Below, piece by piece: positions 1-46,536 of a DNA stretch of 46,536 bases (positions within the stretch are counted from its first letter, which is position 1; every line of letters starts with the position of its first letter). The notes under the pieces were generated by a model. That model was given only the letters and a program-made list of their open reading frames with translations. It was not told where the DNA came from and made no database searches. The translations under genes were made by a program, and so were the position numbers. The stretch lies in assembly GCA_003559575.1 (NCBI GenBank), contig PWKZ01000228.1, forward strand, positions 1 through 46,536, given 5' to 3'. The stretch comes from Bradymonadales bacterium. Lineage in GTDB: Bacteria; Myxococcota_A; UBA9042; PWKZ01.

Positions 1-164
1 ATCTGCGGCGTCACCTGCACCGAATTAGTGCTCGACGTAGCGCTGCTACGCCTCCGCCTAATTCGGCTTGTTTCCTTGCACATGCACGCGCCTCCACACG
101 CTCGCTCCTCAGAACGAACCGGCGATTATGGACACTCCTCAGAACGAACCGACGATTATGGACA
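1..164 (-). repeat. Intergenic repeat copy A (family R180), truncated by window edge; terminal 30-bp unit is tandemly duplicated
   Basis: Contains the core ATCTGCGGCGTCACCTGCACCGAATTAGTGCTCGACGTAGCGCTGCTACGCCTCCGCCTAATTCGG and ends in ...CTCCTCAGAACGAACCGGCGATTATGGACA / CTCCTCAGAACGAACCGACGATTATGGACA (105-134 and 135-164), matching copies at 3.4, 6.7 and 45.4 kb. Confidence 0.9.
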
Positions 165-962
165 CTAACCTGGTTCCTCGTCCAACCAGACACTCAGCGC
201 CGTCACGTTGTCATGACCGCCTCGATCGAGCGCCTTCGCGACCAGTGTCTCATTTGCCGTTTGCGGTGAAGCAGCCTTTCTGAGTATCGCGGCTAGCTCG
301 CCAGCTTCCAGCAAATCAGAGAGTCCGTCGGTGCATAACAAAATGCGATCTCCATGACGGCAATTGCGCCACATGGTGTCCACCGTCACCTCGGACTCGA
401 GCCCAAGCGCTCGAACTATCACATTTCTATATGGAAATCGCGGCACATCTTTCGGTTGCAACAGATCCAGCTTGACATACTCGTTGGCGAGCGAGTGGTC
501 TTCGGTGAGTTGGTGCAACTTATCACCACGCAAGAGGTAGAGGCGGCTATCGCCAACCCAACCGATGTACGCGCGCCACCCTACCAAATGCAACTCGACG
601 ACTGTCGTACCCATCCCAGCATAACGCGAGTCGCGCTCGGCGGATCGCCAAATGGCATAATTGGCATATTCGATGGCGCTCTTGAGCTCGTATTCACCAA
701 ACGGCCGTGTGCCCCTGGATTCCTGTCGCAACCGGCGATGACGATTCCATATCGTAGAGCGAAAATCGTCGTTGCCGTGCGCTTCGCGCAACGCTTCGAT
801 ACAAATCCGACTGGCGATTTCACCGTTGGCGTGGCCTCCCATCCCATCGGCCAACGCGAAGATGCCTTGGTCTTCAAGAATCAAAAAGTCGTCTTCGTTG
901 ATTTCGCGCTCTTTGCCGATGTCGCTCAGAGCGTGGGAGCGCACTTTGACGGGCGATCTCAT
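165..962 (-). CDS. PP2C-family Ser/Thr protein phosphatase
   Basis: Motifs SDIGKEREINEDDF, FALADGMGGHANGEIAS, GTTVVELHL, WVGDSRLYLLR, EDHS, CTDGLSDLL, GGHDNVTALSVWL typical of PP2C/Stp1 phosphatases. Confidence 0.93.
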   Translation of the reverse strand: MRSPVKVRSHALSDIGKEREINEDDFLILEDQGIFALADGMGGHANGEIASRICIEALREAHGNDDFRSTIWNRHRRLRQESRGTRPFGEYELKSAIEYANYAIWRSAERDSRYAGMGTTVVELHLVGWRAYIGWVGDSRLYLLRGDKLHQLTEDHSLANEYVKLDLLQPKDVPRFPYRNVIVRALGLESEVTVDTMWRNCRHGDRILLCTDGLSDLLEAGELAAILRKAASPQTANETLVAKALDRGGHDNVTALSVWLDEEPG

Positions 963-2743
963 GGCCGATCCGACCGGCTTTGCTCAAAAGCCCACGGCGC
1001 CCGCAACAACTGCTTTCGTTCCTTCGGTTTGGGAGAGCGCTGAAGTTCAAATTCATCAAACAAAGTCGCGGGCGCGACCGCGGAGACCGGGACCCAACCG
1101 GACTCCGCGCCACAGTAGCCGTTGAATACGCCAGGCTCCTTCCCCACAAAAGTGACACGGTTGAGACTCGAGAGCGGAGTACCCACCAATTCGACTCCTC
1201 GCACCAGCGTTTCTTCCCCCGTGACAGCGTCAACCCTGTAGACCATCCGCGGGACACCCTTGAAGGCCTGATACCCAAACGCCGAGGTGTTGGTCGAGCC
1301 TCCCAGAATTTCGCCAACCCGCAACCCAAACGGTTTCCCCTGGCGGCGAGCGGCCTCCATCAGGCGTTCCTTCAACTCCTCATCGGAGAGGCCTCCCTCG
1401 GCCATGACCTTGAGAGTCCCCATCCGAGCCAACGGCCGGCGGCCGGGAGCGCCTCGTCCGTGACCCGTGGAGTTATGAAACCCCTCAATCGGTTGGCGAG
1501 AGAGCAAGAAGCTCCGCAATATGCCGCCGTCGACCAATTCCACCCGCCGCGCCGGCACTCCCTCTTCATCATAGGTATAGTGGCCGTAGAGCGGAACGCC
1601 ATTGAGCTTTCCGAGGGTGGGATCGTCGACGACCGACAAAAACCCAGGAATGATACGTTCTCCGACTCTTTCCTTGAAAGTCTGTCCTTCGTCCTCGCTT
1701 CTTTGCCGTTGGGCCTCCAACCGATGACCGAGCGCCTCGTGAAAGAACACTCCCGCCGCAGCCGGCTCGAGAAGCGCCGGACCTGAATATGGATCGAGAA
1801 CCGGGGCATCGCGCAGTGCCACCAGATCGGCAATCATCCGACGAGCGCCGGCCTCTAGCTCCGCCAAGGTGGGCTCCTGGTGGCCGCCGCGCCAAAAACG
1901 GGAGTAAGTGTGATCGAGCAACATCCCATCGTCAGCGCGTGTGACCGCCTCGGCGGTGACCGAGTAATATCGAGCACTGGTTCTGAGGACACTGCCTTCG
2001 GTGTTGACGAACCGGCGTGTCACCAGACGCGCTTTGATCGTGACCCGTGAATCGAACAGGTAGGGCTCCTCTTTGAAGATGAGCGACAACTTGCGCCCTT
2101 TTTCACGCCATCGAGCGCGATCGAAATCGAGCGCCACCTCGGGCATCAAATCGAAAACCGGTCGTTCTCTTGAAAAACTCGGGACCTCGACTGTTTGATC
2201 GCTGTCAAAAACCCTCCGCCCTCGGACCCGGTTGTACGACATGAGCGCCTGTTTGTAGCGAAAATCGGACGCCAACCAGAGCGCATGACGCAGCGCCGCG
2301 GGAATCTCATCGAGTGGCGCGCGAAGAGAGGGACGGTAACGCTCGAGCACCTCGAAGTCCGCATCTTGATCTTCGCTATTGTCGAGGTTGAAGTCCCCCA
2401 CCCGAACATCAACGTCGTAGCGCGCGCTTCTGTTGGACGAGTCTTCAAACACGGCGCCAAGAGTCGCGACGATAGAGACCTCCTCGATGTCCCAATGCTG
2501 GAAAGAGATGAAGTAGGGCTCTTCGTAGTTCTCCATTCGCAGCCCATGAAAGCTGCGATCGAGCTCCTGACGCATTGCTTCGAGGCGCAAATCATCGGTT
2601 TGGGGGCCGACACCGGCACGGGCCGCGGCGCAAGAGAACAGCCCGCAAACAGTCAACACCCCTAGCGCCAGAACACACAAAAACCGAGAGCCATTGCCAT
2701 GAGAGCGTGTCGCTGGTGGTATTCCAAATAATCTCAAATACAT
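959..2743 (-). CDS. TldD/PmbA-family metalloprotease homolog with N-terminal signal/lipoprotein-like segment
   Basis: HExxxH-type motif FFHEALGHRLEAQ, GHGRGAPGRRPLARMGTL, LVRGVELVGTPLSSL; ORF open to 2794 but Met at 2743 precedes hydrophobic segment FLCVLALGVLTVCGLFSCAAA. Overlaps PP2C start by 4 bp. Confidence 0.88.
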   Translation of the reverse strand: MYLRLFGIPPATRSHGNGSRFLCVLALGVLTVCGLFSCAAARAGVGPQTDDLRLEAMRQELDRSFHGLRMENYEEPYFISFQHWDIEEVSIVATLGAVFEDSSNRSARYDVDVRVGDFNLDNSEDQDADFEVLERYRPSLRAPLDEIPAALRHALWLASDFRYKQALMSYNRVRGRRVFDSDQTVEVPSFSRERPVFDLMPEVALDFDRARWREKGRKLSLIFKEEPYLFDSRVTIKARLVTRRFVNTEGSVLRTSARYYSVTAEAVTRADDGMLLDHTYSRFWRGGHQEPTLAELEAGARRMIADLVALRDAPVLDPYSGPALLEPAAAGVFFHEALGHRLEAQRQRSEDEGQTFKERVGERIIPGFLSVVDDPTLGKLNGVPLYGHYTYDEEGVPARRVELVDGGILRSFLLSRQPIEGFHNSTGHGRGAPGRRPLARMGTLKVMAEGGLSDEELKERLMEAARRQGKPFGLRVGEILGGSTNTSAFGYQAFKGVPRMVYRVDAVTGEETLVRGVELVGTPLSSLNRVTFVGKEPGVFNGYCGAESGWVPVSAVAPATLFDEFELQRSPKPKERKQLLRAPWAFEQSRSDRP

Positions 2744-2869
2744 AGCCGTCTTCACCGGTGCAAAAAAGCCGCCCTCAAGGGCTCCGAGGAACATCCCCCA
2801 AAAACCAGGGGGACATCACCAACTTTCAAAGTACAACGCAGCCGCTCCTTCGTCAAAGACAACGAGTTT

Positions 2870-2995
2870 CCTCAATCATCCACCGCGTCCGTGGACCGAG
2901 GGGAGTGAGACGGGTGCAAGTAAACAAGCCAAATCTTCACCGATTCGGTGCAGGTGACGCCGCAGTTGGGCCTGAATCCGTGCGCGAATGCCGGT
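2870..2995 (+). repeat. R180 repeat copy B (divergent, internally deleted, L2-type end)
   Basis: CCTCAATCATCCACCGCGTCCGTGGACCGAGGGGAGTGAG ... AACAAGCCAAATC...GATTCGGTGCAGGTGACGCCGCAG...GAATCCGTGCGCGAAT. Confidence 0.75.
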
Positions 2996-3339
2996 GCAGG
3001 GGGGGATTAGGGCTCCGCTCATTCGACGCGCTCGGTGCGTGAGTTTGAAACGGGATCTCAGGGGTGGGGAAAAGCTGTTATCGCGGCTGGGGAGAGCCTG
3101 GGTAAAAACTGGCCGGAGAGGCTTTTCGCCGTTTACCTCCCCAATCGCCACCCAGTCAGAGCAACAACTTGATCACGCCTTTCCAAGCAGCCAAGATTTC
3201 GTTTCAACGGTCCTTTTCAGATCCTTCCACAGTTTCCCCAGGCCCTACGAGAACGACGAGAAAAAAAATAGATCTCTTTTTTTAGTGATAGTGCTTGAAG
3301 AATGTTGGGGGCGGATACAAGAATCGGGGGCCTCTCTCC

Positions 3340-3447
3340 TAAATTAGGCGCAGTCCAACGCAGCGCCTACGTCGAGCACTAATTCGGTGCAGGTGACGCC
3401 GCAGATGGGCGTGAATCCGCGCGCGAATACCAGGATGGACCGACGCG
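3340..3447 (+). repeat. R180 repeat copy C1 (partial), in tandem with C2
   Basis: AATTAGGCGCAG...CAGCGCCTACGTCGAGCACTAATTCGGTGCAGGTGACGCCGCAGATGGGCGTGAATCCGCGCGCGAATACCAGGATGGACCGACG, near-identical to 3558-3625. Confidence 0.85.
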
Positions 3448-3454
3448 GTGGAGA

Positions 3455-3632
3455 CCATAATCGTCGGTTCGTTCTGAAGACCGAGCGTGTGGAGTCGCGT
3501 GCATGTGCAAGGAAACAAAGCGAATTAGGCGGAGGCGTAGCAGCGCTTAAGTCGAGCACTAATTCGGTGCAGTTGACGCCGCAGATGTGCGTGAATCCGC
3601 GCGCGAATACCAGGATGGACCGACGATTATGG
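3455..3632 (+). repeat. R180 repeat copy C2 (full length, about 178 bp)
   Basis: Begins CCATAATCGTCGG (3455-3467), ends CCGACGATTATGG (3620-3632), full core in between. Confidence 0.92.
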
Positions 3633-3713
3633 TTTGCATTTGACCGGCGCCCCTGCTAAAAAACGACTGTTCTTGAAGGCGATCTTTCGAGCCCCTCACC
3701 AGGAAGCACGACG

Positions 3714-4841
3714 ATGAAAATAAAGATTGAACAGCGCGTTCTACTCCAAGCTCTATGGCGGGCCCAGGGTATCATCGACAAGAAGAGCTCGCTCAATGTT
3801 TTGGCCCACCTTTTGATCGAGACCGTTGGAAATGACGCCATCCGAATCTCTTGCACGGATTACGACGTCGGGCTGATTGCAACCTATCAGGCCGAAATCC
3901 TCGAGCCCGGTAAGATGACGCTGAATGGCAAGCACAGCTTTGATGTCATCAAGAGCTTGCCGAATGAGCAAGTGACGTTGGAGCTTCAGGACAACCATTG
4001 GAGCAAGGTGGAGTGTGCTCGATCATCGTTCAAGTTGGCCGGGATTCCGGCCGATGATTTTCCAGAACAGCAGGAACCTGATGTGACCGATGGCTTCGAG
4101 GTGGATAAATCCACTCTGTTGAGGCTCATCGATCGGACTATCTTCAGTGTCTCCAGCGATGAGAGCAGGATGACGTTGAACGGGGTTTATTTTCGCGCCG
4201 AACAAAGCGAAGAGCCCGGTTCGATGCGGCTCACGATGGTCAGCACCGACGGCCACCGTCTCTCGAAGGTGACTACTGACGTAATGACCCCCACGACACT
4301 CGCGGAGCCTGTCGACGCAATCGTGCATCGCAAGGGAATACACGAGCTCAAGCGTATTCTCGAGAGCGATGAGGTCGGTGTTCATGTCTCAACTCAAGGC
4401 AACAACATCATTTTTAGCTATGGCAACGCGGTGATGTTGATACGGCAGATCGAGGACTCGTTCCCCGAGTATGAGAAGGTCATCCCTAAAAACTCAAAGA
4501 TATCGGTGGAAATAGACAAACTCGAGTTTCTCGAAAATGTTCGCCGAACAGCGACTTTGACTTCTTCGAAGCTGTTGGTCGTCCGTTTTGCGCTCGAGCG
4601 AGACAAGGTCGTCTTGAGCACGAATAATCCCGAGCAGGGAGAAGCTCACGTCGAGATGGATGTGGACTACGATGGGGATTCGGTCGCGGTAGGCTTCAAC
4701 CACCGCTATCTCCAAGATGTTCTCCAGGTTATCAGTGGTCCGCAGGTCACGTGCAAAATCAACGACGAGTTCTCTCCGGGAGTCATCGAATCCGAAGAGG
4801 ATCCCGGCGCCACTTTCGTCATCATGCCGATGAGACTTTAG
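3714..4841 (+). CDS. dnaN: DNA polymerase III beta subunit (sliding clamp)
   Basis: 375 aa, MKIKIEQRVLLQALWRAQGIIDKKSSLNVLAHLLIE, DGHRLS motif, C-terminal FVIMPMRL; followed by recF. Confidence 0.97.
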   Translation: MKIKIEQRVLLQALWRAQGIIDKKSSLNVLAHLLIETVGNDAIRISCTDYDVGLIATYQAEILEPGKMTLNGKHSFDVIKSLPNEQVTLELQDNHWSKVECARSSFKLAGIPADDFPEQQEPDVTDGFEVDKSTLLRLIDRTIFSVSSDESRMTLNGVYFRAEQSEEPGSMRLTMVSTDGHRLSKVTTDVMTPTTLAEPVDAIVHRKGIHELKRILESDEVGVHVSTQGNNIIFSYGNAVMLIRQIEDSFPEYEKVIPKNSKISVEIDKLEFLENVRRTATLTSSKLLVVRFALERDKVVLSTNNPEQGEAHVEMDVDYDGDSVAVGFNHRYLQDVLQVISGPQVTCKINDEFSPGVIESEEDPGATFVIMPMRL

Positions 4842-4935
4842 TTTCGCGGGACATCAAGAGAAAGCTTTTCTCGCGAGGGCTTCTCCCTGGAGCCTTTTAG
4901 CTCGCCCGCGGAGCTTGTTGGTAGCACGGCCGGCC

Positions 4936-6108
4936 ATGCGCATCATTCGTTTGCAGCTGAGCAGTTTTCGCAATCTCGGTGAGCTCCTCTGGGAGCCCGA
5001 CGGGCAATTCAATATCATCTCCGGCGACAATGCGCAGGGCAAGACCAACTTGATTGAGTCGGTCTATCTGTTGGCGACCCTCAAGAGCTTTCGAACACAG
5101 CGCAATCGTGAACTCGTTGCCTGGGGAGAGAGTCAGGCCACTGCGGCGACCATTGTCGAGCGGCGGGAAGTGGTCCGGCGCTATTCGATTCAAATCGACA
5201 AGGAGTCCGGTGGGAGGAGAGTGGCGGAGGTCGACGGTAAGCGGATCAAACGGCTGACGGAGTATTTTGGCGGCTTCAACGTGTTGCTGTTTACTCCAGA
5301 TGAGCTGGTCGTCAGCAAGGGCGAGCCGAGTAAGCGTCGCCGCTATCTCGACCGGGCAGTGTTCAACCAGTCGCCCGGCTATTTGGAGACCTTGCGCGCG
5401 TACGAGGAAGCGCTGCTGAATCGCAACGCGCTGCTTCGCGAGCTGCAACAGAGAGGCAGCGCGAACGCCTCTGTTCGCGCCATGTTGGAGGCATTTGACG
5501 AACCTGTGGCAAGGTTGGCGAGCAGGGTGATCGTCCGAAGACTGCACTATCTGGCTGATATAGCCGCTGATTTTCAGGAAGCCCACGCCGCGATCACAGA
5601 CAGTGGACAGAGCGTCGAGCTTCGCTATCGTTGCTCGCTGCTCCGTAAGGAGATTGTGGTGGGCGAAGAGACCTTCGAGACCAACGAAGACGCGGTGATG
5701 GAATGTGCGCGAGAGAGGCTGGAAGAGTCGTTGGAAATGGATATGGCACGGGGCTTCTCCGGGGTTGGGCCTCACACCGACGATCTCCTCTCGTTGATGG
5801 ACGGCCGAGGTCTGAGACGCTATGGCTCCCAGGGGCAACATCGCACCTTGCTGTTGGCGCTCAAGTTGGCGGAGATGGTTCATCTCGAACGCAAACTCGA
5901 CTTCGTCCCGATCTTGCTACTGGACGATGTATCGAGTGAACTCGATCAAGGTCGTGGGCGACGTTTTTTGGAAAGGGTGGAGCAAGCCGGTGGGCAGGTC
6001 TTCGTGACCACTACCGATCCGGCATTGGTCAAACCGGATGGGAGATATGCACGGTGGGAGATTGAAAACGGCTCCGTGCGACGGCTGAAGTCGGGAGGGA
6101 AGAGTTGA
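4936..6108 (+). CDS. recF: DNA replication and repair protein RecF
   Basis: MRIIRLQLSSFRNL, Walker A GDNAQGKTNLIESVYLLATLKSFR, SQGQHRTLLLALKLAE, LLLDDVSSELDQ. Confidence 0.95.
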   Translation: MRIIRLQLSSFRNLGELLWEPDGQFNIISGDNAQGKTNLIESVYLLATLKSFRTQRNRELVAWGESQATAATIVERREVVRRYSIQIDKESGGRRVAEVDGKRIKRLTEYFGGFNVLLFTPDELVVSKGEPSKRRRYLDRAVFNQSPGYLETLRAYEEALLNRNALLRELQQRGSANASVRAMLEAFDEPVARLASRVIVRRLHYLADIAADFQEAHAAITDSGQSVELRYRCSLLRKEIVVGEETFETNEDAVMECARERLEESLEMDMARGFSGVGPHTDDLLSLMDGRGLRRYGSQGQHRTLLLALKLAEMVHLERKLDFVPILLLDDVSSELDQGRGRRFLERVEQAGGQVFVTTTDPALVKPDGRYARWEIENGSVRRLKSGGKS

Positions 6109-6662
6109 GCCTCGATCCAAACAGCGCCATCGAGTATGGCCGGATACCGCTGAAGTATTTTTTGGCGTTGTGGCATGAGGCCGAGGGGAGGCGGTTCCGC
6201 TATCGCCCCATTCGCGTCTGGACGACAGTGATTCTGCTCATGCTCTCGAGCCTCTGGGGCTACTATATTCACACTTTGGGTTTTGGCGCCGGGTTATCAG
6301 TCGGGACCTTTGTGGTTGGCTTGGTGCTGCTTTTCCTGACTCTCCTGGCGACACTGCTCCTGCTGCGCTGGCGACTGTTCGTGAGGCAAAGCGCGGTGCT
6401 CGTGACCGACAAGGCGTTGATTTGGCGCAGCGGCCAGCGATGTTTTCTGGCCCCATGGCGGCTCATCGATCCCAACGGCTTGGGTCTGGCGGAGTTGGGG
6501 TTGGGGGGAGGCTATGAGAGCAAGCTGGTTATCAAAATCGGCGATACGGCCGAGCCCTTGTTTTTGATTCGTGCCTTTACCAAACTCGATGACCAAGAAG
6601 GGTTCTTGGGTGAGCTGCTCTTACGGATCCCACGTGAAAGTTGGGCAACTCCACCACCATAA
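6105..6662 (+). CDS. Small membrane protein of unknown function (PH-like/YdbT-like character)
   Basis: 185 aa with two adjacent hydrophobic segments (TTVILLMLSSLWGYYIHTL / VGTFVVGLVLLFLTLLATLLLL); TTG start overlaps recF stop; stop codon lies within repeat copy D. Confidence 0.65.
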   Translation: MSLDPNSAIEYGRIPLKYFLALWHEAEGRRFRYRPIRVWTTVILLMLSSLWGYYIHTLGFGAGLSVGTFVVGLVLLFLTLLATLLLLRWRLFVRQSAVLVTDKALIWRSGQRCFLAPWRLIDPNGLGLAELGLGGGYESKLVIKIGDTAEPLFLIRAFTKLDDQEGFLGELLLRIPRESWATPPP

Positions 6663-6835
6663 TCGTCGGCCCATCCTGGGATTCGCGCGCGGATTCACGC
6701 ACATCTGCGGCGTCACCTGCACCGAATTAGTGCTCGACGTAGGCTCTGCTACGCCTCCGCCTAAGAACGGCTTGGTTCCTTGCACATGCACGCGCCTCCA
6801 CACGCTCGCTCCTCAGAACGAACCGACGACTATGG
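6657..6835 (-). repeat. R180 repeat copy D (full length, 179 bp)
   Basis: CCATAATCGTCGG (6657-6669) to CCGACGACTATGG (6823-6835), core in inverse orientation relative to copy C2/H. Confidence 0.92.
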
Positions 6836-6873
6836 CACCGCTGATTGCTTGCGCGCGAGATCCCTGGTTGGGG

Positions 6874-7521
6874 TCAGCGGCAAGGCAACAAGTCGGTCAA
6901 GGCATCGATAAATGGGAATGGATCGGGACCAAAGCGCGCCAGAAAAGAGTCGCGCGGCACTGTCCCCAAGCGCGCTATGAACGCGACCTGCCCTTCCTCC
7001 GCTAGCTCGGCGTCTCTGACCGAGTCGCCCACGAACAACAACCTCTCACGAGTGGTGCCAAAACGCCGGCGCGCCAAGTCGAAATGAGGTTCCCCCTTGG
7101 CTTGTCCCTCTCCAAACCCCAACACCAGGTCGAACTCGACGTCGGAGGTTGCAAGGAAACGGGTCACGACGTCCGTGAAGTTATTGGACGAAATAACAAC
7201 TTTGAGCCCCCCGGCGCGTAGGGCCTCAATGGCTTGTGGGACATCGGGCAGGAAGTCCAGACCGGAATAATAAGCCAGTTTGCGGGTCTCGAACTCTTCC
7301 ACCAGGCGATCATTGCTGGGGCATTGCGGAAAGAGGATCGCGAGCTGCGCGAAGAACGGCACTCCACTGGTGCGAAGATAGGCCTGACGACCTTCCTCGA
7401 GTGTCAGCTCGTGCTCATTGGAGATGAGAGAGCCCGCCAGGTCGGCAAATCGGCCCATTGTGTCAACGAGGGTGCCGTCGAAATCGAACAGCACCACCTC
7501 ATAAAGGTTGAGATCGATCAT
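6874..7521 (-). CDS. HAD-superfamily hydrolase (phosphoglycolate phosphatase-like)
   Basis: VVLFDFDGTLVDTMGRF, VVISSNN, KGEPHFDLARRRFG, LLFVGDSVRDAELAEEGQV. Confidence 0.9.
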   Translation of the reverse strand: MIDLNLYEVVLFDFDGTLVDTMGRFADLAGSLISNEHELTLEEGRQAYLRTSGVPFFAQLAILFPQCPSNDRLVEEFETRKLAYYSGLDFLPDVPQAIEALRAGGLKVVISSNNFTDVVTRFLATSDVEFDLVLGFGEGQAKGEPHFDLARRRFGTTRERLLFVGDSVRDAELAEEGQVAFIARLGTVPRDSFLARFGPDPFPFIDALTDLLPCR

Positions 7522-7552
7522 GTCCTTAGCTCCGCGGCCGGCAAGAATGACT

Positions 7553-9163
7553 TCACCGCAGAAGCGTGTGTTGCCGGCGGCTAAAGGTCGCCTTCTCGGT
7601 CATCCCCAGTGCATCGTAAGCTTCGGCCAGCAAAAGGTGTAGCCGTTCGTCGAAGGGGTTGATGCCGATGGCGGTTTCAAGCGCTTCGAGCGCTTCGCCG
7701 GGTTGGCCGAGCCGCAACAACGCTTCGCCTTGCAAGAGGTGCAAGAGAACATATCCGGGGTGGGCTTCGCGCACTCGCGCCACCACCGGCAAGACCTCGT
7801 CGAATCGTTCGAGTGCCACTAGCGCGGAGGCTGTTTTGGCTTGCAACACGGGACTCGCGGGATCGATCTCGCGGTCGGCCTTTTGATACTGTTTGAGTGC
7901 CGCTTGGTAGCGGCCTCGGACGCGCAGGAGATCTCCGAGGTAGGTCAGATCACGTGCTCTCTGCTGGGCAATGTCGGCTAGCTCGTCGAGGCCGGTGTCA
8001 CGGCCGCGAAACAGTTTCTTGATCTTTCGTCCGTGCACCTCCGTCGGGGCCGGGCGCCTGAGAAGCCATCGGCGCCAGGCGCGGGTCAGCTGCCTGAAAT
8101 CCATGCCGTAGACTTCCCTGAGTGCTTGATCCTGCTCGCCCCGGGTCTTTAGTTCACGCAGCAAAGTGCGGATCCCTGCGATACCTTCATTGTGTTTCAT
8201 CCACTCCACCAACGAGAAAACCTGGGCGAAGGCCAGCGCGGTGTCCTCTTGGCTCGGCAACAAGCCGAATGAGGGGTACATCTTGTCGAATCCGATTAGC
8301 CGCCGACGTCTCACGGCCTCGGCCAGCATGAGTTCGGAGGCCGGCGGCAGACGGGGGGTGGCGCCTGGGCGCCACCCCTTCTCCAGGTATTTGGCGAGCC
8401 CTTCGTGGAGCCATAGCGGGACCCGGTTGAAGGTGCTCTTGGTGAGCACGAAGTGGACGTACTCGTGCGCGAGCGCGTTTTGCCATTCGTAGCCGTAGAC
8501 CAGATCGCGTGGCGACACCAACATGATGCGGTTGTACTTGCACATCGCGATGGTCCCGGAGTTCTCAATCGCCTCGCGCGAGAGAGGGGTCATGCGAGCC
8601 AGCTCCTCGGCGCGCGGGAGAATATCGACCTGGACCGGCTCGGACGGTTGGTAGCCAAGCACGTTGCTCAAGTGTTGATGGGCACCCTCAAGGGCCTCTT
8701 CGGCGTGGGGCAGCAGGATCTCGTCCGGGCCGGGGGAATAGTGCAACATAAAGTTGCCGCTTGTGGTCGCGTGGGAGTCGAAGTGACGAGTGACGGCCAC
8801 GGAGCCCTGGACGATTTCGCAATAGCGCGCCCAGGTGTTGGCGCCCGGTGTCTCGTCGACGGAAGGATCTGGGAGGCAGATCTCTTTGCTCGCTTCAAGC
8901 GCGCCTTGGTAGTCGCGCCGCATATGCCGCAACCGCATCTTCACGGCCCGCAGCGTGTCGGCCTCGGGATCCGGCCGAGGGCGCTCGGCCAACGCCGCCT
9001 CGACCTCGGTCAGCCGCCACTGCGACAACAACCGGTGGAGTCTTTCGGCCACGTCCGTCTCACCGGCGGTGGCGGCAAGCGGCAACATCCACAGTGACAG
9101 CGTCACCGATACGATCCGCACAACCCTGTGAGCGGGGGCCTGTCTAACGGACGATTGCCTCAT
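7553..9163 (-). CDS. Exported gluzincin (peptidase MA-like) with C-terminal TPR repeats
   Basis: HEYVHFVLTKSTFNRVPLWLHEGLAKYLEKG (HExxH...E), TPR-like repeats in C-terminal half, N-terminal hydrophobic signal. Confidence 0.82.
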   Translation of the reverse strand: MRQSSVRQAPAHRVVRIVSVTLSLWMLPLAATAGETDVAERLHRLLSQWRLTEVEAALAERPRPDPEADTLRAVKMRLRHMRRDYQGALEASKEICLPDPSVDETPGANTWARYCEIVQGSVAVTRHFDSHATTSGNFMLHYSPGPDEILLPHAEEALEGAHQHLSNVLGYQPSEPVQVDILPRAEELARMTPLSREAIENSGTIAMCKYNRIMLVSPRDLVYGYEWQNALAHEYVHFVLTKSTFNRVPLWLHEGLAKYLEKGWRPGATPRLPPASELMLAEAVRRRRLIGFDKMYPSFGLLPSQEDTALAFAQVFSLVEWMKHNEGIAGIRTLLRELKTRGEQDQALREVYGMDFRQLTRAWRRWLLRRPAPTEVHGRKIKKLFRGRDTGLDELADIAQQRARDLTYLGDLLRVRGRYQAALKQYQKADREIDPASPVLQAKTASALVALERFDEVLPVVARVREAHPGYVLLHLLQGEALLRLGQPGEALEALETAIGINPFDERLHLLLAEAYDALGMTEKATFSRRQHTLLR

Positions 9164-12100
9164 AGTACGCCTCTAATTGTTTGCGCAAAGACGCCGGCGC
9201 GTCCTCTTTCATGGCTTCCAAGACTTGCTCCCGAAACTCGGCCGGCACCTGGTAATCGGCGGCGCGCGGGATCGCGACCCGCCGACGCTCATCCTGGTCG
9301 CGGCCCACCCCGGCGCGCTCTTCGTCCGGCCTGACCGTTCGATCGAGCCGGCGGCCGGCCTCGGCGAGCTTCTCCAGCGCTGAGCGCTGGTGCTCCTCGG
9401 CCATCCCGGGGTTCAGGCGACCGAGCTCCTCCTCGGCTTCGCTCATCGACCTCTCCGCCGCTTCCATCGACCGGTCGAGCTGGCCGTGGAGCCCCGGGTG
9501 ATCCTCTCCGAGAGGAGTCATGCCGCGCCGAAGCCGCTCGAGACGCTGGCGCAAGGCGCGCTGTCGGTGTCCCAGCCTGCTTGTCTGGTTGCGCTCGCGT
9601 CGGCTCATGATCTCGCCTGGCTCGGGCAGCAGCGCGCTGAGATCGCGCTTGAGGTCTTCGGTCAGTGGGTGCGCGCGCTCGAGCGCCATCGCCGACCGTC
9701 TGAGCTGCCGATCAGGGTCGCCTCTCGGGCAGAGCAGCGCGCTCTGGCGAACCTCGTCCTTGAGAGCCTCGACTCCGCGCTCCAGCCTCTCGGCCAACTT
9801 GACCGCCAGCCCCAGATCGCCTTCTTCGAGTGATCGCCTGATGTCATCGACCTTGCCGAGGGCGTGCTCGAGTTGAGTCCGGTCGGTCTCGTGAAGCACG
9901 CGCCGCTCGACTTGTCGCAATCGCTGTTCAATCCGCGCCAGCCGGCCCGCTTCTCGGCGCGGTAGCCGCTCGATCCGCTCGCTCAATCTCTCGCGCACTC
10001 GTCGGCTATAGCTCTGTTCGCGCTTGGCGGTCTCCTCGTGAATGGTCTCCTGGCGCTTTGCAACTGCGTCGAGGTGGCGGCGGGCGCGCCGGAGCTGTCG
10101 CGAGGTACGCGCCATTCGCCTCGAGTCCCGGCCGGTGGATTCATTCTCGAGAGTGGCGACCATCTCCCGGGACGTCGTCGCGAGCGCCTCGATCCGCTCG
10201 CGAGCTTCGGAGAGGCGCCCAAGGGCGACCAGGCCGCGGATGGTGTCTAGCTCCTCGCGCATGGACTCGAGCGAGAGCATGGCGGTTTGCCGTGTCACTG
10301 CCGGGACATTGATTCGGTCGAGGGGCAAGTTCTTGGAACGCTTCAGGATATCGTGCGCCACCTCCTGAAGGGAGCGCTGCATGCGCTCGATCTCGCGGGC
10401 CATCTCTTCAAGCCCCGCCTCACTATCTTGCTGCTGGAGCGTATCCAACAGCGCGAGGAGCTGGTCCGACTGCTCGATGAGCGAGCGCCCTCGGTCGAGC
10501 GCTCGCTCCTGGCGGCGCCGGTCGAGCGCGCGATCGAAGGTGAGGACGGCGTGCTCGGTGGTCTCGATTGCACGCGCGTTGTGGCGACCGAGGGCCTTCA
10601 AGTGACTCGAATCGTACCGCGCCGGCGGATCGCGCCCCAGGATCCCGCTCAACTCGCCGGTCTCTTGCTCGAGGAGCGTCAGCATCTGGGAGTGCATCTC
10701 GGCAAAATCGCGCAACATCTCTTCAGGGGTCAGAGGGCACTTCTCCATCCGCCCGAGGAGTCCTTCCAGCTTGGCTAGCTCGCGGCGGGTGTGGGTCACC
10801 GTGTTGGTTGTGACTTCGAGGATTTGCTCGGCGGTGGTCGGATCGGGCGGTTTGCCCAACGGCACCTCGAGGCGATCTGCGAGCAGCATCAAAAAGCGCT
10901 CGAACATCTCTTGGGCGTCGCGCAAGATCGCCTCATGAGTTTGGGAGGGCGAGTAGATGCTGATGGTGCGTCGCTCCGAGCGGCTCGTCTTCGGGCCCGA
11001 GACGGTGTCGTTGTCGCTGGCCTCGATCCATAGAGTCAGGGATTCGCCGGGCGCGAGGCCCAAGGGGGCCAGCTCGAGAGTGCCGCTGCCGCGTCCGTCG
11101 GGGCCGAGGTCCGCGATCGGTAGGCCGCGGCGTACCGGCGGGGCGTTGCCATGGGTGCGCTCGTAGGCCAAGGCGAGTTCGCTCAATCCAAAGTCGTCGC
11201 GCGCTTCGAACAGCAGTTCAATGTCTTGGTCGTGGTCAACCTCGAGGTCTTCGCGTGGCATCAGCAGCCGCACTTCAGGTGGGTGATCCCGCAGAACGTC
11301 GATATGGCGGTGGGTCGACTCTTTGAGAACCCTCCCGTCCTTGTCGCGCAATCGGAAGCGGTAGCTGTCGTTTCGGGTGATTGTGAAAGCGCCGTAGATT
11401 GCCCCGCCACCGTCGATCTCGAGCGACAGCGGCTCACCGGGGTGCGACTCGAAGATGAGCGCCGCGTCTTGCGCTTCAATGACGGCCCGGGTGCTGATCT
11501 CGACCCGGGTGCCGTTGAGCGCTCTCAAGTCCCCGGTGGCGTTGGGCTCGACTCGGTTCTCGTGGGCGGCGTATTCGGGGTGGCGGTAGATTACGGTGAG
11601 GCCCTCGACGAGTACCGGTTTGACTCTCGGCTGGAGGGTCGCCACCGCCTGCTTCGGAGCGCCGCCGGCCCACAGCAGCCGAGCGTTTGCGGCCAGCAGG
11701 TCGCCGTACAGCAAGTGCGCCGTGAGACCTCCGAGCACCAGCACAATCAGCGCCCAGAGGGGTCCTCGCAAGCGGTCGGTGGGCACGAGCGCGGAGGGTG
11801 TCACGGTCGCCAGACGTTCGTCGGCGCGGACCAGGACGCGGTTGTAGAGATCGAGAGAGAAGGATGCCTCGGCGTCGCTCTCGTTGTTTGAGGCGGCGCG
11901 GGCGCGGTCGGCGAACTCCAGCGCGGTGGTGAGTCCGTCGCGTAGCTCCGGCAGTTGATATTCGATGTATTGAGCCGTGTTGAAGAGATCGCGGCCAATG
12001 CGCCGCCGGACGACAAATGTCTGCCCGAGGGTCAAGAGCAAAACGCCCGCGCTCGCGACGGCGACAAACCCCCTTAACGCACCAAGCATGTCGTCGCCAA

Positions 12101-12248
12101 GCAGCCACGGCAACGCCAGCGCCGGCGCCGCCACCACGCCGAGGCCGAAGGCGGACGTCAAGAGCCCCCAGAGCGCGTTTTGGGCTTTGAGTCGCCGCCG
12201 CACGCGACGGACTCTGGCCTCTAGTCGCGTCAGAGTCTCAAGCACCAC
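9144..12248 (-). CDS. DUF4175-like large membrane-anchored coiled-coil protein
   Basis: 1034 aa; N-terminal paired TM segments (ALWGLLTSAFGLGVVAAPALALPWLL; GFVAVASAGVLLLTLG), Ig-like middle region, long charged coiled coil with heavily RERxER-type composition. Confidence 0.7.
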   Translation of the reverse strand: MVLETLTRLEARVRRVRRRLKAQNALWGLLTSAFGLGVVAAPALALPWLLGDDMLGALRGFVAVASAGVLLLTLGQTFVVRRRIGRDLFNTAQYIEYQLPELRDGLTTALEFADRARAASNNESDAEASFSLDLYNRVLVRADERLATVTPSALVPTDRLRGPLWALIVLVLGGLTAHLLYGDLLAANARLLWAGGAPKQAVATLQPRVKPVLVEGLTVIYRHPEYAAHENRVEPNATGDLRALNGTRVEISTRAVIEAQDAALIFESHPGEPLSLEIDGGGAIYGAFTITRNDSYRFRLRDKDGRVLKESTHRHIDVLRDHPPEVRLLMPREDLEVDHDQDIELLFEARDDFGLSELALAYERTHGNAPPVRRGLPIADLGPDGRGSGTLELAPLGLAPGESLTLWIEASDNDTVSGPKTSRSERRTISIYSPSQTHEAILRDAQEMFERFLMLLADRLEVPLGKPPDPTTAEQILEVTTNTVTHTRRELAKLEGLLGRMEKCPLTPEEMLRDFAEMHSQMLTLLEQETGELSGILGRDPPARYDSSHLKALGRHNARAIETTEHAVLTFDRALDRRRQERALDRGRSLIEQSDQLLALLDTLQQQDSEAGLEEMAREIERMQRSLQEVAHDILKRSKNLPLDRINVPAVTRQTAMLSLESMREELDTIRGLVALGRLSEARERIEALATTSREMVATLENESTGRDSRRMARTSRQLRRARRHLDAVAKRQETIHEETAKREQSYSRRVRERLSERIERLPRREAGRLARIEQRLRQVERRVLHETDRTQLEHALGKVDDIRRSLEEGDLGLAVKLAERLERGVEALKDEVRQSALLCPRGDPDRQLRRSAMALERAHPLTEDLKRDLSALLPEPGEIMSRRERNQTSRLGHRQRALRQRLERLRRGMTPLGEDHPGLHGQLDRSMEAAERSMSEAEEELGRLNPGMAEEHQRSALEKLAEAGRRLDRTVRPDEERAGVGRDQDERRRVAIPRAADYQVPAEFREQVLEAMKEDAPASLRKQLEAYYEAIVR

Positions 12249-12271
12249 TCCTCCCTCATGACAATCCGCGG

Positions 12272-12309
12272 CCTCCCCCTCAATCCACGGACGCGATGGA
12301 GGATTGAGG
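12272..12309 (-). repeat. R180-family L2 module (isolated hairpin unit)
   Basis: Reverse complement CCTCAATCCTCCATCGCGTCCGTGGATTGAGGGGGAGG matches L2 ends at 2870, 15684, 35390 and 46417. Confidence 0.75.
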
Positions 12310-12390
12310 TCTGGCCCCGGCGTTGACGCCGCGTCCTATCTATCATGCCTGACTGGGGTCGCTCACGACAACGATTATCCCCCCCAATTA

Positions 12391-12546
12391 CCGTTTCAAA
12401 CCGAGCACCGAGCGCGTCGAAACGGGGAGAGCTACAAGGAAGCGGGCCGCCTTGGGTGGGAGGGAAACGCAGAACTATCTCGAGCACCAAATCGGTGCAG
12501 CTGATGCCGCAGATGTGCGCGACTCCCAGGGTGGAGCGACGGTCAT
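12391..12546 (+). repeat. R180 repeat copy E (divergent, L3-type end)
   Basis: CCGTTTCAAACCGAGCACCGAGCGCGTCGAAACGG ... GAGCACCAAATCGGTGCAGCTGATGCCGCAGATGTGCGCGACTCCCAGGGTGGAGCGACGG. Confidence 0.7.
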
Positions 12547-12638
12547 AGGTCATGAGTCCTGGTTGCATGGACGAGACTGCAACAGGTACTCTGCCGCTTG
12601 CGCGTTGTGATCGAATCGGCGCGACTGATGGAGGGTCG

Positions 12639-13199
12639 ATGCGTTCGCTTTGGAGTCTTGCAATCGTTCTGGTTTTGCTCGTCGTTTTTGGGAGCGGGGA
12701 TCTCAAGGCGCGCCAGGTCACTCCCGAAGAGGTTCGGCAGGTGCTCGAACTCTTGCGGACTCGCTCCGAGTCTCCGAGTCTCGAGGACTGGTTACGGATA
12801 GGGCCGAGCGCAAACCGGATCCTGGTCGATGTGGCCAACGACGGGAGATTGGAACGAGTGATCCGCCTGCGGGCGCTGGCCAGCCTCGCGTGGTTTCCGT
12901 CGCGGCGCAGTGAGGCCGTGTTGGTCGGTCGGCTCCATGATCGACGCTATGATGCTCACGAGAAAGCCGTGGCGATGTTGGCGTTGGCCCGCGCGTTCGG
13001 CGCGCGCATGACCAATGAGTTCAGGGATTTCTTGGGGGACTCCGACGATGTGGCGCGCAGCGGCGCTATCCGGGCGCTGGGGTTGACCGGCGATAGACGC
13101 GCGTTGGAGTTGCTCCGAAGTCATCTGGCGCGCGAGGAAGTGAAACGGTTGCGCCTCGAGACCGAGGCCGCGATTGAGCGCTTGGAGGGCGGCCAGTGA
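12639..13199 (+). CDS. Exported HEAT-repeat-like protein
   Basis: Signal peptide MRSLWSLAIVLVLLVVFGSGDLKA; alpha-helical repeats RAIRALGLTGDRRALELLRSHL. ORF open from 12552; start at 12639 preferred because of signal peptide. Confidence 0.7.
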   Translation: MRSLWSLAIVLVLLVVFGSGDLKARQVTPEEVRQVLELLRTRSESPSLEDWLRIGPSANRILVDVANDGRLERVIRLRALASLAWFPSRRSEAVLVGRLHDRRYDAHEKAVAMLALARAFGARMTNEFRDFLGDSDDVARSGAIRALGLTGDRRALELLRSHLAREEVKRLRLETEAAIERLEGGQ

Positions 13200-13338
13200 T
13201 GCACGACGCTCCACTCCCCGGCGCCGGCGATTTGACGTTCGTCACCCTTGCCAATTGCAAACCGGGTAACATATTACCTTGGGCGCCCGGAGTTTTTTAA
13301 AAGGGCGCAAGCGAGAACGAGTCACACGAGGAGGTTTC

Positions 13339-15675
13339 GTGACGGTGGAGCAAGATAAAGCGAAAGGTGGCAAGCAGCGGACGATCCCCATTTTGCCGCT
13401 TCGCGACACAGTGCTTTTTCCCGGCGCGGTGTTGCCGCTCACGATCGGGAGAGCCGCTTCGCTCAAGCTGATGGAAGACTACGCCGAGTCCGATGAGCTC
13501 ATCGGTATGGTCAGCCAGAGGGATAAGGACGTCGAAGATCCCGGCGAGGACGATCTCTACCGTGTCGGTACCATGGCGCGGGTGTTGCAAACTCTGCGTA
13601 AAGGCACCAAAGGGATTTATGTGGTCGTCCAGGGGGTGTCGCGGTTCAACCTCCTCGAGATCAAATCTTCGGATCCCTATCTGAAGGGAGTGGTCGAGAC
13701 CGTCTCGGAGCAGGAGCCCGAGGAGGGGGAAGTGCAGGCGATGATGGTCACCCTGCGCAAGCAGGCGACCCAACTCATCGCGGCGATCCCCGAGCTGCCC
13801 AACAGCGCGACCGAGATGATCGAGCAGATCGACTCTCCGGTGCAGCTCGTGTACGTCATCATGGCCTACCTGCCGGTGTCGGTGGAGCAGAAGGTCGAGG
13901 TCCTGGGGTTCTCCTCCGTCAAGGAGGCCATCGAGCGGACCCACGAGCTGTTGCAGCATCAGCTCGAGGTGGTGCAGATCACTCAGAAGATCAAGTCCGA
14001 CGTCAAGGGCAAGATGGATCGCAGCCAGAAAGAGTATGTGCTGCGCCAACAGTTGAAGGCGATCCAGGAGGAGCTTGGCGAGGTCGAGCCGGAAGGCGAG
14101 GTGTTGGAAGAGCTGCGCGAGAAGCTCGACAAGGCCGGTCTGCCCGAAGAGGTCGAGAAGGTCGCCGAGAAGGAGCTACGTCGTCTGAGGGCCATTCAGC
14201 CGGCCTCACCCGAATATACGGTGGTCCGCAACTATCTCGACTGGATCGCGGACATGCCGTGGCGGATCGAGACCGAGGACGATCTGGACATCGGCAACGC
14301 GCGGGAGGTACTCGATCGCGATCACTATGACCTCGACAAGGTCAAGAAAAGGATCCTTGAGTACCTGGCAGTCAAGCAGCTCAAACCCGATATGAAGGGC
14401 CCGATCCTCTGTCTCGTGGGTCCGCCGGGCGTCGGTAAGACCAGCCTCGGACAGAGCATCGCCTCGGCGCTGGGGCGCAAGTTCACCCGCATGTCTCTAG
14501 GGGGAGTGCGCGACGAAGCCGAGATCCGCGGCCACCGACGGACCTACATCGGTGCGCTGCCGGGGCGCATCCTCCAGTCGATCAAACGCGCCGAGAGCCG
14601 CAACCCGGTCTTCATGTTGGACGAGGTCGACAAGCTTGGTCGCGACTGGCGCGGCGATCCCACCTCGGCGCTCCTCGAGGTGCTCGATCCCGAACAGAAC
14701 TTCGGGTTCATGGATCATTACCTCGATGTTCCGTTCGATCTGTCGAAGGTGTTGTTCATCGCCACCGCCAACGTCACCGACACGATCCCCCCGCCTCTCT
14801 TGGATCGCATGGAGGTCCTCGAGCTGCCGGGCTACACCCAAGACGAGAAGCTCAATATCGCCAAGCGGCATCTCTTGCCCAAGCAGGTGGGCGAAAACGG
14901 GTTGAAGCCCGCGCAGGTGACGATGAGCGATGAGATAATCAACCACATCATTGAGCGCTACACGCGGGAAGCGGGTGTGCGCAACCTCGAGCGGCGGCTC
15001 GCCGACTGCTGCCGCGCCATTGCCGTCGGCGTGGTGGAGAAACGCTGGGAGAGCCATGAGCTGACCATCAACGATCTCAACGCTTTCCTGGGCCCCGAGC
15101 AGTTCGAGTCGGAGATGGCCCATCGCACCGAGCAGCCGGGGATCGCGGTGGGGCTCGCCAAGACCGCCGCCGGGGGCGAGATTCTGTTCATCGAGGCCAC
15201 CAAGATGGCCGGCAGCGGTAAGCTGAAGCTCACGGGCCAGCTTGGCGACGTCATGAAGGAGAGCGCCGAGCTGGCGCTGTCGTACATTCGCGCGCAGGCC
15301 GCCGAACTCGAAATCGACGGCGACACGTTCGAGAAGACCGACATCCACGTCCATGTGCCGGCCGGCGCGGTGCCCAAGGACGGACCGTCGGCGGGGGTCA
15401 CGTTGCTCACCGCCCTGGTGAGCTTGTTGGGCGACACCTGTGTCTACGACGACATCGCGATGACCGGTGAGATCACGCTGCGCGGCCAGATCCTGCCGGT
15501 CGGTGGGATCAAGGACAAGGCGCTGGCGGCGCTGCGCGGCGGGGTCAACAAGGTGATTCTGCCCGAGCGCAACCGCAAGGATGTGCCCGAGATCCCGGAA
15601 GAGATCCGCGACCAACTGGAGTTCATCTACTGCAAGGAGATGTCCGAGGTGCTGGCGGTCGCGCTGCGCCACTGA
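13339..15675 (+). CDS. lon: ATP-dependent Lon protease
   Basis: GPPGVGKTSLGQSIASALGRKFTRMSLGGVRDEAEIRGHRRTYIGALPGRI, catalytic PKDGPSAGVTLLTAL and GGIKDKALAALRGG. GTG start at 13339 preceded by GAGGAGG; ORF open from 13279. Confidence 0.97.
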   Translation: MTVEQDKAKGGKQRTIPILPLRDTVLFPGAVLPLTIGRAASLKLMEDYAESDELIGMVSQRDKDVEDPGEDDLYRVGTMARVLQTLRKGTKGIYVVVQGVSRFNLLEIKSSDPYLKGVVETVSEQEPEEGEVQAMMVTLRKQATQLIAAIPELPNSATEMIEQIDSPVQLVYVIMAYLPVSVEQKVEVLGFSSVKEAIERTHELLQHQLEVVQITQKIKSDVKGKMDRSQKEYVLRQQLKAIQEELGEVEPEGEVLEELREKLDKAGLPEEVEKVAEKELRRLRAIQPASPEYTVVRNYLDWIADMPWRIETEDDLDIGNAREVLDRDHYDLDKVKKRILEYLAVKQLKPDMKGPILCLVGPPGVGKTSLGQSIASALGRKFTRMSLGGVRDEAEIRGHRRTYIGALPGRILQSIKRAESRNPVFMLDEVDKLGRDWRGDPTSALLEVLDPEQNFGFMDHYLDVPFDLSKVLFIATANVTDTIPPPLLDRMEVLELPGYTQDEKLNIAKRHLLPKQVGENGLKPAQVTMSDEIINHIIERYTREAGVRNLERRLADCCRAIAVGVVEKRWESHELTINDLNAFLGPEQFESEMAHRTEQPGIAVGLAKTAAGGEILFIEATKMAGSGKLKLTGQLGDVMKESAELALSYIRAQAAELEIDGDTFEKTDIHVHVPAGAVPKDGPSAGVTLLTALVSLLGDTCVYDDIAMTGEITLRGQILPVGGIKDKALAALRGGVNKVILPERNRKDVPEIPEEIRDQLEFIYCKEMSEVLAVALRH

Positions 15676-15683
15676 CCCTCGCC

Positions 15684-15724
15684 CCTCACTCCTCCACCGC
15701 GTCCGTGGATCGAGGGGAGTGAGG
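15684..15724. repeat. R180-family L2 module hairpin, possible terminator-like element between lon and priA
   Basis: CCTCACTCCTCCACCGCGTCCGTGGATCGAGGGGAGTGAGG: outer arms CCTCACTCC/GGAGTGAGG plus inner TCCAC/GTGGA; 8 bp after lon stop. Confidence 0.7.
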
Positions 15725-15773
15725 CGCCGTTGTCCAGATGCCAGGACGAACCGCGGTGTGCTAGGCTCGGGCC

Positions 15774-18209
15774 ATGAAGGAGGATTGCGCACAGCTCACC
15801 GGAGAGCGGTTCGTGGAGGTGGCGGTGATGTTGCCCGTTCCGGGTAGCTTCACCTACCGGGTGCCGTCCGAACTCTCCCCGCCGCCCGTGGGCGCGCGAG
15901 TGTTGGTTCCGTTTGGGGGGCGCCGCGCGGTGGCTTATGTCCTGGCCGAAGAGGCGCGTCCCGGCATCGACGAGCCTCGCGAACTCTTCGATATTCTCGA
16001 CGACAAGCCTGCTTTCGACGAGATGCTGCTGGCGTTGCTGCGCTGGACTGCGCGCTATTACCACGCTCCTCTGAGCGAGGTGATTCGCACCGCGCTGCCG
16101 CAGGCGCTCGGCAAGCGTGAGGCGCCGCGCGTCGTGCTGACTCCGCTCGGGCGCTCGGCGGCGGCGATGCCCGGCGCCGAGCCGCTCCTCGCCTTGTTGG
16201 CCAAGAGCGCGCGCGAGAATTTGTCCGAGCGGTGGCTGCTGCGCGAGTGCGGCGCCCCCATGGCGCGGATTCTGGCCGCCGAGCGTGCCGGGTATCTCAA
16301 GAGACTCCGCGAGCCGAAGGGGGGGTGTGGCCGCCCGCTCACCGAGCGGGTCGCCGTCTTCGTGATGCGGCCTCCGCTCAACGCGAACGCCGTGCGTTCG
16401 CGCGAGGTGCTGGCGCGGGTGGCCCAGGCCGGCGAGATCCGGGTCTCGGCGCTGCGCGCCGAGCTTGGCGAGGTCTCGGCGGTTTTGCGCACATTGGAAG
16501 CTCGGGGCGCGCTCAGGCTCGAAGAACGGCGCGTGTTTCGTACTCCCCATGGCGCTTTCGTCGACATGGGGGAGCCGGGATTGTCCGATCCGCCGGTCCT
16601 CATGCCCGAGCAGCGGACGGCGCTCGAGGAGATCTGGCATGGCCACGAGAAGGGCTATCAGGCGGTGCTGCTTCATGGGGTCACCAGCAGCGGCAAGACC
16701 GAGGTCTATCTGCGGCTCATCACGCGCTTCTTGCGCAAGGGGCGCGGCGCGATCGTCTTGGTGCCGGAGATAGCGTTGACCCCACAGCTTGTTGGTCGCT
16801 TTCGTGCGCGGTTCGGCGATCAGGTGGCGCTCTTGCACAGCGGGTTGACGAGCGGCGAGCGACTCGACCAGTGGGAGCAGGTGAGGGCGGGCCGGTTTCC
16901 GGTGGTCATCGGCGCGCGTTCGGCGCTGTTCGCGCCGCTCCCGAAGCTCGGGTTGTTGGTCGTCGACGAGGAGCACGAGACGACTTACAAACAAGAGGAC
17001 AAGCTGCGCTACAACGCGCGCGACCTGGCCCTCGTGCGCGGCCGGTTGAGCGGCGCGACCGTGGTGCTGGGCTCGGCGACTCCCTCGCTCGAGAGTGCCT
17101 ACAACGTGCGCCGCGGCAAGCTGCGGCTTTGCACCATGCGTTCACGTATCAACGAGCGGCCGATGCCCGAGGTGACTCTGGTCGATCTGCGGCGCGCGCA
17201 GTTCGTCGATGAGGAGCGTGCGCTGAGCGAGCCGCTCGTGGTCGCCCTGCGGGAGACCTTCGAGGCCGGGCAGCAGAGTCTCGTGTTCTTGAACCGGCGC
17301 GGGTATGCCAACTTTCTCCTGTGCCGTACTTGCGGGTTCATCCACGAGTGTCCCCATTGCAGCATCAGCTTTACGTTTCACCAAAAAGAGCAACGGCTCT
17401 TGTGCCACTACTGCGACGAGCGGCGCGCGGTGCCGACAAGCTGCCCCAAGTGCCACGGGACTCTGCTGCAAAACATCGGCACCGGCACCGAGAAGGTAGA
17501 AGCGCGCCTGGCCGATCTGGTGCCGGGCGCTCGAGTCGCGCGCATGGATCGCGACACCACCCGCGGCGAGGAGCTTGGGAAACTACTGCGCGCGGTGCGC
17601 GCCCACGAGGTCGACATCTTGGTGGGCACCCAGATGGTGACCAAGGGCCACGATTTCCCGAACGTCACTCTGGTGGGGGTGTTGCTCGCCGATCAGGGGC
17701 TCAAGTTCCCCGACTTCCGCTCCTCCGAGCGGACATTTCAACTGTTGACCCAGGTGGCCGGGCGCGCGGGGCGCGGTGAGATCCCCGGGCGGGTGCTGGT
17801 CCAGACTTACGATCCGCGGCACTACAGCCTGCGCCACGCGCGCGACCAGGACTTTGACGGGTTTGCCGAGACCGAGCTGCGCCACCGCCGTGAGCGCGCC
17901 TATCCGCCATTCAGGCATCTGGCGCTCGTGCGGGTGACCGCGGTGGGGCCCGCGCTGGCCACCGCCGAGGCGGAGCTGGTGGCGCGAGTGGTGCTCGAGG
18001 GGGCGCGCGCGCGGCACCTCGAGGTGTTGGGGCCGACTCCGGCCCCCATCGAGCGCCTCAAGGGGCGCACCCGCTGGCACGTTCTGCTGCGCGGCGCCTC
18101 GCGGAGGGGTCTGCATGCGGCGCTGAGCGATCTCGAGCCTCACCTCCGCACCCGCCGGGCCGATGGCCTGCAGATTGTCATCGACGTCGATCCGGTCAAT
18201 TTCTTGTGA
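15774..18209 (+). CDS. priA: Primosomal protein N' (replication restart helicase PriA)
   Basis: LLHGVTSSGKTEVYLRLI, VVDEEHETTYKQED, zinc-binding cysteines CRTCGFIHECPHC...CHYCDERRAVPTSCPKC, GTQMVTKGHDFPNVTLVGVL. Confidence 0.96.
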   Translation: MKEDCAQLTGERFVEVAVMLPVPGSFTYRVPSELSPPPVGARVLVPFGGRRAVAYVLAEEARPGIDEPRELFDILDDKPAFDEMLLALLRWTARYYHAPLSEVIRTALPQALGKREAPRVVLTPLGRSAAAMPGAEPLLALLAKSARENLSERWLLRECGAPMARILAAERAGYLKRLREPKGGCGRPLTERVAVFVMRPPLNANAVRSREVLARVAQAGEIRVSALRAELGEVSAVLRTLEARGALRLEERRVFRTPHGAFVDMGEPGLSDPPVLMPEQRTALEEIWHGHEKGYQAVLLHGVTSSGKTEVYLRLITRFLRKGRGAIVLVPEIALTPQLVGRFRARFGDQVALLHSGLTSGERLDQWEQVRAGRFPVVIGARSALFAPLPKLGLLVVDEEHETTYKQEDKLRYNARDLALVRGRLSGATVVLGSATPSLESAYNVRRGKLRLCTMRSRINERPMPEVTLVDLRRAQFVDEERALSEPLVVALRETFEAGQQSLVFLNRRGYANFLLCRTCGFIHECPHCSISFTFHQKEQRLLCHYCDERRAVPTSCPKCHGTLLQNIGTGTEKVEARLADLVPGARVARMDRDTTRGEELGKLLRAVRAHEVDILVGTQMVTKGHDFPNVTLVGVLLADQGLKFPDFRSSERTFQLLTQVAGRAGRGEIPGRVLVQTYDPRHYSLRHARDQDFDGFAETELRHRRERAYPPFRHLALVRVTAVGPALATAEAELVARVVLEGARARHLEVLGPTPAPIERLKGRTRWHVLLRGASRRGLHAALSDLEPHLRTRRADGLQIVIDVDPVNFL

Positions 18210-18213
18210 TCCG

Positions 18214-19464
18214 TCAACCCGTCGGATCGTCGGTCAAGGGCACCAGTCGCTCACCTCGCACCACCAACACCGTGCCGGGGGCCGCGTCGCGCGGCACTCG
18301 GCGGACCACATGCGCCGGATCGCGCACTACCGTTACCCCGTTTGGGATCTCGCGGCCCGGGGCGATCCAGAACCCGGTCCCGAGGCGCGCCTCGTGGCCG
18401 ATGGCGCTGCCCAGGAACCGTGTCCCGAGCGATTGCAGCCGTCCATCCAGGGGCACCCGGACATCGTCGTCGAAGCGCATATCCATGAGGAAAGCGCCCC
18501 CAGTGGTGATCGACCGCCGGCCAAGGACGCTCATTTGCATCAAGCGCTGCGAGGCGGCGGCCTGTGGGTAGAGCACGGAGCTGTTGAGCATGGTGCCGGA
18601 GGAGACAAAACTCTTCTCCCCCAGCACCGAGAGGCTCACCTTGGCGAGCTCCTGAATCCAGGAGCGCGCCCCGATCCTCGAGAAGCTCACCACCGCGTGC
18701 GGTCCGATGGTGACGCCGTCCTCGATGGTCGAGGCCTCGATGATCGCGGTCGGGTGGATGCGACAGTCGCGGCCAATCCGGGACATCCGCCGCATCAAAC
18801 GGGCCCGTGACGGGGGCAGCGCCGTGAGGAGCGCCCACAGCGTGCGTAGCGTGCGTCGCCACCGGGGCTGATCCAGCGCGTCCACCGCCTGGGCCATCAG
18901 GTTGGCGCGGAGGATGTGGACCCAGTGGCGCAACACCATCGCGCTCATCGCCGTCAAGGGATAACGCAGCTTCTGCTTGCCGAAGTAGTGTTCCGGCACA
19001 TCGAACTCGAAGACCCGCTCCCGCGGCTTGATGGGCAGTGTCGCCCACTGCCCCGTGGGAGTCTCGCGCGCGTCTTCAAACCGAACCCCCGGTGGCAGAT
19101 AAAAGAGCGGGTAGCGAGCCCGCGCGGTCCCCTCACGATCCGGGTGCGGCGCGATCCCCTGCAAGTGGTGATACTCGGCGACCATCGCCGAGTCGCTCAG
19201 CTCGAGCGCCGCCGGCGCGTTGGGTGGCGCACGCCTCGAGGCCGCCACGAACGCGCGCAACAGGGGTGCGGAGAGGAAGAGGTTGTCTTGCAAGACCACA
19301 CACGGGCCCTCGGGCGGGAGCCCCTCCTCGGCGAGCACAAGCCCGCTCCGGCCCATCGCCTCCTCTTGCCACGCGCGGAGGGTTCGATTGGCGATCAGTG
19401 TCTCCCCGATGGGATCGAGGAACGGTGTGATCAACACCCCCGAGGGGACGATATGGCAGCGCAT
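18214..19464 (-). CDS. Left-handed beta-helix (hexapeptide) protein, possible acyl/nucleotidyl-transferase-like
   Basis: Hexapeptide-like stretch IGRDCRIHPTAIIEASTIEDGVTIGPHAVVSFSRIGARSWIQELAKVS; C-terminal FLGSAIGHEARLGTGFWIAPGREIPNGVTVVRDP. Confidence 0.6.
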   Translation of the reverse strand: MRCHIVPSGVLITPFLDPIGETLIANRTLRAWQEEAMGRSGLVLAEEGLPPEGPCVVLQDNLFLSAPLLRAFVAASRRAPPNAPAALELSDSAMVAEYHHLQGIAPHPDREGTARARYPLFYLPPGVRFEDARETPTGQWATLPIKPRERVFEFDVPEHYFGKQKLRYPLTAMSAMVLRHWVHILRANLMAQAVDALDQPRWRRTLRTLWALLTALPPSRARLMRRMSRIGRDCRIHPTAIIEASTIEDGVTIGPHAVVSFSRIGARSWIQELAKVSLSVLGEKSFVSSGTMLNSSVLYPQAAASQRLMQMSVLGRRSITTGGAFLMDMRFDDDVRVPLDGRLQSLGTRFLGSAIGHEARLGTGFWIAPGREIPNGVTVVRDPAHVVRRVPRDAAPGTVLVVRGERLVPLTDDPTG

Positions 19465-20759
19465 TAGTGTCCCTCCGCCAACTTGCCGGCGATCGCCGCG
19501 AGTAGCTCCTCGAGCCGCCCGGAGTCGGCCAGAGGCCGGGGCATCGTCGCCACCAGCTGAACCTCCGTCTTGCTCCCGGTGAGGGCCAGGAAGAGCGGGG
19601 TCGACTCCACCCCCGGCGGCACGAAAAAGCCCGCGGTCGCACGAAACCCGCCTCCCCGGAACTGTTCGAGCGGCAGTCGCCCAATGTTGGAGAGCACCCC
19701 GCTTGCCAAATAACGGCCGCGGCGATGCACCCTGGCTATGGCGGCGCGCCCGACGCGCGCCATGAGCCCGAGCGGCAGCGCGCGCAGCACGCCGAGCCCG
19801 GGCCCGAAGGCGGTCTCCAGGCCGTCGCGGCGCATTGTCTCGATTTTTTGCGCGATCTCGAGGGCCGTCGCCTCCGGCGGAACCTCCAGGTGCAACATGC
19901 CGGTCAAGTTGGCCGTGGAGCGTAGTCCTGGCGCCCGCGGCCGCAAGTCCACCGGCAGATCGAAGCGCACCCGCCCGTCAGCACCATCCTCGCCCGCCTG
20001 CAGGCGGGCCTGCTCCGCCACCGCCAGCGCGACCCGCGGCAGCAGCCGCGAGTGCTTCCCCGGCACGGTCACCCGGCGCCACCGAGTGCCCCGTGTCTCT
20101 GTCGTCACAGCCCGCCCGGTGGGCGCCAGGCAGTCTTCAATGCGTCGTTCGGCCCGCGCCGCCTGAAGGGAGCGCGCGAGCGCCACGTCGGTTAGGGGCG
20201 AGGTGGCGCCAATCGGTGGCGCTCCGTTGAGCGCGCGGAAGAGATCCTCGACGAAAGAGAGCGTTCCGCGGCCGTCCATGACGGCGTGGTGGGTGCGCAC
20301 GATCACCCGCGGCGGGGTCCCCTCGACCAGCAGCACCTCCACTGTTGGGCCGGTGCGTGGCGCAAGCGGTGTCTCCATGAACGGCGCCCCGGCCTCGCAG
20401 CGCCCGTCCCAGGCGGCGCCGTTGACCACTCGGATCGGCGGCGGCGTCACTGTCGCGCGAAGGCGGCTCGCGGTGAGGTGGCCCCGGAGCACGAGGCGCG
20501 CGCCGGGGTTGGCGACCGCCGCCGCGGCCACCGCCGCCCGCCAGATGTCGGGGTCGAGGGTCCCCTCGCCCTCCAGCACGAGCTGATTGACGAACGGTCC
20601 GTGCAACCGATCAGCCACGAGCCACAACCGCTCCACCGGCGAGAGGCGGCGCTCGTACTCCGCGCTCGCCCGGCGCGCGCGCCGGGCGATTGAGCATAGG
20701 GCCACTGCGACAAGCGCCGCCACCGCCGCGGCCACCGCGAGGCAAAGCCACCCGCTCAT
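19464..20759 (-). CDS. Membrane-anchored HHxxxDG acyltransferase (condensation/WS-DGAT/Pap-like superfamily)
   Basis: VRTHHAVMDGRGTLSFVEDLFRAL carries HHxxxDG; N-terminal TM LCLAVAAAVAALVAVALCSI; starts LSPVERLWLVADRLH. Confidence 0.72.
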   Translation of the reverse strand: MSGWLCLAVAAAVAALVAVALCSIARRARRASAEYERRLSPVERLWLVADRLHGPFVNQLVLEGEGTLDPDIWRAAVAAAAVANPGARLVLRGHLTASRLRATVTPPPIRVVNGAAWDGRCEAGAPFMETPLAPRTGPTVEVLLVEGTPPRVIVRTHHAVMDGRGTLSFVEDLFRALNGAPPIGATSPLTDVALARSLQAARAERRIEDCLAPTGRAVTTETRGTRWRRVTVPGKHSRLLPRVALAVAEQARLQAGEDGADGRVRFDLPVDLRPRAPGLRSTANLTGMLHLEVPPEATALEIAQKIETMRRDGLETAFGPGLGVLRALPLGLMARVGRAAIARVHRRGRYLASGVLSNIGRLPLEQFRGGGFRATAGFFVPPGVESTPLFLALTGSKTEVQLVATMPRPLADSGRLEELLAAIAGKLAEGH

Positions 20760-21916
20760 CGGAGCCCCTCGATCACCCGCGCCGCCGCCGCTGCTCCGCC
20801 GGCGGTGCGAAACGAAGCCTGGACGCGCCGGGCGCCTGCCGCGAACGTGGGATCGTCCAGCACGCGGCGCACGGCGCGGCGAATGCCGGCCGGCCCAACG
20901 CGCGCGAAGCGCACCCGCACTCCGGCGTTGGCCGTCACCACCTGCTCGGCGATCACCGGTTGATCATCGCGGATCGGCGCCACCACGAGCGGTAGTCCGT
21001 GCGACAGCGTCTCACAGACCGTGTTGTGACCGCCGTGGCTGATGACCGCCTGCACATGTGAGAGGAGCCGGAGCTGAGGCACATGAGCGCGCACCAACAT
21101 GTGGGGCGGTAGCTCGCCTATCAGCTCCGGCGGCGCGGCGAAGATCACTTGCAGCGGCTCATCTCGCAAGCCGTCGACAACGGCGCGGTAGAAGCGCCGG
21201 CCGCGTTCGGCGTTGACGGTACCGAGCGAGACGAGCACACGAGATCGCTCGGGCGCGAGCTGTTGCCAGGGGAAATCGTCCCGCTCCTCGCGCTGCCGCA
21301 GGGATGGTCCGACAAAGTGGTAGTGAGCTTGGAACCGGTCGAGGGGCCCGACCAGGGCGTCGGTCGAGAAGACGATCACCGCATGCGGGGAGATGTTATG
21401 GCCCGGCAGGGGGGTGAGCCCGTGCTCACGCTGCAGTAGCGCCAGTTGTTCGTCGACCCATGCGGCGACTCGCGGCAGCGCCGCGAGCGAGTCGGTGACG
21501 GCGGCGGAGGTGGTGGCCAGTGTCGCCCAGGGAAGCTCGAAGCGCCGCGCCACGATGCCGCCGGCGAGCGCTTGTTGATCCACCGCCAGACAATCGGGCG
21601 CGTAGGCTTGCACGGCGGCCTCGAGTCCCGGGACCATCGCGCGCCCGAGCGGGACCAGGAATTCCTGCCACAGAAACTTGAGCGCCACGAGGCCGCGTGC
21701 CCCCATCGCTTTCGCCATCATCGCGTCGTGCAGCGCCTGCGGGATTCGGTCGTCGAGCGGCAGCCGCTCTGCGCCCTCCGGCAGCAGCCGGGAGAGGACC
21801 GTCTCGTGCCCCACCCAGGCCACCTCGTGGCCGCGCGCGGTAAGCTCGGCGGCCACCGCCAGGGTGGGGTTGATGTGGCCGGTCAATGGGGGGACTATGA
21901 ACAGCACGCGGCTCAT
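20756..21916 (-). CDS. MGT/UGT-like glycosyltransferase (GT1-type)
   Basis: MSRVLFIVPPLTGHINPTLAVAAELTARGHEVAWVGHE; RVLVSLGTVN; AVISHGGHNTVCETLSHGLPLVVAPIRDDQPVIAEQV. Confidence 0.88.
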   Translation of the reverse strand: MSRVLFIVPPLTGHINPTLAVAAELTARGHEVAWVGHETVLSRLLPEGAERLPLDDRIPQALHDAMMAKAMGARGLVALKFLWQEFLVPLGRAMVPGLEAAVQAYAPDCLAVDQQALAGGIVARRFELPWATLATTSAAVTDSLAALPRVAAWVDEQLALLQREHGLTPLPGHNISPHAVIVFSTDALVGPLDRFQAHYHFVGPSLRQREERDDFPWQQLAPERSRVLVSLGTVNAERGRRFYRAVVDGLRDEPLQVIFAAPPELIGELPPHMLVRAHVPQLRLLSHVQAVISHGGHNTVCETLSHGLPLVVAPIRDDQPVIAEQVVTANAGVRVRFARVGPAGIRRAVRRVLDDPTFAAGARRVQASFRTAGGAAAAARVIEGLR

Positions 21917-22731
21917 CTGTCTGACCTCTCCGTATCTCGCCGCACCCACTCGATGATGGCGTCACGCACGGTTGTGGTGGCCTCCCAGAGCACCGAATGG
22001 GAGCAGCCCGGCAGTACCCGCAGCTCCACGTTGGGGAGCCTCGCGGCCACCCACTCACCGCGCTCGAGCACATCGGAGTGCTCTCCGTAGAGGCAAAGCA
22101 CCGGCGCTTTGAGAGCCGCGAGCGCCTCCTCGCTGATGGGCGGTGAAGTTTCGAGATCGGCCAAGAGCGAGGTGCCGTAGACGAGCGCCTCGGCGCGCTC
22201 GGCGAGGCGGGTGCGTTTGCGGGCGCTGTGGCGCCCAAGCCAGTTGCTGAAATGCTTGACTATCATCTCGTCTCGCGCTTGCCCTTGGACTCCCAGGGTG
22301 GCGGCCATCTCGGCGCCCCAGCGGTCGTTCGAGACGTGCGCGTCGATGAGCACCAGGCCGGCCACCCGCTCCGGGTGGGCGATGGCGAACGCCAGCGCCA
22401 AAAGCCCGCCGAAGCTGTTGCCGACGAGGTGCAGCGGCCCCTTGACGCCGCAGCTCGCGAGCAGATCGGCCAAATCGGCCACCATCTCGCCCAACCCATA
22501 GCCCTCGCGCGGCCGCTCGCTGCGCCCGTGGCCGCGAAGATCGTAGAGGAGCACCTCGGCGAACTCCGCCACCCGATTGGCCACCGTGAAGTAGTAGCTC
22601 GACAGGTTGTCCATGACCAGCCCGTGGAGAAAGATGACCGTCGGGCGCGCCTCTGGTGCTTTTTTTTCTCTCTCCGGCGGCCCGAGCTGCTGGACATGGA
22701 AGCGAACTCCGCGCACCACGACGTCAGCCAT
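21913..22731 (-). CDS. Alpha/beta hydrolase
   Basis: VIFLHGLVMDN, LLYDLRGHGRSERP, LVGNSFGGLLALAFA (GNSFGG nucleophile elbow), GCSHSVLWEAT. Confidence 0.88.
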   Translation of the reverse strand: MADVVVRGVRFHVQQLGPPEREKKAPEARPTVIFLHGLVMDNLSSYYFTVANRVAEFAEVLLYDLRGHGRSERPREGYGLGEMVADLADLLASCGVKGPLHLVGNSFGGLLALAFAIAHPERVAGLVLIDAHVSNDRWGAEMAATLGVQGQARDEMIVKHFSNWLGRHSARKRTRLAERAEALVYGTSLLADLETSPPISEEALAALKAPVLCLYGEHSDVLERGEWVAARLPNVELRVLPGCSHSVLWEATTTVRDAIIEWVRRDTERSDR

Positions 22732-23488
22732 CGAAGAACTCCATGAGGACTTTACCGAGCGCCTCCGGCGCTTCGAGCGGCAGGAAATGGCCCCCATCGA
22801 GAGTTACTGTGCGGACCGCCGGCAGCGCGCGGGCCAGCCGGTCAGCCGAGCCCAGACAGGGGGAATGGGCGCCGTAGACACTCAGCACCGGGCAGCGGAT
22901 GGCGCCGAGCGCCTCATCAGTGGGTGGACGGCGTTCAGCCAGATCATCGAGCAGCGAGGTCTCGCCGGCGAGCGCGGCGAGCGCCTCCAGCCGCAGCCGC
23001 CCTCGCCGGCGCTGAGGGTCGAAGTCGCGCCGCAGCGTCTCGGGCAGTGCGGCCAGCAGCTCGGTCGCCATCTCCTCGGAGTCGAGCGAGAGGATCGACC
23101 ACAGCGCGTCGCTCTCGGAGATCGCGAGCGGCGCCTCCACCGTCGCGAGGCGACGCACGCGCGCGTAGCGGCGAGCGTAGTCGAGCGCAATGAGACCGCC
23201 CCAGCTATGCCCCACCAGATCGAACGATTCGAGCTCGAGGGCCTCGGCCAGCGCCGCGAGATCATCGGCCATCGTGCTCACGTCGTAGCCCTCCGTGGGG
23301 CGCGCGCTGCGACCGTGGCCGCGCAGATCATAGAGAACGACCCGGTGGCGCCCGGCGAGCGCGCGGGCGCAAGTGAAGTACCAGGTCGCGATGTTGCCGA
23401 TCAGCAGCCCGTGGAGCATCACGAGCGGCGGTCCGTGGCCGATCTCCGTGACGTTCAAGTCGATTCCGTTGGCGTTGACGGTTCTCAA
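22724..23488 (-). CDS. Alpha/beta hydrolase (paralog of adjacent gene)
   Basis: RTVNANGIDLNVTEIGHGPPLVMLHGLLIGN, VVLYDLRGHGRSARPTEGY, DLVGHSWGGLIALDYA, GGHFLPLEAPEAL. TTG start at 23488 chosen from purine-rich upstream; ORF remains open to 23878. Confidence 0.85.
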   Translation of the reverse strand: MRTVNANGIDLNVTEIGHGPPLVMLHGLLIGNIATWYFTCARALAGRHRVVLYDLRGHGRSARPTEGYDVSTMADDLAALAEALELESFDLVGHSWGGLIALDYARRYARVRRLATVEAPLAISESDALWSILSLDSEEMATELLAALPETLRRDFDPQRRRGRLRLEALAALAGETSLLDDLAERRPPTDEALGAIRCPVLSVYGAHSPCLGSADRLARALPAVRTVTLDGGHFLPLEAPEALGKVLMEFFDG

Positions 23489-23693
23489 AGGCCCCTCCCT
23501 CCCCCCTGTCTTGACACGAAAAGCCCGAGGAGGCCAGCCGGTGCCTCCACCTCGCGTCATGGGTGATATTCCACTGTCGTCCGTGTCGGGTGTTACCTCC
23601 ACGGTGCCGCGGGAAGCGCGCTTGTTTTTTTGTTGCATTCGATCCGGCGCTTCGCGCTCCCACGCTTGGCGCCGGTGGTGAGTGAGTTGAGTA

Positions 23694-26600
23694 GTGATTC
23701 GCGATTTTAGTTTTTTGGGCCTCTCGCCTTTTTTGATCCCGGATGATCGGTTGACAATCGCGCTGTGCCGGGCGGGGGCCCTGGGTGTGCTGGAGTTGGG
23801 CCGCGACCCCGCCGCGGCGCGCGCGGCGCTCTCGACCGTGGCCCGCCAGGTGCCGGCCGGATTCGGCGTGCGTGTCACCTCGGGGACGGCGGTGGAGCCC
23901 GCGTCCCTCCCCCGCGAGGTCCGCGTCGTGGTGCTGCCGGCGGACGTGCCGGCCGCCCCCTGGGCCGGCCGCGAGCGGTTGGTTCAGGTGACCTCCATCG
24001 AAGAGGCCCGCGCCGCGATCGAGGCCGGCGCCGACGGTCTCATTGCCAAGGGGTCCGAGAGCGCCGGCCGAGTCGGGGAGTGCTCGACCTTCGTGCTGGC
24101 GCAAGCGCTGCTGGCGGCCGACTCGCTGTTGGGTGGGCGGCCGGTCTTTCTCCAAGGCGCCATCGGCCTCCACGCCGCCGCCGCGGCCTTCGCGGGCGGG
24201 GCCAGCGGGGTCGTCCTCGACGACGCGCTCGCGTTGCTGCGGGAGTCCCGGCTGGATCAGGCGGCCAGGAAGCTCATCAGCGGGCTCGACGGCAGCGAGA
24301 CCACCGTCCTCGGTGGCCACCGCGTGTTCCTTCGGCCGGGCTTTCTGGCGGCCGATCTGGCGGCCGATCAGAGTGATCCCACCGCGGCGGAGGTCGAGGC
24401 GCTCATTGGCGGCACCGATCCGAGCACGAATCTCCTGCCCATGGGCCAGGGGATCGGGCTCGCGGCGCGCTATGCCGACCGCTATCGCACCGTGGCCGGA
24501 CTACTGAGCGCGTTGAGCGACAACGTCGCGACCAGCCTCCGCCTGGCGCAGGCCGCAAACCCGTTGGCCCCCCAGAGCCCGCTGGCCGAGGCGCTCGGTT
24601 GCCGCTACCCCATCGTGCAGGGGCCGATGTCGCGCGTCAGTGACTCGCCGGCTTTTGCCCTCGCTGTCGCTCAAGCCGGTGGATTGCCTTTCCTGGCCGT
24701 GGGGCTCAAGAGCGGTCCCGCGCTGTCCGACTTGCTGCGTGAGACGGCGACGCATCTCGCGGGACGTCCTTTTGGAGTGGGGCTGCTCGGCTTCGCGCCG
24801 CCCGCGCTGTGGGAGGAGCAAAGCGCGCTGGTGCTGGCCGCCCGCCCGCGCGCGGCAATCATCGCCGGCGGCCGCCCGTCACAAGCGCGGCTCTTCGAAG
24901 AGCGCGGGATTCAGACCTGGCTGCATGTGCCCTCGCCGGGGCTGCTCGACTTGTATCTTGAGGACGGAGCGCGGCGGTTCATCTTCGAGGGACGTGAGTG
25001 TGGCGGGCATGTGGGCCCGCGTGGCAGCTTCGCTCTGTGGGAGGCGCAGATCGAGCGGCTGATGTGCTTCGAGGCGCCTGAGGAGCTGCATGTTCTGTTC
25101 GCCGGCGGGATCCATGATCGGCGCTCGGCGGCGATGGTGGCCGCCCTGGCGGCACCGCTGGCCGCGCGCGGGGCGCGGCTCGGGGTCTTGCTCGGCACCG
25201 GCTATCTGTTCACCGAGGAGGTGGTGGCCACGGGCGCCCTGCTGCCCGGGTTTCAGCGGGCGGCGCTGGATTGCAGGCGCACGCGGGTACTGCGCTCGGC
25301 GCCCGGTCACGAGAGCCGCTGCGCCGACACTGACTATGTGGCGGCGTTCGAGGCCGAGCATGCCCGCCTGGTGGCCGAAGAGCGCTCGCCGGACGAGATC
25401 TGGGAGGCGCTGGAGCGCTTCAATTTGGGCCGGCTGGCGCTGGCCGCCAAGGGGCTCGACCAGCGGGGAGCTGAAGGGGTGCCTTGCGACGAGCGCACTC
25501 AACGGCGCGAGGGGATGTATATGCTGGGAGAACTCTCGGCGCTCCGCACGGAGGTGGTGACCATCGGTGAGCTTCACGAGGACGTGAGCGAGGGAAGCGC
25601 CCGTCTCTTGGCCGAGAGGGCTCGCTTCAGAACCACCGCGGCAGCGACTTCGGCCGATGAGGCAGCGGCCGGCGCGGCGCCGGCCGATGTGGCCATTGTC
25701 GGGATCGCCTGCGCGTTCCCCGACGCGCCCGATCTGGCTCGCTACTGGGCCAATATTCTCGATGGCGTCGATTGTATTACCGAGGTCCCGGACGAGCGGT
25801 GGAGCAAGGAGATTTACTACGACGGCGACTCTCGCGGCGATGGGCATACCTACTCCAAGTGGGGCGGCTTCTTACCCCAGATCGCCATTGATCCGTTGGC
25901 CTATGGGATCCCGCCGCGCTCTCTGGCAGCCATCGATCCGGTCCAACTGCTGAGTCTCGAGATGGCCCGGCGAGCCCTCGAAGATGCCGGCTACGGCGAC
26001 GGCGCGCTCGGGCGGTGGTTTGATCGAGAGCGGACGGCGGTGATCTTCGGCGCCCAGCCGGGGGCCGATCTGGCAGGCGCCCACGGCTTCCGGGCGCTCT
26101 ACCCGCAGCTCGTGGGCCCGCTGCCGGAGGCGCTCGCGGAGCGTCTGCCGGAGCTCACCGAGGACTCTTTCCCCGGGGTGCTCGGCAACGTCATCTCAGG
26201 CCGCATCGCCAACCGCCTGGATCTCGGGGGGACCAACTACACGGTGGATGCGGCTTGCGCGTCCTCGCTGGCGGCCCTCCAGGTGGCGATTCGGGAGCTA
26301 CTGGCCGGGACGAGCGACATGGTGCTGTGCGGTGGCGCCGACGTGCACAACAGCATCAACGACTATCAGCTCTTCTCGAGCGTTCACGCGCTGTCCCCCA
26401 CCGGCACCCCGCGTACTTTCGATGCCTCGGCCGACGGAACCACCATCAGTGAAGGGGTGGCGGTGTTGGTGCTCAAGCGGTTACGCGACGCCCAGCGGGA
26501 CGGTGATCGGATCTACGCCGTCGTGCGCGGCCTCGGCGCCGCCAGCGACGGCAAGAGCCTGGGGCTCACGGCGCCCCGGCGCGAGGGGCAGTCGCGCGCC

Positions 26601-29600
26601 GTTCAGGCGGCGCTCCGCCAGGCCGGGATCTCGCCCCGCGCGCTGGGCCTCGTTGAGGCGCACGGGACCGGAACGGTGGTGGGCGACAAGACGGAACTCG
26701 AGGCTCTGAGGGAGCAGTTCGAGGCCGCGGGGGCGAGCGCCGGGGGGTGCGTCCTGGGCTCGGTGAAGTCCCAGATCGGTCACACGAAGTGTGCCGCCGG
26801 GCTGGCCGGGGTCATCAAGGCCGCGCTGTCGGTGGAGCGCGGCGTGCGCCCGGTGACTCCGAATGTGGAGCAGCCGAACCCCGCCTGGCGGGGCGAGCGA
26901 AGTCCCTTCGTCTTTATGCCCCAAACCCAGCCCTGGAGCGCTGAAGAGCGCAGCGCCGGGGTGAGCGCGTTCGGGTTCGGCGGGACCAACTTTCATGCCA
27001 TTGTCTCTTCTCCTCCGGCGCCGGCCGACGAGTTGCTCTGCACCCGTGACGAGTGGCCCGCCGAGCTTCTACTCTTTCGCGGGCCGGACCAGGATCATGC
27101 GCGGCGCCGCATGGAGAGGCTCGCCGCTCTGCTCGAGGGGCGGACCACCTGGCGGCTTCGGGATCTTGCGCGCACGACCTCCAGCGGTGGCGAGGGGCCG
27201 GTGCGCGCGGCAGTGTTGGCGCGTGATATTCCCGATTTGCGCGCCAAACTCGAGCGGGCCCGCTCGTTCGAGTCCGACCCGCGCGGCGTGTTTGTCGCCC
27301 CTGAGCGACCCCTCGCGCAATCCGGGCAGGTGGCGTTCCTCTTCCCCGGCCAGGGGAGCCAGCGGCCCGGGATGGCGGCCGATCTGTTCGTGACCTTCCC
27401 GGCGCTGAGACGCCACCTCCAAGCCGGTGCGCGCCATGTCGCTCAAATGTTTCCGCCCAAGACCTTCGGCCCGGAGGGGGAAAAGGCCCAGCAGGAGGCG
27501 CTCACCGACACCCGCGTGGCGCAGACGGCGCTCGGGATGGTGGGCCTCGCGATGGCCGATTTGCTGCTGCGCTTCGGAGTCCGCGCCGACATGGCGGCGG
27601 GGCACAGTTACGGCGAGATCGTGGCCCTGGCGGCGGCGGGGGCGCTCGCGGCCGACGAGTTGCCGGAGCTGAGCGGCGCGCGCGGCGCCGCCATCCTCGA
27701 GACGGCCCTGGCACGAGAGGACGATCCGGGTTGCATGGCGGCGGTCAAGATTTCGCGGGCGCGCCTCGAGGAGATCTTCCCGGCGCTCGCCGGGGGGCAC
27801 GCGGACGGGGTCGTCCTGGCCAACCACAATGCGCCGGAGCAGTGTGTGTTGTCGGGGCCGAGCGCCACTCTCGAGCGGATGCTGAGTTCGCTGGCCGAAG
27901 ATGGCCACCGGGGGCGTCGGATCCCCGTCGCTTGCGCTTTCCATAGCCCGCTCGTGGCCGGCGCCGGGGAGAAGTTTGCCGGCCATCTGGCGCGCGCCAA
28001 AGTGAGTGTGCCGCGCTTCCCGGTTTGGTCCAATACCACGGCCTCTCCCCATGAAGCTCGGCCCGCCGCGATTCGTGCGTTGTTGGCCGAGCAGGTGGAG
28101 CGCCCGGTGCGCTTCGTCGAGCAGATCGAGGCGATGTACCAGGCGGGCGCGCGGGTGTTCGTCGAGGTCGGTCCAGGGAAGGTCTTGAGCGGCCTCGTGG
28201 GGCAAATCTTGGGTGAGCGGCCCCACACCGTCGTCGCCACCGACTCGCCCGGTCAGCATGGGCTCGTGGCGCTTCAGACGGCGTTGGCGGCGCTGGCAGT
28301 CCACGGGGTGGCCGTCGACAGTGAGGCGCTGCACGCGGGCCGAGACTCGCGCAAATATGATCTCGAGTCCGCTCCCTCACTGGCCCTGCCCCAGTCGGCC
28401 TGGCTTGTGGACGGCCACCTCGCGCGGCCCTTGACCGGAGAGGTGCCGAAGGGGGCGTTGCAACCGATGGGCCCGCCGCTCGGGATCGCGCCGGCGACCT
28501 CGGAAGCGCCCGGCGAGGGCCGCGAGGCGGTGGTGATGAACTACCTCGCGATGGTCAAGGAGCTTGTCGCGACTCAACGCGAGGTGATGCTCAGCTATCT
28601 TGGGACGCCGCCGTCAGAGCCGACCCCGGCGCGCGCCGTCGCGCCGGGCGCGCCTGAGGTCACTGCCTCCGAGGAGCAGATCGCGCCGGGGCCGGCCGAG
28701 GGGGAGGCGCCGGCCGAGGAGGAGGCGCCGGCTCTGCTGGACGCGGCCCGGCTTTCGGCCTTGCTGTTGGATCTGATAAGCGAGCGCACCGGCTATCCGC
28801 TCGAGATGCTGGATCTCGATTTGGATCTCGAGGCCGATCTGAGCATCGACTCCATCAAGCGCATCGAGATCCTGGGTGCTCTCGGGCGTCTCATCGGGAT
28901 TGACGAGGAGACCGGCGAGCGCGATCAAGTCTTTGAGGAGCTCGCCAAACAGAAGACGATCCGTGGGATCGTGGCCTGGCTCGATGAGCGCCTCCGGGCG
29001 ACCTCCGACGAGGAGCCCACGGCGGCGCGCGAGGCGGCGAGTGCAAAGGATGGCGCCGCCGTGCCCGGCGCTGATGAGCCCGCTGTCCGCCCACCGGATC
29101 TCCAACGCTTCGTGGTGGGGCTCCGGGGTGCCCCTGTCGGGCGAATGAACGGGACGCTCGAGGGGCGCCAAGTGGCGGTCACGGACGGCAGCCCCGAGTT
29201 GGCTCGCGCGCTCGTCAAAGCGTTTGCCGGACGGGGGCTGAAAGCCGTTGTCGTGACTAACGGTGAGACGAAGGGGTGCCACGCGCTGGTGGATCTGACG
29301 GCCCTCGGCAACGGGGGCGCCGATCCGGTCAAGGGCGTCTTCAAGCAGGTGCGACATGCGATCCAGAGCGGGACCGAGCGGATCGTGGTCGCGTCGGCCC
29401 TTGGGGGGCGCCTCGGCTACGCCGCGGCGAGCGATGAGCGGCTCGGCCACGGTGGTCTTGGAGGACTCGTCAAGACCGTGGCCAAGGAGCGCCCCGAGAT
29501 CGCGCTGCGGGTGGTGGATCTCAATCCGGCCGCCCGCGCCGAGGCCAACGCGGCCTTCCTGGTTGAAGAGCTGTTGGCGGAAGGCCCGGAGCGCGAGGTC

Positions 29601-30518
29601 GGCCGCTTGGGCGACGAGCGGGTCGTCTCTGATCTTCGCGCGCGCCCGCTGGGCCGCGAGATGGTTCAACCACTCGGCTCCGATGCCGTGGTGCTCATCA
29701 CCGGCGGGGCGCGTGGGATTACGGCGCGCGTGGCGGTGGAGTTGGCCAAGCGTTTCGGCTGCCGCCTCGTGCTGGTAGGGCGCTCGCCTGCGCCGCAGGA
29801 GGAGGAGCCCGCCGAGCTGGCCGCGCTGCCCGACGCGGTGGCGTTGCGTCGGCACCTCGCGCAACAGGGCGATCTCGGGGGGCCGCGGGAAATAGACGCC
29901 GTCGTGGCGCGCCTGCTGCGAGAGCGGGAGATCCGCGCGACCCTCGGTGGTATCGCCGCCGCCGGCTCCGAAGCCGAGCTGTGCGCGCTCGACGTGCGCG
30001 ATGAGGAGGCGTTCGGGGCGCTCATCGACGACATCTATGCGCGCTACGGACGGTTGGATGGTGTCATTCATGGCGCCGGAGTTCTCGAGGACCGGCTCAT
30101 CGAGGACAAATCGGAGGCATCTTTCGCGCGAGTCTACGATACGAAGGTCAGGGCCGCCCGCGTGCTGGCCCACAAATTGAGGCCGGGCCTCGACTTCGTG
30201 GTCTTCTTCGCGAGCGTCGCGGGCTTCTTCGGCAATCGAGGGCAGGTGGATTACGCCGCCGCCAACGACGCCTTGGATCGCCTCGCCCACGCCCTTAGCG
30301 GCCGCCTTGCACGTCGCGTGGTGGCCGTCGACTGGGGCCCGTGGGGCGGCACCGGGATGGTTGGCACCGAGTTGGCGCAAGAGTGGGCGCGCCGCGGCGT
30401 CGGCCTCATCGAGACCGACGAGGGCGTGGACGCTTTGTTGGACGAGATAAGCCGCGGCGCGCCGCAAGAATCCCAGGTGATCCTCATGCGCGCCGATCCC
30501 GAGAGTCTTGGAGGATGA
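23694..30518 (+). CDS. Multidomain iterative-type polyketide/PUFA-like synthase: two tandem NPD/PfaD-like TIM-barrel domains - KS - AT - ACP - KR
   Basis: NPD-like YPIVQGPMSRVSDSPAFALAVAQAGGLPFLAVG and GRECGGHVGPR; KS YTVDAACASSLAALQ, EAHGTGTVVGD, GHTKCAAGLAGV; AT LFPGQGSQRPGMA, GHSYGE; ACP DLDLEADLSIDSIKRIEILGAL; KR LITGGARGITARVAVELAKRFG...YAAANDALDRLAHAL. Confidence 0.93.
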   Translation: MIRDFSFLGLSPFLIPDDRLTIALCRAGALGVLELGRDPAAARAALSTVARQVPAGFGVRVTSGTAVEPASLPREVRVVVLPADVPAAPWAGRERLVQVTSIEEARAAIEAGADGLIAKGSESAGRVGECSTFVLAQALLAADSLLGGRPVFLQGAIGLHAAAAAFAGGASGVVLDDALALLRESRLDQAARKLISGLDGSETTVLGGHRVFLRPGFLAADLAADQSDPTAAEVEALIGGTDPSTNLLPMGQGIGLAARYADRYRTVAGLLSALSDNVATSLRLAQAANPLAPQSPLAEALGCRYPIVQGPMSRVSDSPAFALAVAQAGGLPFLAVGLKSGPALSDLLRETATHLAGRPFGVGLLGFAPPALWEEQSALVLAARPRAAIIAGGRPSQARLFEERGIQTWLHVPSPGLLDLYLEDGARRFIFEGRECGGHVGPRGSFALWEAQIERLMCFEAPEELHVLFAGGIHDRRSAAMVAALAAPLAARGARLGVLLGTGYLFTEEVVATGALLPGFQRAALDCRRTRVLRSAPGHESRCADTDYVAAFEAEHARLVAEERSPDEIWEALERFNLGRLALAAKGLDQRGAEGVPCDERTQRREGMYMLGELSALRTEVVTIGELHEDVSEGSARLLAERARFRTTAAATSADEAAAGAAPADVAIVGIACAFPDAPDLARYWANILDGVDCITEVPDERWSKEIYYDGDSRGDGHTYSKWGGFLPQIAIDPLAYGIPPRSLAAIDPVQLLSLEMARRALEDAGYGDGALGRWFDRERTAVIFGAQPGADLAGAHGFRALYPQLVGPLPEALAERLPELTEDSFPGVLGNVISGRIANRLDLGGTNYTVDAACASSLAALQVAIRELLAGTSDMVLCGGADVHNSINDYQLFSSVHALSPTGTPRTFDASADGTTISEGVAVLVLKRLRDAQRDGDRIYAVVRGLGAASDGKSLGLTAPRREGQSRAVQAALRQAGISPRALGLVEAHGTGTVVGDKTELEALREQFEAAGASAGGCVLGSVKSQIGHTKCAAGLAGVIKAALSVERGVRPVTPNVEQPNPAWRGERSPFVFMPQTQPWSAEERSAGVSAFGFGGTNFHAIVSSPPAPADELLCTRDEWPAELLLFRGPDQDHARRRMERLAALLEGRTTWRLRDLARTTSSGGEGPVRAAVLARDIPDLRAKLERARSFESDPRGVFVAPERPLAQSGQVAFLFPGQGSQRPGMAADLFVTFPALRRHLQAGARHVAQMFPPKTFGPEGEKAQQEALTDTRVAQTALGMVGLAMADLLLRFGVRADMAAGHSYGEIVALAAAGALAADELPELSGARGAAILETALAREDDPGCMAAVKISRARLEEIFPALAGGHADGVVLANHNAPEQCVLSGPSATLERMLSSLAEDGHRGRRIPVACAFHSPLVAGAGEKFAGHLARAKVSVPRFPVWSNTTASPHEARPAAIRALLAEQVERPVRFVEQIEAMYQAGARVFVEVGPGKVLSGLVGQILGERPHTVVATDSPGQHGLVALQTALAALAVHGVAVDSEALHAGRDSRKYDLESAPSLALPQSAWLVDGHLARPLTGEVPKGALQPMGPPLGIAPATSEAPGEGREAVVMNYLAMVKELVATQREVMLSYLGTPPSEPTPARAVAPGAPEVTASEEQIAPGPAEGEAPAEEEAPALLDAARLSALLLDLISERTGYPLEMLDLDLDLEADLSIDSIKRIEILGALGRLIGIDEETGERDQVFEELAKQKTIRGIVAWLDERLRATSDEEPTAAREAASAKDGAAVPGADEPAVRPPDLQRFVVGLRGAPVGRMNGTLEGRQVAVTDGSPELARALVKAFAGRGLKAVVVTNGETKGCHALVDLTALGNGGADPVKGVFKQVRHAIQSGTERIVVASALGGRLGYAAASDERLGHGGLGGLVKTVAKERPEIALRVVDLNPAARAEANAAFLVEELLAEGPEREVGRLGDERVVSDLRARPLGREMVQPLGSDAVVLITGGARGITARVAVELAKRFGCRLVLVGRSPAPQEEEPAELAALPDAVALRRHLAQQGDLGGPREIDAVVARLLREREIRATLGGIAAAGSEAELCALDVRDEEAFGALIDDIYARYGRLDGVIHGAGVLEDRLIEDKSEASFARVYDTKVRAARVLAHKLRPGLDFVVFFASVAGFFGNRGQVDYAAANDALDRLAHALSGRLARRVVAVDWGPWGGTGMVGTELAQEWARRGVGLIETDEGVDALLDEISRGAPQESQVILMRADPESLGG

Positions 30519-33500
30519 GTAAGTCGGGCGACAACGGCGTGGCCATCGTGGGAATGGCGGCGCTCTTTCCCGGGGCGCCGGATCTCGCCACCTACTGGCG
30601 CAACATCACAGCCGGGGTGGACTCGATCAGTGAGATCCCGGAGCACCGCTGGGAGAGCGAGTTCTTCGACCCGCAGAGCACGGCGGTCGACCGCTTCCCG
30701 GTGCGGCGCGGCGGGGTCGTCCCGGAGCCGCTGTTCGACGCGCTCGCCCACGGCATCATGCCGGTGGCGGCCAAGGGAGCCGAGCCCGATCAGCTCGTGA
30801 TGCTCGACCTCGGAGTCCGCGCGTTGGCTGACGCAGGCTACGGAGAGGGGCTGCGAGAGTTCGATCGCGGGGCGACGGCGGTGATGCTCGGGCGGGGCAA
30901 CTACATCGGCGCCGGGATGACTCGGCTCGAACAGCATGTGCGCACGAGCGCCCAACTCGTGACCTGCCTGCGGACCCTGGTGCCCGGGATTACCGAGAAA
31001 ACGTTGGCGGCCGTCAAGGCGGAGTTTCAAAGTAAACTCGGCGCTTACGGTGGAGACACGGCGATCGGGCTGGTGCCCAATCTGACCGCCTCGCGTCTCG
31101 CCAACCGGCTCAATCTCCGCGGGCCGGCCTACACCCTGGATGCCGCTTGCGCCAGCGCGCTCGTGGCCACCGATCTGGCACTCCGCGAGCTTCTCATGGG
31201 GCGCGCGGCGGTGGCGCTCGCGGGCGGGGTCCACCTCACTCACGACGTGGCGTTCTGGAGCGTCTTCGCGCAGCTTCAAGCACTCTCGCACAGCGGCTGC
31301 ATTCGGCCGCTCGACCGCCTGGCCGATGGGTTGTTGCCGGGCGAGGGCGGCGGAATGCTGGTGCTCAAGCGCCTCGCCGACGCCGAGCGGGACGGGGATC
31401 GGATCTACGCCGTGCTGCGCGGAGCGGGGGTGGCGAGCGACGGTCGCGGGGCCGGCCTGATGGTCCCCCGGATCGAAGGCCAGCTCCTGGCGCTCGAGCG
31501 GGCCTGGTCCGAGGCGCGCCACGCTCCCGAGGAGGTGGGCCTCATCGAGGCCCACGGCACCGCCACGCCGGTGGGGGACGCGGCCGAACTCGAGACTCTG
31601 GCGCGGTTTTTTGGCAAAGCGGAATCCGATGGCCCTCCGCGCGCCGTGATCGGTTCGGTGAAGTCGATGATCGGCCACGCCATGCCCGCCGCCGGCGCTG
31701 CGTCGCTCATCAAGACGGCGCTCGCCGTCTACCACGGCGTGTTGCCGCCGACGCTACATTGTGATGAGCCGCACCCGGCGATGGCGGGGACGCGCTTCCG
31801 GCCGCTCGCGGCGAGCGAGCCCTGGGAGGAGCGCCGGCGGTTGGCCGGGGTCAACGCCTTCGGCTTCGGCGGGATCAACGCCCACGTGGTGTTGGAGTCG
31901 CACGGAGCGCGCGCAGTCCGCCGGCGACACCGCCCGGGGGGCCTCGCGCCGGAAGAGATCTTGGTGCTGGCGGCTGATTCACCGGGCGCGCTTCGTGAGG
32001 CGCTCGAGTCCGGGCGGACGGAGGTCGGTGAGGGTGCGTGCCGCCTGGCGCTCGTCGATCCGACGCCCGCGCGTCGGACCAAGGCGCTCGAGGTAGTGCG
32101 CGCCGGCAAGCCGCGCCGCGGGCGGGACGGGCTGTGGTTCAACACCGAGGGGCTTTTGACCGCGGGCGGCCAGGTGGCGTTTCTGTTTCCGGGGATCGAG
32201 GCGGCCTTCGAGGATCGGATCTCGGATATTGCGCGGCACTTCAACCGCCCGTCGCCCCCGACCCCGCCGGGCACCGTCGCCGGGACCAAGGCGCTCGAAT
32301 ACCAGGGGGCGATGACGGTCTTTGCCGGGCGGCTGCTCTTCGATGTTCTGGGGGAAGTGGGGATTAAGCCTTCGCTGCTCGCCGGCCACAGTATCGGGGA
32401 GTGGACCGGCATGATCGCCGCCGGGATCATCCCCGCGGACGTTTTCGAGGAGTTCTGGGCCACCCTGACCCCCGGCTCGCTCGAGGTGCCGGGGGTCGTC
32501 TTCGCCGCGGTCGGCGCCTCGGCCGAGGCGGTGCGGCCGCTCGTGACCGACCTCGACGGGGTGGTCGTCACCCACGACAACTGCCCGCACCAGGTGATCC
32601 TCTGCGGCCCGGAGGCCCAGCTCGACACCGCCCTCGTTCGGTTGCGCGACGCGCGCTTCCTGGGGCAGAAGCTGCCCTTTCGCTCAGGCTTCCACTCACC
32701 GGTCTTTGCCGACTACCTCGCCCCGCACCGGGAGCGCTTCGCGCGTCTTGCGCTTGGGGCTTCAAAGATCCCCCTGTGGTCGGCCACCACCTGTCGCCCG
32801 TATCCGAGTGATCCCAAGGCTATCGAGCGGTTGGCGCTCGACCATCTCGTCCGCCCGGTGCGTTTCCGCGAGTTGATTTTGGCGCTCTACGAGCATGGGG
32901 TGCGGGCTTTCGTTCAGCTCGGCTTCGGGAGCCTTGTGGGGTTCGTGGACGACACGCTGCGGGGGCGGGAGCACGTGGCGCTCTCCGCCGGCGCGCCGCA
33001 GCGCAGCGGTCTCGAGCAGCTTCGTCGAGTGGCGGCGGCGCTCTTCGTCGAGGGGGCGCCGGTGGACTGGACCCGGCTGTTTCCCTCGTCGCGAGGCGCG
33101 GGCGCCCGCATCAGGCTAGAGCTCGGGGTGCCGCTCGTGCGGCTCGAGCGGTCCCTCGAGGGAGCGCGCATTCCTCATGACGTGCGCGCTCCTGAGCGCG
33201 GCGCCGACAGCCCGGTGCAGCGCGGCTTCGAGGCCGTGATGCAGGAGCTCGTCGACTCGCAGGAGGCGGTGCGCCGCGCGTGGACCGCCGGCCCTGCGCC
33301 CCCCTCGGCGCCGCGCGAGAAGGTTGTCCGCCGGCGGCTCTCGGTCAAGACGGATCCGCATCTTCTCGATCACTGCCTGATCCCGCAGCGGCCCGGGTGG
33401 CCGAGTGTCGCCGATCGCAACCCGGTGGTCCCGATGACCATGATGATTCGGATGATGATGGACGCCGCCGTGGCGCTCGTCCCGGATCGCGTCCCGATTG

Positions 33501-34786
33501 CCGTTGAAGATCTGCTGGCACACACCTGGCTGGCCGTCGAGCCGCCGGTGGAGGTGGCGATCCGCACGACTCTGGTGGCGCCCGACCGTGTGCGGGTGGT
33601 GATCGAGGGCTCTGCTGAGGCGGTGGTGGTCCTGGCCGAGCGCTACCCCCAACCGCCGGCGGCGCCGGTGGTCGGCCTCACCAACCCGCGCCCCTCCGAG
33701 GTGAGCGGTGCGGCGCTGTATGAGGATCGCTGGATGTTCCACGGCCCGGCCTATCGTTCAGTGACCGAGATCCTGGAGTTCGGGGAAGATGGGATCCGCG
33801 GTCGGATCCGCCCCTTGCCGGCCGAGGGGGCGCTGCTGGACGGCGCGGGTCAGCTCTTTGGCTACTGGGTGATGCAGAGCGTCGAGCGAGATCGCCTGGC
33901 GATGCCTATCAAGTTGGGCGCTCTGCGCCTCTTCGGCCCCGAGCCGCGGGAGGGGGAGGAGCTCGTGTGTACGGCCTGGTGCCGGCACCTGGGCCGCCGC
34001 GAGGTGCGCGCCGAGATGATGATTACGGATCGCGACGGGCACCCGTGGGCCCGGCTCGAAGGGTGGACCGACTGGCGGTTCGAGACCGACGAGCGACTGT
34101 GGCGCATCATGCGTCGCGCCGAGCGGCACCTGTTTGCTGAAATGACCCCGGAGGGGCTCGCCGTCGTCTTCGAGCCGGAGCGCAGCGCGGCGAGCCGCGA
34201 TTACCTGGCGCGCCGGTTCTTGAATGAAGAGGAGCGGCGCACCTGGGCCGAGACGCTCGCGCCGCGGCGCCGCACGCCGTGGCTCTACGGACGGATCGCC
34301 GCCAAGGACGCCGTTCGTCATTGGCTCATGGCTCGCGCGCGGGGATTTCTCTTTCCGGCCGAAATCGCGGTCGAGAATGACGAGACGGGCCGTCCGCGTG
34401 TCGCCGGCCCTCAGCTGCCGGACCTGCGGCTCTCCATCGCCCACAAGGAGACCATCGCGGTGGCTTTTGTGGGAGAGGGGCGCGAGGTGGGGGTCGATGT
34501 GGAGCGCTACGAGCCCCGCTCCGCGGAGTTTGGGGAGTTGATCTGTGCCCCCGAGGAGCTGCGGCGGCTGCCTACACAAGAGAGAGAGGCGTGGCTGACG
34601 AGGGTCTTTTGTGCCAAGGAGGTTATCGGCAAGAGACTTGGGACGGGGCTCGCGGCCGCACCCAAGCGCCTCCCGGTGACCGCCGTCGAGGCGTCGCCGG
34701 GCGCGATGAGAGTCCGGATCAAGGACGAGTGGGTGACCTTGCGCGATTACGGCGAGCATGTGATCGGGTGGTCGGATGGAACCTGA
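30515..34786 (+). CDS. Second PKS subunit: KS - AT - hotdog dehydratase-like - 4'-phosphopantetheinyl transferase
   Basis: KS YTLDAACASALVATDLAL, EAHGTATPVGD, GHAMPAAGAASLIK; AT LFPGIEAAF, AGHSIGEWTGM; DH-like DPHLLDHCLIPQRPGWPSVADRNPVVPMTMMIRMMMDAA; PPTase LRLSIAHKETIAVAFVGEGREVGVDVERYEPR...FCAKEVIGKRLGTGL. ATG overlaps upstream stop (ATGA). Confidence 0.93.
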   Translation: MSKSGDNGVAIVGMAALFPGAPDLATYWRNITAGVDSISEIPEHRWESEFFDPQSTAVDRFPVRRGGVVPEPLFDALAHGIMPVAAKGAEPDQLVMLDLGVRALADAGYGEGLREFDRGATAVMLGRGNYIGAGMTRLEQHVRTSAQLVTCLRTLVPGITEKTLAAVKAEFQSKLGAYGGDTAIGLVPNLTASRLANRLNLRGPAYTLDAACASALVATDLALRELLMGRAAVALAGGVHLTHDVAFWSVFAQLQALSHSGCIRPLDRLADGLLPGEGGGMLVLKRLADAERDGDRIYAVLRGAGVASDGRGAGLMVPRIEGQLLALERAWSEARHAPEEVGLIEAHGTATPVGDAAELETLARFFGKAESDGPPRAVIGSVKSMIGHAMPAAGAASLIKTALAVYHGVLPPTLHCDEPHPAMAGTRFRPLAASEPWEERRRLAGVNAFGFGGINAHVVLESHGARAVRRRHRPGGLAPEEILVLAADSPGALREALESGRTEVGEGACRLALVDPTPARRTKALEVVRAGKPRRGRDGLWFNTEGLLTAGGQVAFLFPGIEAAFEDRISDIARHFNRPSPPTPPGTVAGTKALEYQGAMTVFAGRLLFDVLGEVGIKPSLLAGHSIGEWTGMIAAGIIPADVFEEFWATLTPGSLEVPGVVFAAVGASAEAVRPLVTDLDGVVVTHDNCPHQVILCGPEAQLDTALVRLRDARFLGQKLPFRSGFHSPVFADYLAPHRERFARLALGASKIPLWSATTCRPYPSDPKAIERLALDHLVRPVRFRELILALYEHGVRAFVQLGFGSLVGFVDDTLRGREHVALSAGAPQRSGLEQLRRVAAALFVEGAPVDWTRLFPSSRGAGARIRLELGVPLVRLERSLEGARIPHDVRAPERGADSPVQRGFEAVMQELVDSQEAVRRAWTAGPAPPSAPREKVVRRRLSVKTDPHLLDHCLIPQRPGWPSVADRNPVVPMTMMIRMMMDAAVALVPDRVPIAVEDLLAHTWLAVEPPVEVAIRTTLVAPDRVRVVIEGSAEAVVVLAERYPQPPAAPVVGLTNPRPSEVSGAALYEDRWMFHGPAYRSVTEILEFGEDGIRGRIRPLPAEGALLDGAGQLFGYWVMQSVERDRLAMPIKLGALRLFGPEPREGEELVCTAWCRHLGRREVRAEMMITDRDGHPWARLEGWTDWRFETDERLWRIMRRAERHLFAEMTPEGLAVVFEPERSAASRDYLARRFLNEEERRTWAETLAPRRRTPWLYGRIAAKDAVRHWLMARARGFLFPAEIAVENDETGRPRVAGPQLPDLRLSIAHKETIAVAFVGEGREVGVDVERYEPRSAEFGELICAPEELRRLPTQEREAWLTRVFCAKEVIGKRLGTGLAAAPKRLPVTAVEASPGAMRVRIKDEWVTLRDYGEHVIGWSDGT

Positions 34787-34800
34787 GGATGAGAGAAGCA

Positions 34801-35078
34801 TGAGCGCGACACAAGAGGCGGTCTTGGCGACGGTGGCTCGGATTTTGGTGGAGGTGATTGGTGAGGAGTGGGCTGATGAGACCCCCATCGAACTGGACAC
34901 CTCGTTTGCCGACGATCTGGAGCTTGAGAGTATTGAGTTCGTGGCGTTGGCCGAGCGGTTACAAGAGCACTACGGCGCGCAGGTGGACTTTGTGGGGTGG
35001 CTCTCGGACAAGGAGCTGGACGAGATAATCGCCCTCGAGGTCGGTGACCTGGTGGATTTCATCGTGGCAAAGCTCTGA
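34801..35078 (+). CDS. Stand-alone acyl carrier protein
   Basis: FADDLELESIEFVALAERLQEHYGAQVDF: canonical D-L-x-S phosphopantetheine context; start could also be ATG 34776 overlapping the PKS stop. Confidence 0.9.
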
Positions 35079-35100
35079 CCCGCGACGCTTGGGGCAGCTC

Positions 35101-35250
35101 TCAGGGCACACCGTCGGAGGGGTTCTTCACTCGCACCCCACGGATGAGTTGCTCGTCTTGGAGGTCTTCTGTGACGAGGTACGCGCAAGCGGCAGAGTCG
35201 GCCGCGGCAATCACAAGCGCCTCCCACAACGCCAGCCGTGAGAGCACGGA
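35101..35250 (-). pseudogene. C-terminal remnant of a PIN-domain (VapC-like) protein
   Basis: Translation SVLSRLALWEALVIAAADSAACAYLVTEDLQDEQLIRGVRVKNPSDGVP resembles the conserved PIN C-terminus (S-x-WDALIVAAA...LLSEDLQ-x-G-x-x-I-x-G-x-x-I-x-NPF); 5' portion missing where repeat copy G begins at 35251. Confidence 0.75.
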
Positions 35251-35428
35251 CCATAATCGTCGGCCCATCCAGGGATTCGCGGACGGATTCACGTACATTT
35301 GCGGCGTCACCTTCACCAAATCGATGCTCGACGTAGCGTTGCTACGCCTCCGCTCGATTTGGCTTGTTTCCTTGCACTTGCGCCCGCCTCACTCCCCTCG
35401 GTCCACGGACGCGGTGGAGGATTGAGGC
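35251..35428 (-). repeat. R180 repeat copy G (full length, L2-type left module, stem type 2)
   Basis: CCATAATCGTCGG at 35251-35263; stem arms CCAAATCGA (35316-35324) and TCGATTTGG (35354-35362); other end CCTCACTCCCCTCGGTCCACGGACGCGGTGGAGGATTGAGG. Confidence 0.9.
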
Positions 35429-35507
35429 CGGGTTTGCCAGTTACCTCCAGTTCGGCGAAGATGTGCTCGACTTGGGCGCGGTGAGAGCGCGGGCACGACA
35501 GGGTTGA

Positions 35508-36320
35508 GTGATGGGTTTGGCAAGCTTGCGGCGTTTTTTGTACTTCCCGGAGCGGCTCCCGGTGGACGCTCCGCTGCCGCCCCACGCACGTGGGGCGCGC
35601 GAGGTGTGGTTGGAGGCGGCGGACGGCGTGCGCATCCACGGGCTCTACTGGGCGCCGCCCCCAGGCCGCCCGGTGGTGCTCTTTTTCCACGGCAACGCGG
35701 GGGAGGTCTACCAGTGGGCCCTGGTGCGCCACGATCTCGCCGCGCTCGACTCCGGGCTGCTGATAATCGACTATCACGGCTATGGCAAGAGCGCCGGCAA
35801 GCCGAGTGAGGCGGCGCTTCATGCCGACGGAGAGGCGGCTTTGCGGTGGCTCGGCGACGAGGCCGGAGTGGCCGCAGAGCGGGTCGTGCTCCACGGCAAA
35901 TCGCTCGGCGGTGGCGTCGCCGGTCGGTTGGCGGCCACGCACGACGTGCTGGGGCTGATTTTGGAGTCCACGTTCACGTCGATCCCGGGGGTGGCGGAGA
36001 ACCTTTTTGGGCGCTTCTTGCCGATTTTGGGGACCCGCTCGTGGGAGAAGATGATGCCCGACCGCTTCGCCACGGTCGAGCATCTGGCGGCGGTGCGCTG
36101 CCCGGTCTTGGTGGTCCACGGCGAGCGCGACTCATTGATCCCCGTGGCCCACGCGCACTCGCTGTTTGAGGCCGCGCGCGAGCCGAAGGAGCTTTATCTG
36201 GTGCCCGCCGGCGATCACAACGACGTGGCCTGGGTGGCGGGGGAGAGCTACGGGCGGCGGCTTCGCGAGTGGCTCGCGCGCTGTCTTGCGCGGGCCGACC
36301 GGCGGGTCGCCGAGGAGTGA
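35508..36320 (+). CDS. Alpha/beta hydrolase (serine aminopeptidase/S33-like)
   Basis: VVLFFHGNAGEVYQWALVRHDL, LIIDYHGYGKSAGKPSE, VVLHGKSLGGGVAGRLAA, VLVVHGERDSLIPVAHAHSLFEAA. Confidence 0.88.
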   Translation: MMGLASLRRFLYFPERLPVDAPLPPHARGAREVWLEAADGVRIHGLYWAPPPGRPVVLFFHGNAGEVYQWALVRHDLAALDSGLLIIDYHGYGKSAGKPSEAALHADGEAALRWLGDEAGVAAERVVLHGKSLGGGVAGRLAATHDVLGLILESTFTSIPGVAENLFGRFLPILGTRSWEKMMPDRFATVEHLAAVRCPVLVVHGERDSLIPVAHAHSLFEAAREPKELYLVPAGDHNDVAWVAGESYGRRLREWLARCLARADRRVAEE

Positions 36321-36341
36321 GTTCGAACCAGGCTTGGGGCG

Positions 36342-38309
36342 GTGACTTCTTTGAGCATTGCAAGCGACGAGACAGAACGAACTCGCCCCGGTGAAGAGAT
36401 CCTTGGCGGGAGACTGAGCCGGGCGCGCTTCGCCCGCCTGCTCGGGCTCGCCGCCGGCGATCCCTATCGAGTGACCGAGGTCTCCGGCCGGGGCCGCGTC
36501 GTCCACGTGCGCCTCACCCAACTCTCCGAGACGGAGTCGGGTCCCGCTCCCGCCACTTACGATTTCTTCTTTGAGGCTCGCCGGCCGGATCGGCGCGGGC
36601 TCCTGAGTGGCGCGCACCTGACCCTATGGCATCACGGCGCGGTTCTGCCCGCCGGGCTCAAGGCGGGTCTCGCGCGGCGCACCGGGCCGGCGCTCGCCCG
36701 CCTGCGCTTCGAGGACTTGCTGGCGGCCCTGCGTGCCGACCCCGAGCACACAAGCGCGCTCGAGGAGCGCGCGGCGAGCGCCGGGGTCGACGAGCGCGAA
36801 ACGGTCGGCTCCGGCCCGGCGCTTCACGAGCTGGAGAGCTGCTCGGTGCCGTCCACCGGCTGCCACGCCTTGACGGCGCCGGCCATTTACGCCGACTTCT
36901 TTGCCGCCCAGGAGGTGCGCCGCGCTTCGGGGTGCGACACCGTCGACATCTACTCGGACAACACGCTCATCGCCCATGGGGACTTCGAGTGCTCCTATTG
37001 CGCCGTCACCGTCCCCGCCCCGCGCTATCACTTCCTGCGGCTGGGGGTGCAGGAGAGCGTGCGCGACGTGGGGCGCCCGCGCCACGCGCGCGGGCGGTTT
37101 CAAGAGTCGGCCTCGGTGACCGACACGTTCTCGACCGATATCAATGAGACCGACGTGATCCTCGGCGAGTTCGGCGGGGTCGCGCGCGTGCTCGATCACG
37201 CCGCCGCGCACGGCGAGAAAGATCAGCTCATGTGTGTCGGGCTCTGCCTGCCGGACGTCATCGGCGCCGATCTCGAGTCGGTGGTGGCGCGCCACCCCGA
37301 GAGCCCCTCGAAACCCTTGCTCTTCGTCCCCCCCGCGCCCCGCTCCTGGAATTGGCTGGCCCACGATCTGCTCAAAACGAGACGCAAGCGGCTGGACTCT
37401 GAGTACGCCGCCGCGCCCAATCCACGCGCCATCAACCTAATCGGGTTTCCGGACAACCAGGGGACCGCCCGGCTCACCGCGCTGCTGGCCGAGTTTGGCG
37501 TCGAGGTCAACACCCACGTGCTCCCCGGGTTGCAGCTCAAGGCGATCGCGCGTTTGCCGCGGGCGGCCCTCGATGTCTATTGCCCGAACGTCTACTGGGA
37601 GCGGGAGTATGGCTTTCTCGGCGACGAGAGCCCGCGCCCCGGTCTGATGCCGGACGGCCCGTTCGGGCTCCAGGGGACCAAACGCTTCCTGCGCGCGGTG
37701 CTGGCGGCGCTCGAGGGCGAGCGCCGCGCTGAAGCCGCCCTCGAGGCGCGCTTCGAGTCTGCCGCGCGCGCGTTGACAGCGCCCTGGGGCGCGCGCTGTC
37801 GCCAGGCGGCTGAGCATCGTCTGGGGTTCGCAGTGCCGGCGCACGGGGTCCACTGGCTGCTCGACTCGGCCCATTCGTGGGGGCTCCCGCTGCTCGAGAC
37901 GACTTACGAGATGGGGTTCGGGCTGGACCTCTTCGTGGGCGCGGCCGACGCCGCGGCCGCGACCGCCGCCGCCGACCGGTTGGCCGGCCAGCTCCCCGAC
38001 GGCGCGCGGGCGCGGGTGGCGCTGCACACCTTCCACTCGCTGCCCGAGATGATGGCCGCGCTCAGGGAGAGCGAGTGCGAGGCGCTCTTCTCCAACTTCG
38101 TCTTCGACTGGCGGGTGAGCCGGGCCGGCAAGATGCCGTTTTCGACCCTCGAGTTCGAGATGGGGCTCGAGGGCGCCCTCGCGACGGTCGAGCGGCTCTT
38201 GACGATTTGCCGCACGCCGCTCTACCGGCGGTTTCGCGAATTCTTGCCGGAGACTCCGCGCCCCGGAGACTCTCCGCCGCGCGCCGCGCGCGCCTTGGAG
38301 GAGCGATGA
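36342..38309 (+). CDS. Nitrogenase component 1-like protein, D/N-type subunit with about 130-aa N-terminal extension
   Basis: Cys positions in component-1 order: LESCSVPSTGCHALTAPAIYADFF, NTLIAHGDFECSYC (cf. HGPxGC), CVGLCLPDVIGADLESVVARHPE (cf. C-x5-G-D-D-[IL]-x-[AS]-[VI]); C-terminal FDWRVSRAGKMPFSTLEFEMGLEGAL. Confidence 0.8.
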   Translation: MTSLSIASDETERTRPGEEILGGRLSRARFARLLGLAAGDPYRVTEVSGRGRVVHVRLTQLSETESGPAPATYDFFFEARRPDRRGLLSGAHLTLWHHGAVLPAGLKAGLARRTGPALARLRFEDLLAALRADPEHTSALEERAASAGVDERETVGSGPALHELESCSVPSTGCHALTAPAIYADFFAAQEVRRASGCDTVDIYSDNTLIAHGDFECSYCAVTVPAPRYHFLRLGVQESVRDVGRPRHARGRFQESASVTDTFSTDINETDVILGEFGGVARVLDHAAAHGEKDQLMCVGLCLPDVIGADLESVVARHPESPSKPLLFVPPAPRSWNWLAHDLLKTRRKRLDSEYAAAPNPRAINLIGFPDNQGTARLTALLAEFGVEVNTHVLPGLQLKAIARLPRAALDVYCPNVYWEREYGFLGDESPRPGLMPDGPFGLQGTKRFLRAVLAALEGERRAEAALEARFESAARALTAPWGARCRQAAEHRLGFAVPAHGVHWLLDSAHSWGLPLLETTYEMGFGLDLFVGAADAAAATAAADRLAGQLPDGARARVALHTFHSLPEMMAALRESECEALFSNFVFDWRVSRAGKMPFSTLEFEMGLEGALATVERLLTICRTPLYRRFREFLPETPRPGDSPPRAARALEER

Positions 38310-39706
38310 GCGCCCCCAAAGGGGCCGGCAAAGGGGCCGGCGATATGTCGCTGCGGGCCTGCTTGCCCCGCTCGGCCGGGTTGAGCGTCGCGTTGAACGC
38401 CATCCCCGACGCGTACCTGCTGCTCGATGGCCCGCACTGCGCCTTCAGGCGCCTTGTCTACGTGCAAGGCAACCACGATTGGGGTGCGACGCTCGCGCTG
38501 CATCCGGGTTTGCCGCGCGTCACCAACACCGATCTCGATCCCCTGAAGGGCGTGCGGAACCGTGAGCCTCAACTCGAACGCGAGATTGCCGTTCTGGCGA
38601 GTCGTCCCGAGGTCGGGGGGGTGCTGGTCGACGGCCTCTCGATGGCCGTCGTGACCGCCACCGACTATCAACGTCTCTGCCGGCGGGTGGGCGCGAAGTG
38701 TGCCAAACCGATCCTCTCCTTGCCGCATCGCTCGCTCACGTCCGATTGGCTGGCGGCCTACCAAGAGGTGCAAGAAGCCCTCGCCTCCGCATTGCCGCTC
38801 GCGCCGCGACGACGCGCCGGCAAAAAACCCCGAGTGGCGCTGGTGGGGCACCTGTTTGATCGCAACGAGGGCGATCACCGCGGCAACCTCGAAGAGTTCA
38901 AGCGGATCTTCGAGGCCCTCGGCTTGACGCTGCTGCCGCCGTGGTTGTCCGGCGCCCCGCTGCGGGATCTCGCGCGGGCCGGTGCCGCCGACGCCGTCGT
39001 GTCTCTGCCCTACGGGCGGCGGGCGGCGCGGGTGCTGGCCGAGAGGATCGGGCGGCCCTTGATCGAGTTGGAGCTGCCGCTCGGGCTCCCCGCCACGCTG
39101 CGGTTCATCTACTCCCTGGCGGCGGCCTTTGGTAGCCGGGCGCGGGCCGAGAGCTTCGTCGCCTCCGAGCTTGGCCGCGCGCTGGCCGCGATCGAGTGGC
39201 TCGTGCCGTTTGCGTTCGTCCACCGGCGCATCGGATACATCGGCGATCCGCACATCTATGCCGGCTTGCGTGAGACGGCGGCGTTGGTGGGCCTCCGCAT
39301 GGTCTTTGCCGCCGTCACCAACGAGCGCCTCCACGGGCGCGACACGCTGCCGCGCGAGCCCTCCCGGGTCGAGGCGGCGGTGCCCGAGACCCTGGCCTGT
39401 GGCGCTCCCCCAAGTGAGCCCGATGAGCTGTTGTGGTTTCCCAAGGCGCGCACGCTCAGGGATTGCGTCCGGCGCCTGGTGGCCGAGGAGGGCTTGGATC
39501 TCCTCGTCACCAACAGCTACGGCGCCCTCTTCGAGGGGGTCGGGATAGTTGAGCTGGGCTTCCCGAGCTACTATCGCCACAGGCTGCACTCGCGCCCGTT
39601 TCTGGGGTTCACGGGCGCGCTTTGCTTGTTTGAGGATCTGGCCAACACCATCCGGCGCTTGGAGGTACGGCGCGCCAACCTTTCGCCCAAGCCGGAGGCG
39701 GGATGA
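38306..39706 (+). CDS. Nitrogenase component 1-like protein, K/B-type subunit
   Basis: SLRACLPRSAGLSVALNAIPDAYLLLDGPHCAFR (component-1 N-terminal Cys pair and DGPxC), PRVALVGHLFDRNEGDHRGNLEEFKRIFEALGL, and C-terminal VELGFPSYYRHRLHSRPFLGFTGALCLFEDLANTIRR (cf. NifK/BchB GxP...R.P..G..G). ATG overlaps upstream stop. Confidence 0.78.
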   Translation: MSAPKGAGKGAGDMSLRACLPRSAGLSVALNAIPDAYLLLDGPHCAFRRLVYVQGNHDWGATLALHPGLPRVTNTDLDPLKGVRNREPQLEREIAVLASRPEVGGVLVDGLSMAVVTATDYQRLCRRVGAKCAKPILSLPHRSLTSDWLAAYQEVQEALASALPLAPRRRAGKKPRVALVGHLFDRNEGDHRGNLEEFKRIFEALGLTLLPPWLSGAPLRDLARAGAADAVVSLPYGRRAARVLAERIGRPLIELELPLGLPATLRFIYSLAAAFGSRARAESFVASELGRALAAIEWLVPFAFVHRRIGYIGDPHIYAGLRETAALVGLRMVFAAVTNERLHGRDTLPREPSRVEAAVPETLACGAPPSEPDELLWFPKARTLRDCVRRLVAEEGLDLLVTNSYGALFEGVGIVELGFPSYYRHRLHSRPFLGFTGALCLFEDLANTIRRLEVRRANLSPKPEAG

Positions 39707-40827
39707 GCCGCGATCCGCGCTTTGACCGCTTCTTGTGCCAGGAGAGTGTCTGGACCAGTGTCGAGTTGCTCTCTCGCGGGCGCGCCTTGCCCGCGCCGCT
39801 GACGGTGGAGTGGCACCTCACCTCGGCTTGTAATCAGCGTTGCCCGCGCTGTGTCAGCCGCGATCTGTTGAATGGCCCGTCGTTCAGCCGGGAGCGCGCC
39901 CGCGCTTTGGCCCGGGAGATGTCCGACCTCGGGGTGCGGGCGGTGGTGCTGTCGGGGGGCGGGGAGCCCTTGTGCCACTCCGGGGTGGCGGAGGTCGCCG
40001 CGCACCTGGCGCGCAACGACGTGCTTCTGGGCGTGGTCACCAACGGGCTCCTGCTCGGTCGCCACGAGGCGGTGTTGGCCGAGAGCTGCCGGTTTGTCCG
40101 CCTCTCGATCGACGCCGCCACCGCCGCCACCCATCGCCGGGTGCGCCCCGCCGCCGGTGCCGGCGAGAGGGTTTTTGACGATCTGCTGGGCAACATCGAG
40201 CGCTTGACGGCTCGCGGGGGCTGCGAGTGTGAGTTCTCGTTCGTGGTCTATCACTCGCCGGCGCGGGCTGGACGAGCGGCCTGGAGCAACGTCGGCGAGC
40301 TTGCGGCGGCGGCCAAGCTGGCGCGGGAGCTCGGCTGCGACAGCTTCGAGGTGCAGCTCGCGTTTGACGCGCGGCTCCAATTGGCCGCCACCACCCCCGC
40401 GCTGCGGAGACAGTTGGCGGCTCAGTTGGACGAAGCCCGCGCGCTCGCGCGCGAAGGCTTCCGGGTCACTGAGGGTGCGTTTGTAAGCGCGTTGCTCGAA
40501 GGGGGCGGCCGTCCCTCGCACCACAAGCCTTATGCGCGCTGTCCCGCAGTGCGCTTGAGCACGCTGGTGACCCCCTATGGCGCGTTCCTGTGCCCTTATC
40601 ACAGCGCGCACGCTGTGAGCTACGGCGATCCTCACACGAGCGCGCTCAAGGATCTGTGGCGCTCCGCCGAGCTTGGCCGGGTCCGCGACAAGATTCGGCC
40701 GGTGGACGACTGCAACTTCCATTGTATGTACGATCCGTTGAACCGCGCGGTGCTGGCGGCGCTCCAGGACTTGCGGGCGACGGGCGCGCGCCCGAAGCTG
40801 CGGCCGGATATGGACCTCTTTATCTAG
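39703..40827 (+). CDS. Radical SAM protein with SPASM-like C-terminus
   Basis: VEWHLTSACNQRCPRCVSRDL (CxxxCxxC), VVLSGGGEPLCH, GVVTNGLLL, and C-terminal Cys cluster CPAVRLSTLVTPYGAFLCPYH...DDCNFHCMYDPLN. ATG overlaps upstream stop. Confidence 0.9.
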   Translation: MSRDPRFDRFLCQESVWTSVELLSRGRALPAPLTVEWHLTSACNQRCPRCVSRDLLNGPSFSRERARALAREMSDLGVRAVVLSGGGEPLCHSGVAEVAAHLARNDVLLGVVTNGLLLGRHEAVLAESCRFVRLSIDAATAATHRRVRPAAGAGERVFDDLLGNIERLTARGGCECEFSFVVYHSPARAGRAAWSNVGELAAAAKLARELGCDSFEVQLAFDARLQLAATTPALRRQLAAQLDEARALAREGFRVTEGAFVSALLEGGGRPSHHKPYARCPAVRLSTLVTPYGAFLCPYHSAHAVSYGDPHTSALKDLWRSAELGRVRDKIRPVDDCNFHCMYDPLNRAVLAALQDLRATGARPKLRPDMDLFI

Positions 40828-40908
40828 CGCTCTCCAGAAAACCCGTGGATCCCGCGGGTGGCTATCAGCTTAGTCCCCGTGATGACCGCTGCCCGCCGTC
40901 TCCGGCTG

Positions 40909-43245
40909 CTAGTCGGGAGGGCGCCATTCGTCGGGCGCGGGGCGGCCCCAGAAATCCCGCAAGACCTCCTCCGGCGAGTCTTCCTCCAGCTCGGTGACCC
41001 ATGTCTCGTCGTCGGTGGGGAAGTCCTCCGCCTCGTCGGGCGACGCCCCTTCGATCCGGCGCCGCTCATCCTCTCTGCGGCGTCGCTCACGCTCTTGCCT
41101 GAGCCGCCTGGCGCTCATCCCGCGCGAGAGCGCTTGAACGCGGCTCGACGAGTTGAAGGTCAGCCAGAGCATGAAGTAGAGCGGGTGAAAGTGGTAAAGC
41201 AGCCCGTTCCACTCACCACCGAAGCGCAGCCCGATGTGTTCGGCCACCTCGCTATTCAGCCACACGAACGGCAGAAAACGTCGGATCTCGCGGGTGAACA
41301 CCCCGTCGCGCCGGCGCGCGGTGCGGTCCCGAAAGAGCCTGTCGAACTGCTGGGTCTTCTCGGCCCAGGTCTGGGCGTCGGCCAGGGCCTTCACCCAGTT
41401 GACCTGATCGCTCCACTCGCTCACATGGCGCGTAATGGCTTTGCGCAACCACTCCCGGGCGGTCTCGTTCTCGCCGGGGACGGCGAAAAAGTCCTCGATG
41501 GTCGTCGGCAGCACCTCGCGGTTTTTGCGCTGAAAGAAGCTCCGGCTATGCCGGCGTCGTGAGGTGCCGGTAAAGAGGCCGAGAATGTCGTCGGTCTCGA
41601 TTCTGAGACTCCGGCCCACGTCCTCCTCGATCTCGACCCAGAAGCGCGCGTGAGTGCCCATATCGATGGCTTTTTGCCAGGAGCCGTCGGCGAACACCTC
41701 GACGTGAACCATCGGTTTCATGCCGTCGCCGTCGTCGAACATCCCGAGCTGTCCGATGGTCTCCCCGGCCGGCACCAGGATGCGGCGGTCTTCCGGTTCG
41801 AGATCGAAGAGCGCCACTTGGCCCCGTCTGAGCGCGGCCAGGCGGCGGCCCACCTCGAGATAGGGTTCCGCGGATTGCATTCCGAGGGGATCGTCGTAGT
41901 CCTGCAGGCCGATGTCCGCGAGCGGATCATCCTCCCGCAGCGCGCTGAGGTCGAGCGCTTCTTCACGCTCACGCTCCTCCCCCTCGTGGAGCCGAACGAC
42001 TTTGCGCAGCCACTCGACCGGGGGGGTGTTGTGCTCCGTGTCCAGGTTCTCCAGGTGCATGAAGAGCGAGAAGACTCTCAGCGTCTCGGTGCGGGGCATG
42101 GGGATGTCGTGGCGCAAGAGGACGAAGTTGTTACTGCCGAGCGGGGTGTTGTGCTCGGAGCCGGTGCGGCCCTGCCCGAATCGCGCCGCCACGAGGACGC
42201 CGTCGACCATGGCGTGCACCTCACGGCCTCGCGGTCCGTGCAGGTGAATGCCGCCGTGCCAGTTCTGGTTGATCCCGATGGGGTAGTAGCCGCCGCCGCC
42301 CCTCTCGTTGTTGCGATAAAGCTCGTTGGCCGCCTCGTGCACCAGCTCCGGCGCAAGCAGGTCGGCCACGTTTTGGCCGGCGCGGGTGAGCATCGGGAAG
42401 CTGTTGTGCTCGCCTCGCAGCGCATGGTAGAGGCGCTGCCAATCGAACCCGGGGCCGGGATCCCAGCGGTTGGCCGAGGTGTGCCAGTGGGCGGCGATCC
42501 CTCTGAACCCAAAGGGATCATCGAGCATCGAGGCGATCACCTCACCTCGCTCGTCGACCGGGTGCTCCATTGGGATGTCGAGCACCGAGCAGACCACCTT
42601 GATTAGCTCGATCAGGGTTATGTACTGCGGATCGGTGTAGCCGTAGCTCTGGACCCGAGCGCCGTTGATTCGCATCACCTCGCTCACCGGGCGACGATGA
42701 AGCTTTGGATCGGCCTCCTCAGGGTGGCGGTACGCCTGCCCTTTGTGCCGGCCGTGTAGCTCGGGGAGATCGTTGTTGAGATCGATCCCCACCGAGCGGC
42801 GGTTTTGTTCGGCGGCGTGCAGCGCGACGTAAGTGCCGGGATCGGCGCACTGATAGAGCGTGCCGTCCCAATCGATGATGAAGTGGGTCGACAGCCCCTT
42901 GGCAATCAGCACTTGTTGGGTCAACCGGGCCGTGCGGAGCCCGTCGGTGTGCAGGATCGCCACCTCGGTCGCCTGCCGCGCGTATTCGAGGTTGGTCCCC
43001 ACCGGCACGGTGCCCACCCCCTCGACCCGGGCGCGGCGCGGCAAGAGGTAGCGCTCCCGCTCGACTCCCGGTGGCGCCTGGACATTGCGGTAGTCCCAGT
43101 AGGGATCGTCTCTGAAGGTCACCACGCGGACATTGCCCGCGAGGGGGTGCCACTCGCCGCAGATCCAGATGCCGGCGCGTCGTCGCTGTTGGCCAATCAT
43201 CTCGTCCGTCTCTCCATTTTCAGCGGTCAGCTCATGATTTTCCAA
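40909..43245 (-). CDS. Fusion of Amidase_2 (PGRP/N-acetylmuramoyl-alanine amidase-like) with a degenerate M23-like domain and C-terminal domain
   Basis: STHFIIDWDGTLYQCADPGTYVALHAAEQNRRSVGIDL, AAHWHTSANRWDPGPGFDWQRL; then NWHGGIHLHGPRGREVHAMVDGVLVAARFG and VFSLFMHLENL resembling LytM/M23. Confidence 0.78.
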   Translation of the reverse strand: MENHELTAENGETDEMIGQQRRRAGIWICGEWHPLAGNVRVVTFRDDPYWDYRNVQAPPGVERERYLLPRRARVEGVGTVPVGTNLEYARQATEVAILHTDGLRTARLTQQVLIAKGLSTHFIIDWDGTLYQCADPGTYVALHAAEQNRRSVGIDLNNDLPELHGRHKGQAYRHPEEADPKLHRRPVSEVMRINGARVQSYGYTDPQYITLIELIKVVCSVLDIPMEHPVDERGEVIASMLDDPFGFRGIAAHWHTSANRWDPGPGFDWQRLYHALRGEHNSFPMLTRAGQNVADLLAPELVHEAANELYRNNERGGGGYYPIGINQNWHGGIHLHGPRGREVHAMVDGVLVAARFGQGRTGSEHNTPLGSNNFVLLRHDIPMPRTETLRVFSLFMHLENLDTEHNTPPVEWLRKVVRLHEGEEREREEALDLSALREDDPLADIGLQDYDDPLGMQSAEPYLEVGRRLAALRRGQVALFDLEPEDRRILVPAGETIGQLGMFDDGDGMKPMVHVEVFADGSWQKAIDMGTHARFWVEIEEDVGRSLRIETDDILGLFTGTSRRRHSRSFFQRKNREVLPTTIEDFFAVPGENETAREWLRKAITRHVSEWSDQVNWVKALADAQTWAEKTQQFDRLFRDRTARRRDGVFTREIRRFLPFVWLNSEVAEHIGLRFGGEWNGLLYHFHPLYFMLWLTFNSSSRVQALSRGMSARRLRQERERRRREDERRRIEGASPDEAEDFPTDDETWVTELEEDSPEEVLRDFWGRPAPDEWRPPD

Positions 43246-44866
43246 ACAGTTTTTTCAACAGGCCGGTGAGGAGCTTTAGAAACGAATAGACGATCAACAA
43301 CGCGATGAGGCCCGCGATCATCACCGCCACGATGTGCCATGGGGCGCCCACCTTGGCCTCGAGCCGGCGGAGTTGGTGTTTGGCGAGGCGCACCGCGCCG
43401 TCGCGCATGTCCGGCACCAACACCGTGTAGGGCGCGGTGGCGACTGTCCCGTGACCGGCGATCCGTAGTCGGACCGAGAAGCTGCGCTCCTCATTCGGCT
43501 CGAGGTCGGCGTCAAACTCGATCAGATACTGGCCGGCCAACTCATCGAGCAGATCGCCCACCAAGATCGGGAGCGCGCCGGGGTCCTCGACCTCTCGGTA
43601 GGTGCCGCCGCTGCGCAGCGCCAGCACCTCGAGGCGCTGCCGCTCGTGGGGCATGGCGTCGGGGTAGCCGATGGCGTAGATCTTGATGTTGGCGGCCCGT
43701 GCCAGCGCCAACCACTGCCCGAGCCGTTGGTCGCGAAAGCGCTGCTGATCGGCGGTCAAGCGATCCTGAAGTTTTTTCTCCATCTCGCTGCGCATCTTGG
43801 TGCCGCGCTCGGAGATGCGGGCTTGACGGCGGCACTCCCGGACCGCGCGCCCACCGTGAAGCTCGTCGCACGACTCGAGCAGCCGGTTGACGTTCTCGGT
43901 GACCTCATGGGCATAGCGCAGCCGGCAGTCCTCTTGGGCCTCCAGGTAACCGTCGCGCCCGTCAGAGAGGATCACGAGCCGTTTTGGGCGCCTCGGCGCG
44001 CCGCGGGTGACGAGCATGCGCAGCGCTTCGTCGATGGCGCCGCCGTACTCCTCGCGTGGCCCGGTGTCGCCCAGCGGGCCGCTGCGATCCATCCGAGGGT
44101 GCGCCGGCGGGATGCACGGGTCGAGGGAGTCGAACCCCAACAGCCGGGGATAAAAGCCGCGGTATGGGACCGCGCGCAAAACGCGTTGTAGCCGACCGTG
44201 GTCGCTTAGCAGGCCGCAGGGTGGCGCGGTCGCCATCGCCGGCTCGTCCGTTGGCGGCGCCGGCCGGCCCCAACTCTCATAGGCTTTGAGAGTCTCCTCG
44301 CGACAAAACGAGAGCGAGTGGGCCAGATCGCTCAGCTCGTTGGTCCGACCGGTGAGGTTCACATAGGTGAGGAGCCGATCATAGTACCAGATGACGTTCA
44401 ATCGGTCGGTCGGCTGGAGCTTGTTGAAGAACAGATCGACGCCGGCGCGTTGGTTGCGCCCAAGCTCGCCGCTCAGCAGCGAGTGACCCTGGTGTCCTGG
44501 GAGGACCAAGAGGGTGTCGCGAGGTTCCTCGGCGCGCGAAAAGACAAGCAGCTCGGCGTCGCCATACCCCTCCGGGATGGCGTCGTTGAACGCCTGGACC
44601 AGCTCTCCGCGGCCTCGCCCGCCTTCATGCTCCAACACCTCGATCCGATCAATCAAATTGAGCGGCACCGGTCGCAGGCGGGTGTCGAGGAAGCTCACAT
44701 AGAGCCGGATGCGAGGGGCTTCGGAGGTGTCGATCCAGTCGATCTTGGCCTGAGGGTGCGAGAAACGATAGGCGCTCGTGGGCAGCGAGAGGCCGACTAC
44801 GCTCACGACGACGGCGAGCGTCAACCAACGGAGCGGACGGCCAAGGGAGGATCGTGGCATCCTCAC
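43232..44866 (-). CDS. VWA-like-domain exported/membrane protein
   Basis: RPKRLVILSDGRDGYLEAQE, IKIYAIGYPDAMPHERQRLEVLALRSGGTYREVEDP; N-terminal signal and C-terminal TM IVAVMIAGLIALLIVYSFLKLL. Confidence 0.72.
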   Translation of the reverse strand: MRMPRSSLGRPLRWLTLAVVVSVVGLSLPTSAYRFSHPQAKIDWIDTSEAPRIRLYVSFLDTRLRPVPLNLIDRIEVLEHEGGRGRGELVQAFNDAIPEGYGDAELLVFSRAEEPRDTLLVLPGHQGHSLLSGELGRNQRAGVDLFFNKLQPTDRLNVIWYYDRLLTYVNLTGRTNELSDLAHSLSFCREETLKAYESWGRPAPPTDEPAMATAPPCGLLSDHGRLQRVLRAVPYRGFYPRLLGFDSLDPCIPPAHPRMDRSGPLGDTGPREEYGGAIDEALRMLVTRGAPRRPKRLVILSDGRDGYLEAQEDCRLRYAHEVTENVNRLLESCDELHGGRAVRECRRQARISERGTKMRSEMEKKLQDRLTADQQRFRDQRLGQWLALARAANIKIYAIGYPDAMPHERQRLEVLALRSGGTYREVEDPGALPILVGDLLDELAGQYLIEFDADLEPNEERSFSVRLRIAGHGTVATAPYTVLVPDMRDGAVRLAKHQLRRLEAKVGAPWHIVAVMIAGLIALLIVYSFLKLLTGLLKKLFGKS

Positions 44867-44868
44867 GA

Positions 44869-45285
44869 CTAACTCCCAAACCGATAGCGAAACACCTGGA
44901 CCAAGAGTGGGGCTGAGATCACCTCTGCGCCCCCGCGGGGGCGCAGCGACAGCGTGTAGCGGAGTTCGATATCGCGCAGCTCGTCATAGGGATACTCGAG
45001 CTCAAACGGTAGCGCGAGGCGCGGTTCATCCAGGCGGATTGTTTGTGAGGCGATAAGCTCGGTGCGCCGACTGTCGTCGCGATACACCGCGAGGATCCCC
45101 TGGGTGGCCTCGGGGAGCGATCCGCGAAAAACGCGCGCCCAGACACGGTCCCAGGGAGAAGCCGCCGGGCGCGACCACTCCACCCGGGGGTGGGCCGACG
45201 AAGGCCCGCTCAACACCGCCGAACCGGCCCCCGCGGCGACGGCGGCGCCGGCTTGCAAAAAGCGCCTGCGTTGCCGATCCATCAC
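44869..45285 (-). CDS. Small exported protein with Tat-type signal peptide
   Basis: MMDRQRRRFLQAGAAVAAGAGSAVLSGPSSA (RRxFLQ followed by hydrophobic segment); remainder predicted beta-rich. Confidence 0.65.
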   Translation of the reverse strand: MMDRQRRRFLQAGAAVAAGAGSAVLSGPSSAHPRVEWSRPAASPWDRVWARVFRGSLPEATQGILAVYRDDSRRTELIASQTIRLDEPRLALPFELEYPYDELRDIELRYTLSLRPRGGAEVISAPLLVQVFRYRFGS

Positions 45286-45375
45286 TCTCGCTCCGCTTGG
45301 TCCAAGCCCACCGCGAGCAGACGAAGTGTGATCTTACGCGATCGGGTTCTTGTGGGCAACGTCACCCCGGGACGA

Positions 45376-45555
45376 CCATAATCGTCGGTTCGTTCTGAGG
45401 AGCCCCGCTAAGTGGAGTCGCGTGCATGTGCAAGGAAACAAGCCGAATTAGGCGGAGGCGTAGCAGCGCTTAAGTCGAGCACTAATTCGGTGCAGGTGAC
45501 GCCGCAGATGTGCGCGGATCCGCGCGCGAATCCCAGGATGGGCCGACGATTATGG
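45376..45555 (+). repeat. R180 repeat copy H (full length, 180 bp; reference copy)
   Basis: CCATAATCGTCGG (45376-45388) ... stem CCGAATTAG (45443-45451) / CTAATTCGG (45482-45490) ... CCGACGATTATGG (45543-45555). Confidence 0.93.
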
Positions 45556-45573
45556 ACCTTGAGGAGGGAGTGA

Positions 45574-46302
45574 ATGGGACAACTGATTTGGATCTCCGGC
45601 GCGTCGAGTGGCATCGGGCGCGCGCTCGTCGACACCATCCCATGGCCGGAGGCGCGAATCATCAACATCAGCCGCCGGCCGGTCGCGGGGATCGAGAACC
45701 TCGAGCTTGATCTCGTGAATCCGACGAGCTGGGAAGTTGTGGCGCGCTCCTTCGAGCGCGAGGTCGCCTCGTTCGACGGGGAATTGGCGGTGTTCGTCCA
45801 CTCGGCGGGGACGCTCTCTCCCATCGGTTTCGCCGGCGAGGTCCCGGCCGACAGCTACACGCGCGCCGTCCTGCTGGGGTCGGCGGCGCCACAGGTCCTG
45901 GGCAGCGCGTTCTTGGCGGCTCTGCGCAAGGTCCGCGGGCGCGGCGTGCGCGGTCTAATCGTGATGCTCACTTCCGGCGCGGCGACCAACCCGTATGAAG
46001 GGTGGACCGCATACGGCGCCGGCAAAGCGGCCATCGACCAGTGGGTGCGGACGGCCGGTCGCGAGCAGAAGAGCCGCGGCGACCACTGCCGGGTGCTGGC
46101 GGTGGCGCCCGGGTTGGTCGAGACCGCCATGCAGGAGGAGATTCGCGCCACCGCCACCACTGACTTTCCGGATGTGGACGACTTTCGGGAGTACCACCGC
46201 TCAGGGATCATAAGGTCGCCGGAGGTGGCCGCGCGCGAGATTTGGCGGCTTGTGCGTGATCGAGACTTGGAGAATGGCGCGGTGGAAGACCTGCGCCGCT
46301 AA
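45574..46302 (+). CDS. Short-chain dehydrogenase/reductase (SDR), benzil/sepiapterin-reductase-like
   Basis: LIWISGASSGIGRALVDTIP (GxxxGIG), VFVHSAGTLSP, YGAGKAAIDQWVRT (YxxxK), VAPGLVETAMQEEIR. Confidence 0.9.
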   Translation: MGQLIWISGASSGIGRALVDTIPWPEARIINISRRPVAGIENLELDLVNPTSWEVVARSFEREVASFDGELAVFVHSAGTLSPIGFAGEVPADSYTRAVLLGSAAPQVLGSAFLAALRKVRGRGVRGLIVMLTSGAATNPYEGWTAYGAGKAAIDQWVRTAGREQKSRGDHCRVLAVAPGLVETAMQEEIRATATTDFPDVDDFREYHRSGIIRSPEVAAREIWRLVRDRDLENGAVEDLRR

Positions 46303-46364
46303 GCCGTCAGCCATTAGCTGCCAACAATCAGCCAAGCTACTGGATTCACGGATCCTGAGCTGTT

Positions 46365-46536
46365 GCACTAATTGGGTGCAGGTGACGTCACAGATGTGTG
46401 TAAATCCGTCCGCGAACCTCAATCCTCCACCGCGTCCGTGGACCGAGGGGAGTGAGGCGGGTGCAAGTGCAAGGAAACAAGCCAAATCGAGCGGAGGCAA
46501 ACGCAGCGCCTACGTCGAGCATCGATTTGGTGAAGG
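46365..46536 (+). repeat. R180 repeat copies I1 (right part) fused to I2 (L2-type, stem type 2), truncated by window edge
   Basis: CACTAATTGGGTGCAGGTGACGTCACAGATGTGTGTAAATCCGTCCGCGAA joined directly to CCTCAATCCTCCACCGCGTCCGTGGACCGAGGGGAGTGAGG...CCAAATCGAGCGG...TCGATTTGG. Confidence 0.88.

Follow-up and report, generated by a model that had tools for sequence, protein, structure and literature searches.

A MITE-like intergenic repeat of a Bradymonadales bacterium, probably selected as a folded RNA and related to ERIC

The repeat described here is probably a MITE-like, non-autonomous mobile element of about 177 bp, devoid of genes and present in roughly 500 copies, which is under selection as a folded RNA and forms a superfamily with ERIC. 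Its copies were analyzed in the window, i.e., the whole 46,536-nucleotide stretch of Bradymonadales DNA considered here, which corresponds to one entire contig, and in a 1.61 Mb sample of the genome (3.95 Mb, 306 contigs). A first look at the genome gave 573 candidates for the repeat, while profile matches were 220 in the 1.61 Mb sampled, from which the genome-wide figure of roughly 500 is derived; many contigs terminate within copies of the element.

The preliminary description concerned an internal stem of copy G, located at 35250–35427 with its RNA strand on the minus strand. The arms of this 9-bp stem read CCAAATCGA (35316–35324) and TCGATTTGG (35354–35362) on the plus strand, with the coordinates and letters originally given, and correspond on the minus strand to helices 7-8 of the 54-pair model; the apical hairpin GTAGC-GTT-GCTAC (35334–35346, minus strand), also found as claimed, is helix 9 of the full-copy model and helix 5 of the core model. 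Type-1 arms, CCGAATTAG/CTAATTCGG, are indeed present in copies A, C2 and H, the left arm of C2 reading GCGAATTAG as reported, and each of the four stem positions that distinguish type 1 from type 2 is matched in the opposite arm (4/4). Independent variation of the two arms, which had been named as the observation that would speak against a paired stem, was looked for in the 124 sampled copies of the genome in which both arms could be read, and was not seen, the main types matching almost always: 36 copies are type 1/1, 41 type 2/2, four 3b/3b and two 3a/3a, with one 1/2 cross and zero 2/1 crosses. The matched arm changes are beyond chance. Copy D does carry the arm CTAAGAACGG, which had been regarded as damaged; this is a recurrent right-arm variant, found in 27/124 copies, and not an isolated lesion. 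Together with a type-1 arm, CTAAGAACGG breaks the middle of the stem, so that of its 9 pairs 3+4 remain, on either side of an internal loop.

The covarying stem is real, but the structure to which it belongs extends over all of the ~177-bp element, and the stem forms just its inner portion. Similarly, copy G is a type-2 example in its inner arms but not as a whole, being a mosaic with a T1-type left end (CCATAATCG) and a T2-type right end (GATTGAGG), the subfamilies being defined below, so that its outer helices pair poorly; indeed they are mispaired, the predicted fold of copy G (-68.2 kcal/mol, vs. -105.4 kcal/mol for an intact T1 copy) is poor outside the inner stem, and no target duplication is present. 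Copy G adjoins a polyketide or fatty-acid synthase-like cluster, which comprises two large synthase genes at 23694–34786, with ketoacyl synthase, acyltransferase, ketoreductase, NMO-like and phosphopantetheinyl transferase domains, followed by an acyl carrier protein (34776–35078) and an alpha/beta hydrolase (35508–36320).

Besides copy G, the window contains full T1 elements at 3455–3632 (copy C2, plus strand), at 6657–6835 (copy D, minus strand) and at 45376–45555 (copy H, plus strand), together with two copies cut by the contig ends: the T1 copy A at 1–131 on the minus strand, with arms at 20–28 and 58–66, and the T2 copy I2 at 46417–46536 on the plus strand, which is abutted by an element fragment at 46365–46416 (plus strand). 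The other copies, all on the plus strand, are a deleted mosaic with T3-type and T2-type ends (2870–2994), a partial T1 copy (3335–3445), a degenerate T3-like copy (12383–12551) and a solitary T2 end, which is a short hairpin remnant (15684–15726). Copy A carries, at its right end, a tandem duplication of a 30-bp segment of the T1 end (105–164).

Most full copies in the genome measure 175–183 bp, and the element is bounded by terminal inverted repeats of 13–15 bp with CCNNAAT-type ends; the end sequences include CCATAATCG, CCTCAATCC and CCCTAAT. Three subfamilies can be distinguished by their ends, namely T1 (CCATAATCGTCGG), T2 (CCTCAATCCTCCACC) and T3 (CCCTAATTCCCCA), and their inner stems differ in step. 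According to our own, crude gene calls, 76 copies are intergenic vs. 8 lying within predicted genes, with 86 copies at contig ends left unscored. Terminal inverted repeats, absence of genes, high copy number, intergenic location and target-site duplication, i.e., the features by which MITEs are recognized, were all found. In one locus (L050, 10412–10560) a unit of ~55 bp, in which a T2 and a T1 end are joined, is repeated three times in tandem.

The element is mobile, and the length of its target duplication depends on the subfamily. Exact flanking direct repeats were found in 7/32 T1 copies (5–7 bp), in 8/19 T2 copies (seven of 4 bp and one of 5 bp) and in 7/10 T3 copies (six of 5 bp and one of 6 bp), as compared with about one or fewer per class in the control with shuffled flanks. 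None of the 15 mosaics, which have the ends of two subfamilies and include copy G, shows a flanking repeat of at least 3 bp, as is expected of recombinants. Duplications of 5–6 bp also occur in the relatives G031 (8/20 copies), G038 (5/12) and G037 (2/6), and in other genera of the class they are mostly of 5 bp and far above shuffles. The finding of several duplication lengths with one core indicates that the core cannot simply be what a single transposase acts upon.

A search for duplication-flanked terminal pairs within 6 kb, covering 1.61 of the 3.95 Mb, detected no autonomous element with these ends, since all the pairs were of 36–63 bp or of 176–185 bp; the 36–63 bp versions with duplications can equally be independently mobile minis or inserted copies that have undergone a deletion between short direct repeats, and they are given no weight as evidence. 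As to the transposase content of the genome, DDE_Tnp_1 is found at two places only, one Y1 match is present and rve gave no match; the inspected transposase genes are not surrounded by terminal repeat pairs, and none of the multi-copy proteins of the sample is transposase-like. A DDE_Tnp_1 remnant (locus L236, contig G000:C66) carries half of a T3 element inside its reading frame.

On one of the two strands (minus for copy G), here called the RNA strand, the whole element is predicted to fold into one rod whose internal loops are constant; the rods of T1–T3 have a common architecture and common internal loops, with different helix sequences. The consensus folds on this strand reach -107.3, -106.0 and -108.4 kcal/mol for T1, T2 and T3, respectively, vs. 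-65.3, -82.3 and -87.5 kcal/mol on the opposite strand, and this gap arises because the G.U pairs, which are 6–11 per consensus, turn into A.C mismatches on the opposite strand. The RNA strand folds better in 59/59 intact copies from this genome and in 40/40 copies from four other genomes, and a T1 copy folded as RNA has a z of -10.7. The conserved loops are AAGGCGGCRAG opposite GMAGCCAACGC, plus GGA/GA. At two loci (L183, 1501–1686, and L167, 1501–1678) the apical loop shows short tandem expansions. The 4227 Rfam models gave no match in the window and none up to E=10 on copy H, and a tRNA search found none.

Compensatory changes preserve the rod between subfamilies, between genera and between families. 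In an alignment of 39 full-length copies, RNAalifold identified 49 pairs, 23 of which have compensatory double changes; including the apical helix, 25/54 pairs are changed on both sides. The paired cells of this alignment are 95.8%, vs. 83.1% in shuffles (0/500 reach the observed value) and 32–42% in slid controls, while the count of further pair types is no higher than in shuffles. In 17 cores from 11 genomes, 92.0% of the cells are paired, 25/36 pairs have double changes and the covariation score is 0.500 vs. 0.200, with 0/500 shuffles reaching the observed values on any of five measures; the shuffles ignore relatedness, and the weight is carried by the slid controls and by the spread over families. 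The proposal of the preliminary description that selection or a mechanism acts on a folded RNA or single-stranded DNA is supported by this covariation, which exceeds the slid and shuffled controls in both the 39 full-length copies and the 17 cores. Single departures from Watson–Crick consensus pairs in this genome are 69 G.U vs. 34 A.C (binomial p 0.0007, on copies that are non-independent); the same ratio is 26:6 in G031 and 6:10 in G038, indicating that the G.U excess is not uniform.

Blast with the element DNA against 35 relatives of the class gave one weak match, while a covariance model (R1) identified elements in 16/52 genomes of the class, many of them full-length and of equal length. 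A covariance model of the core (R2) matched 67/378 genomes of the phylum at E<=1e-5, and nearly all the matches among those listed are full-model. The core of a relative, searched against plasmid and phage collections, gave none. One family (f4; L171, L172, L175, L176, L185) has a ~113-nt core with different flanks, and two loci with weak model matches and odd layouts (L189 and L178), in which parts of the loop motif occur more than once, may be related repeats.

ERIC repeats were described in 1990–1991 and are widely used in bacterial typing; the ERIC consensus, to which that of the core bears a resemblance, was matched in 5403/5426 E. coli genomes. The relationship was examined in both directions, with R2 built without any enterobacterial sequence and a further model, R3, built from eleven ERIC copies only, in which 15/39 pairs have double changes. 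With default filters R2 found one ERIC copy; with filters off, the eleven ERIC copies ranked first, at full length and on the homologous strand, the best score being that of Pantoea (31.6 bits, E 1.6e-6) and the low end being weak (E 0.06–0.3). Conversely, R3 searched against 58 loci of the relatives (164,837 bases) gave seven matches at E<=1, all of them known elements on the right strand, some of which repeat one place, so that about four are independent. The model E-values are rough, and the link with ERIC consists of scores of 20–32 bits on few independent loci. When ERIC copies were folded, 7/7 were more stable on the homologous strand; the core loops and the fold are matched in both directions and the better fold is on the homologous strand, as would be expected of an ERIC-like superfamily. 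Common descent is the simplest reading of these sequence matches, with transfer between phyla as another conceivable route. Convergence of the two repeats on a good hairpin, with no common descent, would agree with the modest scores and with the differences in outer helices, ends and length; it is nevertheless unlikely, since 11-nt loop strands are common to the two and occupy the same place in the same fold, the GGA/GA loop is present in both, and the specific matches are reciprocal and on the homologous strand.

A different question is whether the folded molecule that matters is single-stranded DNA, for instance a lagging-strand hairpin recognized in transposition, like attC or IS200-type elements. 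DNA also tolerates G.T pairs, and with DNA parameters the same strand still beats its shuffles (z -6.2); however, the asymmetry between strands is then small (-5.5 for the other strand), and the G.U-rich outer helix is not predicted, local hairpins taking its place. Moreover, neither attC nor IS200 chemistry would be expected to leave target duplications. The predicted strand asymmetry, in which G.U is tolerated and A.C avoided, together with a full rod obtained with RNA parameters only, favours RNA over single-stranded DNA, and we regard the latter as improbable.

The element might also be a cis-acting sequence beneficial to the host, i.e., an mRNA stabilizer, an RNase site or a terminator, selected at each insertion site, as suggested by the orientation-dependent effect on transcripts reported for Yersinia ERIC (PMC2229807, PMC10969869). 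With the gene calls mentioned above, the RNA strand has no preferred orientation between adjacent genes that run in the same direction (20 vs. 21) and the arrangement of flanking genes resembles the intergenic background, while decayed, mosaic and fragment copies are numerous; these findings leave selection at each site with little probability. Least probable of all is an ordinary DNA MITE with no folded-RNA role, whose palindrome is matched by quasipalindrome repair, the arm-to-arm templated correction that palindromes undergo: matched arm changes are frequent within one genome (73 cells with double changes in G031) and short versions with target duplications exist, yet such repair should erase the G.U pairs, which are kept at 6–11 per consensus on the same strand and several of them at columns shared across subfamilies, and the internal loops keep identical unpaired bases across the families and ERIC.

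Under the preferred reading of a mobile element selected as a folded RNA, the element would be transcribed from its better-folding strand, as the fold predictions suggest, and the foldable copies would be those that amplify, so that selection would act on the active copies and not on each insertion, while mosaics and fragments would decay. A transposase provided in trans would act on the terminal repeats and make a staggered cut, with probably different transposases for T1, T2 and T3; the conserved loops may bind a partner, either a ribonuclease or another protein, and the element would thereby spread or be tolerated. More tentatively, and with somewhat more doubt than confidence, ERIC may represent one branch of an ancient, multi-phylum mobile class defined by a conserved folded RNA, whose core persisted while terminal repeats and integration enzymes were exchanged (duplications of 4, 5 and 5–7 bp) and would itself be needed for spreading, e.g., as a protein-binding site. 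A relative in a different phylum, in which the core loops are kept and the ends and duplications have changed, would make the conserved RNA part separable from the part devoted to integration; it also provides predictions on the residues for partner recognition, on the strand transcribed and on the transposases acting. Search models are now available for an RNA-structured mobile class that had no Rfam match in the tests made.

Among the known systems, REP/REPIN sequences with RAYT are also high-copy, palindromic and intergenic, but their units are of 20–40 bp vs. 177 bp; the length of the unit and the single Y1 match in the genome, which has no element ends around it, led to the rejection of this assignment. 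Correia/NEMIS elements are likewise short and mobile and form hairpins, and RNase III can cleave their transcripts (PMC10969869); they differ, by description and not by sequence, in their 24-bp terminal repeats and TA ends (PMC2229807). YPAL/RU-2 of Yersinia, a hairpin repeat of ~168 bp, resembles the present element in its target duplications and predicted common structure (PMC2229807, PMC2267715), a likeness again of description and not of sequence, and differs in its internal inverted repeats and duplications of 3–26 bp (PMC2229807).

ERIC (IRU, RU-1) has been reported from Enterobacteriaceae and Vibrionaceae only, Photorhabdus luminescens having 711 copies (PMC10969869), and our search of the literature, which was not exhaustive, retrieved no paper describing relatives in bacteria other than gammaproteobacteria. 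It has been described as a single long stem-loop, which RNAz supports (PMC2267715); the orientation of the hairpin affects transcript stability, and no transposase has been demonstrated, its movement being an open question (PMC2229807). In Yersinia the effect on transcript levels is orientation-dependent (PMC2229807, PMC10969869). ERIC measures 127 bp, with TA termini and a 7-bp terminal repeat, while the present element measures 173–186 bp, with 13–15 bp CCNNAAT-type ends; these differences in length and ends, together with the different outer helices, rule out that it is ERIC proper, as does the host, its carriers being outside Enterobacteriaceae and Vibrionaceae. Both are small, gene-less, intergenic repeats that reach hundreds of copies in some genomes and form a long hairpin; they have in common the loop strands AAGGCGGC[A/G]AG and G[A/C]AGCCAACGC, the GGA/GA apical loop and the strand that folds better.
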